From NCBI RefSeq assembly GCF_000246985.2, contig NC_022084.1:1139607-1203606 (forward strand): a DNA stretch of 64,000 nt, in the 5' to 3' direction. Below the pieces are notes generated by a model that saw only the letters and a program-made list of their open reading frames with translations, was not told the origin of the DNA and ran no database searches. Source of the stretch: Thermococcus litoralis DSM 5473. GTDB lineage: Archaea; Methanobacteriota_B; Thermococci; Thermococcales; Thermococcaceae. Positions 1 through 64,000 of the stretch are shown piece by piece; position 1 is the stretch's first letter; the number at the start of each line of letters is the position of its first letter. The position numbers and the translations under genes are program-made.

Positions 1-20
1 ACAAGCCTAACACCAGCCAT
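1..20 (-). CDS. malK: MalK maltodextrin ABC ATPase, first codons only (partial at window edge)
   Basis: A perfect ribosome binding site (GGAGGTGA, 28-35 on the minus strand) precedes an ATG at 20-18 that opens Met-Ala-Gly-Val-Arg-Leu and runs off the window. From memory this matches the N-terminus of Thermococcales MalK, the ATPase that powers maltose/maltodextrin uptake. Its place downstream of apu and malGFE on the same strand fits the known maltodextrin cluster order. Only six full codons are visible, so the call rests on the N-terminal match plus context. Confidence 0.6.
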
Positions 21-96
21 AAAAATCACCTCCATGCTTTCAATTTTTATTATCTTTTAAATGATTAAAGAGATTATAAAGAGAAAAAAGGAAAGC

Positions 97-3000
97 TCAC
101 CACCTCCTTCTTAGGAGTAGTGGGATTAGTGCTAGTCCTACGAGTGCTGCTGGTCCGCAGATTCCTCCAGTTTCTGTTGGGCTTGGAGAGCTTGTTGAAC
201 TTGGAGATACAGTTGAAGAAGTCTCGCTTGGTGTTGGACTTTCAGTCTCAGTGGGGGTCTCGGTTTCACTTGGCTTTTCTTCAACTCCGAACAGAGGTAT
301 CATCTTTACTATTGCTCTCTTTCCGTTCTCTGCGTCATAACTGCTTAGTTGCTCCTCTTGTGTTGGCTTAAAGTCCTCTGGGACTAAAAGATCATAGACC
401 CTTGGTGCAACTCCAGCAATAACTGCATTAACGTCAGCTCCGCCACCCTTCCACTCCTCAGCATCAACTGCAACAGGTCTCCACTTATCAGGCTCATAAC
501 CATCTTGGGAGCCCACTAATATCGCTCCATATAGCCCATAGTCTTTGCTAATCTCAAGATACTTCTTTGGAACCTCTACTACAATTGCATTCTTAACAGG
601 ATCCGCTGAGATTTTCATTTCACCTTGATAGCTTGTTCCATCTGGGAGAACAATGATGTTTCCATAGTCCCAACCTGCTATTCTAAGGGCTACATCCCAT
701 GGATGTTCTGGATCAAGGTCTACGTTGCTTCCAGGCCCATCAGGGAACATTTTGATTGCTGATGTATTTCCTCCCTCTTTGAAGTCAAAGTATGCCTCAA
801 TTATCTGCAAACTGAACCCATTTGGCCCATTCCATGAGTTATCCCCAAGATCCTTGAAGTAGTACTCAAAGACGTATGAACTTGGCTTTTCGAGTATTCT
901 CACCTTAAGTAAGTCTAGGTGTCCAGGAACGAAAACCTTGTTGGTGGCATAGGTATAAGTTCCAGGACCATGATCATCCCATTCAATGTCCTTGATCTCT
1001 GCAACTACAATCCCCTCAACCTGCTTTGGAAGTTTTACTTCTATCGGGTTCGTTATTATTTCAAGCTCTCCTTGATCATTGACCGTAGAGACAGCAAAGT
1101 AGAAGTCAGAGGGGCTGTCCAGGTAGTCAAACGGGACGATAACCTCAACTCCTCCGTCGGTTTCTTTTACATCCACTTCTCCAACTTTCTCGCTGTTTTC
1201 ATAGTCTGTTGCCTTGTAAACCTCTGCTTTGCCTTCTTTCACAATTATATGTTTGGTTATCATAAGACCAACACTATCTTTGCTGAATGGGAAGATATCG
1301 TATCTTAGTTCACTTGGTTTGGTCTGGAGAAGAGTAAATGTGTTACCCATGACCTTTCCGGGCTCAAAGATGCTTATTTCGAACTCTTTTGTAGTTTTAA
1401 CAACAAAATGTAATCCCTGCTCATCAAAGTAGAGCTCTACTCCCTCAGCAATGGGTGATAAGCTTGACCAGCTCTTTTTCTCTCCTTCTGGTAATCCTGT
1501 GAGCTCTCTTATTGCATATGGCTCTCCGTTGGGGAAATAGTTTCCGAAGAGATAGCTCGGAATTTCCAGCCCAGCGAACTTATACATCTCATAGAGGTAC
1601 GTCTTAAGATAGCGATCAAATGTATAGTCCTGCCCGCTGTCTTGGTCGCTTCCATACCACCAGAACCAGTCACTTGCTTCTGCTCTTAAGAGATATTCAT
1701 ATGCGGTGTTCCAGTCTACAACCTTGTTCTTATTTTCAAATAATGCTTTTCTTCCCAAGTAGAGCCAGTACCATCCCAAGTTCTCTTGGGGCTCACCAAT
1801 CCATGTCGAAAGTGTTCCATCAACCCAACTGGATTCTGGCCATTGCATATTCTCTTCAACACCAGCCATGTCGTAAAGCTCGCCGAGGCTTTGAGCTTTT
1901 AATAGGGCATTAACTCTCTCTTCTGTTGTGAAATCAAGCCTCTTCATGAGCTTTGGAGTGAGTTTGTTTGCCTTGTCTCCATACATCTGGATGTATTCAC
2001 TCGGGGTTACCGTCCTTATTAAGCCCTGCTTTTGAAGTTCAGTAAGCTTCTTGTACAGCTCCTCAAGGAATATCTTGCCATCAAACGGGTAGTGTTCCCA
2101 TGGGTTCTCTCCGTCTAGGGTTACAACATAAACAAGGCTTCCATCGTAGTTCTCTTTTTGTACCTTGAGAAGCTCATTGACAAAGTCCTCAACAGCTTGG
2201 TATTGGTTCATGCCTGAATACCTAAACCCAACTCTGTCACTTAAGTCATGGTTTCTTGGGAAGAGATAGATTTTCTTGCCGTTAAATTCAGCTACCCAAG
2301 GTTTGTAATAATTTTCAACTGTGTTGGGAATTCCAAGGATGTCAAGAACCATCTGATCAGTCATTACCCATTTCCATCCATTGTTAGTTAATATCTCAAG
2401 GGTCTTGTCATTTAATGCGCTTTCTGCAGCCCATCCTCCTTGGGGTTCAACTCTGTTATCTCCTAGATACTTCTTATAGAGCTCGTGGGCTTTCTTTACA
2501 TGAGCATCAAAATCCTCGTACCAGCCAAAGTCGTTGAGCAGTGGACCAATTGGATGAGCATATGGCACTACAGTAACTTCAACATTTCCGTTTCCAAGGA
2601 GGTAGTTTATCTTCTCATGTTCTTCAAACGTGTGATTGAGAAGCCACATCTGGTGTTTTAGGACAGTTGCCACATCTTCCTTGGTGTACCCACCTACATC
2701 AACTTTGTCGTAAAGTGCCTTAAGCTCTGGAGTGTTGATTATGTAGTTATAGTCAATCCAAGCCAAGTTGAACAAGACAGCTAAGTCAATGTAATCCTGC
2801 TCCGTGAATTCAGCCGTTATTTTCACCTTCTGCTCATTTAAAGGTAAGTTTGCATACTTTTTAAACGCATTATTTCTTTTGTCCTTGAGTTCTGCATATC
2901 TATCCCATTGTTCCCTGTAAGGGTTGCCGTTTTCATCTGCAACAGGCTCTCCATTCCAAGGTATAGTATGATCAAAAAAGCCCCCCGGAGCTTGGAGCAT

Positions 3001-3366
3001 GAACCATTTGTCTTCAAGTGTTAGTGGTTCCCCATTTGCTATTTTCTCCGTGACTATCTGGTATGTATCTTTTTTGCCGTTCATGTAATCGGCAAGCTGG
3101 GCAATTAAAGAACCCGACAAATCTATAGCAACATGAACATCTGGGTATTTGCTGAGATAGTTTGCCATCTTCCAGTAATTATTGGCTGCATGCAGCCTAA
3201 CCCAAGGTCTAGTATAGATGTCCTGGATTGGGTCGTAGTAGTACGGTTGGTGCTGATGCCACACAATAATAACGTTCAATGGCTTTGGCTCCTCTGCCTT
3301 CACCCCTACTTCAGCAATGCTCAAGGCAACTAAAAATATGAGAAACATTGCCAAGCCTTTCTTCAT
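97..3366 (-). CDS. apu: Amylopullulanase, GH57, secreted, CGP-CTERM anchored
   Basis: Type II pullulanase that hydrolyses alpha-1,6 and alpha-1,4 bonds of pullulan and starch outside the cell. Residues 1-24 form a signal peptide ending Val-Lys-Ala. The GH57 first motif HQHQP is at 37-41. Glu315 (in WAAES) and Asp418 (in LDGENPW) lie exactly 24 residues beyond the catalytic Glu291 and Asp394 that I recall for the mature P. furiosus enzyme, so both catalytic residues and the signal length agree. The C-terminal half is beta-rich, followed by a Thr/Ser/Pro linker from about 1030 and a tail with Cys-Gly-Pro, a hydrophobic stretch and terminal Arg residues, the layout of a CGP-CTERM cell-surface sorting signal. 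It is the last gene before malK in the maltodextrin operon, 9 bp after malG. The start ATG has a GGTGA site. Confidence 0.95.
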   Translation of the reverse strand: MKKGLAMFLIFLVALSIAEVGVKAEEPKPLNVIIVWHQHQPYYYDPIQDIYTRPWVRLHAANNYWKMANYLSKYPDVHVAIDLSGSLIAQLADYMNGKKDTYQIVTEKIANGEPLTLEDKWFMLQAPGGFFDHTIPWNGEPVADENGNPYREQWDRYAELKDKRNNAFKKYANLPLNEQKVKITAEFTEQDYIDLAVLFNLAWIDYNYIINTPELKALYDKVDVGGYTKEDVATVLKHQMWLLNHTFEEHEKINYLLGNGNVEVTVVPYAHPIGPLLNDFGWYEDFDAHVKKAHELYKKYLGDNRVEPQGGWAAESALNDKTLEILTNNGWKWVMTDQMVLDILGIPNTVENYYKPWVAEFNGKKIYLFPRNHDLSDRVGFRYSGMNQYQAVEDFVNELLKVQKENYDGSLVYVVTLDGENPWEHYPFDGKIFLEELYKKLTELQKQGLIRTVTPSEYIQMYGDKANKLTPKLMKRLDFTTEERVNALLKAQSLGELYDMAGVEENMQWPESSWVDGTLSTWIGEPQENLGWYWLYLGRKALFENKNKVVDWNTAYEYLLRAEASDWFWWYGSDQDSGQDYTFDRYLKTYLYEMYKFAGLEIPSYLFGNYFPNGEPYAIRELTGLPEGEKKSWSSLSPIAEGVELYFDEQGLHFVVKTTKEFEISIFEPGKVMGNTFTLLQTKPSELRYDIFPFSKDSVGLMITKHIIVKEGKAEVYKATDYENSEKVGEVDVKETDGGVEVIVPFDYLDSPSDFYFAVSTVNDQGELEIITNPIEVKLPKQVEGIVVAEIKDIEWDDHGPGTYTYATNKVFVPGHLDLLKVRILEKPSSYVFEYYFKDLGDNSWNGPNGFSLQIIEAYFDFKEGGNTSAIKMFPDGPGSNVDLDPEHPWDVALRIAGWDYGNIIVLPDGTSYQGEMKISADPVKNAIVVEVPKKYLEISKDYGLYGAILVGSQDGYEPDKWRPVAVDAEEWKGGGADVNAVIAGVAPRVYDLLVPEDFKPTQEEQLSSYDAENGKRAIVKMIPLFGVEEKPSETETPTETESPTPSETSSTVSPSSTSSPSPTETGGICGPAALVGLALIPLLLRRRW

Positions 3367-3375
3367 GTTATCACC

Positions 3376-4719
3376 TTACTCCTTTAATCCTCCAAGAGTA
3401 AGCCCACTTCTTACATAGTTTTGAGCCAAGAGGAACATTATGAACACGGGTAATGCGAATACCAATGCGGCCGCGGCAAATTGGTTCCATGAGATAGACC
3501 TCAAATTCGCTAGCATTGTGTATAGCCATACGGTTAGAGGATAGTTCTCTTGGTTAAGGAGCAAGTTAGCGAGTATAAGCTCTGTCCAACCTCCAATGAA
3601 TGCGAATATTGCCACTGTTGCCAGTCCGGGAAGAGCCATTGGAATAAGCACGTGCCTTATAATCTGCAGGTATCCCGCACCATCTACCAACGCTGCTTCA
3701 TCGAAATCTGGAGGGATTGAGTCCAGATAAGACTTCAAAAGCCACGTGTTGAAAGGTACTGCACCAGCCGCATAGATTACTGGCAAAACAAAGATGTTAT
3801 TGGTCAAGTGGAGCTTCACTAACATACCGTACAATGCAACCAATCCTGCTATCCCTAGTCCTCCTGCGACCTGAGTGAACATCAAGTAAAAGTATAGGAC
3901 GTGCTCTCTCCCAAAGAACTTAAGTCTTGAAAATGCATATGCAGAGGGTATCACAAATAAGAGCGTCAAGATAACGGTGAGACTGGCTATCAGTAGACTT
4001 CTCTTCATATAATCTGGGACTTCTCCACCTACTTTTGCTAAGCGAATAAATGCAAAATTGGTTGCAGTGAATGTTGCCTCCTCAGCCCTTACTATTCCCC
4101 CGTCTTTTATCTCCATTTCCACGTTCTGGGCTTCATAGGTGTTTTCATCAATTTTGGTGAATTTTGAAAGATCCAAAGGCACCTCATTGGGAGAACTGAG
4201 AGTTATTATTACCTTTTGTGCAGATACTTTAAGGTTTTTAACACCGCCGGTACTTTCAATCTGATTGGCATTTAGTTTTATAGATTCACCTCTGACAATA
4301 ATTTGAGTCCCATCAGGTTCTTGTCTCTCCTCTCCACCTTTTCTTTCGAGTATTTCTGTATCTATCAAGGTGAACCTACTCGAATAACTTCCTACAATCC
4401 TAGCCTCATGAAGTTCTATCTCGTATCTGTTTAAGGAATCTTTTATAGTCCCTTTTTTGGCATTTATTTCAAAGTTTGTTGTTTTTATCAGTCCCTCAGT
4501 ATGACCAAAGATTAAATCTCGGTAATTGGAGAAAGTCACTTTATCCGGAATTAGATCAATTTCGGTAGTAGCAAGAGTTCCCGAAGGCTTAACGGAAAGC
4601 ATTGCCATGTAGTACACGGGGAAGAGCAGAATTGCCAAAACAAAAAGTGCCAATAGAGTAAGCACAAATGACTTTAATAGCTCATCTTTCCGTTTGGGTA
4701 GTTCAATTTTAAGTTTCAT
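3376..4719 (-). CDS. malG: Maltodextrin ABC transporter permease, MalG type, with large extracytoplasmic insert
   Basis: Inner-membrane permease of the maltodextrin importer. The C-terminal ~215 residues carry the usual binding-protein-dependent permease core, with the EAA-type loop (EAALVDGAGYLQ) that contacts the ATPase. The protein has 447 residues, whereas MalG proteins are usually about 280. The excess is one block of about 170 residues (roughly 55-225) between the first membrane helix and the core; it is rich in Thr, Glu and beta-strand-like repeats and should face outside. Start codon overlaps the malF stop by 4 bp (ATGA), so the two are translationally coupled. The insert is reminiscent of the periplasmic P2 loop of bacterial MalF but sits in the other subunit. 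Confidence 0.88.
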   Translation of the reverse strand: MKLKIELPKRKDELLKSFVLTLLALFVLAILLFPVYYMAMLSVKPSGTLATTEIDLIPDKVTFSNYRDLIFGHTEGLIKTTNFEINAKKGTIKDSLNRYEIELHEARIVGSYSSRFTLIDTEILERKGGEERQEPDGTQIIVRGESIKLNANQIESTGGVKNLKVSAQKVIITLSSPNEVPLDLSKFTKIDENTYEAQNVEMEIKDGGIVRAEEATFTATNFAFIRLAKVGGEVPDYMKRSLLIASLTVILTLLFVIPSAYAFSRLKFFGREHVLYFYLMFTQVAGGLGIAGLVALYGMLVKLHLTNNIFVLPVIYAAGAVPFNTWLLKSYLDSIPPDFDEAALVDGAGYLQIIRHVLIPMALPGLATVAIFAFIGGWTELILANLLLNQENYPLTVWLYTMLANLRSISWNQFAAAALVFALPVFIMFLLAQNYVRSGLTLGGLKE

Positions 4720-5618
4720 CCCTTAACCCCCTCCTGCAGTCTCGTTATCCTCATGTTGACGAACATGTAAACTGCGAGGACTATTGTTGCTATGAGCAAA
4801 ATGGCTGCCGCTCTTCCGTAGTGAGGAACTGAACTGCCGAAAGCTTTTCTATATCCATAAAGGAGCAGAAATCTGTCTTCAAAAAGACCTGCGTTGTAAA
4901 TGAAGGGGACAAGGAAGTACTGAAAGCTTGCCGCGGAAGTTAGAATTGTGGCAAAAGCAATAGGCTTGCTGACAATTGGGATAACCACCTTCGTCAATCT
5001 CTGCCAGTAGTTTGCTCCATCAATAATAGCTGCCTCAATGAGCGTATCTGGAACACTCTGGAGGGCTGAAGTTATTACCGTCATCATAAACGGATATGCA
5101 AGCCACACTTCAATTATGTTTAAAGCAACAAAGCCCCAAGTTACACTCGTCATCCAGTCTGGTGGGTTTGTTATTCCTAAGTTTCTTAACATTATATTAA
5201 TCGGACCAACAACGGGATCAAACATAAAGCGCCATACCATCACGGAAAAAAGCAAGGGCAGCGCCCATGGAATTATCAAAAGGGCTCTATAGAAAAACTT
5301 GCCCTTTACGTATTTGTTATTATACAGAACACTCAAAAGAATTCCAACAACGACTTTCAAAGTCACGCTAGTTGCCACAAAAACCCAAGTCCATACAAAA
5401 GCAGATCTGAACTTTGGATCACTTAACGCCCACCTAAAGTTTTCCAACCCGACAAACCTTAAAGGTTCGGCAGTAGGAGCCTGTATTGGGAAATTACCTA
5501 GTTTGGCATTTGTGAACGCAATATAAATGGAGTACAAGATTGGATAGATGTTAAAAAACAAGAACGCTATCATGCCGGGCAATATTAAGGCGAGAGCGGC
5601 AATTGTTTTTTTGTCCAT
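4716..5618 (-). CDS. malF: Maltodextrin ABC transporter permease, MalF type
   Basis: Partner permease of MalG. It has 300 residues and about six membrane helices, the first at about 6-30, and carries an EAA loop (EAAIIDGANYWQ) near residue 195. It lacks the large P2 loop of bacterial MalF. Ribosome binding site GGAGGTG lies just upstream of the ATG. Order malE-malF-malG-apu on the minus strand with a 47-bp gap from malE and a 4-bp overlap with malG indicates one operon. Confidence 0.92.
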   Translation of the reverse strand: MDKKTIAALALILPGMIAFLFFNIYPILYSIYIAFTNAKLGNFPIQAPTAEPLRFVGLENFRWALSDPKFRSAFVWTWVFVATSVTLKVVVGILLSVLYNNKYVKGKFFYRALLIIPWALPLLFSVMVWRFMFDPVVGPINIMLRNLGITNPPDWMTSVTWGFVALNIIEVWLAYPFMMTVITSALQSVPDTLIEAAIIDGANYWQRLTKVVIPIVSKPIAFATILTSAASFQYFLVPFIYNAGLFEDRFLLLYGYRKAFGSSVPHYGRAAAILLIATIVLAVYMFVNMRITRLQEGVKG

Positions 5619-5665
5619 TTACTCACACCTCCAAGAATTAGAAAGTGTAGAAAGAAAAAGAAAAA

Positions 5666-6982
<1,317 letters not shown>

Positions 6983-7010
6983 TCACCTCAGTTGAATATT
7001 TCAAATTTAG

Positions 7011-7037
7011 TATCATCCTCAGTGATATATATACCTT
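7011..7037 (-). promoter_or_regulatory. malE promoter: TATA box with overlapping TrmBL1-type (TGM) operator
   Basis: On the minus strand a TATA element (7023-7034) is followed directly by an interrupted palindrome at 7011-7027, TATCAC-TGAGG-ATGATA, one mismatch from the Thermococcales glycolytic motif TATCAC-N5-GTGATA bound by TrmBL1/Tgr. A site just downstream of the TATA box is the position at which this regulator is known to repress sugar-uptake genes; the putative regulator gene lies 2 kb away. Confidence 0.72.
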
Positions 7038-7102
7038 ACGCTTTGATGCCCATACAATGACAGGTGTTCTGAATGAGACACCAATGAAAAAATTTGGAAT
7101 TC

Positions 7103-9070
7103 TCAAGAGAGACGACCAACAAAAAATGAAAATGGTTTTAGAACAGAGTTCTCTAAGTCTCCCAGTAATATTTCATCGGGCGATTTTCTAAGAGAAACAG
7201 GGTTTTCTGAATAGTTTATTCCAATTAAAAGCCTTTCTTCTCCATGTATTCTCTCATAAAGCAACATCCCTTCCCGAAATTCTACAGGTTCAAATGTCCC
7301 AACCTGTAGTGCCTTACTGCCCTTTCTCAGCTTTATCAACTCTTTAACGATATTTAAAATCTCAAAATCCCATCTCTTCTTATTCCATTCCATAGGTGCC
7401 CTTGAACGCTCCATAAAAGGAGCCTCTATATTTCTCATCCCAATTTCGTCACCGTAATAAATAGACGGAACTCCCTTGTATGTAAAAAGAAAAACCAAGG
7501 CGCAGAGATATTTTCTCTTGTCTCCAAGCAGGCTAAGCATTCTATCTACATCATGGTTATCTAAGAAATTATACATCACGTACTCAGCAGGGCCGTAGTA
7601 GAAGCTCAAAAGTTCAAGCCAGTTCAAGAATTGCTCTGCGTTTATTTCCCTTGTCACAAAAAATCTCAAAATTGCCTCATACAATGGATAGTTCATAGTT
7701 CCATGGAACTTGTTGAATATCCACAACCTAGCATCGTCCATCACTTCTCCAACTAGATACACATTACTGGGCAACTTTTCTCTAATTTCTTCCCATACTT
7801 CAGGTGGAACTCCATGAGCAACATCCAACCTCCAGCCATCGGCGCCTTTCTTAATCCAGTACTCCATTATATTCCCAATGAATTCTCTTACTCCTTTGCT
7901 GTCATGGTTTAAACGAGGCATTAGCCATACAGAATAAAAGCTCTCGTAGTTCCATTTAAGGGATTTAAGCCGCCTATATTTTTCATCCCAGGGGAGCTTC
8001 GAGTTTAAAATCTCGAAAAACTCCTCTGGAACAACTGGAAAACTGATTATACGATAAAAATCTTTGTACTTACTGTTTTTCCCATTTTTCACTACATCTT
8101 GAAAGTAGGGATGAAAAAAGCTGGTATGATGAAAAACCCCATCTAAGATAAGCTTTATATCCCGCTTCTTCAGCTTTTGCACTAATTTTTCAAAAGCTTC
8201 ATCTCCCCCGAATTTCCGAGCAACATGATAGTAGTCCACTATATCATACCCGTGATATGTCATTGACTCGAAGATCGGGGTTAGGTAAAGTGCATTAACA
8301 CCGAGTTCCTCAATGTAGTCAAGTTTCTCTATAATGCCCTCAAGATCACCGCCGTGGTGAGTGATAGTTTTAAATTCTATACAATTATGCGGGTCATTCT
8401 CTGGATTCCCATTAGCAAAGCGATCGGGCATTATTTGATAAAAGACTCTCTCAAAGATCCATGCAGGTGGCTTAAACCTTTCCTTCTGCTCGTTAAAATC
8501 TACATTAAAGTCTCCATAATCAATAATTTCATCTGCTTCATGAATCTCAAAATAATACTCAAGTCCTTCTTTTCTGGGTAGAACTGCTTCAAAATACTCA
8601 AAGAGTTCATCTTGTGCTTTTTTTCTCATTTCATATTTTTGGTCTGAAATTAAAAACACTCTTTTAGCCACTCCCTTCATGGCTCTAAAGCGAATGTATG
8701 TTGAGTCTCCCAAAGAATAAGCATAGACCAAAGAGGGATAATGGTAAAATTTCTCTCCCGAGAAGATTTTAGCAACATTAACAGTTTTTTCAAATTTATA
8801 TGAAAGCCTTCTATACACAGCTTTTTCATTATTTTCAAAATCTAATGTTAAATTTCCATCGATCGAAAATGCATAATACCAAATTCCCTCAGGAAGCTCT
8901 ACCTTTATATACCATCTATCTCCCTTTTCTTTCATTCTAAAGCTTCCTTCATTAAATGCATTGAAATTTCCTAAAAGGTAGGCATAGGATCCGCGTTTGG
9001 GTATGGAGAACTCTGTGATTCCAACCTTTCCAAGGTAGTCATCGTCTTTAAATCCGAAAATTTTATACAC
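7103..9070 (-). CDS. Cyclomaltodextrinase / neopullulanase, GH13
   Basis: Cytoplasmic enzyme expected to hydrolyse cyclodextrins, maltodextrins and pullulan taken up by the adjacent transporter. There is no signal peptide. An N-terminal ~190-residue beta-rich region resembles the extra domains of the cyclomaltodextrinase group. All four GH13 regions are present: DGVFHH near 310, GWRLDVAHG with nucleophile Asp416, GEVMDD with acid/base Glu442, and LDNHD near 500. The longest frame begins at a GTG at 9079, but that GTG is part of the GAGGTG ribosome binding site. The GTG at 9070, six bases after it, is the likelier start (655 residues). Divergent to the TrmBL1-like regulator. Confidence 0.9.
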   Translation of the reverse strand: MYKIFGFKDDDYLGKVGITEFSIPKRGSYAYLLGNFNAFNEGSFRMKEKGDRWYIKVELPEGIWYYAFSIDGNLTLDFENNEKAVYRRLSYKFEKTVNVAKIFSGEKFYHYPSLVYAYSLGDSTYIRFRAMKGVAKRVFLISDQKYEMRKKAQDELFEYFEAVLPRKEGLEYYFEIHEADEIIDYGDFNVDFNEQKERFKPPAWIFERVFYQIMPDRFANGNPENDPHNCIEFKTITHHGGDLEGIIEKLDYIEELGVNALYLTPIFESMTYHGYDIVDYYHVARKFGGDEAFEKLVQKLKKRDIKLILDGVFHHTSFFHPYFQDVVKNGKNSKYKDFYRIISFPVVPEEFFEILNSKLPWDEKYRRLKSLKWNYESFYSVWLMPRLNHDSKGVREFIGNIMEYWIKKGADGWRLDVAHGVPPEVWEEIREKLPSNVYLVGEVMDDARLWIFNKFHGTMNYPLYEAILRFFVTREINAEQFLNWLELLSFYYGPAEYVMYNFLDNHDVDRMLSLLGDKRKYLCALVFLFTYKGVPSIYYGDEIGMRNIEAPFMERSRAPMEWNKKRWDFEILNIVKELIKLRKGSKALQVGTFEPVEFREGMLLYERIHGEERLLIGINYSENPVSLRKSPDEILLGDLENSVLKPFSFFVGRLS

Positions 9071-9093
9071 ATTAAACACCTCTAATGATTATG

Positions 9094-9110
9094 TATCACC
9101 TTTGATGTTT
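9094..9110. promoter_or_regulatory. Possible degenerate TGM operator between cyclomaltodextrinase and regulator
   Basis: TATCAC-CTTTG-ATGTTT keeps one perfect half of the TATCAC-N5-GTGATA motif and three of six bases in the other. It lies in the 84-bp divergent intergenic region, where autoregulation would be plausible. One good half-site could occur by chance. Confidence 0.3.
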
Positions 9111-9154
9111 AAATTGTCGAAAGTGAATATTAAAAATCTTTAGGAGGAGAAAAA

Positions 9155-10180
9155 ATGAGAGAAGAGGAGATAATTAAAATGCTTCAAAAGCTCGGTTTAA
9201 CAAAATACGAAAGCTTGGCATATATAACTCTTCTAAAACTTGGAATCAGCAAAGCTACAGACCTTACAAAGGAAAGCGGAATCCCTCACACGAGGATATA
9301 CGACGTGTTGAGCTCTCTTCACAGAAAGGGATTTGTGGACATCATGCACGGAACCCCGAGGATGTACAAACCTGTGAATCCAGAAATAGTTTTTGAGAGA
9401 CTTAAAGAAGAGCTTCTAAGCGATATAGAAGCCGTAAAAAATGCCCTCCTTGAACTCTATAAATCCGTACATGGAGAGGACATACCAGAGATATGGACAA
9501 TCCATGGGTTCGAAAACACTTTGGAGAGGGCGGAGTACATAATAAGAAGCGCAAGAAGGGAAGTATTGATAAACACCCCTTTTGAGTTTTTACGATTGCT
9601 CAAAGATGAGATTAAAAAGAGAAAAGATGTCATATTTGTAATTGTAAGCAACTTTGAAGAAATTCCTGAGTGGCTTAACAAGGAGAACGTGATTTTAGCT
9701 AAAAGTGGGGGGGCTCCGTGGCTAATGGCAACCTGGATTATAGGAGATGTAGACTACGCGCTCTTTTTTGGAGCCCTCCCAAAGGATAGGAGAAGAGAAA
9801 AATTCTATTCCTTCTGGGGCAAATCTCCAAAGTTAATCCAGAACTATATGCACTGGTTCTACACGATGTACTTTGACAACAGTGAAGTCATAAAGCCTGT
9901 TGAATATGAAAAACTCAAGAAGCCCTTTGAAATCGCTAATATAAGAACACTCATAACGATTCTCAAACAAGCAGGGCTACCAAAAAAGATAGAAGTCATA
10001 GGACATTTTGTTGATACAAGAGAGGAAGCAACGATAAAAGGGCAGGTTGTTGAATATGAGTACACATCCCTCACGGCCAATATAACTATCAGAGATGAAA
10101 AAGGAAAAGAGTGGAAAGTTGGAGGACTAGGAAGCTACTTTGAAGACGTTGAAGGAGAAAAGTTCATTTTGTTAGAATAA
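9155..10180 (+). CDS. trmBL1: Sugar-responsive transcriptional regulator, TrmB family (TrmBL1/Tgr-like)
   Basis: 341 residues. The N-terminal ~75 residues are a winged helix-turn-helix (LGLTKYESLAYITLLKLG opening, then a recognition helix around IPHTRIYDVLSSL), followed by a coiled coil (about 85-107) for dimerisation and a C-terminal sugar-binding region of the TrmB type. TrmB-family proteins sense sugars such as maltotriose or maltose; TrmBL1/Tgr represses sugar uptake and activates gluconeogenic genes. Its location beside apu/malEFG and cyclomaltodextrinase matches that role. Strong AGGAGGA site before ATG. Runs into glycogen synthase after 19 bp, probably one transcript. Confidence 0.88.
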   Translation: MREEEIIKMLQKLGLTKYESLAYITLLKLGISKATDLTKESGIPHTRIYDVLSSLHRKGFVDIMHGTPRMYKPVNPEIVFERLKEELLSDIEAVKNALLELYKSVHGEDIPEIWTIHGFENTLERAEYIIRSARREVLINTPFEFLRLLKDEIKKRKDVIFVIVSNFEEIPEWLNKENVILAKSGGAPWLMATWIIGDVDYALFFGALPKDRRREKFYSFWGKSPKLIQNYMHWFYTMYFDNSEVIKPVEYEKLKKPFEIANIRTLITILKQAGLPKKIEVIGHFVDTREEATIKGQVVEYEYTSLTANITIRDEKGKEWKVGGLGSYFEDVEGEKFILLE

Positions 10181-10199
10181 AAGGAACGGGGGAATCAAT

Positions 10200-11567
10200 G
10201 TGAAAATACTAATGTTTGGATTTGAGTACTTGCCAGTAAAAGTTGGGGGGCTTGCGGAAGCTATCACAAGTATTGCAGAGACTTTAGCAAAGCTCAACAA
10301 CGAAGTCTGGGTCTTTACGCCTTCTCACGGCCATATCGATGGAAAAAAACTCCTCGAGTTTGATATCAATATCTATGGTGGCAAAGAAAGGGTAACCGTA
10401 TACGAAAGGGTTCAAAACGACGTTAGAGTATTTGCTCTAAGCAACAATCTGCTTGACAACAAAGACGTCTACGGACCCGGATGGGAGGGAATGCTTGGCA
10501 AAGCCGTGCAGTTTGGAAAGGCAAGTGTTGGTTTGCTGAACTATTTGATAGAGAATGAAGGAAAACCAGATGTATTACATTTCCATGACTGGCATACAGT
10601 CTTTGCCGGAGCTTTAATTAAAAAGTACTTCCAGATTCCAGCAGTCTTTACAATTCACAGGCTCAACAAATCCAAGGTTCCGGCCCATTACTTCCACGAG
10701 GCCCATCTCGGCGAATTAGCCCCTTACCCCGATATAGACCCAGAGTACGTGGGTGCTTATATAGCCGATGTAGTGACGACCGTAAGCAAAAGCTATCTCT
10801 GGGAGGAGTGGGACTTTTACAAAAACTTTGAAGGAAAGGCCACCTATGTTTACAACGGTATAGCATGCGACTTCTGGAACGAGGAATTACTGGAAAACAA
10901 AGAGTTGCCGAGAGAAGAGAGGAGAAGGAAGATCCTTGAGGGCTTAGGACTGAGCGATGGAATTGCCTTCATGTTCATTGGGAGATTCGACAGAGGACAA
11001 AAGGGTGTTGACACACTTTTAAGAGCTATTGAACTTATTGCTCAAAGTTATCCTTCTGAGTTTTCGAAAATGCGCTTCCTAATCATTGGGAAAGGAGATC
11101 CCGAGCTTGAAAGCTGGGCTCATGCATTAGGAGCAAAGTATCCAGAAAACGTTAAGGTACTTACTCAAATGCTGAAAAGAGAGTTCACAAGGGAGCTCTA
11201 CGGCAGTGTTGATTTTGTTATAGTGCCTTCCTACTTTGAGCCCTTTGGCTTAGTTCAGATGGAGGCCATGTGTCTAGGAGCAATTCCCATTGGATCAGCT
11301 GTTGGTGGAATAAAGGACACTATAATAAGCTTGGATAAAGACGAAGAAAATGCCACCGGATTACTTGTTCCTCCAAGAGATCCAAGTGCCCTTGCTCAGG
11401 CAATTCTCAAGATGGCTAAGCTCAGAGAAGAGAGCCCCCAGATAATCGAAAAAATGCGCCAGAATGGAAAGAAAAGAACCAATGTCTTCACATGGGAAAA
11501 TGCCTGCAGAAGGTACATAAGGGCATATAAGAATGATATAGACAAAGCAATCGAGTTCCTGAAGTAG
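10200..11567 (+). CDS. glgA: Glycogen (starch) synthase, GT5-like
   Basis: Transfers glucose from a nucleotide sugar to an alpha-1,4-glucan. 455 residues with two Rossmann-like GT-B domains. The N-terminal KVGGLAE loop (residues 14-20) is the glycine-rich signature of glycogen synthases, HFHDWHT is near 120, and the C-terminal half carries EPFGLVQMEAM with the conserved Glu residues that bind the donor. The start is a GTG with GGGGGA six bases before it; an ATG two bases upstream is out of frame. Co-directional with the sugar regulator, linking storage to dextrin uptake. Confidence 0.88.
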   Translation: MKILMFGFEYLPVKVGGLAEAITSIAETLAKLNNEVWVFTPSHGHIDGKKLLEFDINIYGGKERVTVYERVQNDVRVFALSNNLLDNKDVYGPGWEGMLGKAVQFGKASVGLLNYLIENEGKPDVLHFHDWHTVFAGALIKKYFQIPAVFTIHRLNKSKVPAHYFHEAHLGELAPYPDIDPEYVGAYIADVVTTVSKSYLWEEWDFYKNFEGKATYVYNGIACDFWNEELLENKELPREERRRKILEGLGLSDGIAFMFIGRFDRGQKGVDTLLRAIELIAQSYPSEFSKMRFLIIGKGDPELESWAHALGAKYPENVKVLTQMLKREFTRELYGSVDFVIVPSYFEPFGLVQMEAMCLGAIPIGSAVGGIKDTIISLDKDEENATGLLVPPRDPSALAQAILKMAKLREESPQIIEKMRQNGKKRTNVFTWENACRRYIRAYKNDIDKAIEFLK

Positions 11568-11625
11568 GGCATCAGCACCGAGATTTGTCCTCATCTCTCG
11601 GAAGCGGCCAAGCTCATCATCTGCC
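11568..11625 (-). ncRNA. C/D-box guide sRNA (2'-O-methylation guide)
   Basis: On the minus strand a complete archaeal C/D layout is present: C box ATGATGA (11614-11620), 12-nt spacer, D' box CCGA (11598-11601), 3-nt loop, C' box ATGAGGA (11588-11594), 12-nt spacer, D box CTGA (11572-11575), with flanking GGCA and TGCC that can pair as a terminal stem. A TATA-like element (GTTATAAG, about 11648-11656) lies about 25 nt before the 5' end. Under the D+5 rule both guides would direct methylation of a G in CACCGAGATTTG (D) and AAGCGGCCAAGC (D'). It starts at the base after the glgA stop codon, in opposite orientation. Targets were not checked. Confidence 0.78.
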
Positions 11626-11669
11626 ACAAATTTTTAATTCTTTTTCCCTTATAACGTTGAGGTGAAAAT

Positions 11670-12122
11670 ATGGACTGTCCATTCTGCAACCCATCTGAAG
11701 AAGTTTTGCTCTATGAAAACGAGAATATAAGGATTCTTATAGACTCTTTTCCTGCAAATAGGGGACATCTCCTTATAGTTCCAAAAAGACATATTGAAGA
11801 CTGGCGGAAACTTAAAGAAGAAGAAAAGCAGGCTATAATGAAAGGGGTAGAGCTGGCAATTGAGAAGCTAAGTGAAGCTCTAAAGCCGGACGGCTTTAAC
11901 GTTGGGATAAACCTTGGAGAAGCGGCTGGTCAAACGGTGGCTCACATTCATGTCCATGTGATACCGAGGTATAAAGGAGACACTAATTTCCCACGAGGGG
12001 GAATAAGAAAGGCAGTTTTGGACATTGAAGATGAAAATTTAAGCCTAAAAGAAAAATGGGTCAAAAACAGACTCACGTTCGAAGAAAAAGAAATCCTAAA
12101 GAGGTTATTCACTCACATCTAA
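11670..12122 (+). CDS. HIT family nucleotide hydrolase/transferase
   Basis: 150 residues. An N-terminal Cys pair (CPFC, 3-6) and the histidine triad HIHVHVIPR near 92-100 mark the HIT superfamily, which acts on nucleotide phosphate bonds such as ApnA or AMP-lysine adducts. Length is normal. GAGGTGA site before ATG. The last 18 bp overlap the end of the convergent MazG-YbaK gene. Exact substrate cannot be told from sequence. Confidence 0.88.
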   Translation: MDCPFCNPSEEVLLYENENIRILIDSFPANRGHLLIVPKRHIEDWRKLKEEEKQAIMKGVELAIEKLSEALKPDGFNVGINLGEAAGQTVAHIHVHVIPRYKGDTNFPRGGIRKAVLDIEDENLSLKEKWVKNRLTFEEKEILKRLFTHI

Positions 12123-12857
12123 AACTTCAGCCTTTTGAAATTCCACGATTTTCTTTGGATTCAACTTGCTTAACCTGTCTATCCTCCCTCCTCCGCCGAT
12201 TACAAATTCCTTCTCAATAACTCTCCTATCCACCACAGTCTTTATAGGGACTCCCACTGGAGGAACTTCACCGATTTTATAGCCAGTTATCTTTTCTACT
12301 TCCTTTGGACTTGCCATTCTGACGTTTCCAAAAATCTTTTTTAGCTTCTCTAGGCTTGCCTTTGATTTTCCATCTACTATGACCAAAATGGGTTTGCTTT
12401 CATTTACAATGAAAACGAGAGACTTGATGATGTTCTCTGGACCTACACCCAAGAGCTTGACAACCTGTTCCACGGTTTTTACTTCCCCTTTTGGCTCTAT
12501 AATCTCTCCCCCAAGCTCTTTAACAATCTCTTCTACCCTTATTACTTTTGCAGGGTATTTCTCTTCGTTCTTTTTTAGTTTTCTTTCAACTGCTTTGTCC
12601 AGGTCAATATTAAGCTCATGTGCGAGAAGAGCGAGGTATATTATTATGTCGGCAATCTCATCAGCGATTTTCTCTTTTTTCGAAGGGTCTCTGACCTTTT
12701 CAATTATCTCTTTATCGGTTTCCCATTGGAAGTGCTCCAAAAGCTCTCCAACTTCAACTACTAGAGAAATTGCAAGATTTTTCGGAGTATGGTACTTTTT
12801 CCAGAGGCGTTCATCCCTAAATCTCACAGCTTTTTCCTCAATTTCTTTAAAATTCAT
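12105..12857 (-). CDS. MazG-like nucleotide pyrophosphohydrolase fused to YbaK/ProX tRNA-deacylase domain
   Basis: 250 residues with two recognisable domains. Residues ~1-105 are an all-alpha NTP pyrophosphohydrolase of the MazG/RS21-C6 type, with the metal-binding pattern EVGELLEHF (35-43) followed by DEIADIIIYLA (66-76). Residues ~108-250 are a YbaK/ProX-type aminoacyl-tRNA editing domain, with KSLVF, a conserved Lys-rich helix and a glycine-rich GGGGR loop near 222. A housecleaning nucleotide hydrolase joined to a mischarged-tRNA deacylase is unusual. There is a single clean frame with no stop or RBS at the junction. The start overlaps the upstream 95-residue gene by 11 bp. Confidence 0.8.
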   Translation of the reverse strand: MNFKEIEEKAVRFRDERLWKKYHTPKNLAISLVVEVGELLEHFQWETDKEIIEKVRDPSKKEKIADEIADIIIYLALLAHELNIDLDKAVERKLKKNEEKYPAKVIRVEEIVKELGGEIIEPKGEVKTVEQVVKLLGVGPENIIKSLVFIVNESKPILVIVDGKSKASLEKLKKIFGNVRMASPKEVEKITGYKIGEVPPVGVPIKTVVDRRVIEKEFVIGGGGRIDRLSKLNPKKIVEFQKAEVLDVSE

Positions 12858-13134
12858 GCGTCCTCATCTCCCTTAAAAGTGTCAAGTATTCTAATAACTC
12901 TTCCAGTTCTTCCTTTGAAAACTTCTTCTCAGCATCTTCCTCCGGTTCAAATGATGATAGGTAATCCTTTATTTTGTTTAATCTATCCAGCTCATCCTCC
13001 AGCTCAAGAGATCGCTTGGTGAACTCCCAAGAAGTGTGGGGGCTTTCAAAAATCCTCTGCTTGTTGCTGACTATAGCTATCTTTACATTTGCTATCGCCT
13101 CATCGACTAACTCCAACAGTTCTTTTATCTTCAT
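12847..13134 (-). CDS. Small helical protein of unknown function
   Basis: 95 residues, strongly alpha-helical and acidic, with heptad-like Leu spacing at 5-25 and 50-90 that suggests a helical bundle or short coiled coil. No family recognised. It has a GGTGTGA site and overlaps the MazG-YbaK start by 11 bp, so the two are probably co-translated. No membrane segment or cysteine. Confidence 0.65.
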   Translation of the reverse strand: MKIKELLELVDEAIANVKIAIVSNKQRIFESPHTSWEFTKRSLELEDELDRLNKIKDYLSSFEPEEDAEKKFSKEELEELLEYLTLLREMRTHEF

Positions 13135-13207
13135 ATTTCACACCGCTGATAATAATCAAGCCAAATTATTTAAAGTTGAGTGTTTAAGATTAAAATGGGG
13201 AAACCCC

Positions 13208-13465
13208 ATGGACTTCGAATTATTCATGGAAAAATATGGATACAAGATACTTCTCGGAATAATGTTTGGAGTTGCTTTCATAGTAGCTGGAGCAGTGTTA
13301 ATCGTGCCAGCATTACCGGATTTATTAAAAGGAAGATTCTCCGAGGCTGCCCAGATACTGCTATTCATAATATTCCTAGGAATATCCATTGGAGGAATCG
13401 TATATAAGACCCGGCCAACTGTAGGTGGAGTTTTTGGCAGATATTGGTACCGGTGGAAGAGGTGA
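13208..13465 (+). CDS. Small membrane protein A of a tandem pair
   Basis: 85 residues. The ATG at 13208 is chosen over upstream in-frame starts because its protein aligns from residue 1 with the next gene: both begin MDF(E/D)LFME(K/R)YGYKILLGIM. Two hydrophobic segments (about 12-35 and 47-63) predict two membrane helices with a positively charged C-terminus. RBS is weak (GGGG). No family recognised; it is clearly a paralogue of its neighbour. Confidence 0.62.
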   Translation: MDFELFMEKYGYKILLGIMFGVAFIVAGAVLIVPALPDLLKGRFSEAAQILLFIIFLGISIGGIVYKTRPTVGGVFGRYWYRWKR

Positions 13466-13470
13466 GATAA

Positions 13471-13728
13471 ATGGATTTTGACCTCTTTATGGAAAGATAC
13501 GGATACAAAATCCTTCTTGGAATAATGGCAGTAGTTATTATCGGCCTTTTTGCAATACCTGCCCTTGGAATTGCAAGATTAATAAAAACGTATGGACTCG
13601 AAGTTGGGCTTATGTTCATCATAGTGGCAGCAGCTTACGGCTTTATAGTGTGGAGAAAATCCTCTGAGGCATATGCAAAAGCTCATGGAAAATACTTCTA
13701 TGATGATAAATGGTATAAAAGAAGGTAA
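13471..13728 (+). CDS. Small membrane protein B of a tandem pair
   Basis: 85 residues, the same length as the preceding gene, with 16 of the first 19 residues identical and two more conservative (E/D, K/R), and a divergent C-terminal half (two helices at about 13-32 and 44-58, then a basic, Tyr- and Lys-rich tail). Strong GAGGTGAGATAA site 5 bp after the first gene's stop codon. A duplication that kept the N-terminus suggests the shared segment interacts with a common partner. Function unknown. Convergent with iorA, 2 bp apart. Confidence 0.7.
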   Translation: MDFDLFMERYGYKILLGIMAVVIIGLFAIPALGIARLIKTYGLEVGLMFIIVAAAYGFIVWRKSSEAYAKAHGKYFYDDKWYKRR

Positions 13729-13730
13729 AA

Positions 13731-15614
13731 TCACCTCTTGCTTGGATAAACTATTGCATCGAAGGGACAGAGCTGCTCGCAAAGCCCACAGCCAGTGCAG
13801 ATAAGGGGGTCAATTTTCATCTTTCCTGTTTCACCATCAAACACGAGTGCTGGACAACCAGTTAATAAAGCACACGCTTTACATCCTGTGCATTTATCCT
13901 CTAAGACTATTGGAATCTCACCAATTTCCCCTCTCCTCAGCACTGGAATGATACATTCTCTCCTTGCTATTATCACTGCCGGCCCTTTAACTTGCATTGC
14001 CTCTTTTATGGCCTCTTTGGTGGCTTTTAAGTCGTATGGGTCAACTGTCTTTACGTGCTTTACACCCAACGCTTTCACAAGACCCTCAATGTCAATCTCG
14101 TTGAATTTCCTTCCCGTCTCGCTTCCTCCCGTTCCCGGATGCGGTTGATGCCCGGTCATTGCAGTTGTTCTGTTATCGAGTATCATTACCAAAACATCTA
14201 AGTTTTTATAAACCGCATCCACTAAAGGCTGCAGTCCATTGTGGAAAAACGTAGAGTCCCCTATGGTGGCTATTATTTTCTTACCCATAGCTATGCTCTG
14301 ACCATTTGCAAGACTTATGCTAGCACCCATAACGTATTCTGTCCATATGGCCTCCAATGGCGGGAGTAAAGATAAGGCATAACATCCTATATCCCCGTGG
14401 ATTGGAAGTTCATCTTTTTTGAACTTTAATTCCCTAAGAGCATCAAGTAACGCCCTATAGGATCCTCTATGTGGACAACCGGGGCACATTGTAGGGGGCC
14501 TTGATGGAGCCAAGTTTTCAGCTTCCTCAACTTCTATAGGCTTTATGTATTCTTCTCCTTCCTTACCGAGAAGTTTCAAGAGAGCATTCCTAACTAATCT
14601 GGGGGTTAGTTCACCCTCTAAAGGCAGGTGACCAGTACGTTTGCCGTATATAGGAACTCTTATCCCCTCTTCGTAGGCTACTATCTTTACTTCCTCCTCC
14701 AAAAATGGCGCACCATCTTCCACAACTATTGCTTTTTTGACCCCTTTCAAGAACTCAACAATAAGTTTTCTCGGCAGGGGATGGGGAGTTGATATCTTGA
14801 GAACCTTAAATTTCTCTCCAAGCTTTGAAACAACTTCCTTCACGTAATTATAGGGCGCTCCCTCAGCTATAATCCCAATTTCACCCTCCCCTTCGATCCA
14901 GTTAAATCTCAAGTCCTCAAATTCAGCTTCAATTTCCTTTAGTGTTTTGTTCAGCCATTTATGTCTCTCAAGATTGCCCTTCATAGAAGCTCTTACGTAT
15001 CTCTGAATGTCCTTCTTAAACTTCGGTTCTCTGTTGAGCTTAATGAACTTTCCTACCTCTACATCAGCGGTTGTGTGGTTCACTCTAGTGGTCGTTCTAA
15101 AAATAACTGGCACTTTGTACTTCTCACTCAATTCATATGCATACTTTATCAAATCATGAGCCTCTTGAACATCTGCAGGCTCCAAAACGGGTAGTAAGGC
15201 AAGTTTTCCATAATATCTATCATCCTGCTCCGTTTGAGAGGTATGCGGCCCAGGGTCATCTGCAACTAAAATAACAAGCCCACCTTCCACACCAGAATAG
15301 GCGAGACTCATTAGAGGGTCCGCAGCAACGTTAAGTCCCACACACTTCATCGTTACAAGTGCTCTAAGACCCGTATAAGCAACTCCCGCAGCTTCTTCAA
15401 GTGCTACTTTCTCATTTGGTGCCCATTCAGCGAAGATCTCAGGGTTTAATCTCGCTATTGTTTCAATAACTTCAGTAGACGGCGTTCCGGGATAGCCGGT
15501 TGCAAAAGAGATGCCGCTTTCAAGTGCTCCATATGCGATTGCTTCGTTTCCCATAAGGAGTTTCCTATTTGGTGATCTCGGAACAATTGAGGAGCTTGAT
15601 TTAGCAATTTCCAT
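13731..15614 (-). CDS. iorA: Indolepyruvate:ferredoxin oxidoreductase, alpha subunit
   Basis: Oxidatively decarboxylates aryl pyruvates from aromatic amino-acid breakdown to aryl-acetyl-CoA, reducing ferredoxin; works with the smaller IorB. 627 residues with the pyrimidine-binding and transketolase-like domains of 2-oxoacid oxidoreductases, the thiamine diphosphate region around GDIGCYALS and GDSTFFHNG (~395-460), and two C-terminal [4Fe-4S] motifs: CTGCKAC plus a Cys, and CTGCGLCEQLC with its closing Pro. The ATG at 15614 has GGTGGTGAG before it and is preferred over a GTG at 15626. No iorB is adjacent on either side. Confidence 0.92.
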   Translation of the reverse strand: MEIAKSSSSIVPRSPNRKLLMGNEAIAYGALESGISFATGYPGTPSTEVIETIARLNPEIFAEWAPNEKVALEEAAGVAYTGLRALVTMKCVGLNVAADPLMSLAYSGVEGGLVILVADDPGPHTSQTEQDDRYYGKLALLPVLEPADVQEAHDLIKYAYELSEKYKVPVIFRTTTRVNHTTADVEVGKFIKLNREPKFKKDIQRYVRASMKGNLERHKWLNKTLKEIEAEFEDLRFNWIEGEGEIGIIAEGAPYNYVKEVVSKLGEKFKVLKISTPHPLPRKLIVEFLKGVKKAIVVEDGAPFLEEEVKIVAYEEGIRVPIYGKRTGHLPLEGELTPRLVRNALLKLLGKEGEEYIKPIEVEEAENLAPSRPPTMCPGCPHRGSYRALLDALRELKFKKDELPIHGDIGCYALSLLPPLEAIWTEYVMGASISLANGQSIAMGKKIIATIGDSTFFHNGLQPLVDAVYKNLDVLVMILDNRTTAMTGHQPHPGTGGSETGRKFNEIDIEGLVKALGVKHVKTVDPYDLKATKEAIKEAMQVKGPAVIIARRECIIPVLRRGEIGEIPIVLEDKCTGCKACALLTGCPALVFDGETGKMKIDPLICTGCGLCEQLCPFDAIVYPSKR

Positions 15615-15690
15615 GCTCACCACCACAATCTCTTCGTTTTAAGCCTATAAAACTTATAGTTCGAAGAAAAACTGAGAAAATCGAAAATCT

Positions 15691-16371
15691 TTAGATTTTA
15701 ACCTCAAAAACCATAAATGTTCTCGCTATAGGGTTCGGATAAACTTGCCATTCGAAATCTCCATTTTCTATGGGTATCTCTCCGTAGAGGCCTCCCTCTC
15801 TGGGATCAAGGCTCTTCCCCAATATTCTAGTTCTGTTTATCTCGACACTCATGTATCTTGGAAGCCCAATCCTCACAAAGCCTTCCCTCATTGCATACTC
15901 AATCCCCCACTTCACGGAATAAATCCCGGCATAAAGCTCTGCTATTCTGACAGCAACACTTTCTTTCCCTATAGCTAAGATCTCAACTCCAGTTTCTTCC
16001 CAAAATCTCTTTGCTAACGGCTGTAAATCTTTGCTCAGCTCATGCCATATAGCTTTTCCTCTGTCAGAAATCCTCAATGCATCTATAGTTGGATCGTCGA
16101 GTTTTCTGACCTCTATTCCCCCAAGGCTGGAGTCTAAATGAATAACATCCGGCTTTACTTTTCTTGCAAGCTTTAATGCCAGAAAAGCCTCATCCCTCAG
16201 CGCTTTCCTTCCACTCAAGTCATAGTCAAAGGGGTTAGAGTACTTTACAATGCTCAGTGTTGCTGTTCTGTATGGTTTCTCCACCAAAACAGCTGCAGTT
16301 GCTATTAGACCAATTGGATTGTAGTTTTCATCCAATACTGCCCCTCCAGTATCTGCAGAGACTATTCTCAT
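15691..16371 (-). CDS. DUF4152-like protein (possible RNase H-fold exonuclease)
   Basis: 226 residues. The opening MRIVSADTGGAVLDENY with an early Asp, and the later DVIHLDSSLGGIEV, look like an RNase H-type core; I recall the family as DUF4152, with a P. furiosus member reported as a single-strand exonuclease, but I cannot confirm this here. The start is placed at 16371, five bases after the upstream gene's stop; a longer frame to 16443 overlaps that gene and adds a non-family-like N-terminus. Follows the Dph6-like gene in an apparent operon. Confidence 0.6.
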   Translation of the reverse strand: MRIVSADTGGAVLDENYNPIGLIATAAVLVEKPYRTATLSIVKYSNPFDYDLSGRKALRDEAFLALKLARKVKPDVIHLDSSLGGIEVRKLDDPTIDALRISDRGKAIWHELSKDLQPLAKRFWEETGVEILAIGKESVAVRIAELYAGIYSVKWGIEYAMREGFVRIGLPRYMSVEINRTRILGKSLDPREGGLYGEIPIENGDFEWQVYPNPIARTFMVFEVKI

Positions 16372-16376
16372 CTCTT

Positions 16377-17057
16377 TCACCCTTTCGGTTCTAAGTGAGC
16401 CTTCTTGACTATCAACACCCCTGAGCCCGTATAAGCATCCCATATTTTTTCAGTTTCATCAAAAACTATTTTTGCCTTAAAAAATGGTGCATCTCTAACA
16501 AAAGTTTCAAATTCTCCTCCCTCACCGGCAATATGGACTTTATATTTCTCGTTAAGCACCTTTAGCTCTTCAAGGGCTTTTTTGTCTATTTTTCTTCCCA
16601 GCCACTTCTCATCCAAACCGTAGGCTGAAACCCCTACTATAACTATGTCAAAGCCCTCCAGAATTAAAGTTCTCATGTATTCTTCGGGATCAGCTTTCCA
16701 GAAGGGTACAAAAAGCTTTATTCCAAGCTCCTCAGCGATTCGTTCGACCCTTTCCTTTTGATATTGGCTCGCTAATGCCCCGGCAACAATTCCATCTATT
16801 TTTAACCCCTCAAGAACCCTCTTCAAATCTTCAACTTCTCTCTCCTTCTCACCCTTTGTAAAACCCTTGACGATGGGAATTTCAATAGCTCTTGCTTGGA
16901 GTTCTGTGAGATGAACATTTGGAACATGGTACATGTAGCTCTCTTCGCTCTCGGAATGCATTGTGACTAGATACCTAACTTCAAAACCTTCCTTCAATGC
17001 CCAGTAAAGGGCATATGTAGAGTCCTTTCCTCCAGAAAAAAGTACTGCAACCCTCAT
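16377..17057 (-). CDS. dph6: Diphthine-ammonia ligase (Dph6-like), PP-loop ATPase
   Basis: 226 residues. The N-terminal PP-loop [10 protein letters not shown] (8-17) is the ATP-pyrophosphatase motif of this group, and EGGEFETFV near 187-195 is the second conserved family block. The enzyme amidates diphthine on elongation factor 2 in the last step of diphthamide synthesis. Length is normal. No clear SD; the start lies at the family N-terminus. Five bases separate it from the next gene. Confidence 0.83.
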
Positions 17058-17116
17058 TTTTGACCCTCTTTATGTTTTGAAAATAGTTAAACAGAGCTTT
17101 TAAAAAATTTTGGAAA

Positions 17117-18199
17117 TCAAAGATATTCCAGAGCTTTTTCTGTTTTTTTGTCAAAGAGAATTATCCTGTCCTCATTTGGCACTATTGTAACCTTCTCCCC
17201 AAATCTAAAGTGCTCTCCTTCTGGAGCAAAAACTTTAACAAAAACGTCACTATCAACTGCTACCGTTACTATCTGCTCCCTTCCCAATGGCTCAAAAGAG
17301 TAAACCTCTCCTCTAATGCCTTCTCTTTCGCCCCTCACGATCTCAGCATCATGGGGCCTAAAGCCAAAAAGCACTTCTGTTATATCAAGTTTCTTGATAA
17401 TCTCTCTATACTGCCTGGGCACGGGGATCCTACTCTGGTATATCCTAAGCATCTCTCCCTCCACTTCCGCTTCAACAAAGTTCATAGGGGGACTTCCTAA
17501 AAATCCTGCCACAAACTTATACATCGGTTTATAATACACCTCATCCGGTTCTCCAACCTGCAAGATTTTTCCTTCTCTTATAATCGCTATTCTATCGGCC
17601 ATTGCAAGAGCCTCTGCTTGATCATGGGTAACATAAACGGCAGTAATTCCCAATTCCTTCTGCAACCTCTTAAGTTCTGCTCTAACTTCTAACCTTAAGA
17701 GAGCATCCAAATTACTCAAAGGCTCATCAAGTAACAGAACATCGGGCTCTTTAACAAGTGCCCTAGCTATGGCAACCCTCTGCTGCTGACCACCACTGAG
17801 CTGCCAGGGGTATCTGTCTAGGAGATGATCTATGTGAAGCATTTTCGCAACTTCCTTAACTTTCTTCTCTATCTCTTCTCTAGGAGCTTTTTTGAGCTCA
17901 AGGGGGAATGCAATATTTTTGAAAACCTTCATATGTGGATAGAGCGCCCAGTTCTGGAAAACCAAGCCGACATTTCTGTCCTTTGGTGGAACTTCGGTAA
18001 CATCTCTTCCGTCAAAGTATATCCTTCCAGTTGTAGGCTTGTATATTCCCGCTATTGTATAAAGCAAGGTTGACTTGCCACTTCCAGAGGGGCCAAGCAG
18101 AGCCATAAATTCTTTGTCTTCTATTTCCAAGGTTATGTTGTCAAGTGCCGTGAAGTTGCCGAACTTTTTGGTTATTCTATCCAGGGTTATCTTAACCAT
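17117..18199 (-). CDS. Sugar ABC transporter ATP-binding protein, MalK/MsmK type (second transporter)
   Basis: 360 residues. Walker A GPSGSGKST near 36-44, Q-loop FQNW, signature LSGGQQQR near 134-141, Walker B VLLLDEP and the switch His in THD. The C-terminal ~120 residues form the TOBE/OB regulatory domain typical of sugar-transport ATPases, so it could interact with a regulator. Last gene of the second EFGK operon, 6 bp after the permease. GGGGTGAGG site before ATG. Confidence 0.92.
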   Translation of the reverse strand: MVKITLDRITKKFGNFTALDNITLEIEDKEFMALLGPSGSGKSTLLYTIAGIYKPTTGRIYFDGRDVTEVPPKDRNVGLVFQNWALYPHMKVFKNIAFPLELKKAPREEIEKKVKEVAKMLHIDHLLDRYPWQLSGGQQQRVAIARALVKEPDVLLLDEPLSNLDALLRLEVRAELKRLQKELGITAVYVTHDQAEALAMADRIAIIREGKILQVGEPDEVYYKPMYKFVAGFLGSPPMNFVEAEVEGEMLRIYQSRIPVPRQYREIIKKLDITEVLFGFRPHDAEIVRGEREGIRGEVYSFEPLGREQIVTVAVDSDVFVKVFAPEGEHFRFGEKVTIVPNEDRIILFDKKTEKALEYL

Positions 18200-18205
18200 C
18201 TCTCC

Positions 18206-19075
18206 TCACCCCTTTATCCCTCCTGAATAACCTTGGAGAAGCAACTGCTGGGCCGTTAGGAAAAACATGATGGTAGGTAAGAGATACAAAGTCCCAGCAG
18301 CAGCTATCAACGGCATATGCGAGTACTCAGCTTCAATATTCGCCTCTATAAATGTTGCAAGTGTCTGATCAATCAGAAAGGTTCTAACGTAGATTAAATC
18401 CTGCCAGCCTGCTAAAAACCCAAACAATGCAACTGCAAGTATTCCAGGTTTTATTAAGGGCAACATTATCTGTCGCCACACCCTTATCCTTGAAGCACCA
18501 TCTATTATTCCCGACCATTCGAACTCCCATGGAATTGTATCAAAGAATCCCTTCATAAGCCAAACGGACATCGGTATCTCAAGCGCTGCCCTAGCAAGAA
18601 CTACATAAAAGAAGGAGTATAGTCTCACAAAGGAAGGCTCTTGGGGAAACGTTAGGCGGTACAGCAAATAAACGCCCACAATCAAAGCAACTCCGGGGAA
18701 AGCATGGAGCATGAGGAGGAGAAGCATCATTAATTTTCTTCCCCTGAATTTCATTCTAGAAAGGGAGTACCCGGCAAGCGTGCTGATTAGGGTCACTATC
18801 CCAGAAACTCCAAGGGCAACTACAAGGGTATTCAGGGTTATTTTTAAGATATTCTGCCTTATTCCTCCAGTTATTGCCAATCTTCCCTGAAAAACATTTA
18901 TCCAGTTTTCAATTGTTGGTCTAAAAGAGCTAAGGCTTAAATTGGTGACCATATCCTTGCTAAAGCTTGAAATAATCAGAAGTGCAAATCCCAGTATGAG
19001 CGGGAGACTTGCAAAGAGTATTGTAAGGACTATTATCCACTCGCCCCTCTTTGGCCTTGTTTCAACATCTCTCAT
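18206..19075 (-). CDS. Sugar ABC transporter permease, MalG type (second transporter)
   Basis: 289 residues with six membrane helices and an EAA-like loop (WSGIIDGASRIRVWRQ). Unlike the 447-residue MalG of the maltodextrin operon it has normal family length and no extracytoplasmic insert. Start overlaps the upstream permease stop by 4 bp. The substrate is not evident from the permease. Confidence 0.9.
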   Translation of the reverse strand: MRDVETRPKRGEWIIVLTILFASLPLILGFALLIISSFSKDMVTNLSLSSFRPTIENWINVFQGRLAITGGIRQNILKITLNTLVVALGVSGIVTLISTLAGYSLSRMKFRGRKLMMLLLLMLHAFPGVALIVGVYLLYRLTFPQEPSFVRLYSFFYVVLARAALEIPMSVWLMKGFFDTIPWEFEWSGIIDGASRIRVWRQIMLPLIKPGILAVALFGFLAGWQDLIYVRTFLIDQTLATFIEANIEAEYSHMPLIAAAGTLYLLPTIMFFLTAQQLLLQGYSGGIKG

Positions 19076-20013
19076 TCTATATCACCCCTGGGCTCGTGAA
19101 TCATTTTCTCAAACTGGAGCACTTTTAAGGTAACGAATCCTCCGAGAATGCCAATTATGGAAAGCAGCACCGCCGCTGCAGCTGCCAAACCTTGATCCTG
19201 CTCTCCTCTTCCAAATGCGGTATTATAAACATAGAGAGCAAGTGTTGTGCCGTAGTCCCTGCTCACCAGATCCCACTGAACAAGAAGGAACAAATGGGGA
19301 TATGTTGTTAACAAGCTCAAGAACTGCCAAGTTAATACATACAAAAAGTGCCACTTCATCATTGGAACCAAGATCTTTCTAGAGATCTGCCATGCCGACG
19401 CTCCATCAACCCTTGCCGCTATAACGAGTTCCTTTGGTATCTGATTTAAAGCAGAGGTGAATACTATCATACCAAAGCTAACCCCCACAAGACCATTAAC
19501 AAAGATGATTATGCTCCAAGCTCCCCACGGAACGATTTGGCCCCACGGAACGGGTTGAGAAAGCACACCAAGCTTCATAAGGATGGAATTTAAAGTACCA
19601 ATATTACTCCCATGAAAGAAGTAGTACCACACCAAGCTGTAAACGGCTATGGGAGACATTCTGGGCAACAACCATAGAAGTCTAATGGCTGAAGCTGAGC
19701 TTTCATTTATGAAAAATGTTCCTAAAGCCAAAAGAAGACCTCCAAAGACATTTATAATAAGGGTTATCCCAACAAAAACGATAGTAGTTAGGAGCACAGT
19801 CCTCATTAACGGATCATGTTGGAACATATGGAAGAGCCTCTGATAATTGTAAAACCCCACAACCTCGGTCAAGTACCTCTCAATATTCCAGTTTCTCATC
19901 TTGGTAAAGCTTATGTAGATCGTGAATATTAAGGGGATCAGATAGAATAACCCAACCATTATAATCATGGGAGAAAGAAAAAAGGAAAGGTTTCGAAGCT
20001 TTTCTCCTTTCAT
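19072..20013 (-). CDS. Sugar ABC transporter permease, MalF type (second transporter)
   Basis: 313 residues, about six membrane helices, and an EAA-type loop (VIAARVDGASAWQ) near 215. The ATG at 20013 follows a GAGGTGGG site that also contains the binding-protein stop codon, so it is preferred over the frame's earlier start at 20022. Translationally coupled to the downstream permease through a 4-bp overlap. Confidence 0.9.
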   Translation of the reverse strand: MKGEKLRNLSFFLSPMIIMVGLFYLIPLIFTIYISFTKMRNWNIERYLTEVVGFYNYQRLFHMFQHDPLMRTVLLTTIVFVGITLIINVFGGLLLALGTFFINESSASAIRLLWLLPRMSPIAVYSLVWYYFFHGSNIGTLNSILMKLGVLSQPVPWGQIVPWGAWSIIIFVNGLVGVSFGMIVFTSALNQIPKELVIAARVDGASAWQISRKILVPMMKWHFLYVLTWQFLSLLTTYPHLFLLVQWDLVSRDYGTTLALYVYNTAFGRGEQDQGLAAAAAVLLSIIGILGGFVTLKVLQFEKMIHEPRGDIE

Positions 20014-20023
20014 AGTTCCCACC

Positions 20024-21655
20024 TCATGGGAATTTCCAGTCCTTTGGAATTTCTCCCACTACTTCCACGTTTTGGGCTAATTCTGGATCTGCATTGATTT
20101 TTTGGATAATGTAGTTAACACCTTCTTCTGGTGTCATTTCTCCTCTCAATACCTTATCCACGGCCTCTTTGAAGATATCGGCCAATGCTGGAGACTTTGG
20201 ATGTGCTGGGGCTAGTTTTGTGTACTCGAGCATATAGCTCACATCGGCGAGGAACTTGGCGTTTATTGGGTGCACTGTGGTGGCAACTATGTCCTTTATA
20301 TTATCCTTGACTTGAGGATCGAGATCAAGGTTGAGGTTCTTGAGATCATTGAGCCACTTCTCATCACTGATCAACTTTGCAGCTTCTTTCCTAACTGGTA
20401 GATGGGCACTTATCACACTGTGGATTGCGTTTATGTCGGGATCACTTGCCTTTATTATCATCAAGAATGCTAACTTGTGGTAAAGATCTTTGAGCTCATC
20501 GTACTTTGGATTTTGCTGGCCGGCTTTGGAGTTTATCATCCAAACAAACGGCTGGCTTAGAGTTACAGGCTTTAGACCCTTCTCTCCTGCTGGGAACAAA
20601 GTATAGGCAAACCAAGCTTGAACTTCCTCTGGTTTCAGCGGTCTTGGAGTGCCTTCTTTTCCGTAGTATTCCTTGGTCTGCCATTCCGTCCAATACCATG
20701 TACCGCCTATGTCGAAGAGAGTTCTTCCTTCAACTATTGCAGGATGAATCTGCTTTGCCCAGTCCCAGCTCATTATGTCTTTGGGAAGCAATCCATCTTG
20801 GGCAAACTTCCACTCTACGTAAAGCCACTTGTAAACTGCTGGAACATCAACCACAAGCTTTCCAGAGTCTTCATTGTACAGCTTGCCACCAAAGGCAAAG
20901 ATGAATTGAATTAGGTCTGGATGTGCGGATCCTTTTCTGTGTATCAATCCCCACTCTACTCCGCTTTCCTTTGCTTTTTTAGCCCAGTAGTAAACATCGC
21001 TCCATGTGAATTCTCCGCTCTTAACGTTTTCTTCAATTCCCTCCAAGTTAAAGCCGATTTTTGCCGCAACATCTTTTCTTATGTATAGGGGCCTAGCTTC
21101 CGTGTCTTGTGGCAAGCCGTAAAGCTTCCCGTTGAATTTTGATGCCTCAATAAGTGAGGGATAGAAGTCCTCTATCACATTTTTGTATGCGTTTGCATAT
21201 TCGGTTATATCAAGAATGTAGCCCTCGTCTGCAAGGGTCGGTAAGAATGCGTAAGAGTTCACAAAGAAATCCCCAGCTTGTCCTAGGGGCTGTTTGCTGA
21301 GATATTCTTGATAGGCATCTTGGAAAGAGGCAACATAGTGCGTATCCGTTATTGTTATCCTCACGTTAACCCCATTTTCTTCCCAAACTTTGTTTATTCT
21401 TCTCGCAGCTTCTACAATTCCATAAACTCTCATCACGCTGTTGGGGTCTCCAGATCCCCACGCAGAGAATTTTACTTCACTTACTCCGTTGCTTTCAAGT
21501 GCCTTCCCTATTGCCACAACATCCTTCACAAAGTCTCCAGTTAGCTCAACGCTTGTCGTTTTGGTCTCTGAGGTCTCCTGTGAACCAATGCATCCACTGG
21601 CGATCACTCCAAAAAGCACCACCATTGCCAGCAATATCCCCACTTTTCCCTTCAC
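20024..21655 (-). CDS. Extracellular carbohydrate-binding lipoprotein of the second ABC transporter
   Basis: 543 residues, larger than a normal MalE (about 400-440). Lipoprotein signal with lipobox IASGC. The body is a family-1 solute-binding fold rich in Trp and Tyr (for example GGTWYWTEW near 317), consistent with stacking on a sugar, perhaps an oligosaccharide. The start is the GTG at 21655, six bases after GAGGTG; two in-frame GTGs further upstream lie within or before that site. First gene of the EFGK operon. Substrate unknown; sharing a control region with inositol-1-phosphate synthase is suggestive only. Confidence 0.85.
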   Translation of the reverse strand: MKGKVGILLAMVVLFGVIASGCIGSQETSETKTTSVELTGDFVKDVVAIGKALESNGVSEVKFSAWGSGDPNSVMRVYGIVEAARRINKVWEENGVNVRITITDTHYVASFQDAYQEYLSKQPLGQAGDFFVNSYAFLPTLADEGYILDITEYANAYKNVIEDFYPSLIEASKFNGKLYGLPQDTEARPLYIRKDVAAKIGFNLEGIEENVKSGEFTWSDVYYWAKKAKESGVEWGLIHRKGSAHPDLIQFIFAFGGKLYNEDSGKLVVDVPAVYKWLYVEWKFAQDGLLPKDIMSWDWAKQIHPAIVEGRTLFDIGGTWYWTEWQTKEYYGKEGTPRPLKPEEVQAWFAYTLFPAGEKGLKPVTLSQPFVWMINSKAGQQNPKYDELKDLYHKLAFLMIIKASDPDINAIHSVISAHLPVRKEAAKLISDEKWLNDLKNLNLDLDPQVKDNIKDIVATTVHPINAKFLADVSYMLEYTKLAPAHPKSPALADIFKEAVDKVLRGEMTPEEGVNYIIQKINADPELAQNVEVVGEIPKDWKFP

Positions 21656-21688
21656 GGCCACCACCTCGAAAAGCTCTGGGATTCAAGA

Positions 21689-21741
21689 TGCCAAAAGTGG
21701 CATAAGCTTATTATAATTGAAGATATGGTAGCAAAGCTACC
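21689..21741 (-). promoter_or_regulatory. Promoter of second sugar transporter with two inverted repeats around the TATA box
   Basis: On the minus strand a TATA element (AATTATAATAAG, about 21705-21718) is flanked by two perfect inverted repeats: upstream GGTAGC-TTT-GCTACC (21727-21741) and downstream TGCCA-CTTT-TGGCA (21689-21702), near the expected transcription start. Both have short T-rich centres. They are good operator candidates but do not match the TGM motif, so a different regulator is implied. Confidence 0.55.
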
Positions 21742-21804
21742 GGTGATATTTTGGGAGTCAAATTTTATAAACTTTATGTAACTTTAGTCGGGTTTTAGAA
21801 TGTG

Positions 21805-21821
21805 CATCACCGAAAGTGTTA
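21805..21821. promoter_or_regulatory. TGM-like motif upstream of inositol-1-phosphate synthase
   Basis: CATCAC-CGAAA-GTGTTA differs from TATCAC-N5-GTGATA at two of twelve positions. It lies upstream of a TATA-like element (TTATAAAC, about 21839-21846) of the rightward gene, the position from which TrmBL1 activates gluconeogenic genes. Weak evidence. Confidence 0.35.
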
Positions 21822-21893
21822 TATATGCTCATAAAAGATTATAAACCAAAAAATATTTAATGCATGTAAAATAACAATACTGGAGGTGAGAGC

Positions 21894-23045
21894 ATGGTTC
21901 GTGTTGTAATATTAGGCCAAGGATACGTAGGGAGCATTTTTGCCCTTGGAGTTGAAAGGATAAAAACAGGAGAGCTTGGCTACTATGGAATTCCACTTCA
22001 GAACGAGCTCCCAATAAAAGTCGAAGACATAGAAATCGTTGGAAGCTATGATGTTGACAAAAACAAAATTGGCAAGTCTCTATATGAGGTTGTGAAGAAC
22101 TACTGGGACGACAAAATCCCAGAAGCCCTCAAGAACATAATCGTAAGAAAGGGAATTCATCTCAGAAGCTTAAGAAACCTCCCCATAGAGGCTGAGGGCC
22201 TTGAGGATGAAATGAGCCTTAAGGAAGCTGTTGAAAAACTTGTTGAAGAATGGAAAAAGCTTGATGTTGATGTAATTGTCAACGTTTGTACTACAGAAGC
22301 CTTTGTTCCGTTCGGAAACAAGGAAGAACTTATAAAAGCCATTGAAAACGACGAGAGAGAAAGATTAACCGCAACCCAGGTTTACGCTTATGCTGCCGCT
22401 CTGTACGCAAAGGAAAGAGGAGGGGCGGCTTTCGTAAACGCTATTCCCACACTCATAGCAAACGACCCTGCTTTTGTGGAGCTTGCCAAAGAGAGTAACT
22501 TAGTTATTTTTGGTGATGATGGAGCCACAGGAGCAACACCGCTAACAGCTGATATCTTAGCTCACTTAGCTCAGAGAAATAGATACGTTAGAGACATAGC
22601 CCAATTCAACATCGGTGGTAACACTGATTTTCTGGCTCTGACAGACAAGGAGAGAAATAAAAGCAAAGAATTCACAAAATCAAGTGTAGTTAAAGACCTC
22701 CTCGGTTATGAGGCCCCCCATTACATCAAACCAACCGGATTCCTCGAGCCATTAGGAGACAAAAAGTTCATTGCCATGCACATCGAATACGTCAGCTTCA
22801 ACGGAGCAGTTGATGAGCTTGTGATAACCGGAAGAATCAACGATAGTCCAGCCTTGGCAGGGTTGCTCGTTGATTTAGTAAGATTGGGTAAAATGGCAGT
22901 AGAAAGGAAGGAATTTGGAACCGTCTATGAAGTTAACGCCTTCTACATGAAGAACCCGGGGCCAAGAGAAAAAGGCAACATTCCAAGGATAATAGCCCAC
23001 GAAAAGATGAGAATGTGGGCAGGGCTAAAGCCAAAGTGGCTCTAG
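21894..23045 (+). CDS. ino1: myo-Inositol-1-phosphate synthase
   Basis: Converts glucose 6-phosphate to L-myo-inositol 1-phosphate with NAD, the first step to phosphatidylinositol-type lipids and to di-myo-inositol phosphate, the heat-stress solute of Thermococcales. 383 residues. An N-terminal Rossmann motif GQGYVGSIFALG (8-19), NVCTTEAF, and a conserved GDDGATGATPLTAD block near 203-216. GGAGGTGAG site before ATG. Divergent to the second sugar transporter; the last 4 bp overlap convergent alaX. Confidence 0.93.
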   Translation: MVRVVILGQGYVGSIFALGVERIKTGELGYYGIPLQNELPIKVEDIEIVGSYDVDKNKIGKSLYEVVKNYWDDKIPEALKNIIVRKGIHLRSLRNLPIEAEGLEDEMSLKEAVEKLVEEWKKLDVDVIVNVCTTEAFVPFGNKEELIKAIENDERERLTATQVYAYAAALYAKERGGAAFVNAIPTLIANDPAFVELAKESNLVIFGDDGATGATPLTADILAHLAQRNRYVRDIAQFNIGGNTDFLALTDKERNKSKEFTKSSVVKDLLGYEAPHYIKPTGFLEPLGDKKFIAMHIEYVSFNGAVDELVITGRINDSPALAGLLVDLVRLGKMAVERKEFGTVYEVNAFYMKNPGPREKGNIPRIIAHEKMRMWAGLKPKWL

Positions 23046-24268
23046 CTCTTCAGCTTTTCTTTTAATATCCTCCTTGCAACTTCAAGAACTTCCTCGGGAG
23101 TTTTCTTAAAGCCCCCTCCCTTTGCTAGAATCTCACTTCCACCGCCACCGCCGCCGACTTCTTTGAGAACTTCTCTGAGGAGTTCATTCATGCGGATACC
23201 TTTCGTGTTTTTGTTCTTTGCAAAGATCACGTAATTTTTTCCAACTGCCAAAACTACTGTGTTAGGGTTCTTATCTACAAGATACACAATAAATGCCTGT
23301 GCGTCTTTCATGTCCATTGACTCAATGTAGGAGACTACTTTTATTCCGTCACTCTCATCGGCATTGGAAAGCAGTGCCTTGCCTTTCCATTCCCAAAGCT
23401 CTCTCCTCAGTTCAACTTTTTCTTTTTCGATGTTTTTGAGCTCTTGTTTTAGTTCTTCAACTCTTTCAATCAGGGGCCTATTCTTGTTGGGCATCTTATC
23501 TAGGCTTTCCCAGTAATCTTCCAAGAGCTTGTTTAAGTATATGAGAGCCCTATATCCACAGGCAAACTCTATGCGCCAGATGTTCTTGGTTTTTCTGTAG
23601 AAATTGAGGACTTTTATGAAGCCAACTTCTCCGGTATTTTTTACGTGAGTTCCTCCACAGGGAATTAGATCAACGTCTCCTATTTTCACCACTCGGATTT
23701 TTCCTGATATATCCTTAGGTAGGGATTTTCTAAGAGCGGAACTTACCTCTTCGGGAAGCTCCTCATATTCTTCAACCTCTACGGGAATGTTGGTCCAAAC
23801 GACTTCATTGGCTTCAAGCTCTGCAGCGAGAATGTGTTCCCAAGTTAATTCCTCATCAAAATTGATCTCAATCTTGTTGTATTCCGGGAATATCTGAAAT
23901 CCAGTGGTATCGCTGTTGTACATCCTTTTCAAGATTGCAGAAAGTATGTGCTGGCCAGTGTGTTGCCTCATGTTTTCGTATCTCCATTCCCAGTCAAGCT
24001 CAAGCTCAACTTCCTCCCCTTCCTTTGGAATCCTCCCTTTGAGCTTTCCTTCATGCCAGATTTCATCTTTTCCCTCAACTTTTTCAACTTCAATTCTAAA
24101 GCTATCCCCCTTTATTACCCCTCTGTCGCTGGGCTGTCCGCCGCCTTCAGGATAAAATATTGTCTTATCAAGCAATACCCTAATTCTATTCCCTCTAACT
24201 TCAACATCCTCAACCTTTGCAGAAGCCTCTCTTAGGTAGGGGTCGATATAGAACAACTTGAACGTCAT
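23042..24268 (-). CDS. alaX: Alanyl-tRNA editing protein AlaX, long form
   Basis: Free-standing trans-editing enzyme that hydrolyses Ser-tRNA(Ala) (and Gly-tRNA(Ala)). 408 residues: an OB-like N-terminal glycyl domain ([13 protein letters not shown] near 35-47), the editing core with zinc ligands RQHTGQH (~102-108) and CGGTH (~205-209), a central coiled coil (~250-295) and a C-terminal DHHA1-like domain with the glycine run GGGGGGSE. The ATG at 24268 follows GGTGAG; an upstream in-frame GTG is part of that site. The full AlaRS gene is 29 kb away in this window. Confidence 0.9.
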   Translation of the reverse strand: MTFKLFYIDPYLREASAKVEDVEVRGNRIRVLLDKTIFYPEGGGQPSDRGVIKGDSFRIEVEKVEGKDEIWHEGKLKGRIPKEGEEVELELDWEWRYENMRQHTGQHILSAILKRMYNSDTTGFQIFPEYNKIEINFDEELTWEHILAAELEANEVVWTNIPVEVEEYEELPEEVSSALRKSLPKDISGKIRVVKIGDVDLIPCGGTHVKNTGEVGFIKVLNFYRKTKNIWRIEFACGYRALIYLNKLLEDYWESLDKMPNKNRPLIERVEELKQELKNIEKEKVELRRELWEWKGKALLSNADESDGIKVVSYIESMDMKDAQAFIVYLVDKNPNTVVLAVGKNYVIFAKNKNTKGIRMNELLREVLKEVGGGGGGSEILAKGGGFKKTPEEVLEVARRILKEKLKS

Positions 24269-24312
24269 ATGTCTCACCAGAAGAGAATCTCAATAAAAAG
24301 ATAAAAAGCTAA

Positions 24313-24957
24313 CTAAGCCTGAGCTTTAGCTTCGAGAAGAGCCTTAACTCTCTTCAATCTGAAGAAGTTTTCCCTCTCCATCTCATCCAGATGCTGACTT
24401 ATGTACTTCACAGTTTCTTTCATTCTTGGAATGATGATATATTCTAGGGCATTAACCCTTCTTTTTGTTTTTTCAATCTCTTTAGCAAGCCTCTTTAGTG
24501 TTTCCTCCACTTCTGCTAGCCTTATAGCCAGCTCAAGAACTTCTTCAAATTTTTCCGATGCAATATCCACCTTGGAAGAACTTGAAACAAAAGCATAGCC
24601 TCTCTCACTGGGGTCTCTCTTAAACCCCTCTGCCTCAATTAAAGGCACCGGTACTCCCATGATGTTTCTTCTTTTAATATCTATCTCTTTATTTGGCCTT
24701 ACACTAAGGGCTATCTCGCTAAGCCTGACAATTCCCGTGTCTATCTCAGCTAATCTAAGCTGTTCAAATGCTTCCGCTATTTTCTGATTGAGTTCCCTTC
24801 TCAGTGCCAGAGCCTCATCGTATATTGTGAAGAACTCCATAATAAGGGCATCTTGCTTTTCCTTGAGAATTTTGTGCCCCTTTTCAGCCAGCTTTATCCT
24901 TCTCTTTAGTCTCAAAAGCTCCATTCTGGTTGGCTTGACTTTCAGTATTTTCGTCAT
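24313..24957 (-). CDS. atpD: A1AO ATP synthase subunit D
   Basis: Central-stalk subunit that couples rotation of the c ring to the A3B3 head. 214 residues, long N- and C-terminal helices as in the family, beginning with the typical [13 protein letters not shown]. Last gene of the H-I-K-E-C-F-A-B-D operon, 25 bp after atpB, with AGGTGAG before the ATG. Confidence 0.95.
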
Positions 24958-24982
24958 TTAGCTCACCTCAAAATAAAAGAAG

Positions 24983-26371
24983 TCAAGAGGAGTGTCTGTA
25001 TTTTGGATGGTACTTCTCTATGTACTTCCTCTCTACTCTCTTGAGCTCTGACTCCGGCAGTATTGATAGGAGATCCCATCCGAGGTCTAGGGTCTCAAAG
25101 ATTCCCCTGTCTTCATCGTATCCCTGGGCGACAAACTCTCTCTCGAATCTGTCTGCGAATTCAAGGTACTTTCTATCAGTCTCACTTAGGGCTTCTTCAC
25201 CTACAACCGCCACAAGGTCTCTAAGACTCCTACCTTCCGCATAAGCCGCATAGAGCTGCTGGCTTAGCTGGGAGTGATCTTCTCTTGTTCTTCCTTTTCC
25301 TATACCGTCCTTCATTAATCTGCTAAGGCTTGGGAGCACGTCAATTGGTGGGTAAATACCTTTTCTATGAAGGTCTCTGCTCAAAACTATCTGCCCCTCG
25401 GTGATATATCCTGTAAGATCCGGAATTGGGTGGGTAATGTCATCGTCGGGCATTGTGAGTATTGGCATCTGGGTTATGCTTCCCTTCCTTCCCCTGACTC
25501 TACCAGCTCTCTCATAGATAGTTGCAAGGTCAGTGTACATGTAACCTGGATAACCTCTTCTTCCTGGAACTTCTTCTCTTGCTGCTGAAATTTCACGCAA
25601 AGCCTCTGCATAGTTGGTCATATCCGTTAAGATAACCAGAACCTGCATGTCATAGTCAAAAGCTAGATATTCAGCAACGGTAAGGGCCATTCTCGGGGTG
25701 ATGATACGCTCAATTGCTGGATCGTCTGCAAGGTTAAGGAATAACACTGCCCTTTCAATTGCTCCGGTCTCTTCAAAGCTCTTCTTGAAGAAGTTTGCCT
25801 CTTCATATGTGATACCCATTGCGGCAAATACAACAGCGAACTGCTCCTCTTCACCCAAGACCTTTGCTTGTCTCGCAATCTGAGCGGCGAGCATATTGTG
25901 AGGTAAACCACTACCGCTGAATATTGGAAGCTTTTGACCCCTAACAAGGGTATTCATCCCATCTATTGCTGAGATACCGGTTTGAATGAAGTCTCTTGGA
26001 TATGCTCTTGCCACAGGGTTCAAAGGAGCCCCATGAACGTCTCTCCTGTCTTCAGGTATTATTTCAGGTCCACCGTCTATTGGTTCACCAATACCGTTGA
26101 ATACCCTTCCAAGCATGTCCATTGACACCGGAACTTTGAGCGTTTCTCCGGTGAATCTAACTCTCGTCGTTTTGACGTCGAGGTCTCTTGTCCCCTCAAA
26201 AACCTGGACGATAGCTAGGTCTTCTCTCGCCTCTAGCACCTGCCCCTTTCTTTTCTCTCCACCTTCGACTTCTATTTCCACAACTTCCCCGTAGGCTACC
26301 CCTTTAACGCCTTGAACTATCATCAAAGGACCGTAAATCTTGCTTATTGTGGAGTATTCCATTCCGGGCAT
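24983..26371 (-). CDS. atpB: A1AO ATP synthase subunit B (non-catalytic)
   Basis: Non-catalytic nucleotide-binding subunit alternating with A in the head. 462 residues. It lacks a canonical Walker A (GSGLPHN replaces GxxGxGKT), as expected for B, and has the family [15 protein letters not shown] block. The ATG at 26371 follows GGGGAGTGA, which contains the atpA stop; the in-frame GTG at 26380 lies within that site. Confidence 0.96.
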
Positions 26372-26376
26372 CTTTA

Positions 26377-29300
26377 TCACTCCCCGTATTTCTTAAAGAG
26401 CTCCTCAAACTGCTCTTCTGTTTTCTTCATTAGTGAAGCTATTTCCTCAACGTTTGGATTGTACTTCATTCTTCCTATCTCCTCTCTAACAGGAAGCTTT
26501 GCAATTTCCTCTACCGGAACTCCCATATCTATTGCCCTCATTGTATAGTGGTAGAAGTTGAGTATAACTTTCATCATTGTTATCTGCTTCTTTGGAGGAC
26601 AGTACGTGTCAACCTCGTGGAAGGCGTCTTGCTGGAGGTAATCCTCTCTGATCATCCTTGCTACGAGAAGGATAGCTCTTTCTCTCTCTGGTAATGCATC
26701 TGGGCCCACTATTCTAACTATCTCCTCAAGCTCAGATTCCTTCTGCAGGAGTGCCATTGCTTCATCTCTCATCGCCTTCCATTCTGGGTCAACGTTTTTG
26801 TGCCACCAGTCTTTTATAGAGTCCACATAGAGAGAATAGCTCGTAAGCCAGTTAATTGCCGGGAAATGCCTCCTCCTCGCCAGATCAGCGTCCAAAGCCC
26901 AGAAGACCTTAACGACTCTTAGAGTGTTCTGTACGACAGGATCGCTCAAATCACCACCTGGCGGAGAAACAGCTCCAATAACGCTTACACTTCCAATTCT
27001 ACCGTCACTTCCTAACGTTCTAACCCTTCCGGCTCTTTCATAGAATTCGGCTATCTTTGAAGCTAGGTAAGCTGGATAACCTTCTTCACCGGGCATTTCC
27101 TCAAGTCTTCCTGAGATTTCTCTCAAAGCTTCGGCCCATCTTGAAGTTGAATCTGCCATTAAAGCTACGTTATAACCCATATCTCTGAAATACTCTGCTA
27201 TTGTAATTCCCGTATAAATAGAGGCTTCTCTAGCAGCAACGGGCATGTTTGAGGTGTTTGCTATGAGAACGGTTCTCTCCATCAATGGTTTGCCTGTTCT
27301 CGGGTCTTTCAGCTTGGGGAACTCTTCAAGAACATCCGTCATCTCGTTTCCTCTCTCGCCACAACCAATGTATACTACAACTTCAGCATCACTCCACTTG
27401 GCTAATTGGTGCTGTGTTACTGTATTGTGAAGCAATGTTGGCATATTACCTCCAACGAAATTGTGGGTTTCAGTTGTTATGTCATACACTTCTTGAGGCT
27501 CGGGAATGTATTTAACTTCAACTACTTCATCAAAAAGAATGTGCTTGAGGTGATTCTCGGCTACCTCTTCAAGACCTACAAGCTTGGCAAACTTCCTGAA
27601 AGTCTCGTACGTCATGTTTTCCCCGTTTAAGTAGTTGTGAATCTCAATTCCCTCTCCCTTTAGTTCACTATACGGTCTCCCTAATGCATTGTATATACTT
27701 TCAACCTCAACTGGAACTATGTCAATGTTCGTGTACCCTCTTGTTTCCCTTTTAATTCCCAACTTTTCGAGGTTAGTCTTTCCGCTTATGGCAATTCTGT
27801 AGTACTCCTTACCTTTTATCTGCTTTTTCCTGAACGTTGCATAGATTCCAAGCTTTGCGAGCAGATAGCTCAGTCCGTAAGCTCCTTCTTCGGATGCTGT
27901 TGTTATTTCAATTTCGCCTTTTCTTTCGTGATAGTAACCGTCACAGACAATGTATGCGTTTATGAACGCTTTAACTACGCTAGGCGGTGAAAGTAGAAGT
28001 TCTCTAGGAACTTTCCAGTTTCTAGCCTTCTTACTTTCTGGGATTCCCAGCTTTCTGAAAAAGTCAACTAAAGGCTTGCTGTGGATTAGCAATGCTTTGA
28101 CCGTCCTTTCCTGAACTATCTTACCATTAATTCCAAAGAGCTTTGTGGAAAGGAAGTTTGCTCTCTTAAGCAGAGACTCGTCATTGTTGTAAATTGCAAC
28201 AGTTCTTGGCTTTAAGGTGCCATCTGCAATCAGATATCCAAGGAACTCTGCTAGATCCTCATCAAGAACCTCCGGAACTTTAATCTTTCTGCTCTTTCTG
28301 AAGTCTGGAGATGTTGTGAGTTTAACGTACTCACCGCCGTCTATTTTCTTCACGACAGCTATTCTGTCTCCAGGCTTTATATGCATGGCCATTACTTCCT
28401 CAAGGGCAAGGCCATCTTTCGTTACTCTGCCCGTAAACAGCTTGTGAATTGGAGTAACCTTTATCTTCCTTCCTGTTCTCGTTCTGATCTCAATCATTCC
28501 AGAGGAGATTCCCTTGTAGATGTGGGTAGCTTTAATCCCCACTATCCTGCCGTTTCTGTAGCCATAGACAGTTACTGGCGTTTCGAGTTCAGTCCATTCT
28601 TCATTTCCTTCAACAGTTTTTCTTCCTTTTCCGTCGAGCTTTTCATAGAGTTCCTTTATTTTGACTAAGCCAAACTCCTCAGTAAGCACTAAAGTATTCC
28701 CATCCACACATTTACCGCTACCAAATGGTCCCGGAATTGCAGCGGTTCCTCCTTTTGCCTGAGGGAAGAAAGTATCAATGGTTCTCTGACCAGTAATTAG
28801 CGGAACCTCTGGAGGGAGCTTCTCTTTGTATGGTCTTTTAACTCTAACGGGCCATCTTTGGTACATCTTAAGCTCCTTTATCTCCCCGTCTGGGGTTTTA
28901 ACCTTTGCAATGACTTCTTCTATCGTGTAATCTCCCTCTTCAGCAATCTCTAATATCTCGCCTTCAATCCCGGGTGGAACCATTATTTTGTGCTCTATAA
29001 TGCTCGTTTCGGGGACAACACCAATTATGTCTCCGCTGACGACTTTATCGCCTACCTTTACCTTTGATGTGAAGTGCCACTTTTTGTCCCTCGGCAATGC
29101 TGGAGCTGTAATTCCTCTTCCAATAAAGTCTCCGCTTTTCTCTCTCAAGATTTCGAGAGGTCTCTGTATTCCATCATAGATTGAAGTTAGCAGCCCGGGG
29201 CCAAGCTCAACGCTCAAAGAGGCTCCAGTTCCGACAACGGGTTCGCCGGGCTTAACACCTGCAGTTTCCTCATAAACCTGAATAACAGCCTTGTCTCCTT

Positions 29301-29421
29301 CCAGTCTAATTATCTCTCCAATAAGCCCAAGTTCTCCAACTCTAACGACCTCATACATTCTCGAGCCTCTCATTTCATCAGCTACGACCAGTGGTCCGGT
29401 AACTCTAATTATCCTTCCCAT
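26377..29421 (-). CDS. atpA: A1AO ATP synthase subunit A (catalytic), intein-containing precursor
   Basis: Catalytic subunit. The precursor has 1014 residues; removal of a 429-residue intein (238-666) leaves 585, the normal length. The intein interrupts the Walker A loop: GPFGSGK lies before it and TVTQHQ after it, so an active P-loop (GPFGSGKT) exists only after splicing. The head region [13 protein letters not shown] and the non-homologous bulge typical of A subunits are present. The ATG at 29421 follows GAGGTGAAAAGC; an in-frame GTG at 29430 lies in that site. Overlaps atpB's leader. Confidence 0.96.
27424..28710 (-). mobile_element. Intein with LAGLIDADG homing endonuclease in atpA P-loop (VMA-b-type site)
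   Basis: 429 residues. Starts at Cys (CVDGNTLV, block A), ends with His-Asn (PTLLHN) followed by extein Thr. Hedgehog/intein blocks are visible: ATHIYKG and TPIHKLFTG for the N-terminal splicing half, [14 protein letters not shown] for block F. Two LAGLIDADG-like motifs are present, LGYLIADG with its Asp and [10 protein letters not shown] with its Asp, so the endonuclease may be active. All splice residues look intact. Coordinates follow from the codon positions of Cys and Asn. Confidence 0.95.
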
Positions 29422-29426
29422 GCTTT

Positions 29427-29735
29427 TCACCTCTTTATCTCTACACCTATGGCTTTTCTAACGATTTCCCTCAATTGTTCCTCACCATAGAGTGACCCAT
29501 ACTTATCAGGAATTTGAAGGATTATCGGGAACGTCACATCAGGAATTTCGATTTTTTGAGCTAGCCGTTCAGTTATCAGAATTACACCAATATCTTCCCT
29601 TTCTACGAGCTCTTTTAACTTGTTTTTTGCTCTTTCTAACTCCTGAATAGTTTCTTCAAACGAATACGCCTCGTGAACTCCTGCAAGCCTAAAGCCAAGT
29701 GTGGTATCCTTATCTCCAAGAACCACTATTTTCAT
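29427..29735 (-). CDS. atpF: A1AO ATP synthase subunit F
   Basis: Small central-stalk subunit, 102 residues, opening with [19 protein letters not shown], the family signature. Its end overlaps the atpA leader and its start overlaps the atpC stop by 4 bp. AGGTGAG site before ATG. Confidence 0.95.
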
Positions 29736-30841
29736 GGCAGCTCACCTACTACTCTCTTTATGATTTCTGGCTTTGCCCCGTCCTCTATTAGCTTTGTTAC
29801 GGCTTTGAGCTTCCGTATTTCGCTTTCTTTTTGGAGGATGTAGTTCAATGGCACTGCAATGCTTAGAGGATAGAACCTCGTCAGCTCCGCCATTCTTTGA
29901 AGTATGTACCTATCAAATGCCTTTTCAAATGCCGAAATATCCTCCAGTATCTCTTCTCTGTGCTCCCTTATTATCCCCGAGTACTCTGTGGAGTCTAACT
30001 CTGCCAGAACCATCTCGACATCTTCCATGTTTGCAAGAGCTTCGAGAGTCTTTCTCTTGACCTTACCACCGGGTATCAGAGAATCTCTAAGCTTATCTGC
30101 CCCTAGCCCATGAGCTTTTCCCCTAAGTATCGTGCTTAGGTTTATCTTGTCGATTTTTAGCTTCACAAACTCCTGCAAAATTTTCTTTTCCTCATCTTTT
30201 CTTGTGGCTGCATATTTGGAGAGCTTCAGATAGTGGTTTTTGTAAAGTTCTGTTTCAAACTCCTCTGGTGTTATCTCCTTCAATAGAAGCTTTTGATAGG
30301 GTTCCTCATACTCTGTGCCTTCCAGTATAACGAGTATTTCTTCGAGGCTCTTTGCGTCGGCAATGGCCTTCACTTTTTCAACCATTGTGCCAATTTCGCT
30401 TATGTAATCCCTAGCTACTTCTCCCCTTAGCTTTGCTTTAACAGAAGAAGTTATGTTCCTAACGTCCCATTCTTCAAGCAGAAGCTTAAAGAACTCTCTG
30501 CTTCTCTTAGGGAGAATCCTATAGAAGAGCTCATATGTATCAGCAAGAGCCCTGTCAAGAGCCCTGTCTATGCTTTCGGAGTTCAAAACCGGAAGAGAGG
30601 TTAAGTATGGTTTGTAATCGCTGTCCTCAAGGTTCATGATAAAGTTGTTTAGAGTTTTTGATTCCGCTAACTCGTTGAACTTCTGCTCTGTGAAAAGCCT
30701 CGCCTCCATTGCTCTGATTCTGGCGTTTGGGTATGAATATGGAGTGTACTTCCACAAAATTTGTCCTGTTTTGTAGGCTACCCATGTAAATATGACCGCC
30801 AGACTGGTGTCAAGAATTGCTGTTATGGTGCTTACTTCCAC
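29732..30841 (-). CDS. atpC: A1AO ATP synthase subunit C
   Basis: Funnel-shaped stalk subunit that sits on the c ring and binds D/F (V-ATPase d homologue). 369 residues, all helical. GTG start at 30841 follows GGTGAGG; the upstream in-frame GTG (30850) is part of that site and overlaps the atpE stop. This choice is likely but not certain. Confidence 0.93.
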
Positions 30842-30846
30842 TTTCC

Positions 30847-31458
30847 TCACCCAAACAGGGTTTTTGCTATTCTAGAGCGGAGATCACTTTGGAATCTCTC
30901 CATCCTTGCTTCAAACGTGTTATCTATTCTTATGCTTCCGTCGGAGTTGTATATTACTACTCCCCCTATGGTCTCTATCGGTGTTCCTATGCCTATTTCA
31001 ATGTCCTTTCCGAGCCTCTCTTTTGCCTCCTTCTTAATGTCGTCCAAGTGTTTTTCCAATAGAGCGAGGGTCTCTTTATTTGAAGCTACTATCACCTTCT
31101 CTTCTCCCAGTTCTTCGATTCCCTGAATAATTAACTCTTTGAGGACTTCAAGGTATTCTTCTTCGGATATTGAGGTTAGCCTCTCCTTTAATGCCTCCAA
31201 AACCTCATTAATCAACTCCTCTTGAAGTGCAAGCTTCTTCCTTCTAACTTCAAGCTTGGCACTGGCGATTATTCTCTGCTTTTCAAGCTCTGCCTGTGTT
31301 TGAGCTTTTCTAATTATCCACTCAGCTTTTGCTTTTGCTCTTTTTTCAGCCTCCTTTCTAAGTTCTTCTGCTTTTTTTTTTGCCTCTTCTAGAATGTACT
31401 TTATTTTCAACTCTGCCTCCCTGTTGATCTCTTCGATAATTAGCTTTGCTCCTTCCAT
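30847..31458 (-). CDS. atpE: A1AO ATP synthase subunit E
   Basis: Peripheral-stalk subunit pairing with H. 203 residues with a long N-terminal coiled coil (5-85, Ala/Glu/Lys-rich) and a globular C-terminal domain. The ATG at 31458 is chosen because a strong AGGAGGA lies seven bases before it; the frame extends 15 codons further upstream without an RBS. Confidence 0.94.
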   Translation of the reverse strand: MEGAKLIIEEINREAELKIKYILEEAKKKAEELRKEAEKRAKAKAEWIIRKAQTQAELEKQRIIASAKLEVRRKKLALQEELINEVLEALKERLTSISEEEYLEVLKELIIQGIEELGEEKVIVASNKETLALLEKHLDDIKKEAKERLGKDIEIGIGTPIETIGGVVIYNSDGSIRIDNTFEARMERFQSDLRSRIAKTLFG

Positions 31459-31492
31459 TGAGGATTCCTCCTGGTAATAATAGGGAGAAGGC

Positions 31493-33978
<2,486 letters not shown>

Positions 33979-33981
33979 CTC

Positions 33982-34293
33982 TCATCTACCTCTAATGAGC
34001 TTTATTGCCTCTTCAATCGCTTGTTCAAAGTTTTGTGTGGCCTTAATCCTTATATCCTCAAGTTCTTTTTCACCCTCTTCAGAAATCTTTTTTGCTTCCT
34101 GCTCTCCTTCTGATCTTTTTGCTTCTATAAGGGAGTTCGCCTTTTCTTGGGCTTCTTTTAGAATTTCCTCTTCAATTTTTTTAGCATCTTCTTTTGCACG
34201 GTTTATTATTACCTTTGCCTCTTCTTTTGCCTTTTCAATTCTTTCTTCGGCTTTTTTCTCGGCATCCACAATTTCTTTAATGATTGTCTCCAT
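33982..34293 (-). CDS. atpH: A1AO ATP synthase subunit H
   Basis: Peripheral-stalk coiled-coil subunit that pairs with E. 103 residues, almost entirely one long Glu/Lys/Ala helix with hendecad-like spacing. First gene of the operon. GGAGGG before ATG; a TATA element lies about 60 bp upstream. Confidence 0.92.
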   Translation of the reverse strand: METIIKEIVDAEKKAEERIEKAKEEAKVIINRAKEDAKKIEEEILKEAQEKANSLIEAKRSEGEQEAKKISEEGEKELEDIRIKATQNFEQAIEEAIKLIRGR

Positions 34294-34351
34294 GAGAAGC
34301 CCTCCGATGAATTTAATGAAAGTAACCAGTACAAAGGAGTGTTAAGTAAAC

Positions 34352-34366
34352 GCTTTAAATAATTTA
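34352..34366 (-). promoter_or_regulatory. Putative promoter of the ATP synthase operon
   Basis: On the minus strand AAATTATTTAAAG resembles an archaeal TATA box and lies about 60 bp before the atpH ATG, giving a leader of about 35 nt that includes the GGAGGG site. No operator-like palindrome is seen next to it. The remaining bases up to trkA (34367-34461) hold nothing I can assign. Confidence 0.45.
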
Positions 34367-34461
34367 TGCTCAAAAGTGCACAAAGGAGGACAGAAAAGAT
34401 GAAAATTTTTGCATAAATGATAAAACAATAAAAGAGATTCAAGGATTAATTTGGATATAAT

Positions 34462-35157
34462 TCAAGTCTGTTCTCCACTGCTTTTCTTCTGTTCAAAGAT
34501 TTTTTTGATTTCGTTTAGAACTGAATTTTTGGCAAAAACAACCACTTCGCCCTTTTTGGGAAGTTTCGTATCCCCTGAGGGGATTGTTAAGTTCCCCTTT
34601 TCATCATATATTGCCACTATAAGGGAGTCCCTTGGCAAGTTGAGGTCTTTTACTGATTTTTCTGAAATTTCACTCTCATCATCCAAACGGAACTTAACGA
34701 TTTCTGCTCCTTCTCTAGGGAACAAAACCCTATCAAACCCTGGAGTTGTCAAACTCCTGAAGATGTAGTTAGCTGCTATTTCTTCCGGGCTTATAACCAC
34801 ATCAAAGTATTTTTTTAGGTCTTCAACTCTTTCAAAGACTTCCTTATTTTTCGGTTTACTTATCCTGAGAACTGTCTTTACCTCAGGATTTAGGTGCTTT
34901 GCGAGAATGCACGCTAATATGTTTGCGTCATCTCTCCCAGTTAATGCTGCAAAAGCATCTGCCTGCTTCACATTAGCCTCTTCTAAGGTCTTATGGTCCG
35001 TAGCATCTCCCTCAATCACAAGACCATTAATAAGGAAGGAGAGCTCTTTGGCTCTCTCCTTGTCTATGTCAATTATTGTAACATCATGCCCCTCATTTTC
35101 CAGCATTTTAGCTACAAGGTATCCAACCCTTCCGGCCCCCATTATCACAATAAACAT
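34462..35157 (-). CDS. trkA: TrkA-type K+ transport regulatory protein
   Basis: Cytoplasmic NAD-binding regulator of a Trk/Ktr-type potassium transporter. 231 residues: an N-terminal RCK domain with GAGRVGYLVA (7-16) and an acidic residue ending beta-2 (IDID), then a TrkA-C domain from about 150. Ends in a basic, Ser-rich tail. It follows secD after 6 bp, so it is read with the sec genes. No membrane subunit is adjacent. Confidence 0.88.
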   Translation of the reverse strand: MFIVIMGAGRVGYLVAKMLENEGHDVTIIDIDKERAKELSFLINGLVIEGDATDHKTLEEANVKQADAFAALTGRDDANILACILAKHLNPEVKTVLRISKPKNKEVFERVEDLKKYFDVVISPEEIAANYIFRSLTTPGFDRVLFPREGAEIVKFRLDDESEISEKSVKDLNLPRDSLIVAIYDEKGNLTIPSGDTKLPKKGEVVVFAKNSVLNEIKKIFEQKKSSGEQT

Positions 35158-35163
35158 CTACTC

Positions 35164-36684
35164 TCACCTCTCTTCACTGAGGAGCACTTTTGCTATTTCA
35201 GCATATGCTGGCCTTGTTATCAATATTCCAATGAGCACTCCAAGTATTGTGGTGAAGGCAAAGCCCCTTAAACCTCCCACGAAGAACTTGAAGAGAAAGC
35301 TCATTGCAACTATTGTGGTGGTTGCTGATGCCCAGATAACGAAGAACGCCCTTCCCATTCTCTTAAGTATTCCACTTCTCTTTGTGATTTTTTCTTTCTT
35401 TCTTCCGCCCAAAAGCTCGTCTGTTATGACTATTTGCTGATCAACTCCAGTACCTATAGCCGCTATTATACCAGCTATACTTGGCAAATCGAGATTCCAT
35501 CTTATCAGTGCAGCAACTCCCAAAATTGCAATAACTTCACTTAAACTTGTAAGTACTACTGGAATAGCTATTCTTGCTTTTCTGTAGTGGAGATAGACTA
35601 TTAATCCAACTACCAGCAAAGCCACTATTCCAGCTTGTACTACTTGTTTTCTAAACTGCTCTCCCAAGGTGGGAGGGATGTAGTTAACTCCTTCTACAAA
35701 AACTTTTACTGGAAGTGATCCACTCCTTAACACCACTGAAACGACCTGAGCCTGTCCCATTGCTGCAATGTCCTCTTTGGATCCTCCAATTGAAATTGCC
35801 AATTCGGTGTGGGGTTCTCCAGTGGTGAGTCCTTCTTGAAGTCTATATGGCCCATAAAGACCTAATATTCTCCTAATAAATTCATCTGCAGCCTCTCCAG
35901 CCCTTGGTTCTCTCTTTTCAACTTTTATTCCCAAGTTCTTCAAGGTCGATTCTAGCTCTCCATTAACGCCCACGAGGATAACCTTTTCTTTCCCTTGGGC
36001 AAGCTTGGCTATTTCCTCAACGCTTTGATTTGTGTAAGGGACTACATCAATGTTGAATGCCTCTTTAAGCCTTTGTGGTAAAGGTTTGGCATCAGGCACA
36101 AACTGAAATTCATTTGAGTTCATTAGTGTGTATATCTCTTGTGAAACTATCAAAGTTGAATTTACCGGCGGGTCGAGAAAGATGTCTACGGGATAGCTCA
36201 CTTTTCCCAGTGCTAACTGTGCAAACTTTTCCGCGGCTTCTTTAGATATTGAAAACGGAACAATCCAAGCTCCCTCTCTAGGCTCGTAGCTTACCTGATC
36301 AACCCTCTTTATGTCAGCGCCAGTTGCAAATATGACACCATTGAATTCAGCGTAGAAAACACCCTGACGGTTTATGGTGTCTATAATGCTGTTTGCCTCC
36401 TCTTCCGTGACATTAGCAACTCTTATTTTTATTATTTGATCTCCCCATGGCTCTAACGTGATATCTTTAACTCCAAGAGTGTTCAATCTATTCTCAAGGG
36501 AAATCCTGACCTCTTCCATAGTTGACTGGTCAACAGGTTTTTCAAGCTGTACAGTTATTTCAACACCTCCACTTATGTCCAAACCATAGGTAATCCCCTG
36601 AGCAATTATTGTTAAGATCGAGCCCACAATAACGAGGATGAGTAAGAGAACCCTACCGTTCAAGAGGAGCTTCTTTAGATTCAT
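35164..36684 (-). CDS. secD: Protein export membrane protein SecD
   Basis: 506 residues. With SecF forms the accessory complex that uses the ion gradient to help Sec-dependent export. An N-terminal membrane helix, a large extracytoplasmic domain (about 35-340) and five C-terminal helices with the conserved [10 protein letters not shown] and [13 protein letters not shown] segments. ATG overlaps the secF stop (ATGA). Confidence 0.95.
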
Positions 36685-37532
36685 TTTTTCTCACCCCTTT
36701 GTATGTACCATCTTAGCACTCCAGCATTGAGTATCCATGTGTTCATGAAATCAGCCAGCAATCCAAAAATCAGTACAGCGGCTATCATATCTATGACTTC
36801 TGCTTGGGAAATTGCCCATAATGAAGCTAAAGCTCCCAAGGTGGTCGTGCTCATAGTAAAGCCCGTAGAGACAGCTGAAAAATAAGCCTCCTCAACTGTA
36901 TCTTCCTTTCTTCTCAAAAGCTTGGTGGTGAGGAGTATGTTGCTGTCAACGGAATAACCTATAAGCATTAATAGAGCAGCGATTGTGGCTTGAGTTAGCT
37001 CCAAACCAAAGATGCTCATCAAGGCGAGTGCTATTACCATGTCTGAAAGGGCCGAGAATATCACAGTCAACGAGGGGACTGGAACCCTAAAGAACAAAAA
37101 CACAACAACAGCCATCCCTAGAAATGCTAGAGAAATTGCTTTCAAACTTTGTTCTTGAGCCGTTCTTGATAAGCTGGGCCCAAATTGGGTTTGTGAAATT
37201 GTTGCATCGGGATATTTTGACTTTATGAGTTCGATTATTCTTTGTACGTTAACATCGGTGGATGCCCTTACTTCCACTCTTGTGTCCCCAGTAATGCTCT
37301 TAATTTCTCTAACTGTTACTTCAAAATTTTCCGCTTTTAATAGGCTTTCAACATCTTTTGCGTCTGCATTTCCTCCATGAATAGTTATAACCACTCCTCC
37401 CTTAAGATCTGTTCCAAGGGTTGGAAAATGTATCACCAATATTAAAAGTGCTACGAGAAAAACGATTAATGGGTAAGTTATCATTTTTTTAGGATCTGCA
37501 GTTGCGAGTTTTTTGAGGGTATTTTCGAGCAT
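36681..37532 (-). CDS. secF: Protein export membrane protein SecF
   Basis: 283 residues, six membrane helices, with the [12 protein letters not shown] opening of the first extracytoplasmic domain and [15 protein letters not shown] in helix 4-5, the SecF counterpart of the SecD motif. Gene order secF-secD (reverse of bacteria) is usual in archaea. The ATG at 37532 follows GAGGTGAAC; the in-frame GTG at 37541 belongs to that site. Confidence 0.95.
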
Positions 37533-37672
37533 TGTGTTCACCTCTATGGATTTTTAATGTACTGTATTGTCTTTTTAGATACTCCACCGTAGCATTTAAA
37601 AATCTATTCAATAGCCACCTATAAAGAACAAGTTTTAAAACCTAAGGTGAATAACTGAAGTAGGTGATGCTC

Positions 37673-38089
37673 ATGGACACCATTGGATATCACTACGTGG
37701 TTGAAGCCTCAGGATGCGATCCAGAGGTTCTAAAAGATCCAAACAAGATAAGAGAGATTTTCTTAGAGGCAGCAAAAGTAGGAAACATGGAAGTTAAGGC
37801 GAGCTACTTTTTTAGGTTCTCACCGACTGGAGTTAGTGGAGTTGTTATTGTTGCCGAGAGCCATATTTCCGTTCATACATGGCCAGAGGAAGGATATGCG
37901 GCATTAGATGTTTACACATGTGGCGAGAAGGCAGACCCAGAGAAGGCCGTTGATTACATCCTTGAGAAATTCAAAGCTCAGTACGCTCACGTCTCAGAAG
38001 TCAAAAGAGGTATCAAAGAGGAAGAGGGCACATTCACCCACATGGTCCTAACATGGGAAGAAAAATTAGACAGAAGAAACGAAAAATAA
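37673..38089 (+). CDS. speH: S-adenosylmethionine decarboxylase proenzyme
   Basis: Supplies decarboxylated AdoMet for spermidine and longer polyamines. 138 residues. Self-cleavage at Glu62-Ser63 (AESHIS) generates the pyruvoyl group; His68 (VHTWPE) and Cys83 (YTCGE) are the processing and catalytic residues, at the same numbers as in the T. maritima enzyme. The ATG at 37673 follows AGGTGATG; the earlier in-frame GTG and ATG lie inside or right next to the site. A TATA-like TTTTAAAAC lies about 40 bp upstream. Confidence 0.94.
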   Translation: MDTIGYHYVVEASGCDPEVLKDPNKIREIFLEAAKVGNMEVKASYFFRFSPTGVSGVVIVAESHISVHTWPEEGYAALDVYTCGEKADPEKAVDYILEKFKAQYAHVSEVKRGIKEEEGTFTHMVLTWEEKLDRRNEK

Positions 38090-39040
38090 TCACTCCAGGA
38101 GTTTTTCGAGCTCTATCTTTATTTTCTCTATCTTATCTCTGAGGCTCTCAAACCTGATCTTGTACGTCTCGAGCTCCTCAATTCTCTGTTTGAGCTCATT
38201 GTTCTCTTTTAAAAGCTCATTGACTTTTCTCTCAAGCTCTTCTTTTTCTTTTCTCCACTCATCGGCAAGCCCCTCAAACTCCTCAACTTTCTTTTCAAGC
38301 TCCATCTTTTCACGTGTTATCTCATCGACCAATCCTTCCAGCCTTTTGATTTCCTCTTCTTTTGCCTTGAGCTTTTCTTCAAGCTCTTTAATTTTTGCCT
38401 CCTCACTCTTCTTGCTTTGTAGCTCCATAATTTTTACTTTAGCCTCTGCGAGCTCTTTTTCAAGCTCTTTCTTTTCCTTCCTGACTTTTTCGAGTTCCGC
38501 TTTCGTTGTTTCGAGTTCTTTCTTGAGTCTCTCTATCTCCTCTCTTGCCTTTTCCAAGCTTTCAAGGTCTACAGTTTGCTTCATCTTTTCAAGTTCTTCT
38601 CTGACCTTTTCGTATTCAATCTTGAGCTTTTCATACTCCTGCATAAGCTTTTCATATTCTTCCTTAGCAATAACTTCCTTTAAGCCACCCTTTTCAATCA
38701 TTTCAATAGTTTTGATTAGCTCATCGAGCTTTCCTTGCTTTATCAGCTCGTAGGTTTCTCTAACAAGTTGCCCCGCTTTGCTTTCTCCCTTGAGGTGTTT
38801 TCTTATTGTCTGCTCAGTTCTACCAAGTTCCCTCGCAATCTCGCTTGTTGTCATTCCTGCTTTTTCTCTCGCAATTGCTCCCGCTGCAACCGCTAAACTG
38901 TCAACCCATGTTAACCTTTCTGCCGGGTCCTTGATTAGCTCAATAACCTCCGGCCTAAAGAGAGTCGCAAAGAGGAGAATGCTTTCTAATTGGTGAATCT
39001 CCTGCCTCCCAACAGGGTTCAGTGGAATCTCAACTGTCAT
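38090..39040 (-). CDS. HTH protein with long coiled coil, paired with KaiC-like ATPase
   Basis: 316 residues. The N-terminal ~85 residues hold a helix-turn-helix (MTTSEIARELGRTEQTIRKHL near 61-81). From about 120 to the end the protein is one continuous Glu/Lys/Leu heptad coiled coil, which could be about 28 nm long. Strong GGAGGTGA before the ATG at 39040. It lies 13 bp downstream of a RecA/KaiC-like ATPase, so the two likely act together. Could be a chromosome-binding structural protein or a regulator; function unknown. Confidence 0.72.
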   Translation of the reverse strand: MTVEIPLNPVGRQEIHQLESILLFATLFRPEVIELIKDPAERLTWVDSLAVAAGAIAREKAGMTTSEIARELGRTEQTIRKHLKGESKAGQLVRETYELIKQGKLDELIKTIEMIEKGGLKEVIAKEEYEKLMQEYEKLKIEYEKVREELEKMKQTVDLESLEKAREEIERLKKELETTKAELEKVRKEKKELEKELAEAKVKIMELQSKKSEEAKIKELEEKLKAKEEEIKRLEGLVDEITREKMELEKKVEEFEGLADEWRKEKEELERKVNELLKENNELKQRIEELETYKIRFESLRDKIEKIKIELEKLLE

Positions 39041-39053
39041 TCCCCTCACCTCC

Positions 39054-39797
39054 TCAAATTTCTACAATTCCGCCTCTCTTCAGAACTTTGTTCGCATAGA
39101 CTGTTATTCCCTTGTCGGTTATCTCAAATGGATGCCTTCTCATTGAATGACTTGTACCACGCATCTTCCACACTATGAGGGAGCGTTTAAGCTCGCCATC
39201 GATCTCGTCAAGATCAAGTCTTATGATACCGTCAACACCGTGCTCTACTCCAGGCCCTCCAAATCCCCTTTCTCCAACGCTGATCTGGCTCACAAATATA
39301 CTTGTACATCCAGTACCAGCTAAGACCCTCTTGAGCTGAAGGATTATGCTTCTAGCCATAGCGGGCTTGTTTATATAGAGCGTCGTAACAGAATCGACAA
39401 CAACCCTTTTGGCATTGATGTCTTTTATAGCTTGCCTCAATACATCTATGAACTCCCTAATATCGGTTAAATCATGGACTATATACTTCTCATACTCTTT
39501 AGACTTCCCGATTCCGGCTGTGAAGGCATCCACCATGGCAAACATTCCTTGCTCTTCATATGGCTTGACATCCCATCCAAACTGAGCCATATTTTGCCTA
39601 ACTTGAACTGGATGCTCTTCAAGAGCTACATAGATTCCGGGTTCACCCATTTGTAGACCATTCCATAAGAACTGCTGACTGAATATTGTCTTTCCTGTTC
39701 CCGGGCCTCCGCTGAGCAAAACTACGTTTCTCTCTGGAATTCCCCCATGAAGTATCTCATCCATCCCCGGAATACCAGTTTTTACCCTCTTGATCAC
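39054..39797 (-). CDS. KaiC/RecA-superfamily ATPase, single domain (UPF0273-like)
   Basis: 247 residues. The opening [23 protein letters not shown] and Walker [11 protein letters not shown] (31-40), a catalytic-type Glu pair EEHP near 61, and Walker [10 protein letters not shown] near 134 place it in the KaiC/GvpD/RAD55 group of archaea. Starts with GTG after GGGGGTGAG. Its promoter carries a perfect palindrome. Upstream partner of the HTH/coiled-coil gene. KaiC-like single-domain ATPases in archaea are tied to signalling or DNA, but the role here is unknown. Confidence 0.85.
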
Positions 39798-39861
39798 TCT
39801 CTCACCCCCATAACTGATCTTTATCTGATTTAAGCGAGTTAGAGAGAATAGTGATTTTAGT

Positions 39862-39884
39862 TACCAATTGGTATTATATATCAA
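39862..39884 (-). promoter_or_regulatory. Promoter of the KaiC-like operon with palindromic operator
   Basis: On the minus strand a TATA element (GATATATAATA, about 39873-39884) runs straight into the perfect 12-bp palindrome TACCAATTGGTA (39862-39873). A site just downstream of the TATA box would block polymerase entry, so repression is likely. The HTH protein encoded in the same operon is an obvious candidate to bind it. Confidence 0.55.
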
Positions 39885-39921
39885 GGATATTTAAAGTTTA
39901 CGGTTAAAAACTACAAAAACG

Positions 39922-40422
39922 CTACTTGTGCCGCCTTATGAATTCCCCAATGTCCGTAATGTTTTTAATGAACTTCTTTTCGCTCTTTGGGTTTATAATG
40001 CCGAGTCCGAGGATTAAACCCTCTTCATTTAGGATAACAAGCTTTTTGCTCCCCTGCCAGTTATACTCTTTGACCCCTTTTTTCGGCACGTCTTTGCCGG
40101 TTGTAAAAAGAAATGCAGTTTTTGGCTTTAGAACCGCATAGTTCTTCTTAATATCCACAAAATAAAAGAACTCAATGTTTGGATAGAATTTCTCAACAAG
40201 GTTTTTGTCAACTTTTATTGTACCTACAAAGGTCCCAAATGCGTAGGGCTTTACCTTTAGGTTTTCTATTTCTCTCCAAACTTCCTCGTTTACCGCATAC
40301 ACATCCCTAAACTTTCCCTCAACTATTCCAAAGAACTCGTGCTTTAACTCCCCAAACTTTTCAGCTTCCTTCATTATTAAATCAAACTCCCAAGAGGAAG
40401 CCCTTCTGTATCTAAGTTCCAT
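39922..40422 (-). CDS. nip7: Nip7-like ribosome biogenesis protein (PUA domain)
   Basis: 166 residues. The C-terminal half is a PUA domain: [31 protein letters not shown] and the ending [12 protein letters not shown] align by eye with eukaryotic Nip7 (FLYGNHVLKSG, ADIGEYVRHEE), which binds RNA in ribosome assembly. The ATG at 40422 follows GGTGAAAACA. The start overlaps the end of the upstream Cys-cluster gene by 11 bp. Confidence 0.75.
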
Positions 40423-40927
40423 TGTTTTCACCATTCAAAAGACTGTTTAAGCCCTCCAGATCAGTTTTTTCAAATTCTTTATGAAACCTCACACCGAGTT
40501 CTGCTACTTCCTCCCTTGTTATAACCTCTTTCCCTTCGCCAATCCCTGGACAGCTCTCATCATAGTAGAGCCACAGCTTTTCTCCATTATATTCAAAGGG
40601 CTCCTCACCTTCAATGCCAAGCGGCTTGTAGGACACCATAAACGGATAGATCTGACAAATTAAGGGGTTGTAGTCGTGGATTTTACATTTCCCAGTCTCT
40701 GGATCGTGGAAAACACACCCAAGATCCCATTCCCTATAGGCCAAAACAAAGCGTATTTTCCCTTCTTCTGCAGTTAAAAGGATAAAATCCTGTGGATCAT
40801 GCCCCCTTCTCATTATGTTCTTTATGTCATGCAAAGTTAGGTAAATGAACCTCCCCCTACAACAGTCTAAGCAGAATTTGCACTCAAACTTCACATCGCT
40901 TTTCAATGGTTTTGGCTTGAATCTCAC
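40412..40927 (-). CDS. YkgJ-type cysteine-cluster protein (UPF0153-like)
   Basis: 171 residues. The cysteine pattern CKFCLDCC (~16-23), then [25 protein letters not shown], is the CxxCxxCC...C...C...C signature of the YkgJ/UPF0153 family, thought to bind zinc or an Fe-S cluster. Biochemical role unknown. GTG start preceded by GAGGG. Co-transcribed with nip7. Confidence 0.82.
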
Positions 40928-40992
40928 TTTTTAATCCCTCATAAAAAGCTCTTCCCGAAACTTTTAAATCTCTCGGAATAGAAAACAAATGT

Positions 40993-42660
40993 ATGAAAGC
41001 GCATTCTATCATAGTGATAATCTTGGCAGTTCTCATGGTCATGTGTATAAGCCCTTCTCAGGTAAAACTCAAGGGATTCCAGTTCTCAGAAGTCCCGAAT
41101 GTTAAACGTCTTTTTGAGGAGTATGAAAATACCATCGGGAATGAAACCATAACCCTTGAGATAGCTTTTGACGGCTGGAATGCTACAATTGAAGGAGTCC
41201 AAGAGATCGAGCTTTCCCTAAGCTCTCCGACTACAATACCCCTTCTCTTTGAGAACTCATCTATCTTAAAATTCGAGGTCGAGGAAATTGAAATTCGCGG
41301 CGCAAAGGCTAATATAACAGCCCTTTATGACGGCAGATACGGTCTTTTGCTACTGGATATAGAGCCTATTGAAAATACCCAGCGGATTAAAATTTCCTAT
41401 ACCTCAAAATATCAGCCTCTTTTTGACGTTAACATGAGGGATATAATAGATTGGCACATTAAATCAACCAAGAACTCTTTCTATCTCCCACCCGAGGCTT
41501 ATATGGTGCTTTCGAAGGTGAAGGGAAATTTAGCGATTAAAGTTTCTTCCCATCCCTCTAACTACACCATCGCAGGTCTTTTAAAGCTTCCAAGTGATAA
41601 ATACAAGCCGCTTCTTCCGGAGGGAGATACTTTCCACACAGATGGCGGGAGATTTTACATTCTTTTGGGAAAGTGGAACACCCATGAGAGATCAATTAAA
41701 ATAGATGGCAGAAGTGTAAGGGTCATAGCACTAACAGATGAGGGAGAGTGGGTTGTTGACGAGCTTGCAAAAATTCTGAAAGTGTATTCCTCCTATCTGA
41801 TCCCATATCCGTACGATGAGTTCGTTTACATCAGAATCAAAGGACATAGAAATGAAATTGAAGGATTCGGGCTCTATGGAGGGGCAGCAGGGACTCAATT
41901 TGAAAACCTTATTCCCCATGAAGTTGCCCACAACTGGTTTGGAATATATGCGGAGCTTGGACTTTTGGATGAGTCCCTCGCAACATACACGTCATCTCTC
42001 TACAAACCGACGCTTGAAAAAGCAGACTACTGGGAAGGAATATGCCTCAGCTCGAGGGATAGAACACCGATAGTTGATATTAACGCTGTCACAAGAAAGC
42101 ACCAAACCAACCTATATCAAAGGGGTGGCTTTATTTTCCGCTCTCTACAGTTTGTTGTTGGAAACGAAACCTTTTTCCAAGGGCTTAGAGAGCTCCTTGA
42201 GATTTGCCACGTTAAAGACTGCAGGGAAACTGAGAAAACGTTAAATCTGATTAAGGAAATCTATGAAAACCTAACCGAGCAAGATTTAGACTGGTTCTTT
42301 AGGGAGTGGTTTTATAGGGCGGACTACCCGAACTTCACGGTTTCAAGCTTAAAACTCCTTCAAAAGGATTCAAACTACATTTTAAAGCTCAACATAAGCG
42401 AAGAGAACGGCTTTGTAATGCCCCTTGAAGTGAGGATTGTTACGTCAGTGGAGAACATAACGAAGAGAATCTTCGTGAATGGGTCATCTGTTTTAGAGAT
42501 CGAGACCAAGGGAAGACCTACAATGGTGATTCTCGATCCAGATGACTGGGTACCCAATGTTAACGGCTCCTCCTATAGGATTAACTGGGAAAAGCTCACA
42601 TTTGAGAGAATCGAGAGAGAAGAAAGGGAAATAGATGGAGTTAAAATAGTTGTGAACTGA
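40993..42660 (+). CDS. Membrane-anchored zinc metallopeptidase (M1/M61-like gluzincin)
   Basis: 555 residues. An N-terminal hydrophobic signal ending in a Cys (VMC, residue ~18) suggests a lipoprotein. The zinc motif HEVAHNWFG (~314) followed by Glu in LLDESLATY about 18 residues later is the gluzincin arrangement. An N-terminal beta domain and a C-terminal beta domain with WFREWFYRADYP resemble M1/M61 aminopeptidases. No SD; a TATA-like TTTTAAAT about 27 bp upstream suggests a leaderless transcript. Probably acts on peptides outside the cell. Confidence 0.82.
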   Translation: MKAHSIIVIILAVLMVMCISPSQVKLKGFQFSEVPNVKRLFEEYENTIGNETITLEIAFDGWNATIEGVQEIELSLSSPTTIPLLFENSSILKFEVEEIEIRGAKANITALYDGRYGLLLLDIEPIENTQRIKISYTSKYQPLFDVNMRDIIDWHIKSTKNSFYLPPEAYMVLSKVKGNLAIKVSSHPSNYTIAGLLKLPSDKYKPLLPEGDTFHTDGGRFYILLGKWNTHERSIKIDGRSVRVIALTDEGEWVVDELAKILKVYSSYLIPYPYDEFVYIRIKGHRNEIEGFGLYGGAAGTQFENLIPHEVAHNWFGIYAELGLLDESLATYTSSLYKPTLEKADYWEGICLSSRDRTPIVDINAVTRKHQTNLYQRGGFIFRSLQFVVGNETFFQGLRELLEICHVKDCRETEKTLNLIKEIYENLTEQDLDWFFREWFYRADYPNFTVSSLKLLQKDSNYILKLNISEENGFVMPLEVRIVTSVENITKRIFVNGSSVLEIETKGRPTMVILDPDDWVPNVNGSSYRINWEKLTFERIEREEREIDGVKIVVN

Positions 42661-42751
42661 AAGCTTTTTCTGCCAAAATTAATGGAAGAGCACAAACAAA
42701 ATTTTGCTATCCGGGCTTCTCAAATGCATGGGATTCCCAAGTAGTATGCAT

Positions 42752-43054
42752 TTATCTTCTCCAGATTATTTCAATGTACATACCAATTAGACCAAGTTCA
42801 AATGCCACTAGAAGTAACGTCGATGCGCTGAGGCCTTTGATGCTTTCAACTGCAAAATATACCAAGAGAATGCTCAAAAGAATTCCAGCCGTGCTTATAG
42901 GCAGGTTTTTCTTTAAAATCGCAGGCAATAACACCAAAACGAGCATAAAGTATAATATTACGAGGGGATACTTAGCATATCCACTTAATAATGCCACTCC
43001 CCCCAAAAGAACTCCAAAAATGGAAACAAGGAATAAGGAGTTGTCTGTTTTCAT
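42752..43054 (-). CDS. Small four-helix membrane protein, third gene of Cys-rich peptide cluster
   Basis: 100 residues, about four hydrophobic segments (8-25, 28-46, 54-70, 74-96), no recognised family. The ATG at 43054 follows GAGGTGGGCAAA, nearly identical to the leader of the preceding gene. Last gene of a three-gene operon with a secreted 20-Cys protein. Possible immunity, export or sensor role; inferred from context only. Confidence 0.65.
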   Translation of the reverse strand: MKTDNSLFLVSIFGVLLGGVALLSGYAKYPLVILYFMLVLVLLPAILKKNLPISTAGILLSILLVYFAVESIKGLSASTLLLVAFELGLIGMYIEIIWRR

Positions 43055-43075
43055 TTTGCCCACCTCATGGCCCGA

Positions 43076-43411
43076 TTATTGTACACGTTTCCTCACTAAT
43101 TTTTCAAAAGTTATAAATGCCAATACCCCGACAATAGCGTTCGACATCTTTAGGATGACAGTTCTAACAACTTGCTCGGATAACGAGCCTGCAAGGAAGT
43201 TCGCCAACAGCATCATAATACCCCATACTACACTCGCTAGAATAATGCCAGGAAATTCCCTCCAGGTTATAAGGAAATATCCTATCACCATAGGGGACGC
43301 TATTGTCCCAAAGGCTACAAGAGGCGGTGTATTGTCCAATACCGCCAACCACGTAAAAATTAAAGATAATGCAAGAATCAAATAAAACCTCTTGTTACTC
43401 AACTCTCTCAT
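43076..43411 (-). CDS. Small four-helix membrane protein, second gene of Cys-rich peptide cluster
   Basis: 111 residues, about four membrane helices (10-26, 30-50, 53-74, 85-103), basic C-terminus. The ATG at 43411 follows GAGGTGTGCAAA, in which the stop codon of the Cys-rich gene is embedded, so translation is coupled. No family recognised. Similar in size and topology to the next gene but with little sequence identity by eye. Confidence 0.65.
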   Translation of the reverse strand: MRELSNKRFYLILALSLIFTWLAVLDNTPPLVAFGTIASPMVIGYFLITWREFPGIILASVVWGIMMLLANFLAGSLSEQVVRTVILKMSNAIVGVLAFITFEKLVRKRVQ

Positions 43412-43421
43412 TTTGCACACC

Positions 43422-44141
43422 TCATGGTCCCGGTGCTAAGTAGTCACAGTAAGTCCCCTCTTCGTCACAGCATCCAGTAGCACACAAAGGACATGAAACT
43501 ATAACACAATAAAGACATTCTCCACATGCCCATACATTTCTTCTAGCACATGCTCCGCATGGAAATGTACAGTCGCCACAACAACCTACCATACATCCCC
43601 AGTTATAGTCACAACAGTACGAGACACAGTCTGCGAAGTAGCCACAGTCTGCGTCACTTGTGCATTCGTGCTTGCAACTGCTTAGTGGTGTCACTTCGCC
43701 GTTCGTGGTTATTGCTTTTGTTGTTAAGCGTTTTTCAGTATTTGAAACAGAGAACTCCAACAGATACGCCCTCGTTTTAACTCCTTGTACTGGTTTTGAG
43801 AATTCATAGTAAAATACTATGTGCTTCTTGTCTTTCAATGGAATTCCCATGGCAAGCATTTCAATCCTCTCGCCGTTATAGTCTACAACGTGCTTTACTA
43901 TCTTGACATTCTTATAGTCAACTTCCCAAGGCTTTGCCAAACTCCTAAGGTCCTTGCTAACGAGGATTTTGGTAAAAACACGCACTGAAGACCAGTTCTC
44001 CGGAGCTTTTTCCACAGGCTTGACTTCTCTAAATGGATTCACGCAACCTTTAACTTCTGGGAGCTTGGGTTGGCTTACTGCGTAAGCTGCGTACGCTCCA
44101 ACCAGCAACAAACCCACAAGCAAGCTTAACTTCTTCCTCAT
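43422..44141 (-). CDS. Secreted protein with 20-cysteine C-terminal domain (halocin C8-like candidate)
   Basis: 239 residues. Signal peptide (RKK then a hydrophobic stretch, ~1-24), a ~125-residue beta-type middle domain with one Cys, and a C-terminal domain of ~85 residues holding 20 Cys, many as CC or CxxC. The layout resembles precursors of halocin C8-like peptides, in which a Cys-rich C-terminal peptide is released from an N-terminal immunity region, but I cannot confirm homology. The ATG at 44141 follows GGGGGG; a TATA box (TTTATATAG) lies about 50 bp upstream. A disulfide-rich surface protein is the main alternative. Confidence 0.62.
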   Translation of the reverse strand: MRKKLSLLVGLLLVGAYAAYAVSQPKLPEVKGCVNPFREVKPVEKAPENWSSVRVFTKILVSKDLRSLAKPWEVDYKNVKIVKHVVDYNGERIEMLAMGIPLKDKKHIVFYYEFSKPVQGVKTRAYLLEFSVSNTEKRLTTKAITTNGEVTPLSSCKHECTSDADCGYFADCVSYCCDYNWGCMVGCCGDCTFPCGACARRNVWACGECLYCVIVSCPLCATGCCDEEGTYCDYLAPGP

Positions 44142-44277
44142 TCGCCCCCCCAAGCATGAGGAAATTTTCACAAATAGTAAGCACTCAAACTATATAAAAT
44201 TTACCATTAGAAAAAACGAAAAGACAAAAGAAAAAACAACAAACAACAAAACAAAGTAAAAATACGCAACGTTTAGT

Positions 44278-46041
44278 TCAGGTGTTCAAATGCGCATCAA
44301 ACTCTTTGCTTTTCACAAAGTTTGCATAGCCCTTGTCAAGCCTCTTGCTCACATATGGGCCATCCTTTCTATAGCCAAACTTTCTGTAGTATTCCCTAAC
44401 GCCAACGCCACTTATGATGAGCATCTTCTTTGCATCGAATTCTTCCCTCGCTATTCTCTCCGCCTCAGCTAAAAGCTCCCTTCCGTAACCCCTATGCTGC
44501 CACTCGTACTTCGGCTTTCCACCTATTGGAACCAAAGGTCCATAAACGTGGAGCTCCCTGACTATAGCAGATGGACAGCAGTTTATTTCCTTCCTGTGGG
44601 CTTTTTCACTTGGGATTCTAAGCCTGATGAAGCCGATTAGAATGTCGTTCTTCACATCTTCAAAGCTCAGGAATACCTCATGTCCCTCGCTTGCTTTATA
44701 ATCCTCCCTTAGCAATTTGATGTGCTCAACTTCAGGCTGAACCCCAAACTTCTGCATCTGATGCCCAACTTCCCTAAAACGAATCTCTCTCGGCCTTATA
44801 CCTCTCTTTATAAGCTCATTGAACACCAGCTGTCCCAAATTGGAGTGCTTTACTCCAGCTTCAACAAGCTGAACCGGGATGTCTCTCTGAATCCTCATAA
44901 CTCTAACCCATTTTGGAAGGAGTTTGTACACCTCAACAAGCAGCTCAACGGCTTCTTCAGTCGTGTAGGGCCTGTATTTCCCTTCCTTATACCATCTGTA
45001 GAGGAGCGTGTCCTTTGTGACCAGAGTGGGGTAAATTTTGAGCATATCAGGCCTGAAGCGCTCATCTTCAAAGATTATTTGGAAGGCCTTTAAGTCCCTC
45101 TCAAAGTTGCTCCCCGGCAAGCCCGGCATCATGTGGTAGTTTATCTTAAGACCGGCATCTTTGAGGAGCTGTGTGGCCCTTACCGTATCCTCAACGGTGT
45201 GCCCCCTCTTTACCCTCTCATAGATGAAGTTGAAGACCGTCTGAACTCCAAGCTCTACTCTCGTTGTGCCGAGCTTAAGCATTCTATCGATTTGTCTTTC
45301 CATAGCCCAATCTGGCCTTGTTTCAATAGTTAATCCCACCATTCTGACCTTCGCCTTCTCGTTCTTTCTCTGCTCTTCCTCGAGATAATAGTACGGTTTT
45401 CTGTGAGTTTTCTCCCAGGCCTTTTTGAAGAGTGGGTCTTCGTCAATCTCTCCAAAAAGAACTGCCTTTCTAATTTTCTCTTCAAGGTTCTCAATGTCCT
45501 TGAAATAAGGGAAATCGTTCATAGCTTTGAATGCCTCTTTTATGAACCACTCTTGGTAATCTAAATCAACAGCAGGGAAAGTTCCACCCTGTATAATGAC
45601 CTCGACTTTATCTATATCGTGGCCGATATCATAGAGCTGCTTCAAGCGGTTCATCATTATGAGATAGGGATGATAAGCATTCTGAAGAGCCCTTAAAGCT
45701 GATGGCTCCTTTCCAGTGTAGCTTTGAGGAGAGCCCTCACTTGGGCCTCCGGGACAGTAGATACACCTGCCGTGCGGGCACGGAAATGGCTTCGTCATCA
45801 TTGCAACAACGGCAACCCCGCTGATTGTCCTGGTAGGCTTCTTCTTGAGGAAGTCCTTGAACCTCTCCCTATCTTCCCTGCTCATTACCCTAAGCACGTC
45901 TGAATTAGTGGGAATCTTTGAGAGATGATATTTAGCAGCGATTTTAACCTTAAACCTATTGAGCTCTCTCCTATCCTTAATCTCGCCCGAAATTACGGCC
46001 TTTGCAATTTCCTCGCAGGCTTTTCTATATTTTTCCTCCAT
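44278..46041 (-). CDS. elp3: Elp3-like tRNA uridine(34) acetyl/carboxymethyl enzyme
   Basis: Radical SAM plus acetyltransferase that builds the cm5U34 modification in tRNA wobble positions; archaea use Elp3 alone. 587 residues. Cluster-binding motif CPHGRCIYC near 85-93 and SAM-binding regions follow; a C-terminal GNAT domain (~435-587) carries the acetyl-CoA loop HRGYGRELL. The ATG at 46041 has GTGATGAG before it and gives the family N-terminus; the frame extends 18 codons upstream with no better site. Confidence 0.93.
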   Translation of the reverse strand: MEEKYRKACEEIAKAVISGEIKDRRELNRFKVKIAAKYHLSKIPTNSDVLRVMSREDRERFKDFLKKKPTRTISGVAVVAMMTKPFPCPHGRCIYCPGGPSEGSPQSYTGKEPSALRALQNAYHPYLIMMNRLKQLYDIGHDIDKVEVIIQGGTFPAVDLDYQEWFIKEAFKAMNDFPYFKDIENLEEKIRKAVLFGEIDEDPLFKKAWEKTHRKPYYYLEEEQRKNEKAKVRMVGLTIETRPDWAMERQIDRMLKLGTTRVELGVQTVFNFIYERVKRGHTVEDTVRATQLLKDAGLKINYHMMPGLPGSNFERDLKAFQIIFEDERFRPDMLKIYPTLVTKDTLLYRWYKEGKYRPYTTEEAVELLVEVYKLLPKWVRVMRIQRDIPVQLVEAGVKHSNLGQLVFNELIKRGIRPREIRFREVGHQMQKFGVQPEVEHIKLLREDYKASEGHEVFLSFEDVKNDILIGFIRLRIPSEKAHRKEINCCPSAIVRELHVYGPLVPIGGKPKYEWQHRGYGRELLAEAERIAREEFDAKKMLIISGVGVREYYRKFGYRKDGPYVSKRLDKGYANFVKSKEFDAHLNT

Positions 46042-46120
46042 TCTCATCACGTTCATAGAAGTGAGCTGACATTTAAAAGTGTTAACATTGCACATTAAAA
46101 AAGAAAAAGTAAACCAAAAA

Positions 46121-47479
46121 TCAAAACAGCAAACCTACAAGATAAGGAGCCGCAACAAGCACCATGAATAGTATACCAATTGAAACTCCGTTCCTAACGA
46201 ATGTTGCAGAAATAAGGCCTACCAATATTGAGCCAAAGATTCCTGCGATTCCAGCATCATTGTATGCCAATACAAGGACTATTGCTAAGAATGTAGCATA
46301 CAATGCTTCTGCAGGTACTTTTTTAAAGACAAATCTGGTTAATTGCTTTGAATACTTTATGAGTATCAAATACGCAAGTACTGCAGCAAATAAAGTTGCA
46401 TAAACAGTAACGAGGATTATTGTTGATGTTGAATATCTTTGAAGAAGGACGTCTCTTGGAGTCAATCCACCAAAAGCTGCAAGTTCAGCAAAGAATGGAT
46501 GTGCTGGTCCTGCTGACATTGGTCCCGTAGGAACTCCCAATGCAATGAGGGGTATAAGAGTTCCCCCAATATAAGTAGCATTCTTTATGGCATCTCTGAC
46601 TGCATAAGCCATAAGAGAGCCCTTAAGTTCATCTTTTTGGCTTTCCTTTACAAGATCCCCAAAGAGAACTGTTAATCCTACAGGGCTCATGAAGGTCGCT
46701 AAAATTCCACTTAACCCTGCCAAGACGGAGGAAAGCATAACTTCTACCTTGGTAAGATGATGCAAGGGGTTTAATGATATTTTTCCAGTTTTTACTAGCT
46801 TAATCCGGGCATAGTCTTGTCGCTTTAAATGATGGTTATTCGGTGAAATTAATGTTAAGAGCTCGTAGAGTATTGGGCCAATTGTAATTGCTAGAAAGAT
46901 GCTTATAAAGGCTGACTGCCCATATAGCCCCCTAAGGCCCTGAACAAGCATTGCAAATGGGAATATAGCCAACAATGCAAGTACCTTTGCCTTTGACATC
47001 ACTGCTAGTAAAAGTATCCCTGCAACAATCAAATAAACCCAACCGGGCCAGCCTAAGGGCCCAGCAGGGTTTTTAAGTAATTCTCCAAGAGGCGTCAAGT
47101 AGAAAGACAAAGGCAACGTTATTGCTATGGCAACTACCGTACCAATGACACTAGCAGTTATCCCCTTTCTTAAGATAATCTCCGAATAACCATATTTCCT
47201 GGCCACTAATGCATCTGGAACCTGAGGTACAGCCATAACGCCACCGGGAATTGCAGCAAGTGCCGTAGGAACTGCATCTGCAGCTTTAAATGCGACTATT
47301 GTACCCATGAACCAAGCAAGAACAAGCAGAGGATCAAATCCAGCCGCTAGGAAAGCTAAAGTTATTGGAGCAATTGTGGCAGTTTCGTCAGTTCCGGGTA
47401 TCATTCCAATTATTATATACAACAAAACCGAAAAAGCCGTTAGGAAGGTAACTTGGATTAAAAGGCTGGCGATATCCAT
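46121..47479 (-). CDS. TctA-like large transporter permease
   Basis: 452 residues with about eleven or twelve membrane helices. The N-terminal GMIPGTDETATIAPI and the later GVPTGPMSAGPAHP repeat the glycine/proline motifs of the TctA family (tripartite tricarboxylate transporters, DUF112). Bacterial TctA works with small TctB and a periplasmic TctC; neither a TctC nor a clear TctB is here, so substrate and mechanism are open. ATG after GGAGGGGGAG. Immediately follows an 84-residue membrane protein. Confidence 0.75.
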   Translation of the reverse strand: MDIASLLIQVTFLTAFSVLLYIIIGMIPGTDETATIAPITLAFLAAGFDPLLVLAWFMGTIVAFKAADAVPTALAAIPGGVMAVPQVPDALVARKYGYSEIILRKGITASVIGTVVAIAITLPLSFYLTPLGELLKNPAGPLGWPGWVYLIVAGILLLAVMSKAKVLALLAIFPFAMLVQGLRGLYGQSAFISIFLAITIGPILYELLTLISPNNHHLKRQDYARIKLVKTGKISLNPLHHLTKVEVMLSSVLAGLSGILATFMSPVGLTVLFGDLVKESQKDELKGSLMAYAVRDAIKNATYIGGTLIPLIALGVPTGPMSAGPAHPFFAELAAFGGLTPRDVLLQRYSTSTIILVTVYATLFAAVLAYLILIKYSKQLTRFVFKKVPAEALYATFLAIVLVLAYNDAGIAGIFGSILVGLISATFVRNGVSIGILFMVLVAAPYLVGLLF

Positions 47480-47480
47480 T

Positions 47481-47735
47481 TTACTCCCCCTCCACGATTC
47501 TTTTTGGCTCAATTATTGAGGTAGACACTATAAATCCAAAAAATGCTCCAAGAGCACTTAGAGTCACTCTCAATGCATTTAGCAAGTCCTCTCTTCCTAG
47601 CATGCTGACTATCTTGGGGGCACTGAAATACATCAAAAAAGCCAATCCGCTCGTGATTAAAAATGCCTTCAGGAAGTCATGTTCTGCTATCACTTCTCCA
47701 AAAATTTCATATAAATTTTGACTTGTTTTACCCAT
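47481..47735 (-). CDS. Small two-helix membrane protein, partner of TctA-like permease
   Basis: 84 residues with two hydrophobic segments (about 23-45 and 54-72). Ends 1 bp before the permease ATG and its last codons contain the permease ribosome binding site, so translation is coupled. It may be the functional equivalent of TctB, though shorter than the four-helix TctB and not recognisably homologous. GGGTGA site before ATG. Confidence 0.65.
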   Translation of the reverse strand: MGKTSQNLYEIFGEVIAEHDFLKAFLITSGLAFLMYFSAPKIVSMLGREDLLNALRVTLSALGAFFGFIVSTSIIEPKRIVEGE

Positions 47736-47876
47736 AGTTGTTTCACCCGATTGCAGGTTTTGTATTTTTTGTGTATTTAAGGATTTCGGCTATAGTTGAT
47801 AATCTTTTATGTAATTGTCGAGTATTATAGGAAAGGTTTAAACATACTTAAAGGTAATTATTAGGTGGTGAAGAAA

Positions 47877-48635
47877 ATGGCGAGTAGGGATAAAATTGTC
47901 GCGTTCCTTGATGAGTATTTAAGCATAAACTCTTTTCCCGATAAATCCCGAAACGGACTACAAGTTGAGGGAAAAGAAGAGGTAGAAAAGATTGCCTTTG
48001 CAGTTGATGCCTGTATGGACACCTTTGTTAAAGCCAGAGCTCTAGGAGCGGATATGCTAATAGTACATCATGGCTTAATATGGGGGGGAATAGAGTACGT
48101 CAGAGGGCTTGTACAAAAAAGGCTTAAGTATCTTCTCGAAAATGAGATGAACCTCTACGCCGCTCATTTACCCCTCGACGTTCATCCCGAGGTAGGAAAC
48201 AATGCACAGCTTTTGAAGCTCTTAGATTTGGAGCCAAAGGAGCCCTTCGGAGAGTACAACGGAATAAGCATTGGATACATTTCGGAATTTGAGGAACCAA
48301 AACCTTTACCCCTGGTGGCTCAAATACTTGTAGAGAAGCTGAAGACTGAGTATGTAAAAGCCTATGAATTTGGAGTAGAGGAAATAAAAAGCGTTGCAGT
48401 AGTCAGCGGCAGGGGAGGATTTGCAATCCCAGAGGCAATAGAAAAAGGTGTTGATCTCTTCATAACGGGAGAGTTTTTACACGACGACTACCACACAGCT
48501 AAGGAAGGACGGTTAACCGTTATAGCGGCAGGACATTATGCCACAGAAACCCTCGGCGTTAAAGCATTAATGCTAGTATTGAGGGAAAAATTTGGAGTTA
48601 AGACTGCCTTCATTGACAATCCTACTGGACTGTGA
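47877..48635 (+). CDS. Nif3-like dinuclear metal-centre protein
   Basis: 252 residues, the compact archaeal form. Metal ligands are visible as VHHG (near 61-64), AAHLPLDVH (~97-105, HxxxD) and the C-terminal GHYATE (~218-223). NIF3/DUF34 proteins bind two metals; some are called GTP cyclohydrolase 1 type 2 but the function is unsettled. The ATG at 47877 follows AGGTGGTGAAG; TATA-like GTTTAAAC lies about 45 bp upstream. Confidence 0.85.
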   Translation: MASRDKIVAFLDEYLSINSFPDKSRNGLQVEGKEEVEKIAFAVDACMDTFVKARALGADMLIVHHGLIWGGIEYVRGLVQKRLKYLLENEMNLYAAHLPLDVHPEVGNNAQLLKLLDLEPKEPFGEYNGISIGYISEFEEPKPLPLVAQILVEKLKTEYVKAYEFGVEEIKSVAVVSGRGGFAIPEAIEKGVDLFITGEFLHDDYHTAKEGRLTVIAAGHYATETLGVKALMLVLREKFGVKTAFIDNPTGL

Positions 48636-48710
48636 GAAGTGATATATACTCTTTTCTCCTTATAAAAAACCAATATAAAAGCCAGCAAAATCCTTTGGAG
48701 AACTAACTAG

Positions 48711-48803
48711 ATGATAACAGCTAGTTACAGAGAGCACAAAAACGGAATGATAATTTTCGATTACTCCCCTTTCACAGGATTCTTCTACAGGGCTCTATTG
48801 TGA
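48711..48803 (+). CDS. Possible 30-residue ORF in the Nif3-DUF4932 gap
   Basis: ATG at 48711 opens 30 codons to a TGA, with GGAG ten bases before it and a TATA-like CAATATAAAA about 35 bp upstream. A 7-bp inverted repeat (TAACTAG, 48704-48710, with CTAGTTA, 48721-48727) encloses the start codon and could hide it. The residue mix (several Tyr, Phe, charged residues) looks protein-like. It could be a small gene, a gene fragment or chance. Confidence 0.3.
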   Translation: MITASYREHKNGMIIFDYSPFTGFFYRALL

Positions 48804-48843
48804 CTTTCTGGGACTTTTTAAAAGAAGAAAGAACAGAAAGGAC

Positions 48844-50457
48844 TTACCCTCCCTCGAGGAGCTTATCCGTTCTAGCGTCCCTTATGCTGTAGTGCAGGTT
48901 ATTGTAGGCGTGAATGCCTCTTAGAGCACTGTCTTCAGTGCCGACTATAACGAGCATCAATTTGCTCTCATCCCAGGGGTTTTTGATAACTTCAAATGCT
49001 CTGATACTCCCTGTGTATGTTTTTCCTGTCACATTGCTGTAAACGGAAGTTCCATTTACCCTTATCACCATGTGGTTCTCAAGCCTCTTTAGGAGCTCGC
49101 TGTCCGGGAGAAGAACGAGAATAATGTTATTTTTGAGGTCGTTATCGTTAATATCAGCTTCTTCCTCCATTCTCAACCTAAACCTCTCGCCAATCCTTTC
49201 CGCCAAGTGACGCGTAGTGTTACCCCCATGGTAAACCACAAGGCAGCCTTTTTCGGAGAGCCTCTCTGCAAAATCATTTACGGTCGGCCATTCAGGCAGT
49301 TCAACGTTTTTCCCACCGTTGGTCCTTTTGTATACCTCACCTATGATCTCGGCGAGCCTCGGCATGAAGTCGTCGAAGGTTCTATACCTGTCTCTGTTGG
49401 GGACGTACTCGTTCACGTACGCGTTGTAGACATCTTCAATGAAATAGAAGCCCCTAACTTTATCGGCGAGGAGACTCTCCCTCGCGGCCACTTCCCCTAT
49501 GGTCTCCCTTAGGTAGTAAGCCTCGAACGCCCTGACGAGTGTCTCGTATAGCATTGTCTTGAAGTTCCCATATGCCATTTTCGACATCTTCTCTTTGACC
49601 GGGGCGTATAGGGACTCGTAGGGCTCAAAGAGCTCGTAGTTTCTATCAACCGCAGGATTCACGAAGCTGTGGGCGAACTCGTGAACGGACGCACCACAAA
49701 ACTCCGGGAGGTTTTCCTCAAAGCGGCATATCCCGAGAAAGCTGTAGATCTCCTTTTCTTCTTTCCCCTCAAGCCAGCCCCCAAAGCTGTGATGCGCAAG
49801 CCCCATCTGAAGGATTATATTCCAGGATGTCGCCTTCTCGCCAAAGAACTCCTCCTCGAACTTGGGGATTTTGGCGAGGTCAAGGTTTTCCCTTACGAAC
49901 TCGTTGATTGTGGCGTTGTAAAACTCAACGTTTTCATTGTAGAACTTCCAGAAGTCGGTCTCCTCGGCAAACTCTCTCACAGCCTCCGCGAATTCGTTCA
50001 GCTCTTCTTCATCCAGCCACGGTCGATCCTTAAGCATGTCACTCCAGTTCCCCTCGAGCTCAAAGGTGTCTGGATTGAGATGAACGGCGAACTTTGGGAG
50101 TGCATCGTAGGTCAAGCCTCTTTCGGAAAGTTTCCCTGCCATTTCAACCGCTCTCAACCCCTTGTACTTTCCAAAGTACTCGTCTATATCCTTTAGATAC
50201 TCATAGTTTTCGGGCGATACACCCGCCTTCTCCGGTGCCACTCTCTCTTTATACCACTCCGAGCCGGAGATGCGGTATATTATCTCCACAAGCTCCACCC
50301 TCGGGTCCACTGAAACGTAGACGTTGTCGGAGAGCTGTCTTTTGACGAGATTCAGACTCTCATTGGTGGCATTGGAGGGTTGAGATGCAGGTAATATGCA
50401 ACCACTCCCAATGACTATTAGAATTAGAAGTAATAAAACTATGGAACGTTTCTTCAT
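48844..50457 (-). CDS. DUF4932-like secreted lipoprotein, putative zinc protease
   Basis: 537 residues. Lipoprotein signal with lipobox IGSGC (~19-23). The zinc motif HEFAHSFVNP near 262 (HExxH) and the family-like opening DPRVELVEIIYRISG match the DUF4932 group as I recall it. A C-terminal ~180-residue region has alternating strands and helices. GC content is visibly higher than in neighbouring genes in the 49.2-50.3 kb part, which may indicate transfer or selection. GGTGG site before ATG. Confidence 0.7.
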   Translation of the reverse strand: MKKRSIVLLLLILIVIGSGCILPASQPSNATNESLNLVKRQLSDNVYVSVDPRVELVEIIYRISGSEWYKERVAPEKAGVSPENYEYLKDIDEYFGKYKGLRAVEMAGKLSERGLTYDALPKFAVHLNPDTFELEGNWSDMLKDRPWLDEEELNEFAEAVREFAEETDFWKFYNENVEFYNATINEFVRENLDLAKIPKFEEEFFGEKATSWNIILQMGLAHHSFGGWLEGKEEKEIYSFLGICRFEENLPEFCGASVHEFAHSFVNPAVDRNYELFEPYESLYAPVKEKMSKMAYGNFKTMLYETLVRAFEAYYLRETIGEVAARESLLADKVRGFYFIEDVYNAYVNEYVPNRDRYRTFDDFMPRLAEIIGEVYKRTNGGKNVELPEWPTVNDFAERLSEKGCLVVYHGGNTTRHLAERIGERFRLRMEEEADINDNDLKNNIILVLLPDSELLKRLENHMVIRVNGTSVYSNVTGKTYTGSIRAFEVIKNPWDESKLMLVIVGTEDSALRGIHAYNNLHYSIRDARTDKLLEGG

Positions 50458-50466
50458 AGATACCAC

Positions 50467-50943
50467 CGATTATACTAAGCTAATTTTACTAGTTTTTAAA
50501 CCTTAAAAAGTTTATGATAAACTCACCCGACTCTTAAACGCTGAGCTGCGCCAGCTCGCCCCATCAACCAGAGAGACAGTTGTCCCAACAATACTTTAAA
50601 ACAACCAAATAAAATCTCTAGTAGTCCACCAGTTTCTAACAGTCGTAATCCACACTGCCAAATCGTCTCGTCAACTGCGATGAAGTTTCGGGTTTTTGGT
50701 TGGTAGCTTTTAAAACCTTGCAGATATAGGTTTATTGGTCTGGTTTTCTTTTCTGGTGGGATTTTGTTTCGCCGAGAAGGTTTTAAGGCTGAAATTAACC
50801 AATAAATAATGGTTTCAGCCCTTCATGTTCCCCCTTCTTTTTCTAAAGCAGTGTCAGAGAAACCTGACACCCCACAACTTATCCTAATTGTAAATCAGAA
50901 AAGCTAAAATAACCGATATGAAAAACTTAGAGGAGGAATTGAT
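50467..50943. other. Gene-free stretch with three inverted repeats
   Basis: No credible ORF in either strand. Three hairpin-capable repeats are seen: GAGCTG-CGC-CAGCTC (50543-50557), AAGGCTGAAA with its complement around 18 nt (50785-50823), and GTGTCAG-AGAAAC-CTGACAC (50851-50870). The end of the stretch holds a TATA-like element and GGAGGA belonging to the following pseudogene. It may be the remains of an element or of an RNA gene. Confidence 0.4.
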
Positions 50944-51540
50944 ATGAGATGGAAGTTGTTAAGCCTTTTGTTGCTTGGTTTGTTAGTTTTGGGTTCTTTT
51001 GGAAATGCAAATATTGTCAAGGGTAGCAATGATAAGGTTTGCCAGCTTGTGAGTTAATTGGATTTTTAAGAATGGGCAGAGGATTGAGAAAGCGAACCTA
51101 GGTCTGGTGGTACTGCCAAGAGCCTAAAAAAGTTAGCAGGTTGCAAGGATTTAACGAATTTGGTGGGAGTTGGTGAGCTTCCCGGAAAATTCTCCAAGAA
51201 TTTGCCTTCTTGCGGAGGAATGTTCATCGACGAGGAAAAAGGATTAATCTTTGTCTAGAGAGATGAAAAATACAAAGGAAAAAAATAAACATAGCATTCC
51301 TAGAAGGAGAATACAGCTCTGAACAGTTAGCAAAATGAGAAAAAGAGGCAAGAAAACTTTTCAGAATTAAAGAGCTTGAAGTTGCCTGAGTGAGTTATCA
51401 AAATTCTAAAAATCGGCTGATTATAGGACTAGAGAGTGTTTCTTTGGATAAATTAAAATGTACAAATTTACGGATTGCTCTACAGGCGGGATCCTGATGA
51501 AGGGACTTCCACGTACTTATCCATTGATGATAATGCTTAA
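50944..51540 (+). pseudogene. Decayed gene for a secreted protein
   Basis: An intact start region (GGAGGAATTGAT then ATG at 50944) opens a clear signal peptide of 24 residues and runs 37 codons to a TAA at 51053-51055. Downstream, protein-like sequence continues in frame from about 51121 (SLKKLAGCKDLTNLVGVGE, then ELPGKFSKNLPSCGG) to a TAG at about 51256. It resumes in a shifted frame from about 51283 (KINIAFLEGEYSSEQLAK), and is cut again by TGA codons after LAK, after ELEVA and near 51497. At least one frameshift and five stops; several stops look like decayed TGG codons. Family not recognised. Confidence 0.7.
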
Positions 51541-51582
51541 TAATCTCGGGGTAGAGTTAATAACCGGACGAGGTGAAGAAGT

Positions 51583-52968
51583 ATGAGAAGTGTTTCTAAA
51601 TTTGCCTTTGTATCTTTTATCTTCCTATTCTCTCAGTTAGCTATAGCATATACTCCAGTAAACCCCCTATGGAGCCTAAACACCCAAGTAGAAAGCATTG
51701 ACGTTTCTAGAGATTACATTTTAGTAATTTCGGATACTCTACGTTTATTTGATATGACTGGAGATCCAATCTTGGAAAGGCCAACTCCTCTGTGGGCTGG
51801 ACTTGTAGATGGAAATCTAGTAATACTCGAAAATGCAAATAAGACTATTCATGTCACTTGGATAAACTTAGTGAATAAATCCTCAGCATCGTACGCTATA
51901 AAGATTAAGAACTTTCCCCCATGGATTATCGCAAAAGGAGAAAAACACGTAGTGGTTCTTGATTTTGAACCCATGGGAAATTCCACCTTTTATGTCCTCG
52001 ACAAGCATGGGATAGCATGGAAATTGAGATATGCCATGGCTGTAGAAGAAATAAAGGTGAAGAATGAGTCAATTTATGTTCGGAGTTTCAGCAATATTTA
52101 CAAATTTAAAGAAAAGCGAGAATGGATGATCGACTTTCCTATATGCATTTTCCCACGAAGTTTTGATGTATACAAAAACTTTATTGGAGTTTTACTGAAT
52201 AATGGAACGTTACTCATGCTGGAAAATACGAAGAAGCTGTGGAGTAAAGATCTCGAATTTAGTGAAGCCCATAAGCATGAGTGCCTCTATGCAACATATT
52301 CCTCACCGTTATATGCTGAACTGGGGTTCCTAGGAGATAGACTACTTGTCACCATAGACAATGAAGCCATGCTATACGACACTAATGGAACTCTCCTGTG
52401 GACTTTTGAGTTATATGAAAACGTTACAAAGCTGGCAACTTCTAATTCTCTGGCCCTTGCAATAACTCCTAACAAGGTATACTTTATTTCAAAAGATGGG
52501 ATTTTAGGGAGCTATACAACCACAACCAACATTAAACATGCTGCAATCTCTAACTTAAACGCCATAATAACTGATTTTGAGTCAATTTATTTCTTCACCT
52601 TTGAACCATTTGTGACTATTACTGAGGTTGATGAGAATATTGCAGGGGAAGTGTTTTCTGATGAAATGCCTGATGTCCAAATTGTTCTTGGAAAAGCTGC
52701 GGCAAAGTTCGTTAACACAACATTCGCAAGGGACACAATGAAATTCAATGGAACCGTTTACAAAAGCATCTGGCGGAAGGAAGATTACTGTCTGATTCAG
52801 CCCGAAAATGGAAGAGTATTCATAGTAGGAACGCATAGATATGGAACCAAAGCTTGCTTGCTCTACTACAAAGAAAGAAAACCCAAAAAGCTTATGCTAC
52901 TCAGATGGCAAGATTTAAACAGAAATGACAAAGTAGAGATTGAAGAAATTAAGGTTGTGGCTAGATAA
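51583..52968 (+). CDS. Secreted beta-propeller-like protein of unknown function
   Basis: 461 residues. Signal peptide ends near Ala22 (LAIAYTP). The rest is strand-rich with repeated units that contain short Trp/aromatic and Gly-Asp turns (for example LFDMTGD, LYDTNGT and FISKDGI), suggesting a PQQ/WD40-type propeller for ~1-340, then a C-terminal ~120-residue domain with two or three Cys. GAGGTGA site before ATG. No enzymatic motif is seen. Follows the decayed secreted-protein gene. Confidence 0.68.
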   Translation: MRSVSKFAFVSFIFLFSQLAIAYTPVNPLWSLNTQVESIDVSRDYILVISDTLRLFDMTGDPILERPTPLWAGLVDGNLVILENANKTIHVTWINLVNKSSASYAIKIKNFPPWIIAKGEKHVVVLDFEPMGNSTFYVLDKHGIAWKLRYAMAVEEIKVKNESIYVRSFSNIYKFKEKREWMIDFPICIFPRSFDVYKNFIGVLLNNGTLLMLENTKKLWSKDLEFSEAHKHECLYATYSSPLYAELGFLGDRLLVTIDNEAMLYDTNGTLLWTFELYENVTKLATSNSLALAITPNKVYFISKDGILGSYTTTTNIKHAAISNLNAIITDFESIYFFTFEPFVTITEVDENIAGEVFSDEMPDVQIVLGKAAAKFVNTTFARDTMKFNGTVYKSIWRKEDYCLIQPENGRVFIVGTHRYGTKACLLYYKERKPKKLMLLRWQDLNRNDKVEIEEIKVVAR

Positions 52969-52980
52969 AAATCTCTAAAC

Positions 52981-53310
52981 CTAAATCATCGAATTCAAAA
53001 ATTTCCTAAACTTTTCTCCAATGTTTTCCGGAGGGATAACCTCCACTTCTACTCCAAGCTCCCTGAGATATTCCTCAACCCAGCTTTTTCTCAAAGGCTC
53101 GTTCCTAAAGGGATAAACCACCCAGAGGTGTTTAAAGCCAGCACGGTGGGCCTTTATTCCATTGTAAAGGATTCTTTGCTTTATCCATTTGTAGGAGTTC
53201 TCGAACTCAATTGCCAGAATTTTCTCATTTCCTCTCAAAATAGCCAAGTCTATTCTTGCATTATCCTTCGTGGAGAACTCCTTAAGGGCTTTAAAACCCA
53301 TTTCCTCCAC
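52981..53310 (-). CDS. Small PD-(D/E)XK-like protein of unknown function
   Basis: 109 residues. ARIDLAIL...ILAIEFE has the spacing of a PD-(D/E)XK nuclease core (Asp on one strand, Glu-x-Glu on the next), followed by KWIKQRILYNG and HLWVVYP as the expected helix and strand. Starts with GTG at 53310; an ATG three codons on has GGAGG too close to be ideal. A stop codon 13 codons upstream rules out a much longer form. May be a truncated or minimal nuclease. Confidence 0.5.
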   Translation of the reverse strand: MEEMGFKALKEFSTKDNARIDLAILRGNEKILAIEFENSYKWIKQRILYNGIKAHRAGFKHLWVVYPFRNEPLRKSWVEEYLRELGVEVEVIPPENIGEKFRKFLNSMI

Positions 53311-53376
53311 AGTTTTACTTAATTCCTCAGTGAGTGCTTTTATTTTAATCTTAAACCCTCCAAAAATTTGAAAAAA

Positions 53377-56100
53377 TTAGAGAGCCTTTTTGAGCTCCTC
53401 TAGAGCTTCCTTGGCCTTCAGGACGTTCTTTATCTTTCCTTGGGCAAGGTCTTTCTTACCTCCACCGCCTCCGCCTGCAACCTTCGTGATTATCTTTATC
53501 AGATCACCGGCTTTGTGTGGTATTTCATCACCAACGCTGACCACAACGGCTTTGCTGTCCTCACTTATCAAAGCAACAACTCTCTTTGGTTTCTTAAGCT
53601 TCAGAGCTGCTTCTCTTAAGTGATCTATCTCTCCCTCCACTATAGCTCCAATGAACTCAATCTCTCCTATTTTCTCAACTTTGCTCTCGAGCTCATAGAC
53701 TAAAAGCTTCGCAAGTTCTTTGTTGAGCTTCTCCACTTCTTTCCTTGCTTGCTTCCATTCCTCAAAGAACCTCTCTGCAGTCTCTGGCAGTTTCTCTGGA
53801 GGAACTCTAAATACCTCACTCGTTCTGCTTAATATCTCCCTTTCCTTCTGCCATTCCTTGATAGTTGCCTCGCCACATGTGAAGATTATCCTCTCAACTC
53901 CATCCTGTATTCTCTCCGTGCGAAGGATTTTTATTGGGCCTATCAAGCCAGTATTTGGTAAGTGTGTACCTCCACAAGCTTGCACATCCCAATCTTTAAT
54001 GTTCAAAATTCTGATTATCCTGCCCGGCACTACTCCCCCCTGATAAAGCCTAAAGCCGTACTTTTGCTCCGCCTCGGTTCTTGGCAACCATTCCCATTTA
54101 ACAGGTCTGCTTTCCATGACCACTTTATTTGCTAAAAGCTCTATTTCTTTAAGCTCCTCTTCGCTGATGCGCTTGTAGTGAGCTATATCCAATCTAGCCC
54201 AATCGGTGCTTAATTGGGAGCCAGCCTGCCAAACGTGTTTTCCAAGAACCCTAACAAGGGCTCCCATGAGAACGTGAGTACCGGTGTGGTGTCTCATGTG
54301 CTGTATTCTCCTCTGCCAGTCAATTTTTCCGTGAACGGTGTCTCCTTCTTTGAAAGCTTCAGGATTCTCCACCTTGTGGAGGATTACTTTGCCAACTTTC
54401 TGGACATCGAGCACTTTAATTCCGCTGAGCTCGCCCAAATCACACGGCTGACCTCCACCTTCGGGATAAAATGCGGTCTGATCCAAAACCACCCAGTCCT
54501 CTATTACCCTAAGCACCTTTGCATCAAACTCCTTCATAAACGGATCCTCGTAGTAGAGGGTTCTCGTATCTGGCAAGTCTTGAACGAGCTCAAAGTCCAC
54601 TATTCTCTTCTCCTCTTCTTTCTTGACAGTCTTTTCAGCCTCTTTGGCAACTAAGCTGTAGAAGTTGTCCGGAACCTTGACTTTCATGCCTTCTTTCTCC
54701 GCAATCTCCTTGACGATTTCAGGGGTCAAGCCGTGGCTCTCATAGAAGAGAATAAGCTTCTCAAGGGGGAGTTCGTTAATGCCTTGTTTTTTAAGCTTTT
54801 CGATTTCTCTCTTCACTAATCCGCTTCCCCTCTTTAGGGTCTCTGCGTATTTCTTTTCTTCAACGTTGACCATATCAAGAACAACATCTTCCATTTCCTT
54901 GAACTCTGGGAAAGTCTTGTGTAAAGCCTTTATGTGCATTGCAACTATTTCGCTGAGGGGGATTTCCAAACCGAGCTCTCTAAGGTGTCTTATGCTCTTC
55001 CTTATGAGCAATCTAGCAAGGTAACCAGCTTTAACGTTAGAGGGAACAACACCATCGGAAAGCATAAAGGTGAGAGCTTTTGTATGGTCGGCTATTGCGT
55101 ATATCAGTTCATACGGTCTAACGAGTCTCGTAAGTTCATCTGGATCAATTCCAACCCTCTTTGCAACTGTCTCCCTCAATACTCTCAAATCACCCATATC
55201 TTCAATATCAAACATTCCCGCTAATTTTGAGTTCTCCATGAGAATTCTGTCGTCTATTTTTTCAATTCCAGCCATCTTTTTGAGGGGCTCAATGACATAG
55301 TCTAAGACTGCATCATATGCCGTTGGAGTCCCTTGGCTCATCCAGACAAGCCTTTCAAGCCCATAACCAGTATCAACGACCCTCGTATCCATCGGGACAT
55401 ACTTATCTCCCTTAATCTCAACAACCTGAGATGGATCAGCGTCTGGAGGGGCTAACTTATACTGCATGAACACTAAAGTGGCAACTTCTAAACCGCGGTA
55501 GAGAACCTCAAAAGCCGGACCAGCGTTTCCTCCACCAGCCCACGGGTTCTCCTTAAAAGTTATATCTTCTCCTTTCATCCCCAAATCCTTGGTGAAAAAC
55601 TCGTAGGCATATTCAACGGTCTCATCCATCCAGTAAATCGGTTTACCCGGATAGTTGAAAGCATGGTGTGCCATCATTTCAAATATCGTGAAGTGCCTGC
55701 CAGTTATTCCAACGTTGTCTATGTCGGTAAACCTTATTGATGGCTGGCTTATCGTGAGTGGATTTGCGGGAGGATCAGCTTCACCGCTTATAACCCACGG
55801 TTGGAAGTCCATTATGCTCGCTCCAACGAGGAGCACATCGTCTCTCCATCTGGGTAAAACGGGGTAGCGTTTTACTCTTCCGTGTCCCTTTCTCTCAAAA
55901 AAGCTCAGGAACTTCTCACGCATCTCGTCGAGAGTGTACTTCTTTGGGATGCCCGGGTTTCCTATGAATTCGTACTCATCACATGGTGGATCCCCACAGG
56001 TTTCTCTATCTGGGTCAAGCGTCCAAAAAGGTTTTCCACAGACCTTACAGGTTTTTCTTATCCACCCTTCTTCCTTAAACATCCTTGTACTCATGTCCAT
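53377..56100 (-). CDS. alaS: Alanyl-tRNA synthetase
   Basis: 907 residues, archaeal form. An N-terminal Cys-rich extension (CKVCGKPFW and CGDPPCDEY) precedes the class II core, with motif 2 and 3 regions around 100-260. The editing domain carries [11 protein letters not shown] (~620) and [10 protein letters not shown] (~717), and the C-terminal DHHA1/C-Ala domain ends with [13 protein letters not shown]. The ATG at 56100 follows GGTGATGATC. Confidence 0.96.
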
Positions 56101-56188
56101 GATCATCACCATCCTTAAGTCTAACCTAAAAGTTGCTTTTCATATTAAAAAGTCTTTGTCTGAAGAAGCGTTCACAAATGTTTTAGAA

Positions 56189-56467
56189 TTATTTGTCGAC
56201 TTCCACGTCTTCAAACTCATCCTCATTTACGACAACAAAAGGAATTTTCATCTTTTTAAGCATCTCAATGAGCTGTTTATGACTTTTTTCTAGCATTTCT
56301 ATTTTGTGTCTCAGACTTTGGTTCTCGATATAGAGGCTCGTCGCTTCTTCAGTTTTCATGTTGAGCTGGGTCTTTAACTCAATTATCTGCTCCTCAAGCT
56401 CCACAACAGAGCGTTCAAGCCGTTCTATTTCTTCATAGAGGTCTTTGCATAATATTCTTTTTACCAT
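56189..56467 (-). CDS. Small coiled-coil protein of unknown function
   Basis: 92 residues. One leucine-zipper-like coiled coil from about 8 to 70 (Leu/Ile every seven), followed by a short strand-like IPFVVVNEDEF and an acidic tail. No DNA-binding domain visible. The ATG lies three bases after the 3' flank of a C/D-box sRNA on the same strand and has no good SD, so the transcript may carry both. Function unknown. Confidence 0.55.
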   Translation of the reverse strand: MVKRILCKDLYEEIERLERSVVELEEQIIELKTQLNMKTEEATSLYIENQSLRHKIEMLEKSHKQLIEMLKKMKIPFVVVNEDEFEDVEVDK

Positions 56468-56469
56468 TG

Positions 56470-56525
56470 CGGTCAGCCCCGCGAAACTTCCTCACCAATC
56501 AGGGGGCTCCAGACTCATCATTCCG
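56470..56525 (-). ncRNA. C/D-box guide sRNA (2'-O-methylation guide)
   Basis: Minus strand: C box ATGATGA (56515-56521), 12-nt spacer, D' box CTGA (56499-56502), 3-nt loop, C' box GTGAGGA (56489-56495), 12-nt spacer, D box CTGA (56473-56476), flanked by CGG and CCG that can pair. A TATA-like TTAAAATAAA (about 56547-56557) is about 27 nt before the 5' end. By the D+5 rule the targets would be a G within CCCCGCGAAACT (D guide) and a C within GGGGCTCCAGAC (D' guide). All boxes match or nearly match consensus. Confidence 0.82.
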
Positions 56526-56588
56526 TTTTTACTTTATAGACCCAATTTATTTTAACCTTTTGTCGCTGAGAATCAGAAATATAGGAAC

Positions 56589-57383
56589 TCAAACAGCATA
56601 GTATTCCGGTCTCCTATCCTTGAAGATGTCATTGAACTCGTTAAGCTTTTTGTTCCTCGCCTCTTCGATGTTTATCTCAACAACTCCCACTTCCTCCTTA
56701 TCTTCACTTGCCCTGAGCAGGATTTCAGCCTTTGGTGAGTTTATCTGGCTCATGCCTATGAACCTTAGCCCCCTCTCTTCTCCGATTCTGTTTGCTGTTA
56801 TGCTGAATACCCTGTTTTCGAGGCTCCTTATTGGCATTGCCCTTGGAGCATAGGGAAGAACCAGATTGGCCGGATGTGCAACGATATCAGCCCCTTTAAG
56901 GGCAAGCGTTCTCATCGACTCCGGGAAGAACCAGTCAAAGCATATCATAATTCCCACTTTTGCAATACCTATGTTGAAGACGTGAAAGCCGAGGTTTCCA
57001 GGCTCAAAGAAAAGCTTCTCCCTATAGAAAAGGTGAACCTTGCGGTATTTTCCAATGTAGCCCCATCCTATTGGGCCTACAATGACAGCGGAGTTGTAAA
57101 GTTTCCCCCTCTCATCTTTCTCAGCGGTTCCAGCCACTATGAACGCTTCATGCTCCCTTGCCTGCTCAACAAGAAATTGAGTGGTCTCCCCATCTGGAAT
57201 CTGCTGGGCTATCCCCTCCACTTCTTCTTTCGTCTCAAAATTGTAGCCCGCGTCAAAAAGCTCTGGAAGAACAATGAGCTTTGCACCTTGTCTTGCAGCC
57301 TCTCCAATTAATTTCTCAGCTTTGCTGAGGTTGGTATTAAGATCCAAAAGCTTTGGCTCCATCTGAACAAATCCAACTTTCAT
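56589..57383 (-). CDS. Carbon-nitrogen hydrolase (nitrilase superfamily)
   Basis: 264 residues. The catalytic triad is visible: Glu41 (LPELF), Lys115 (YRKVHLF) and Cys148 (MICFDW); the Lys-Cys spacing equals that of the P. abyssi nitrilase, which acts on aliphatic dinitriles. Substrate here may instead be an amide. GGAGGG before ATG. Monocistronic in appearance. Confidence 0.9.
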   Translation of the reverse strand: MKVGFVQMEPKLLDLNTNLSKAEKLIGEAARQGAKLIVLPELFDAGYNFETKEEVEGIAQQIPDGETTQFLVEQAREHEAFIVAGTAEKDERGKLYNSAVIVGPIGWGYIGKYRKVHLFYREKLFFEPGNLGFHVFNIGIAKVGIMICFDWFFPESMRTLALKGADIVAHPANLVLPYAPRAMPIRSLENRVFSITANRIGEERGLRFIGMSQINSPKAEILLRASEDKEEVGVVEINIEEARNKKLNEFNDIFKDRRPEYYAV

Positions 57384-57782
57384 TTCAATCCCTCCTTAAT
57401 GTTTAGGGTTTTGACGGTTAATAACTTATCGAGCACATTTTTGTCCAAGCCAAGAGCTATAGAAAGAGAAAATTAAAATTACACAATTTTTGAGAGTTTT
57501 AAAAAGCCCAAAATTGCTAGGATTACTCTAGAGCCAGAAATTACCTATTTAAATATCACAATCTCACCAAGAGGCTTTTTATTATCCACTAACGCGATAT
57601 AGGGGTGTGATAACTATTTATAAGACTTCGACAAGAGACAAAGCTCTGCTTGACCAGATTTTCCTTTAATCTCCTTTATTTTGTTCTTTTTGTCTTTGCT
57701 ATTTTCTAATCCCTTTTGATGGAAAAGCTTAAAAACCAAGCAAAGTGAGCTTAGTCTGGAACGATTATCGGGGGTGATGATC
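57384..57782. other. 399-bp intergenic region upstream of L41e
   Basis: No ORF that looks coding. It is AT-rich with T runs (57571-57580 and 57661-57700) and holds the L41e promoter: TATA-like GCTTAAAAACC (57727-57737), about 50 bp before the L41e ATG. A second TATA-like CTATTTATAAG lies at about 57613-57623 with no gene close behind it, so an unannotated short transcript is possible. Confidence 0.4.
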
Positions 57783-57896
57783 ATGAAGAGGAGACCAAGG
57801 AAATGGAAAAAGAAGGGAAGAATGAGGTGGAAGTGGATTAAAAAGAGGATTAGGAGACTAAAGAGGCAGAGAAAGAAGGAGAGAGGAATAATCTGA
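57783..57896 (+). CDS. rpl41e: Ribosomal protein L41e
   Basis: 37 residues, almost entirely Arg, Lys and Trp: it opens [18 protein letters not shown] and continues [17 protein letters not shown]. This is the archaeal form of eL41, a single basic helix at the subunit interface. GGTGATGATC precedes the ATG and a TATA box lies about 50 bp upstream. Very short, so easily missed. The antisense frame that covers it is a shadow. Confidence 0.88.
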
Positions 57897-57934
57897 TTTT
57901 TCTTCAATCTTTATATCTCTTTTACGTGATTATC

Positions 57935-58591
57935 ATGGAAAACTTCCCTTACGAGGAGCTTTCTCTTGAACTGCAAACATCTTCCGGAAGAACCCTTGTT
58001 CTTGCGGATCCACATATAGCTTTTGAACTTTCGAGGGGATTAAGGGTAAGAACAAAATTCGAAAAAAGCCTTGCAGAGTTTATAAAAGAGAAAGATCCGG
58101 ATCTGGTGATTATCCTAGGTGACATAAAAGAGCCCCTCGGAATGAGTAGATTTGTCAAAAAGCTCCTTATGGAATTCTTTTCTGAGATTGTGGAATACAG
58201 CATTGTCATAACAAAAGGAAACCACGACGGAAAGATAGAAGAAGTCACAAAGGAATTCAAAAATGTAAATGTCGTCAGTCATTTTCTCCTCGATGATACG
58301 CTTTTCCTCCATGGACACCAGAACCTCCCAGAAGTTGAGTTTAAGAAAGCTTTTCTAGGACACATCCACCCTGCAATCAGCTTGAGGATTGGAAGGAACA
58401 TTAGAAAAGTAAAATGCTTCTTTAAAGTTGAAGATTTTCTAATTTTGCCCACGATAAACCCCTACATAGAAGGGTTCGACGTGAGAGAGGGGATAAAAAT
58501 GATCCCATTTTTGAAAAATTCTTCATCAGGAGAGGCTTTTCTTGGAGACGGAACCTATATTGGCAAAGTTGAGCTAAACCGTAAGGCTTAA
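57935..58591 (+). CDS. Metallophosphoesterase (calcineurin-like)
   Basis: 218 residues. All dimetal motifs are present: ADPHIA (DxH), ILGDIKE (GDxx), KGNHDGK (GNHD), LHGHQN and LGHIHPAI (GHxH). The family is common in archaea beside DNA-repair or helicase genes; here the neighbour is an HTH regulator. The ATG at 57935 is chosen because the in-frame GTG at 57926 is in the SD-like stretch; the site is weak. Confidence 0.87.
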   Translation: MENFPYEELSLELQTSSGRTLVLADPHIAFELSRGLRVRTKFEKSLAEFIKEKDPDLVIILGDIKEPLGMSRFVKKLLMEFFSEIVEYSIVITKGNHDGKIEEVTKEFKNVNVVSHFLLDDTLFLHGHQNLPEVEFKKAFLGHIHPAISLRIGRNIRKVKCFFKVEDFLILPTINPYIEGFDVREGIKMIPFLKNSSSGEAFLGDGTYIGKVELNRKA

Positions 58592-58629
58592 AATGTATGA
58601 AGCTAAATATTCATAGGTGTGAGAGAAAG

Positions 58630-58962
58630 ATGGGGGACGTGTACGATAAGCTTGAGAGCCTCTTGAGAACATTGGGATTCAAGAAAAACGAACTTAGAAT
58701 ATACCGCCTGCTCTTGGAAAAGAAAGCCCCTATGAGGATAACTGAAATAAAAGAGGAGCTTGGAATAAGCGAGAGAAGTGTTAGGGAACACGTCCTCAAC
58801 CTGTACAAAAGGGGAGTTCTCAAGAGGGAGCTCATTCAAAGAGGCTGGCTTGGCTATGTTTATTCTGCAGTCTCACCTTCTGAGCTTCTGGCAAAACTTA
58901 AGGAAAATGTTGTCAAAAAGATAAATGAAATTGAGAAAGAACTAAAAAACGATAATATCTAA
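58630..58962 (+). CDS. Winged helix-turn-helix transcriptional regulator
   Basis: 110 residues. LGFKKNELRIYRLLLEKKAPMRI followed by EIKEELGISERSVREHV gives a MarR/TrmB-type winged helix, with a C-terminal coiled coil (~83-108) for dimerisation and no effector domain. The ATG at 58630 follows GGTGTGAGAG. Downstream of the phosphoesterase by 38 bp, same strand; its last 21 bp overlap the convergent peptidase gene. Confidence 0.8.
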   Translation: MGDVYDKLESLLRTLGFKKNELRIYRLLLEKKAPMRITEIKEELGISERSVREHVLNLYKRGVLKRELIQRGWLGYVYSAVSPSELLAKLKENVVKKINEIEKELKNDNI

Positions 58963-60627
58963 AGACCTTAATATCCCAACCGCTTTCTCAAGCTTTTCTT
59001 TCTCGAACTTCCCGTACTCCTCTTCCAGAGCTTTGAATGCCTCTTCTTTTGGCATTATCTCTCCGAGCATTAATAGCTCATGGAGCAAAACACCCATTTT
59101 CCTATCTTCCAATATTTTTCCCAGCTCCTCCCCCTTCTTCTCGTCAATCTGCTTTATCGATCTTGGATAAATAATGCCTTTTTTCTTCCACTTTAGCCAA
59201 GGTTCAAAGGTAAACTCGTGTCCCATGTTTAGCCCTAGGAACTTAGAATCCCTCGACAGCCCGAGCATAACCAACTTTTCCGCCACTTCGAGATCCCTTT
59301 CAATGCTGAGCTCTCCAAGGTACTTCATTGTAAAGCCTCTAGCAAATCTCTCAAGCTCCTCTTTCTTTCCTTTTGCAAGGGCTAATGCAGTTGCCAATAC
59401 CGCTCCACCTATTATTTCAAGGCTTTCTTTGCTTATCTTCTCAACACTGTCCTCGCTTGAGTGATAAAACCTGTCAGGCCAGGTTATGGGCATCACGCTT
59501 GGAATTCCAAAGAAGTTGAATACATCATGATCGCTTCCAAGCTCGTAAGGATAGCTTCTAGCCTTCATTTTTGGCAGAGAACTTCCCCCAAAGCTCTCTC
59601 CTTCGGAATTCACGAGACCAATAAAATACTCCAGAATTCCGGAAACAATCGAAAATCTTGATAATGGCGTTCTAATTATCATTATCGTTGAGTTAGCTCT
59701 GTCTTCACTTCCCCCAACCATGTCAAGGTTTATCGCCACGTAGTAGTCATCGAGCTTTGCGTATTTCTCTATAAAAGCCTGCGTCCCATGATGCTCTGGA
59801 ATCCAGAGAAAAGCAAAGCCAAGCCGGAATGAATCATCGTAAAGAGTATTAAGTGTTTTAGCCAGCTCAATCAGCGTTGCTGCTCCGCTTGCATTGTCGT
59901 TTGCGCCCGGTTTTGGGTGGCATATGTGAGCCGTGAACAGAACATACGGAGGCTTTCCCACATTTGCGTAAACAATTGGAAGAACTTGACTCTCAGAGAT
60001 TAAAGTGTCAACCTTGATTTTTGCCGTTACCTTTTCACCCTTCTTCAATTTCTGGAGAACGGCATTTGCAAGCTCTTCGCTTAGAGCAACTGCTGGGATT
60101 TTTGCCCATTCTAAGTCCCTTTTAGCCAAAAATAGTCCAATGTAAGGGAAGGCATTGCCCGTTCCCTTTCTGTAAGCTATAAACGCAAGGGCTCCTTTTT
60201 CATTCGCTTTTCTGTAGTTTTCATGCCATTTCTCACTCACAATAACTATCTTGCCCTTCACATTTTCCCAGTCTTCTTCCCTTTCTATTGCTATAACTTC
60301 CCCCTCGGCTTCTCCAGGTGGCGAGTGCGCCATTACGACAAGGGGGGTCTTGGAAGTCGTTATTTTCTTTCCAATTATCCCCACTTCCCCGTAAATTAGA
60401 TCCCATGCTATTGGAGAGGAAAGGGTTAAGTGCCATTTCTCCCCGTCATAAGAATCCTCAAGCAGTTCTGCTTTTATGCCATTTATCCTTAATTCCTCGT
60501 TTATGTATCTGGCAGCTTCAACCAGCTCCTTGGACCCTTGGATTCTATGAAACTTGCTTATCTCGGAGATATATCCTAAAACATTCTCCGGGTTAAAAAC
60601 TTCGGCTTCTTTCAAGAGCTCCTTCAT
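58942..60627 (-). CDS. M28-family aminopeptidase with PA domain
   Basis: 561 residues, no signal peptide, so cytoplasmic. A protease-associated insert (~85-200) interrupts the N-terminal part. Metal ligands of M28: His in TAHICHP and Asp in GANDNASG (~235-250), Glu in PEHHGTQ, Asp in NLDMVGGS, and a C-terminal His in RFYHSSED (~392). The last ~130 residues are helical. The ATG at 60627 follows GGTGTTATCG. Confidence 0.85.
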   Translation of the reverse strand: MKELLKEAEVFNPENVLGYISEISKFHRIQGSKELVEAARYINEELRINGIKAELLEDSYDGEKWHLTLSSPIAWDLIYGEVGIIGKKITTSKTPLVVMAHSPPGEAEGEVIAIEREEDWENVKGKIVIVSEKWHENYRKANEKGALAFIAYRKGTGNAFPYIGLFLAKRDLEWAKIPAVALSEELANAVLQKLKKGEKVTAKIKVDTLISESQVLPIVYANVGKPPYVLFTAHICHPKPGANDNASGAATLIELAKTLNTLYDDSFRLGFAFLWIPEHHGTQAFIEKYAKLDDYYVAINLDMVGGSEDRANSTIMIIRTPLSRFSIVSGILEYFIGLVNSEGESFGGSSLPKMKARSYPYELGSDHDVFNFFGIPSVMPITWPDRFYHSSEDSVEKISKESLEIIGGAVLATALALAKGKKEELERFARGFTMKYLGELSIERDLEVAEKLVMLGLSRDSKFLGLNMGHEFTFEPWLKWKKKGIIYPRSIKQIDEKKGEELGKILEDRKMGVLLHELLMLGEIMPKEEAFKALEEEYGKFEKEKLEKAVGILRSLDIIVF

Positions 60628-60673
60628 CGATAACACCAAATAAAAATTCATCCAGAAAAGACTATAAAGATTC

Positions 60674-61096
60674 CTATCTCTTGCGGAACATCTTTGGTGT
60701 AGAAATAATTTCTGGCACTTCCATAGATTTCATGATACTCAGTATCTCAGGTGGTTCGATAATTTCAGGAGTACTTAAAAACTCAGAGAATTCATCTTCA
60801 AGCTCGTTTTCAAGCACGTAATTTTCTTCTCTAGGCTCATGCAGATCTCTCGAACTTGATGCTGATAACCCTGAGGCTATGTCCTTCATTCTTTTCGCCT
60901 TTCCGTCTTCTAGTCCCTCTTCATAAGCTGTTTTTACTTCTTCAAGTATTCCTAACTCTTCTGCAAGGCTGTAGATTTTAGATTTTTTCTTAGAAATCCA
61001 CGACACCCATTCTGTATGCCCTTTATACCCAACAAAATATCCGAATCTATAGGCCTCTTTTATGAGATTTCTTTTTTTATCCATCTTATCGGACAT
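60674..61096 (-). CDS. Uncharacterised protein downstream of KaiC-like gene
   Basis: 140 residues. The N-terminal half is helical and basic (IKEAYRFGYFVGYKGHTEWVSW with conserved aromatic residues). The C-terminal half is acidic and Pro/Ile/Glu-rich with repeats of the type PEI(I/L)S and STPE(I/M), likely disordered. The ATG at 61096 follows GGTGATG, which includes the stop codon of the KaiC-like gene, so the two are coupled. No family recognised; probably a partner of the ATPase. Confidence 0.62.
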   Translation of the reverse strand: MSDKMDKKRNLIKEAYRFGYFVGYKGHTEWVSWISKKKSKIYSLAEELGILEEVKTAYEEGLEDGKAKRMKDIASGLSASSSRDLHEPREENYVLENELEDEFSEFLSTPEIIEPPEILSIMKSMEVPEIISTPKMFRKR

Positions 61097-61103
61097 AAAA
61101 GCA

Positions 61104-61815
61104 TCACCAGGGAGCTTCGTCATATACTACAAGGCCATCTTCTGTAATCTTCATCTTCTTCATGTTTGTGTCATGTGCTAGTCCTCTCATTTTAAGTATT
61201 TGAATTGCCCTTATCATTTGGTACTGTCGCATAAAGTGATGCATAACTATAACACCGCTGGCAACGTAGTAGTCATCGGTATACCTATTGGACTCAAGCA
61301 TTTCAGTTATTGTAATTGCGGTTACTTTCATTGTAGAAAGAAGCTTGATTAATCTTGTAATCTCCCTTCTTTTGTTCTCTGGATCCTTTACTAAAAATTC
61401 AAGTGGAGTAAACGAGTCTATGACAACTCTTTTTGCATTTTCATGAAGAATTATTCTCTTTATTTCATCTAGAACTTCTCCCCACGTGGGTTTTTTGTTT
61501 CCCTCTGAGAGGAAATTGCTTAAATCATATATCACAATTTTTTTGCTTTTTATATAATACATCAAATTAAACCTAAAATGAAGCATATCCTGAACAATTG
61601 TCCTCGCGTCATCAACAATAGATATGTACACCCCCCTTCTCATTATTTTTCGCTCCTTCAATTAGAAACTGGATGCCCAATGTTGTCTTTCCACTTCCTG
61701 GTGGTCCTGTTACCACATAGACCCTCCCTGGAAGGAGGCCTCCTCCTAAAAGTTCATCTAAACCTTTTATTCCAGTTGGAATTCTCTTGTAAGCTAAATC
61801 CAATTCCTTCTCCAT
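61104..61815 (-). pseudogene. KaiC/RAD55-like ATPase interrupted by a frameshift in a G6 run
   Basis: The N-terminal part (61815 to about 61637) has ELLGGGLLPGRVYVVTG and Walker A GPPGSGKTTL. The C-terminal part, in another frame from about 61630, has VYISIVDDARTIVQDMLHF, Walker B RVVIDSFTPLEF and the family ending. The frames meet in a run of six G (61631-61636, minus strand); five G would give NEKGVYISIVDDA, which restores the KaiC pattern, about 237 residues. Otherwise the gene looks intact, so this could be a sequencing error, phase variation, programmed shifting or a recent knock-out. The start at 61815 lies after the mannosyltransferase stop. Confidence 0.8.
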
Positions 61816-61829
61816 TTTTACCATCCCCT

Positions 61830-62885
61830 TTATCCCCATGTAATGTTTCGGTTAAAAAGAAATCGGACTACAAACGAAAATCCTATACCAAATAGGTTCG
61901 CTATTAGATAGTTAACACCCAGATACAAAAGAATTAGATAGATGCTCCACTGAACTAAAGCTCCTGTAAGTGCGGCAAGATGAAAGTTCAGTAAGCGTAG
62001 GTGAATCGGCTTTTTCTTTATATCCTTAAACGTCCAGAGGTCATTCCATATAAAATTATTCAGTATGGAAAGCTCAGTCGCTGGGATTACCGCTATCCTC
62101 TTGTCCCACCCTAAAAATTCCACAAAGCCAAGAAGAGAGCCTTCATTTACAACAATGCCGCTTAAACCAACTATAGAGAATTTAACAAGCCTGTCTATCT
62201 CCCCCTCCCACTTCATGAGCCTGTAAAGATGGCGTAGATAGTTCAGTATTTGCTTGTTGCTCAGCTTACTTTCTCCCGAACTTCTTAACCCGAATGTAAA
62301 GGGAATCTCCACAACTTTTGAATATCTGCCCTTTATAAGTATCTCAAGAAGGATTTTGAAGCCCACTGGATTGAGTTCAACTCCCTCAACAACCTTCCTT
62401 TTAAGGGCAAAAAACCCGCTCACAGGATCTCTAATCCCCCTTATCTTTGGCAGAGCAACTCTGCCTATCATTATAGCGCCTCTTGAGATGAGTTTTCTCC
62501 ACCAGTACCAATTTTCAACTTTTCCTCCTCTCACATATCTGCTCGCTATAGCTATATCGGCACCATTCTCAATAGCTTTAATCAACTCAGGGATAACTTC
62601 TGGGGGATGCTGCAAGTCAGCATCCATAACCACAAAGATTTCTCCCCTCGCCTCTTCGAAACCCCGAATAACAGCAGAGGAAAGCCCCCTCTCGTTTGTT
62701 CTTCTTATAACCTTCATGGGATATTCTTTTGCAAGCTCTTCTGCCTTCTCCCAAGTTCTGTCAGGAGAATCATCGTCCACAACTATTATTTCAAACTCTT
62801 TTCTCTCTAAAGCCTTCGCTATCCGTTCAAACAGCTCCTCCAAGTTTTCCCGCTCATTGTATGTAGGGACTATTATTGATATCAT
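61830..62885 (-). CDS. Dolichol-phosphate mannosyltransferase-like GT2 with GtrA-type membrane domain
   Basis: 351 residues. The GT2 catalytic domain (1-220) carries VPTYNERENL, DDDSPD and VMDADLQHP (the DxD metal site). The C-terminal ~130 residues hold four membrane helices of the GtrA type. The layout equals that of P. furiosus dolichol-phosphate mannose synthase, which makes Dol-P-Man for N-glycosylation. The ATG at 62885 follows GGAGAGG. First gene of an operon with the KaiC-like gene. Confidence 0.85.
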   Translation of the reverse strand: MISIIVPTYNERENLEELFERIAKALERKEFEIIVVDDDSPDRTWEKAEELAKEYPMKVIRRTNERGLSSAVIRGFEEARGEIFVVMDADLQHPPEVIPELIKAIENGADIAIASRYVRGGKVENWYWWRKLISRGAIMIGRVALPKIRGIRDPVSGFFALKRKVVEGVELNPVGFKILLEILIKGRYSKVVEIPFTFGLRSSGESKLSNKQILNYLRHLYRLMKWEGEIDRLVKFSIVGLSGIVVNEGSLLGFVEFLGWDKRIAVIPATELSILNNFIWNDLWTFKDIKKKPIHLRLLNFHLAALTGALVQWSIYLILLYLGVNYLIANLFGIGFSFVVRFLFNRNITWG

Positions 62886-62979
62886 TGGCATCCTCTCCAA
62901 TTATGCAGGCCAGAATTTATATCTTTTGCTGGGAGAGTTGGGAAAGATTTATAACCAGATGCTTGAAAGTTAGCGCTGA

Positions 62980-63057
62980 GGGGCCGTGGGGTAGCTTGGT
63001 CTATCCTTCCGGCTTCGGGAGCCGGAGACCCGGGTTCAAATCCCGGCGGCCCCACCA
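62980..63057 (+). tRNA. tRNA-Pro (anticodon CGG)
   Basis: Acceptor GGGGCCG pairs with CGGCCCC, discriminator A, and CCA is encoded (78 nt in all). The anticodon arm has stem CCGGC/GCCGG and a 7-nt loop with anticodon CGG, decoding CCG. T arm CCGGG-TTCAAAT-CCCGG. A TATA box (ATTTATAAC, 62947-62955) lies about 30 bp upstream. No intron. Confidence 0.95.
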
Positions 63058-63078
63058 TCAAGTTTCTGGGTGAGAAAA

Positions 63079-63705
63079 ATGGCGTATTTAATAATAGAGC
63101 ATCTTGAAAAGCTTGGAGAGTGGGTTCTGCTTGAGTATAAACACGCAAGCGAGTGGTGGGGGGATAAGCTCATCTTCACAAACGTTTTGCCGGAGGAGAG
63201 AGAAGAGCTCGCCAAACTCGGCGGAGTTATTTCACAAAGCGTCACCGAGTTTCCGTTTGATCGCTCAAAAATGATAATCCTTGACCCCTTTGCTGAAGAG
63301 GAGCTCAAACCGGAGGACATAGAGGAAGACACGATTATAGTTGTAGGGGGAATTCTTGGGGACTTTGAGTTCACAGGAAAGACGAAGAAGTTCATAACCT
63401 CAAAGATCGAAGGGGCCAAGGCAAGAAATATTGGGGAAGTTCAGTTCTCTATAGACGGTTCGGCGATAGTTGCAAAACTCATAGCGGAAGGAAGAAGACT
63501 GGAGGAAATAGAATATGAAGAGCATCCCACTATAAAGCTTGATGAGTTCAGCGAGATAACACTCCACTACGCGGTGCCAAAGCTGGAAGGAAAGCTTTTG
63601 CTTACCCCAGGCTTAATAGAGCTCCAGAAAAAGGAGCTCGGATATGAAGAAGACATAAGCGACGAGGAGCTTATTGAGTTCTTCGAGGGGAAAAGAGAAA
63701 TTTGA
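63079..63705 (+). CDS. Sfm1-like SPOUT methyltransferase (DUF431 / COG2428)
   Basis: 208 residues. YLIIEHLEKLGEWVLLEY at the N-terminus, LDPFAEEEL and VVGGILGDFEFTGKTKKF (~94-111) align by eye with yeast Sfm1 (IIEHMEEGFSEWVILEY, FGGILGDHPPRDRTKEL), the SPOUT enzyme that methylates an Arg of ribosomal protein S3. The archaeal target may be uS3 or another substrate. The ATG at 63079 follows GGGTGAG, 21 bp after the tRNA. Probably shares the tRNA promoter or has its own within it. Confidence 0.8.
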   Translation: MAYLIIEHLEKLGEWVLLEYKHASEWWGDKLIFTNVLPEEREELAKLGGVISQSVTEFPFDRSKMIILDPFAEEELKPEDIEEDTIIVVGGILGDFEFTGKTKKFITSKIEGAKARNIGEVQFSIDGSAIVAKLIAEGRRLEEIEYEEHPTIKLDEFSEITLHYAVPKLEGKLLLTPGLIELQKKELGYEEDISDEELIEFFEGKREI

Positions 63706-63771
63706 GGTACCCCAGCCTTGGTAATCATAACTCCTTTTGATATTTGCCCTCTTTGAAGTTCTGAGACTCTC

Positions 63772-63973
63772 TTAATTACCGTGAATTACTTCCCGCCAAT
63801 AACCTCTTCCAAGAAGAGCTCCTTCTGAACCATAAAGGATGCAGACTGGCGCTCTAAAAACGTCGACTGCCTGCGAGGAGGGCCTCTTAATATCCCCGGC
63901 CTCTTTAGCACTATCTACCAATCCCAATTCTCAACAAAATTGGAACCTTAAACTTAGTCTTGAATGTGTTCAT
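63772..63973 (-). pseudogene. Remnant of an unidentified gene
   Basis: The minus strand has ATG at 63973 and ~20 protein-like codons (MNTFKTKFKVPILLRIGI) ending in TAG; in the next frame ~50 codons (ELGLVDSAKEAGDIKR, AVDVFRAPVCILYGSE, LLGRGYWREV) run to a TAA at 63772-63774. The two could be one small reading frame broken near 63925. I do not recognise the family, and chance coding-like sequence is possible. The remaining bases, 63706-63771 and 63974-64000, show nothing else. Confidence 0.33.
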
Positions 63974-64000
63974 TTTTGTACTCAATAAAATAGTAAAGCT

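Follow-up and report, generated by a model that had tools for sequence, protein, structure and literature searches.

The minus strand of the analysed window, a stretch of 64,000 nucleotides from Thermococcus litoralis DSM 5473, contains at positions 56471-56523 the C/D-box guide RNA sR23, which most likely guides 2'-O-methylation of the anticodon arm of tRNA-Trp. The start codon of a small coiled-coil ORF follows directly after the sRNA. From comparisons across the Thermococcales we infer that sR23 probably has its own promoter, is co-transcribed with this ORF and is then processed apart from it, acting as a tRNA-Trp guide. The features of the locus are as follows.

56546-56562, minus strand: putative sRNA promoter, with BRE CAAAAGG (56562-56556) and TATA element GGTTAAAATAAA (56557-56546), matching order-wide peaks
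56471-56523, minus strand: sR23 C/D-box guide RNA (RF01138; 71.2 bits, E=2.9e-15)
56521-56515, minus strand: C box ATGATGA, read from the sequence
56503-56514, minus strand: D' guide GTCTGGAGCCCC, pairing with spliced tRNA-Trp GGGCUCCAGAC, with C32 at the methylation position
56502-56499, minus strand: D' box CTGA, read from the sequence
56496-56489, minus strand: C'-like box GGTGAGGA, read from the sequence
56477-56488, minus strand: D guide AGTTTCGCGGGG; candidate target tRNA-Trp G42, eight-base pairing with one G-U
56473-56476, minus strand: D box CTGA, read from the sequence and invariant in 47 distinct attached loci
56468-56472, minus strand: spacer of five bases (CCGCA) that separates the D box from the start codon; a 5-nt gap in 59 of 74 attached loci
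56467-56465, minus strand: ATG of the coiled-coil ORF, read from the sequence
56189-56467, minus strand: 92-residue coiled-coil ORF, present in 85 of the 94 genomes of the order; codon periodicity sets in at the ATG

Identity and distribution of sR23

The match to Rfam family RF01138 (sR23) scores 71.2 bits (E=2.9e-15) against a gathering score of 45 and is far beyond chance; the sRNA is thus a member of a known family, not a new one. The C, D', C' and D boxes, with guides abutting the D boxes, are present both in the sequence and in an alignment of 88 loci. The preliminary description of a C/D-box sRNA with consensus boxes and guides was therefore correct, and its placing of the sRNA 3' end three bases before the ATG is right if the Rfam 3' end (56471) is taken as the reference. 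The CCG of the spacer can pair with CGG at 56525-56523, closing a terminal stem that leaves two bases before the ATG.

RF01138 matches occur in 90 of the 94 genomes of the order, 83 of them passing the family cut-off, and the search of 21 genomes from elsewhere in the phylum found no match. The Rfam family and the RNA described here are alike in sequence, boxes and length, and most of the order's genomes have one strong copy. The RNA itself is the same; what is added here is the tRNA-Trp target and the conserved downstream ORF.

The weak RF01138 matches examined in genomes of groups g3 and g5 were rejected as a different sRNA with another D' guide. These loci (L186, L187, L188, L189 and L191) represent a C/D sRNA with the D' guide TACGGGGCCAC that has parts of the sR23 sequence in common. 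Genome G071 contains, approximately 19 kb from its intact copy, a partial copy of the sR23 5' half (L190), and the sequence upstream of this partial copy resembles that of the intact sR23 of G072. This likeness suggests that in G071 the sR23 unit moved away, leaving its old promoter behind. The window contains a second C/D-box sRNA, matching Rfam RF01119 (sR32) at 11570-11624 on the minus strand with 54.5 bits.

The tRNA-Trp anticodon arm as predicted target

Targets in rRNA had been suggested for both guides, but an exact search of the 16S and 23S rRNAs of this genome for CCCCGCGAAACT and GGGGCTCCAGAC found neither. The D' guide fits tRNA-Trp instead, so that the missing rRNA complement does not refute the sRNA. 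Exact searches of the genome located CCCGCGAAACT only in the sRNA itself and GGGGCTCCAG at four other places, none of which is a tRNA. The tRNA-Trp gene was missed by a tRNA family search because of its long intron, and was located by pattern. Its spliced anticodon arm reads GCGGGCUCCAGACCCGC, with a putative exon boundary placed by the usual 37/38 intron position. The D' guide forms 11 contiguous pairs with spliced tRNA-Trp, so that the base adjoining D' is the only one unpaired. C32 lies opposite the fifth base from D', which predicts Cm32. As the intron likewise begins with an A, the precursor already offers ten of these pairs.

The tRNA-Trp site is the best among rRNAs and tRNAs for all 86 parsed D' guides. 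No parsed genome shows a change in the guide core TCTGGAGCC, and the paired tRNA-Trp bases are identical in every genome with a correctly read arm, several rows that match a wrong CTCCAG (e.g., G000 and G071) being left out of this comparison. Hirata et al. (2019, J Bacteriol) reportedly found m5Cm32 and Gm42 in T. kodakarensis tRNA-Trp. For P. furiosus tRNA-Trp, C/D-guide predictions are on record for C32, C34 and C39, but the predicted C32 methylation was not detected in the tRNAs analysed (PMC7668247), which counts against C32 as the sR23 target. Nevertheless, the pairing and its conservation make tRNA-Trp C32 a well supported candidate target of the D' guide.

The evidence for the D guide is less clear. 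No long match was found for it. The majority D guide can pair with positions 39-46 of tRNA-Trp, in the stem adjoining the D' site, over eight bases, including one G-U, which places G42 at the methylation position. Guide positions 3-9 remain paired in 84 of 88 genomes, and the changes at positions 7 and 8 in genus g3 mostly preserve the pairing. However, with wobble pairs counted, G-rich sites match as many D guides, and 23S offers a comparable fit at 2303 (ACCCGCGGAAG), a site retained as an alternative to tRNA-Trp. The assignment of the D guide to G42 (Gm42) is for these reasons tentative. Four g4 genomes (G049, G055, G060 and G065) have a diverged D guide that has lost the pairing with tRNA-Trp, while the D' guide is kept; in G049 the D guide fits tRNA-Leu instead. 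In the proposed mechanism, sR23 would direct L7Ae, Nop5 and fibrillarin to 2'-O-methylate tRNA-Trp at C32 via the D' guide and possibly at G42 via the D guide.

Probable coupling of sR23 to the coiled-coil ORF

In 74 of the 88 genomes with a readable sR23, the ORF begins 4-12 nt after the D box. The gap is 5 nt in 59 of these attached loci, including the present one, 12 nt in eight, 4 nt in four and 6 nt in three; the genomes are related, and such counts are not independent. A column profile of the 47 distinct attached sequences shows that the end of the D guide, the D box and the next two bases (CC) are invariant. Two to three freely varying bases come next, and the start codon and third-position periodicity follow at once. 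Because the periodicity starts directly at the ATG, the annotated start codon is, on this comparative evidence, correct. Genomes whose ORF is shorter by one codon behind the ATG mostly retain the 5-nt gap, and hence it is the distance between D box and ATG that is kept.

The preliminary description had also raised the possibility of an incorrect start for this gene. A true start deeper inside the ORF would agree with the lack of a strong Shine-Dalgarno (SD) sequence directly before the ATG. It is nevertheless highly improbable, since conserved residues as well as codon periodicity begin at this ATG across the order, the 5-nt gap persists where the ORF is one codon shorter, and ORF copies separated from the sRNA begin at the same residue. 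The second codon of the 47 distinct attached loci is nearly always ATA, its third base being far more conserved than those of neighbouring codons. An identification of the ORF as YabA was rejected: the Pfam score of 30.4 bits (cut-off 30) is attributed to the coiled coil, and the NCBIfam YabA models score far below their cut-offs.

Alignment of 86 distinct upstream sequences on the C box reveals peaks for an A-rich BRE and for TATA between -38 and -27 relative to this box. In T. kodakarensis, transcription starts about 23 bp after the TATA element (PMC4247193). With this distance, the TATA position predicts a start site for sR23 near 56527, at about the sRNA 5' end. The TATA box earlier called well placed can thus be upheld for GGTTAAAATAAA, which is compatible with a full-length sRNA, but not for the nearer TATAAA (56538-56533), which would start transcription inside the sRNA.

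A TATA-like motif is correctly placed for the sRNA in 63 of the 74 attached loci. None of the 74 has such a motif at -48 to -15 of the ATG, so that by motif the ORF has no independent promoter, and in all 74 the 30 nt that follow the D box are free of a run of four T. Such a run follows the D box in six of 12 loci without an attached ORF (Fisher p=2e-6 versus attached loci, relatedness being ignored). Eight separated ORFs serve as natural controls, and usually carry a promoter of their own, combined with either an SD or a leaderless layout. Strong SDs are present in G077, G042, G070 and G030, and a moderate one in G068; G007 and G009 lack an SD but show a TATA-like motif 23-31 nt ahead of the ATG, as in a leaderless layout, and G011 has an SD-like site with no TATA-like match. 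The earlier suggestion of a single sRNA-mRNA transcript is strongly supported by this comparison of attached loci, which lack a promoter or T-run in between, with separated copies that usually have signals of their own.

A weak or unconventional ORF promoter inside the sRNA may be compatible with the motif counts, and sR23 and the ORF might then be separate abutting units. The sRNA evidently does not need the ORF, as in some genomes the two are apart or the ORF is absent. This arrangement is nonetheless quite improbable in view of the nearly fixed spacing between D box and ORF, and of the TATA-like motif that most separated ORFs have before their ATG and all attached ones lack. 

In the probable case of a joint transcript, transcription from the BRE/TATA promoter of sR23, starting at about the sRNA 5' end, would continue into the coiled-coil ORF, such that primary transcripts are sRNA-mRNA dicistrons. 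Assembly of the C/D RNP would protect and release sR23. Translation of the ORF may use the unprocessed transcript as its template. Alternatively, a cut immediately behind the D box would yield a near-leaderless mRNA with about five bases ahead of the AUG, a length that counts as leaderless in T. kodakarensis (8 nt or less; PMC4247193).

The D box region might also be the ribosome-binding site of the ORF, hidden upon assembly of L7Ae and the C/D RNP, which would create a switch between guide and protein. The end of the D guide together with the D box resembles GGAGGTGAT at normal spacing, and in Sulfolobus L7Ae represses translation via a k-turn in the leader (PMC5539422). This region can pair with the 16S tail; the energy is about -7.6 kcal/mol in most attached loci and -8.7 to -9.7 in four g3 loci. 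In the class with a 12-nt gap the pairing site is a GGTG after the D box. The SD-like pairing is, however, only moderate, as the median for large ORFs of the window is -10.2 and 19% of shuffled leaders achieve an equally good pairing. Moreover, several separated sRNAs retain the G run, which thus need not be kept for translation. Altogether, a switch of this kind is unlikely.

Relation to known systems and implications

C/D sRNAs that overlap a downstream ORF whose start codon follows the D box have been described (PMC7994747), as have snoRNAs in 5'-UTRs of T. kodakarensis (PMC4247193). As with sR23, the ORF start codon of the overlapping C/D sRNAs of Tripp et al. 2017 (as reviewed in PMC7994747) lies inside the sRNA or immediately behind it, often past the D box. 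There the sRNA is cut from a longer transcript, whereas for sR23 such processing is predicted. Overlap with an ORF is a minority arrangement (7% of genes) in that study, while sR23 represents one pair with near-fixed spacing across an order. The tRNA-Trp intron C/D guide sR50 (PMC7994747) is likewise a guide for the tRNA-Trp anticodon arm, but acts on C34 and 39 and is the tRNA's own intron, whereas sR23 is a separate gene, predicted for C32. The autoregulation of L7Ae by a 5'-UTR k-turn (PMC5539422) shares with sR23 a k-turn near a start codon that could block initiation; that leader is regulatory, while the leader formed by sR23 is also a guide RNA, its regulatory role being hypothetical. 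No account of the deep conservation of the sR23-ORF pair was found in the searchable literature.

sR23 gains a likely target, which is the tRNA-Trp anticodon arm and not rRNA. In the unlikely case of a switch at the D box, the available L7Ae and C/D RNP would set the choice between guide and small protein across the Thermococcales. Across an archaeal order, a guide RNA stays beside a small protein gene at an almost constant distance, and the genomes in which the two are apart provide natural controls. With this pair, what becomes of sRNA-mRNA transcripts can be tested in an archaeon open to genetics, such as T. kodakarensis.
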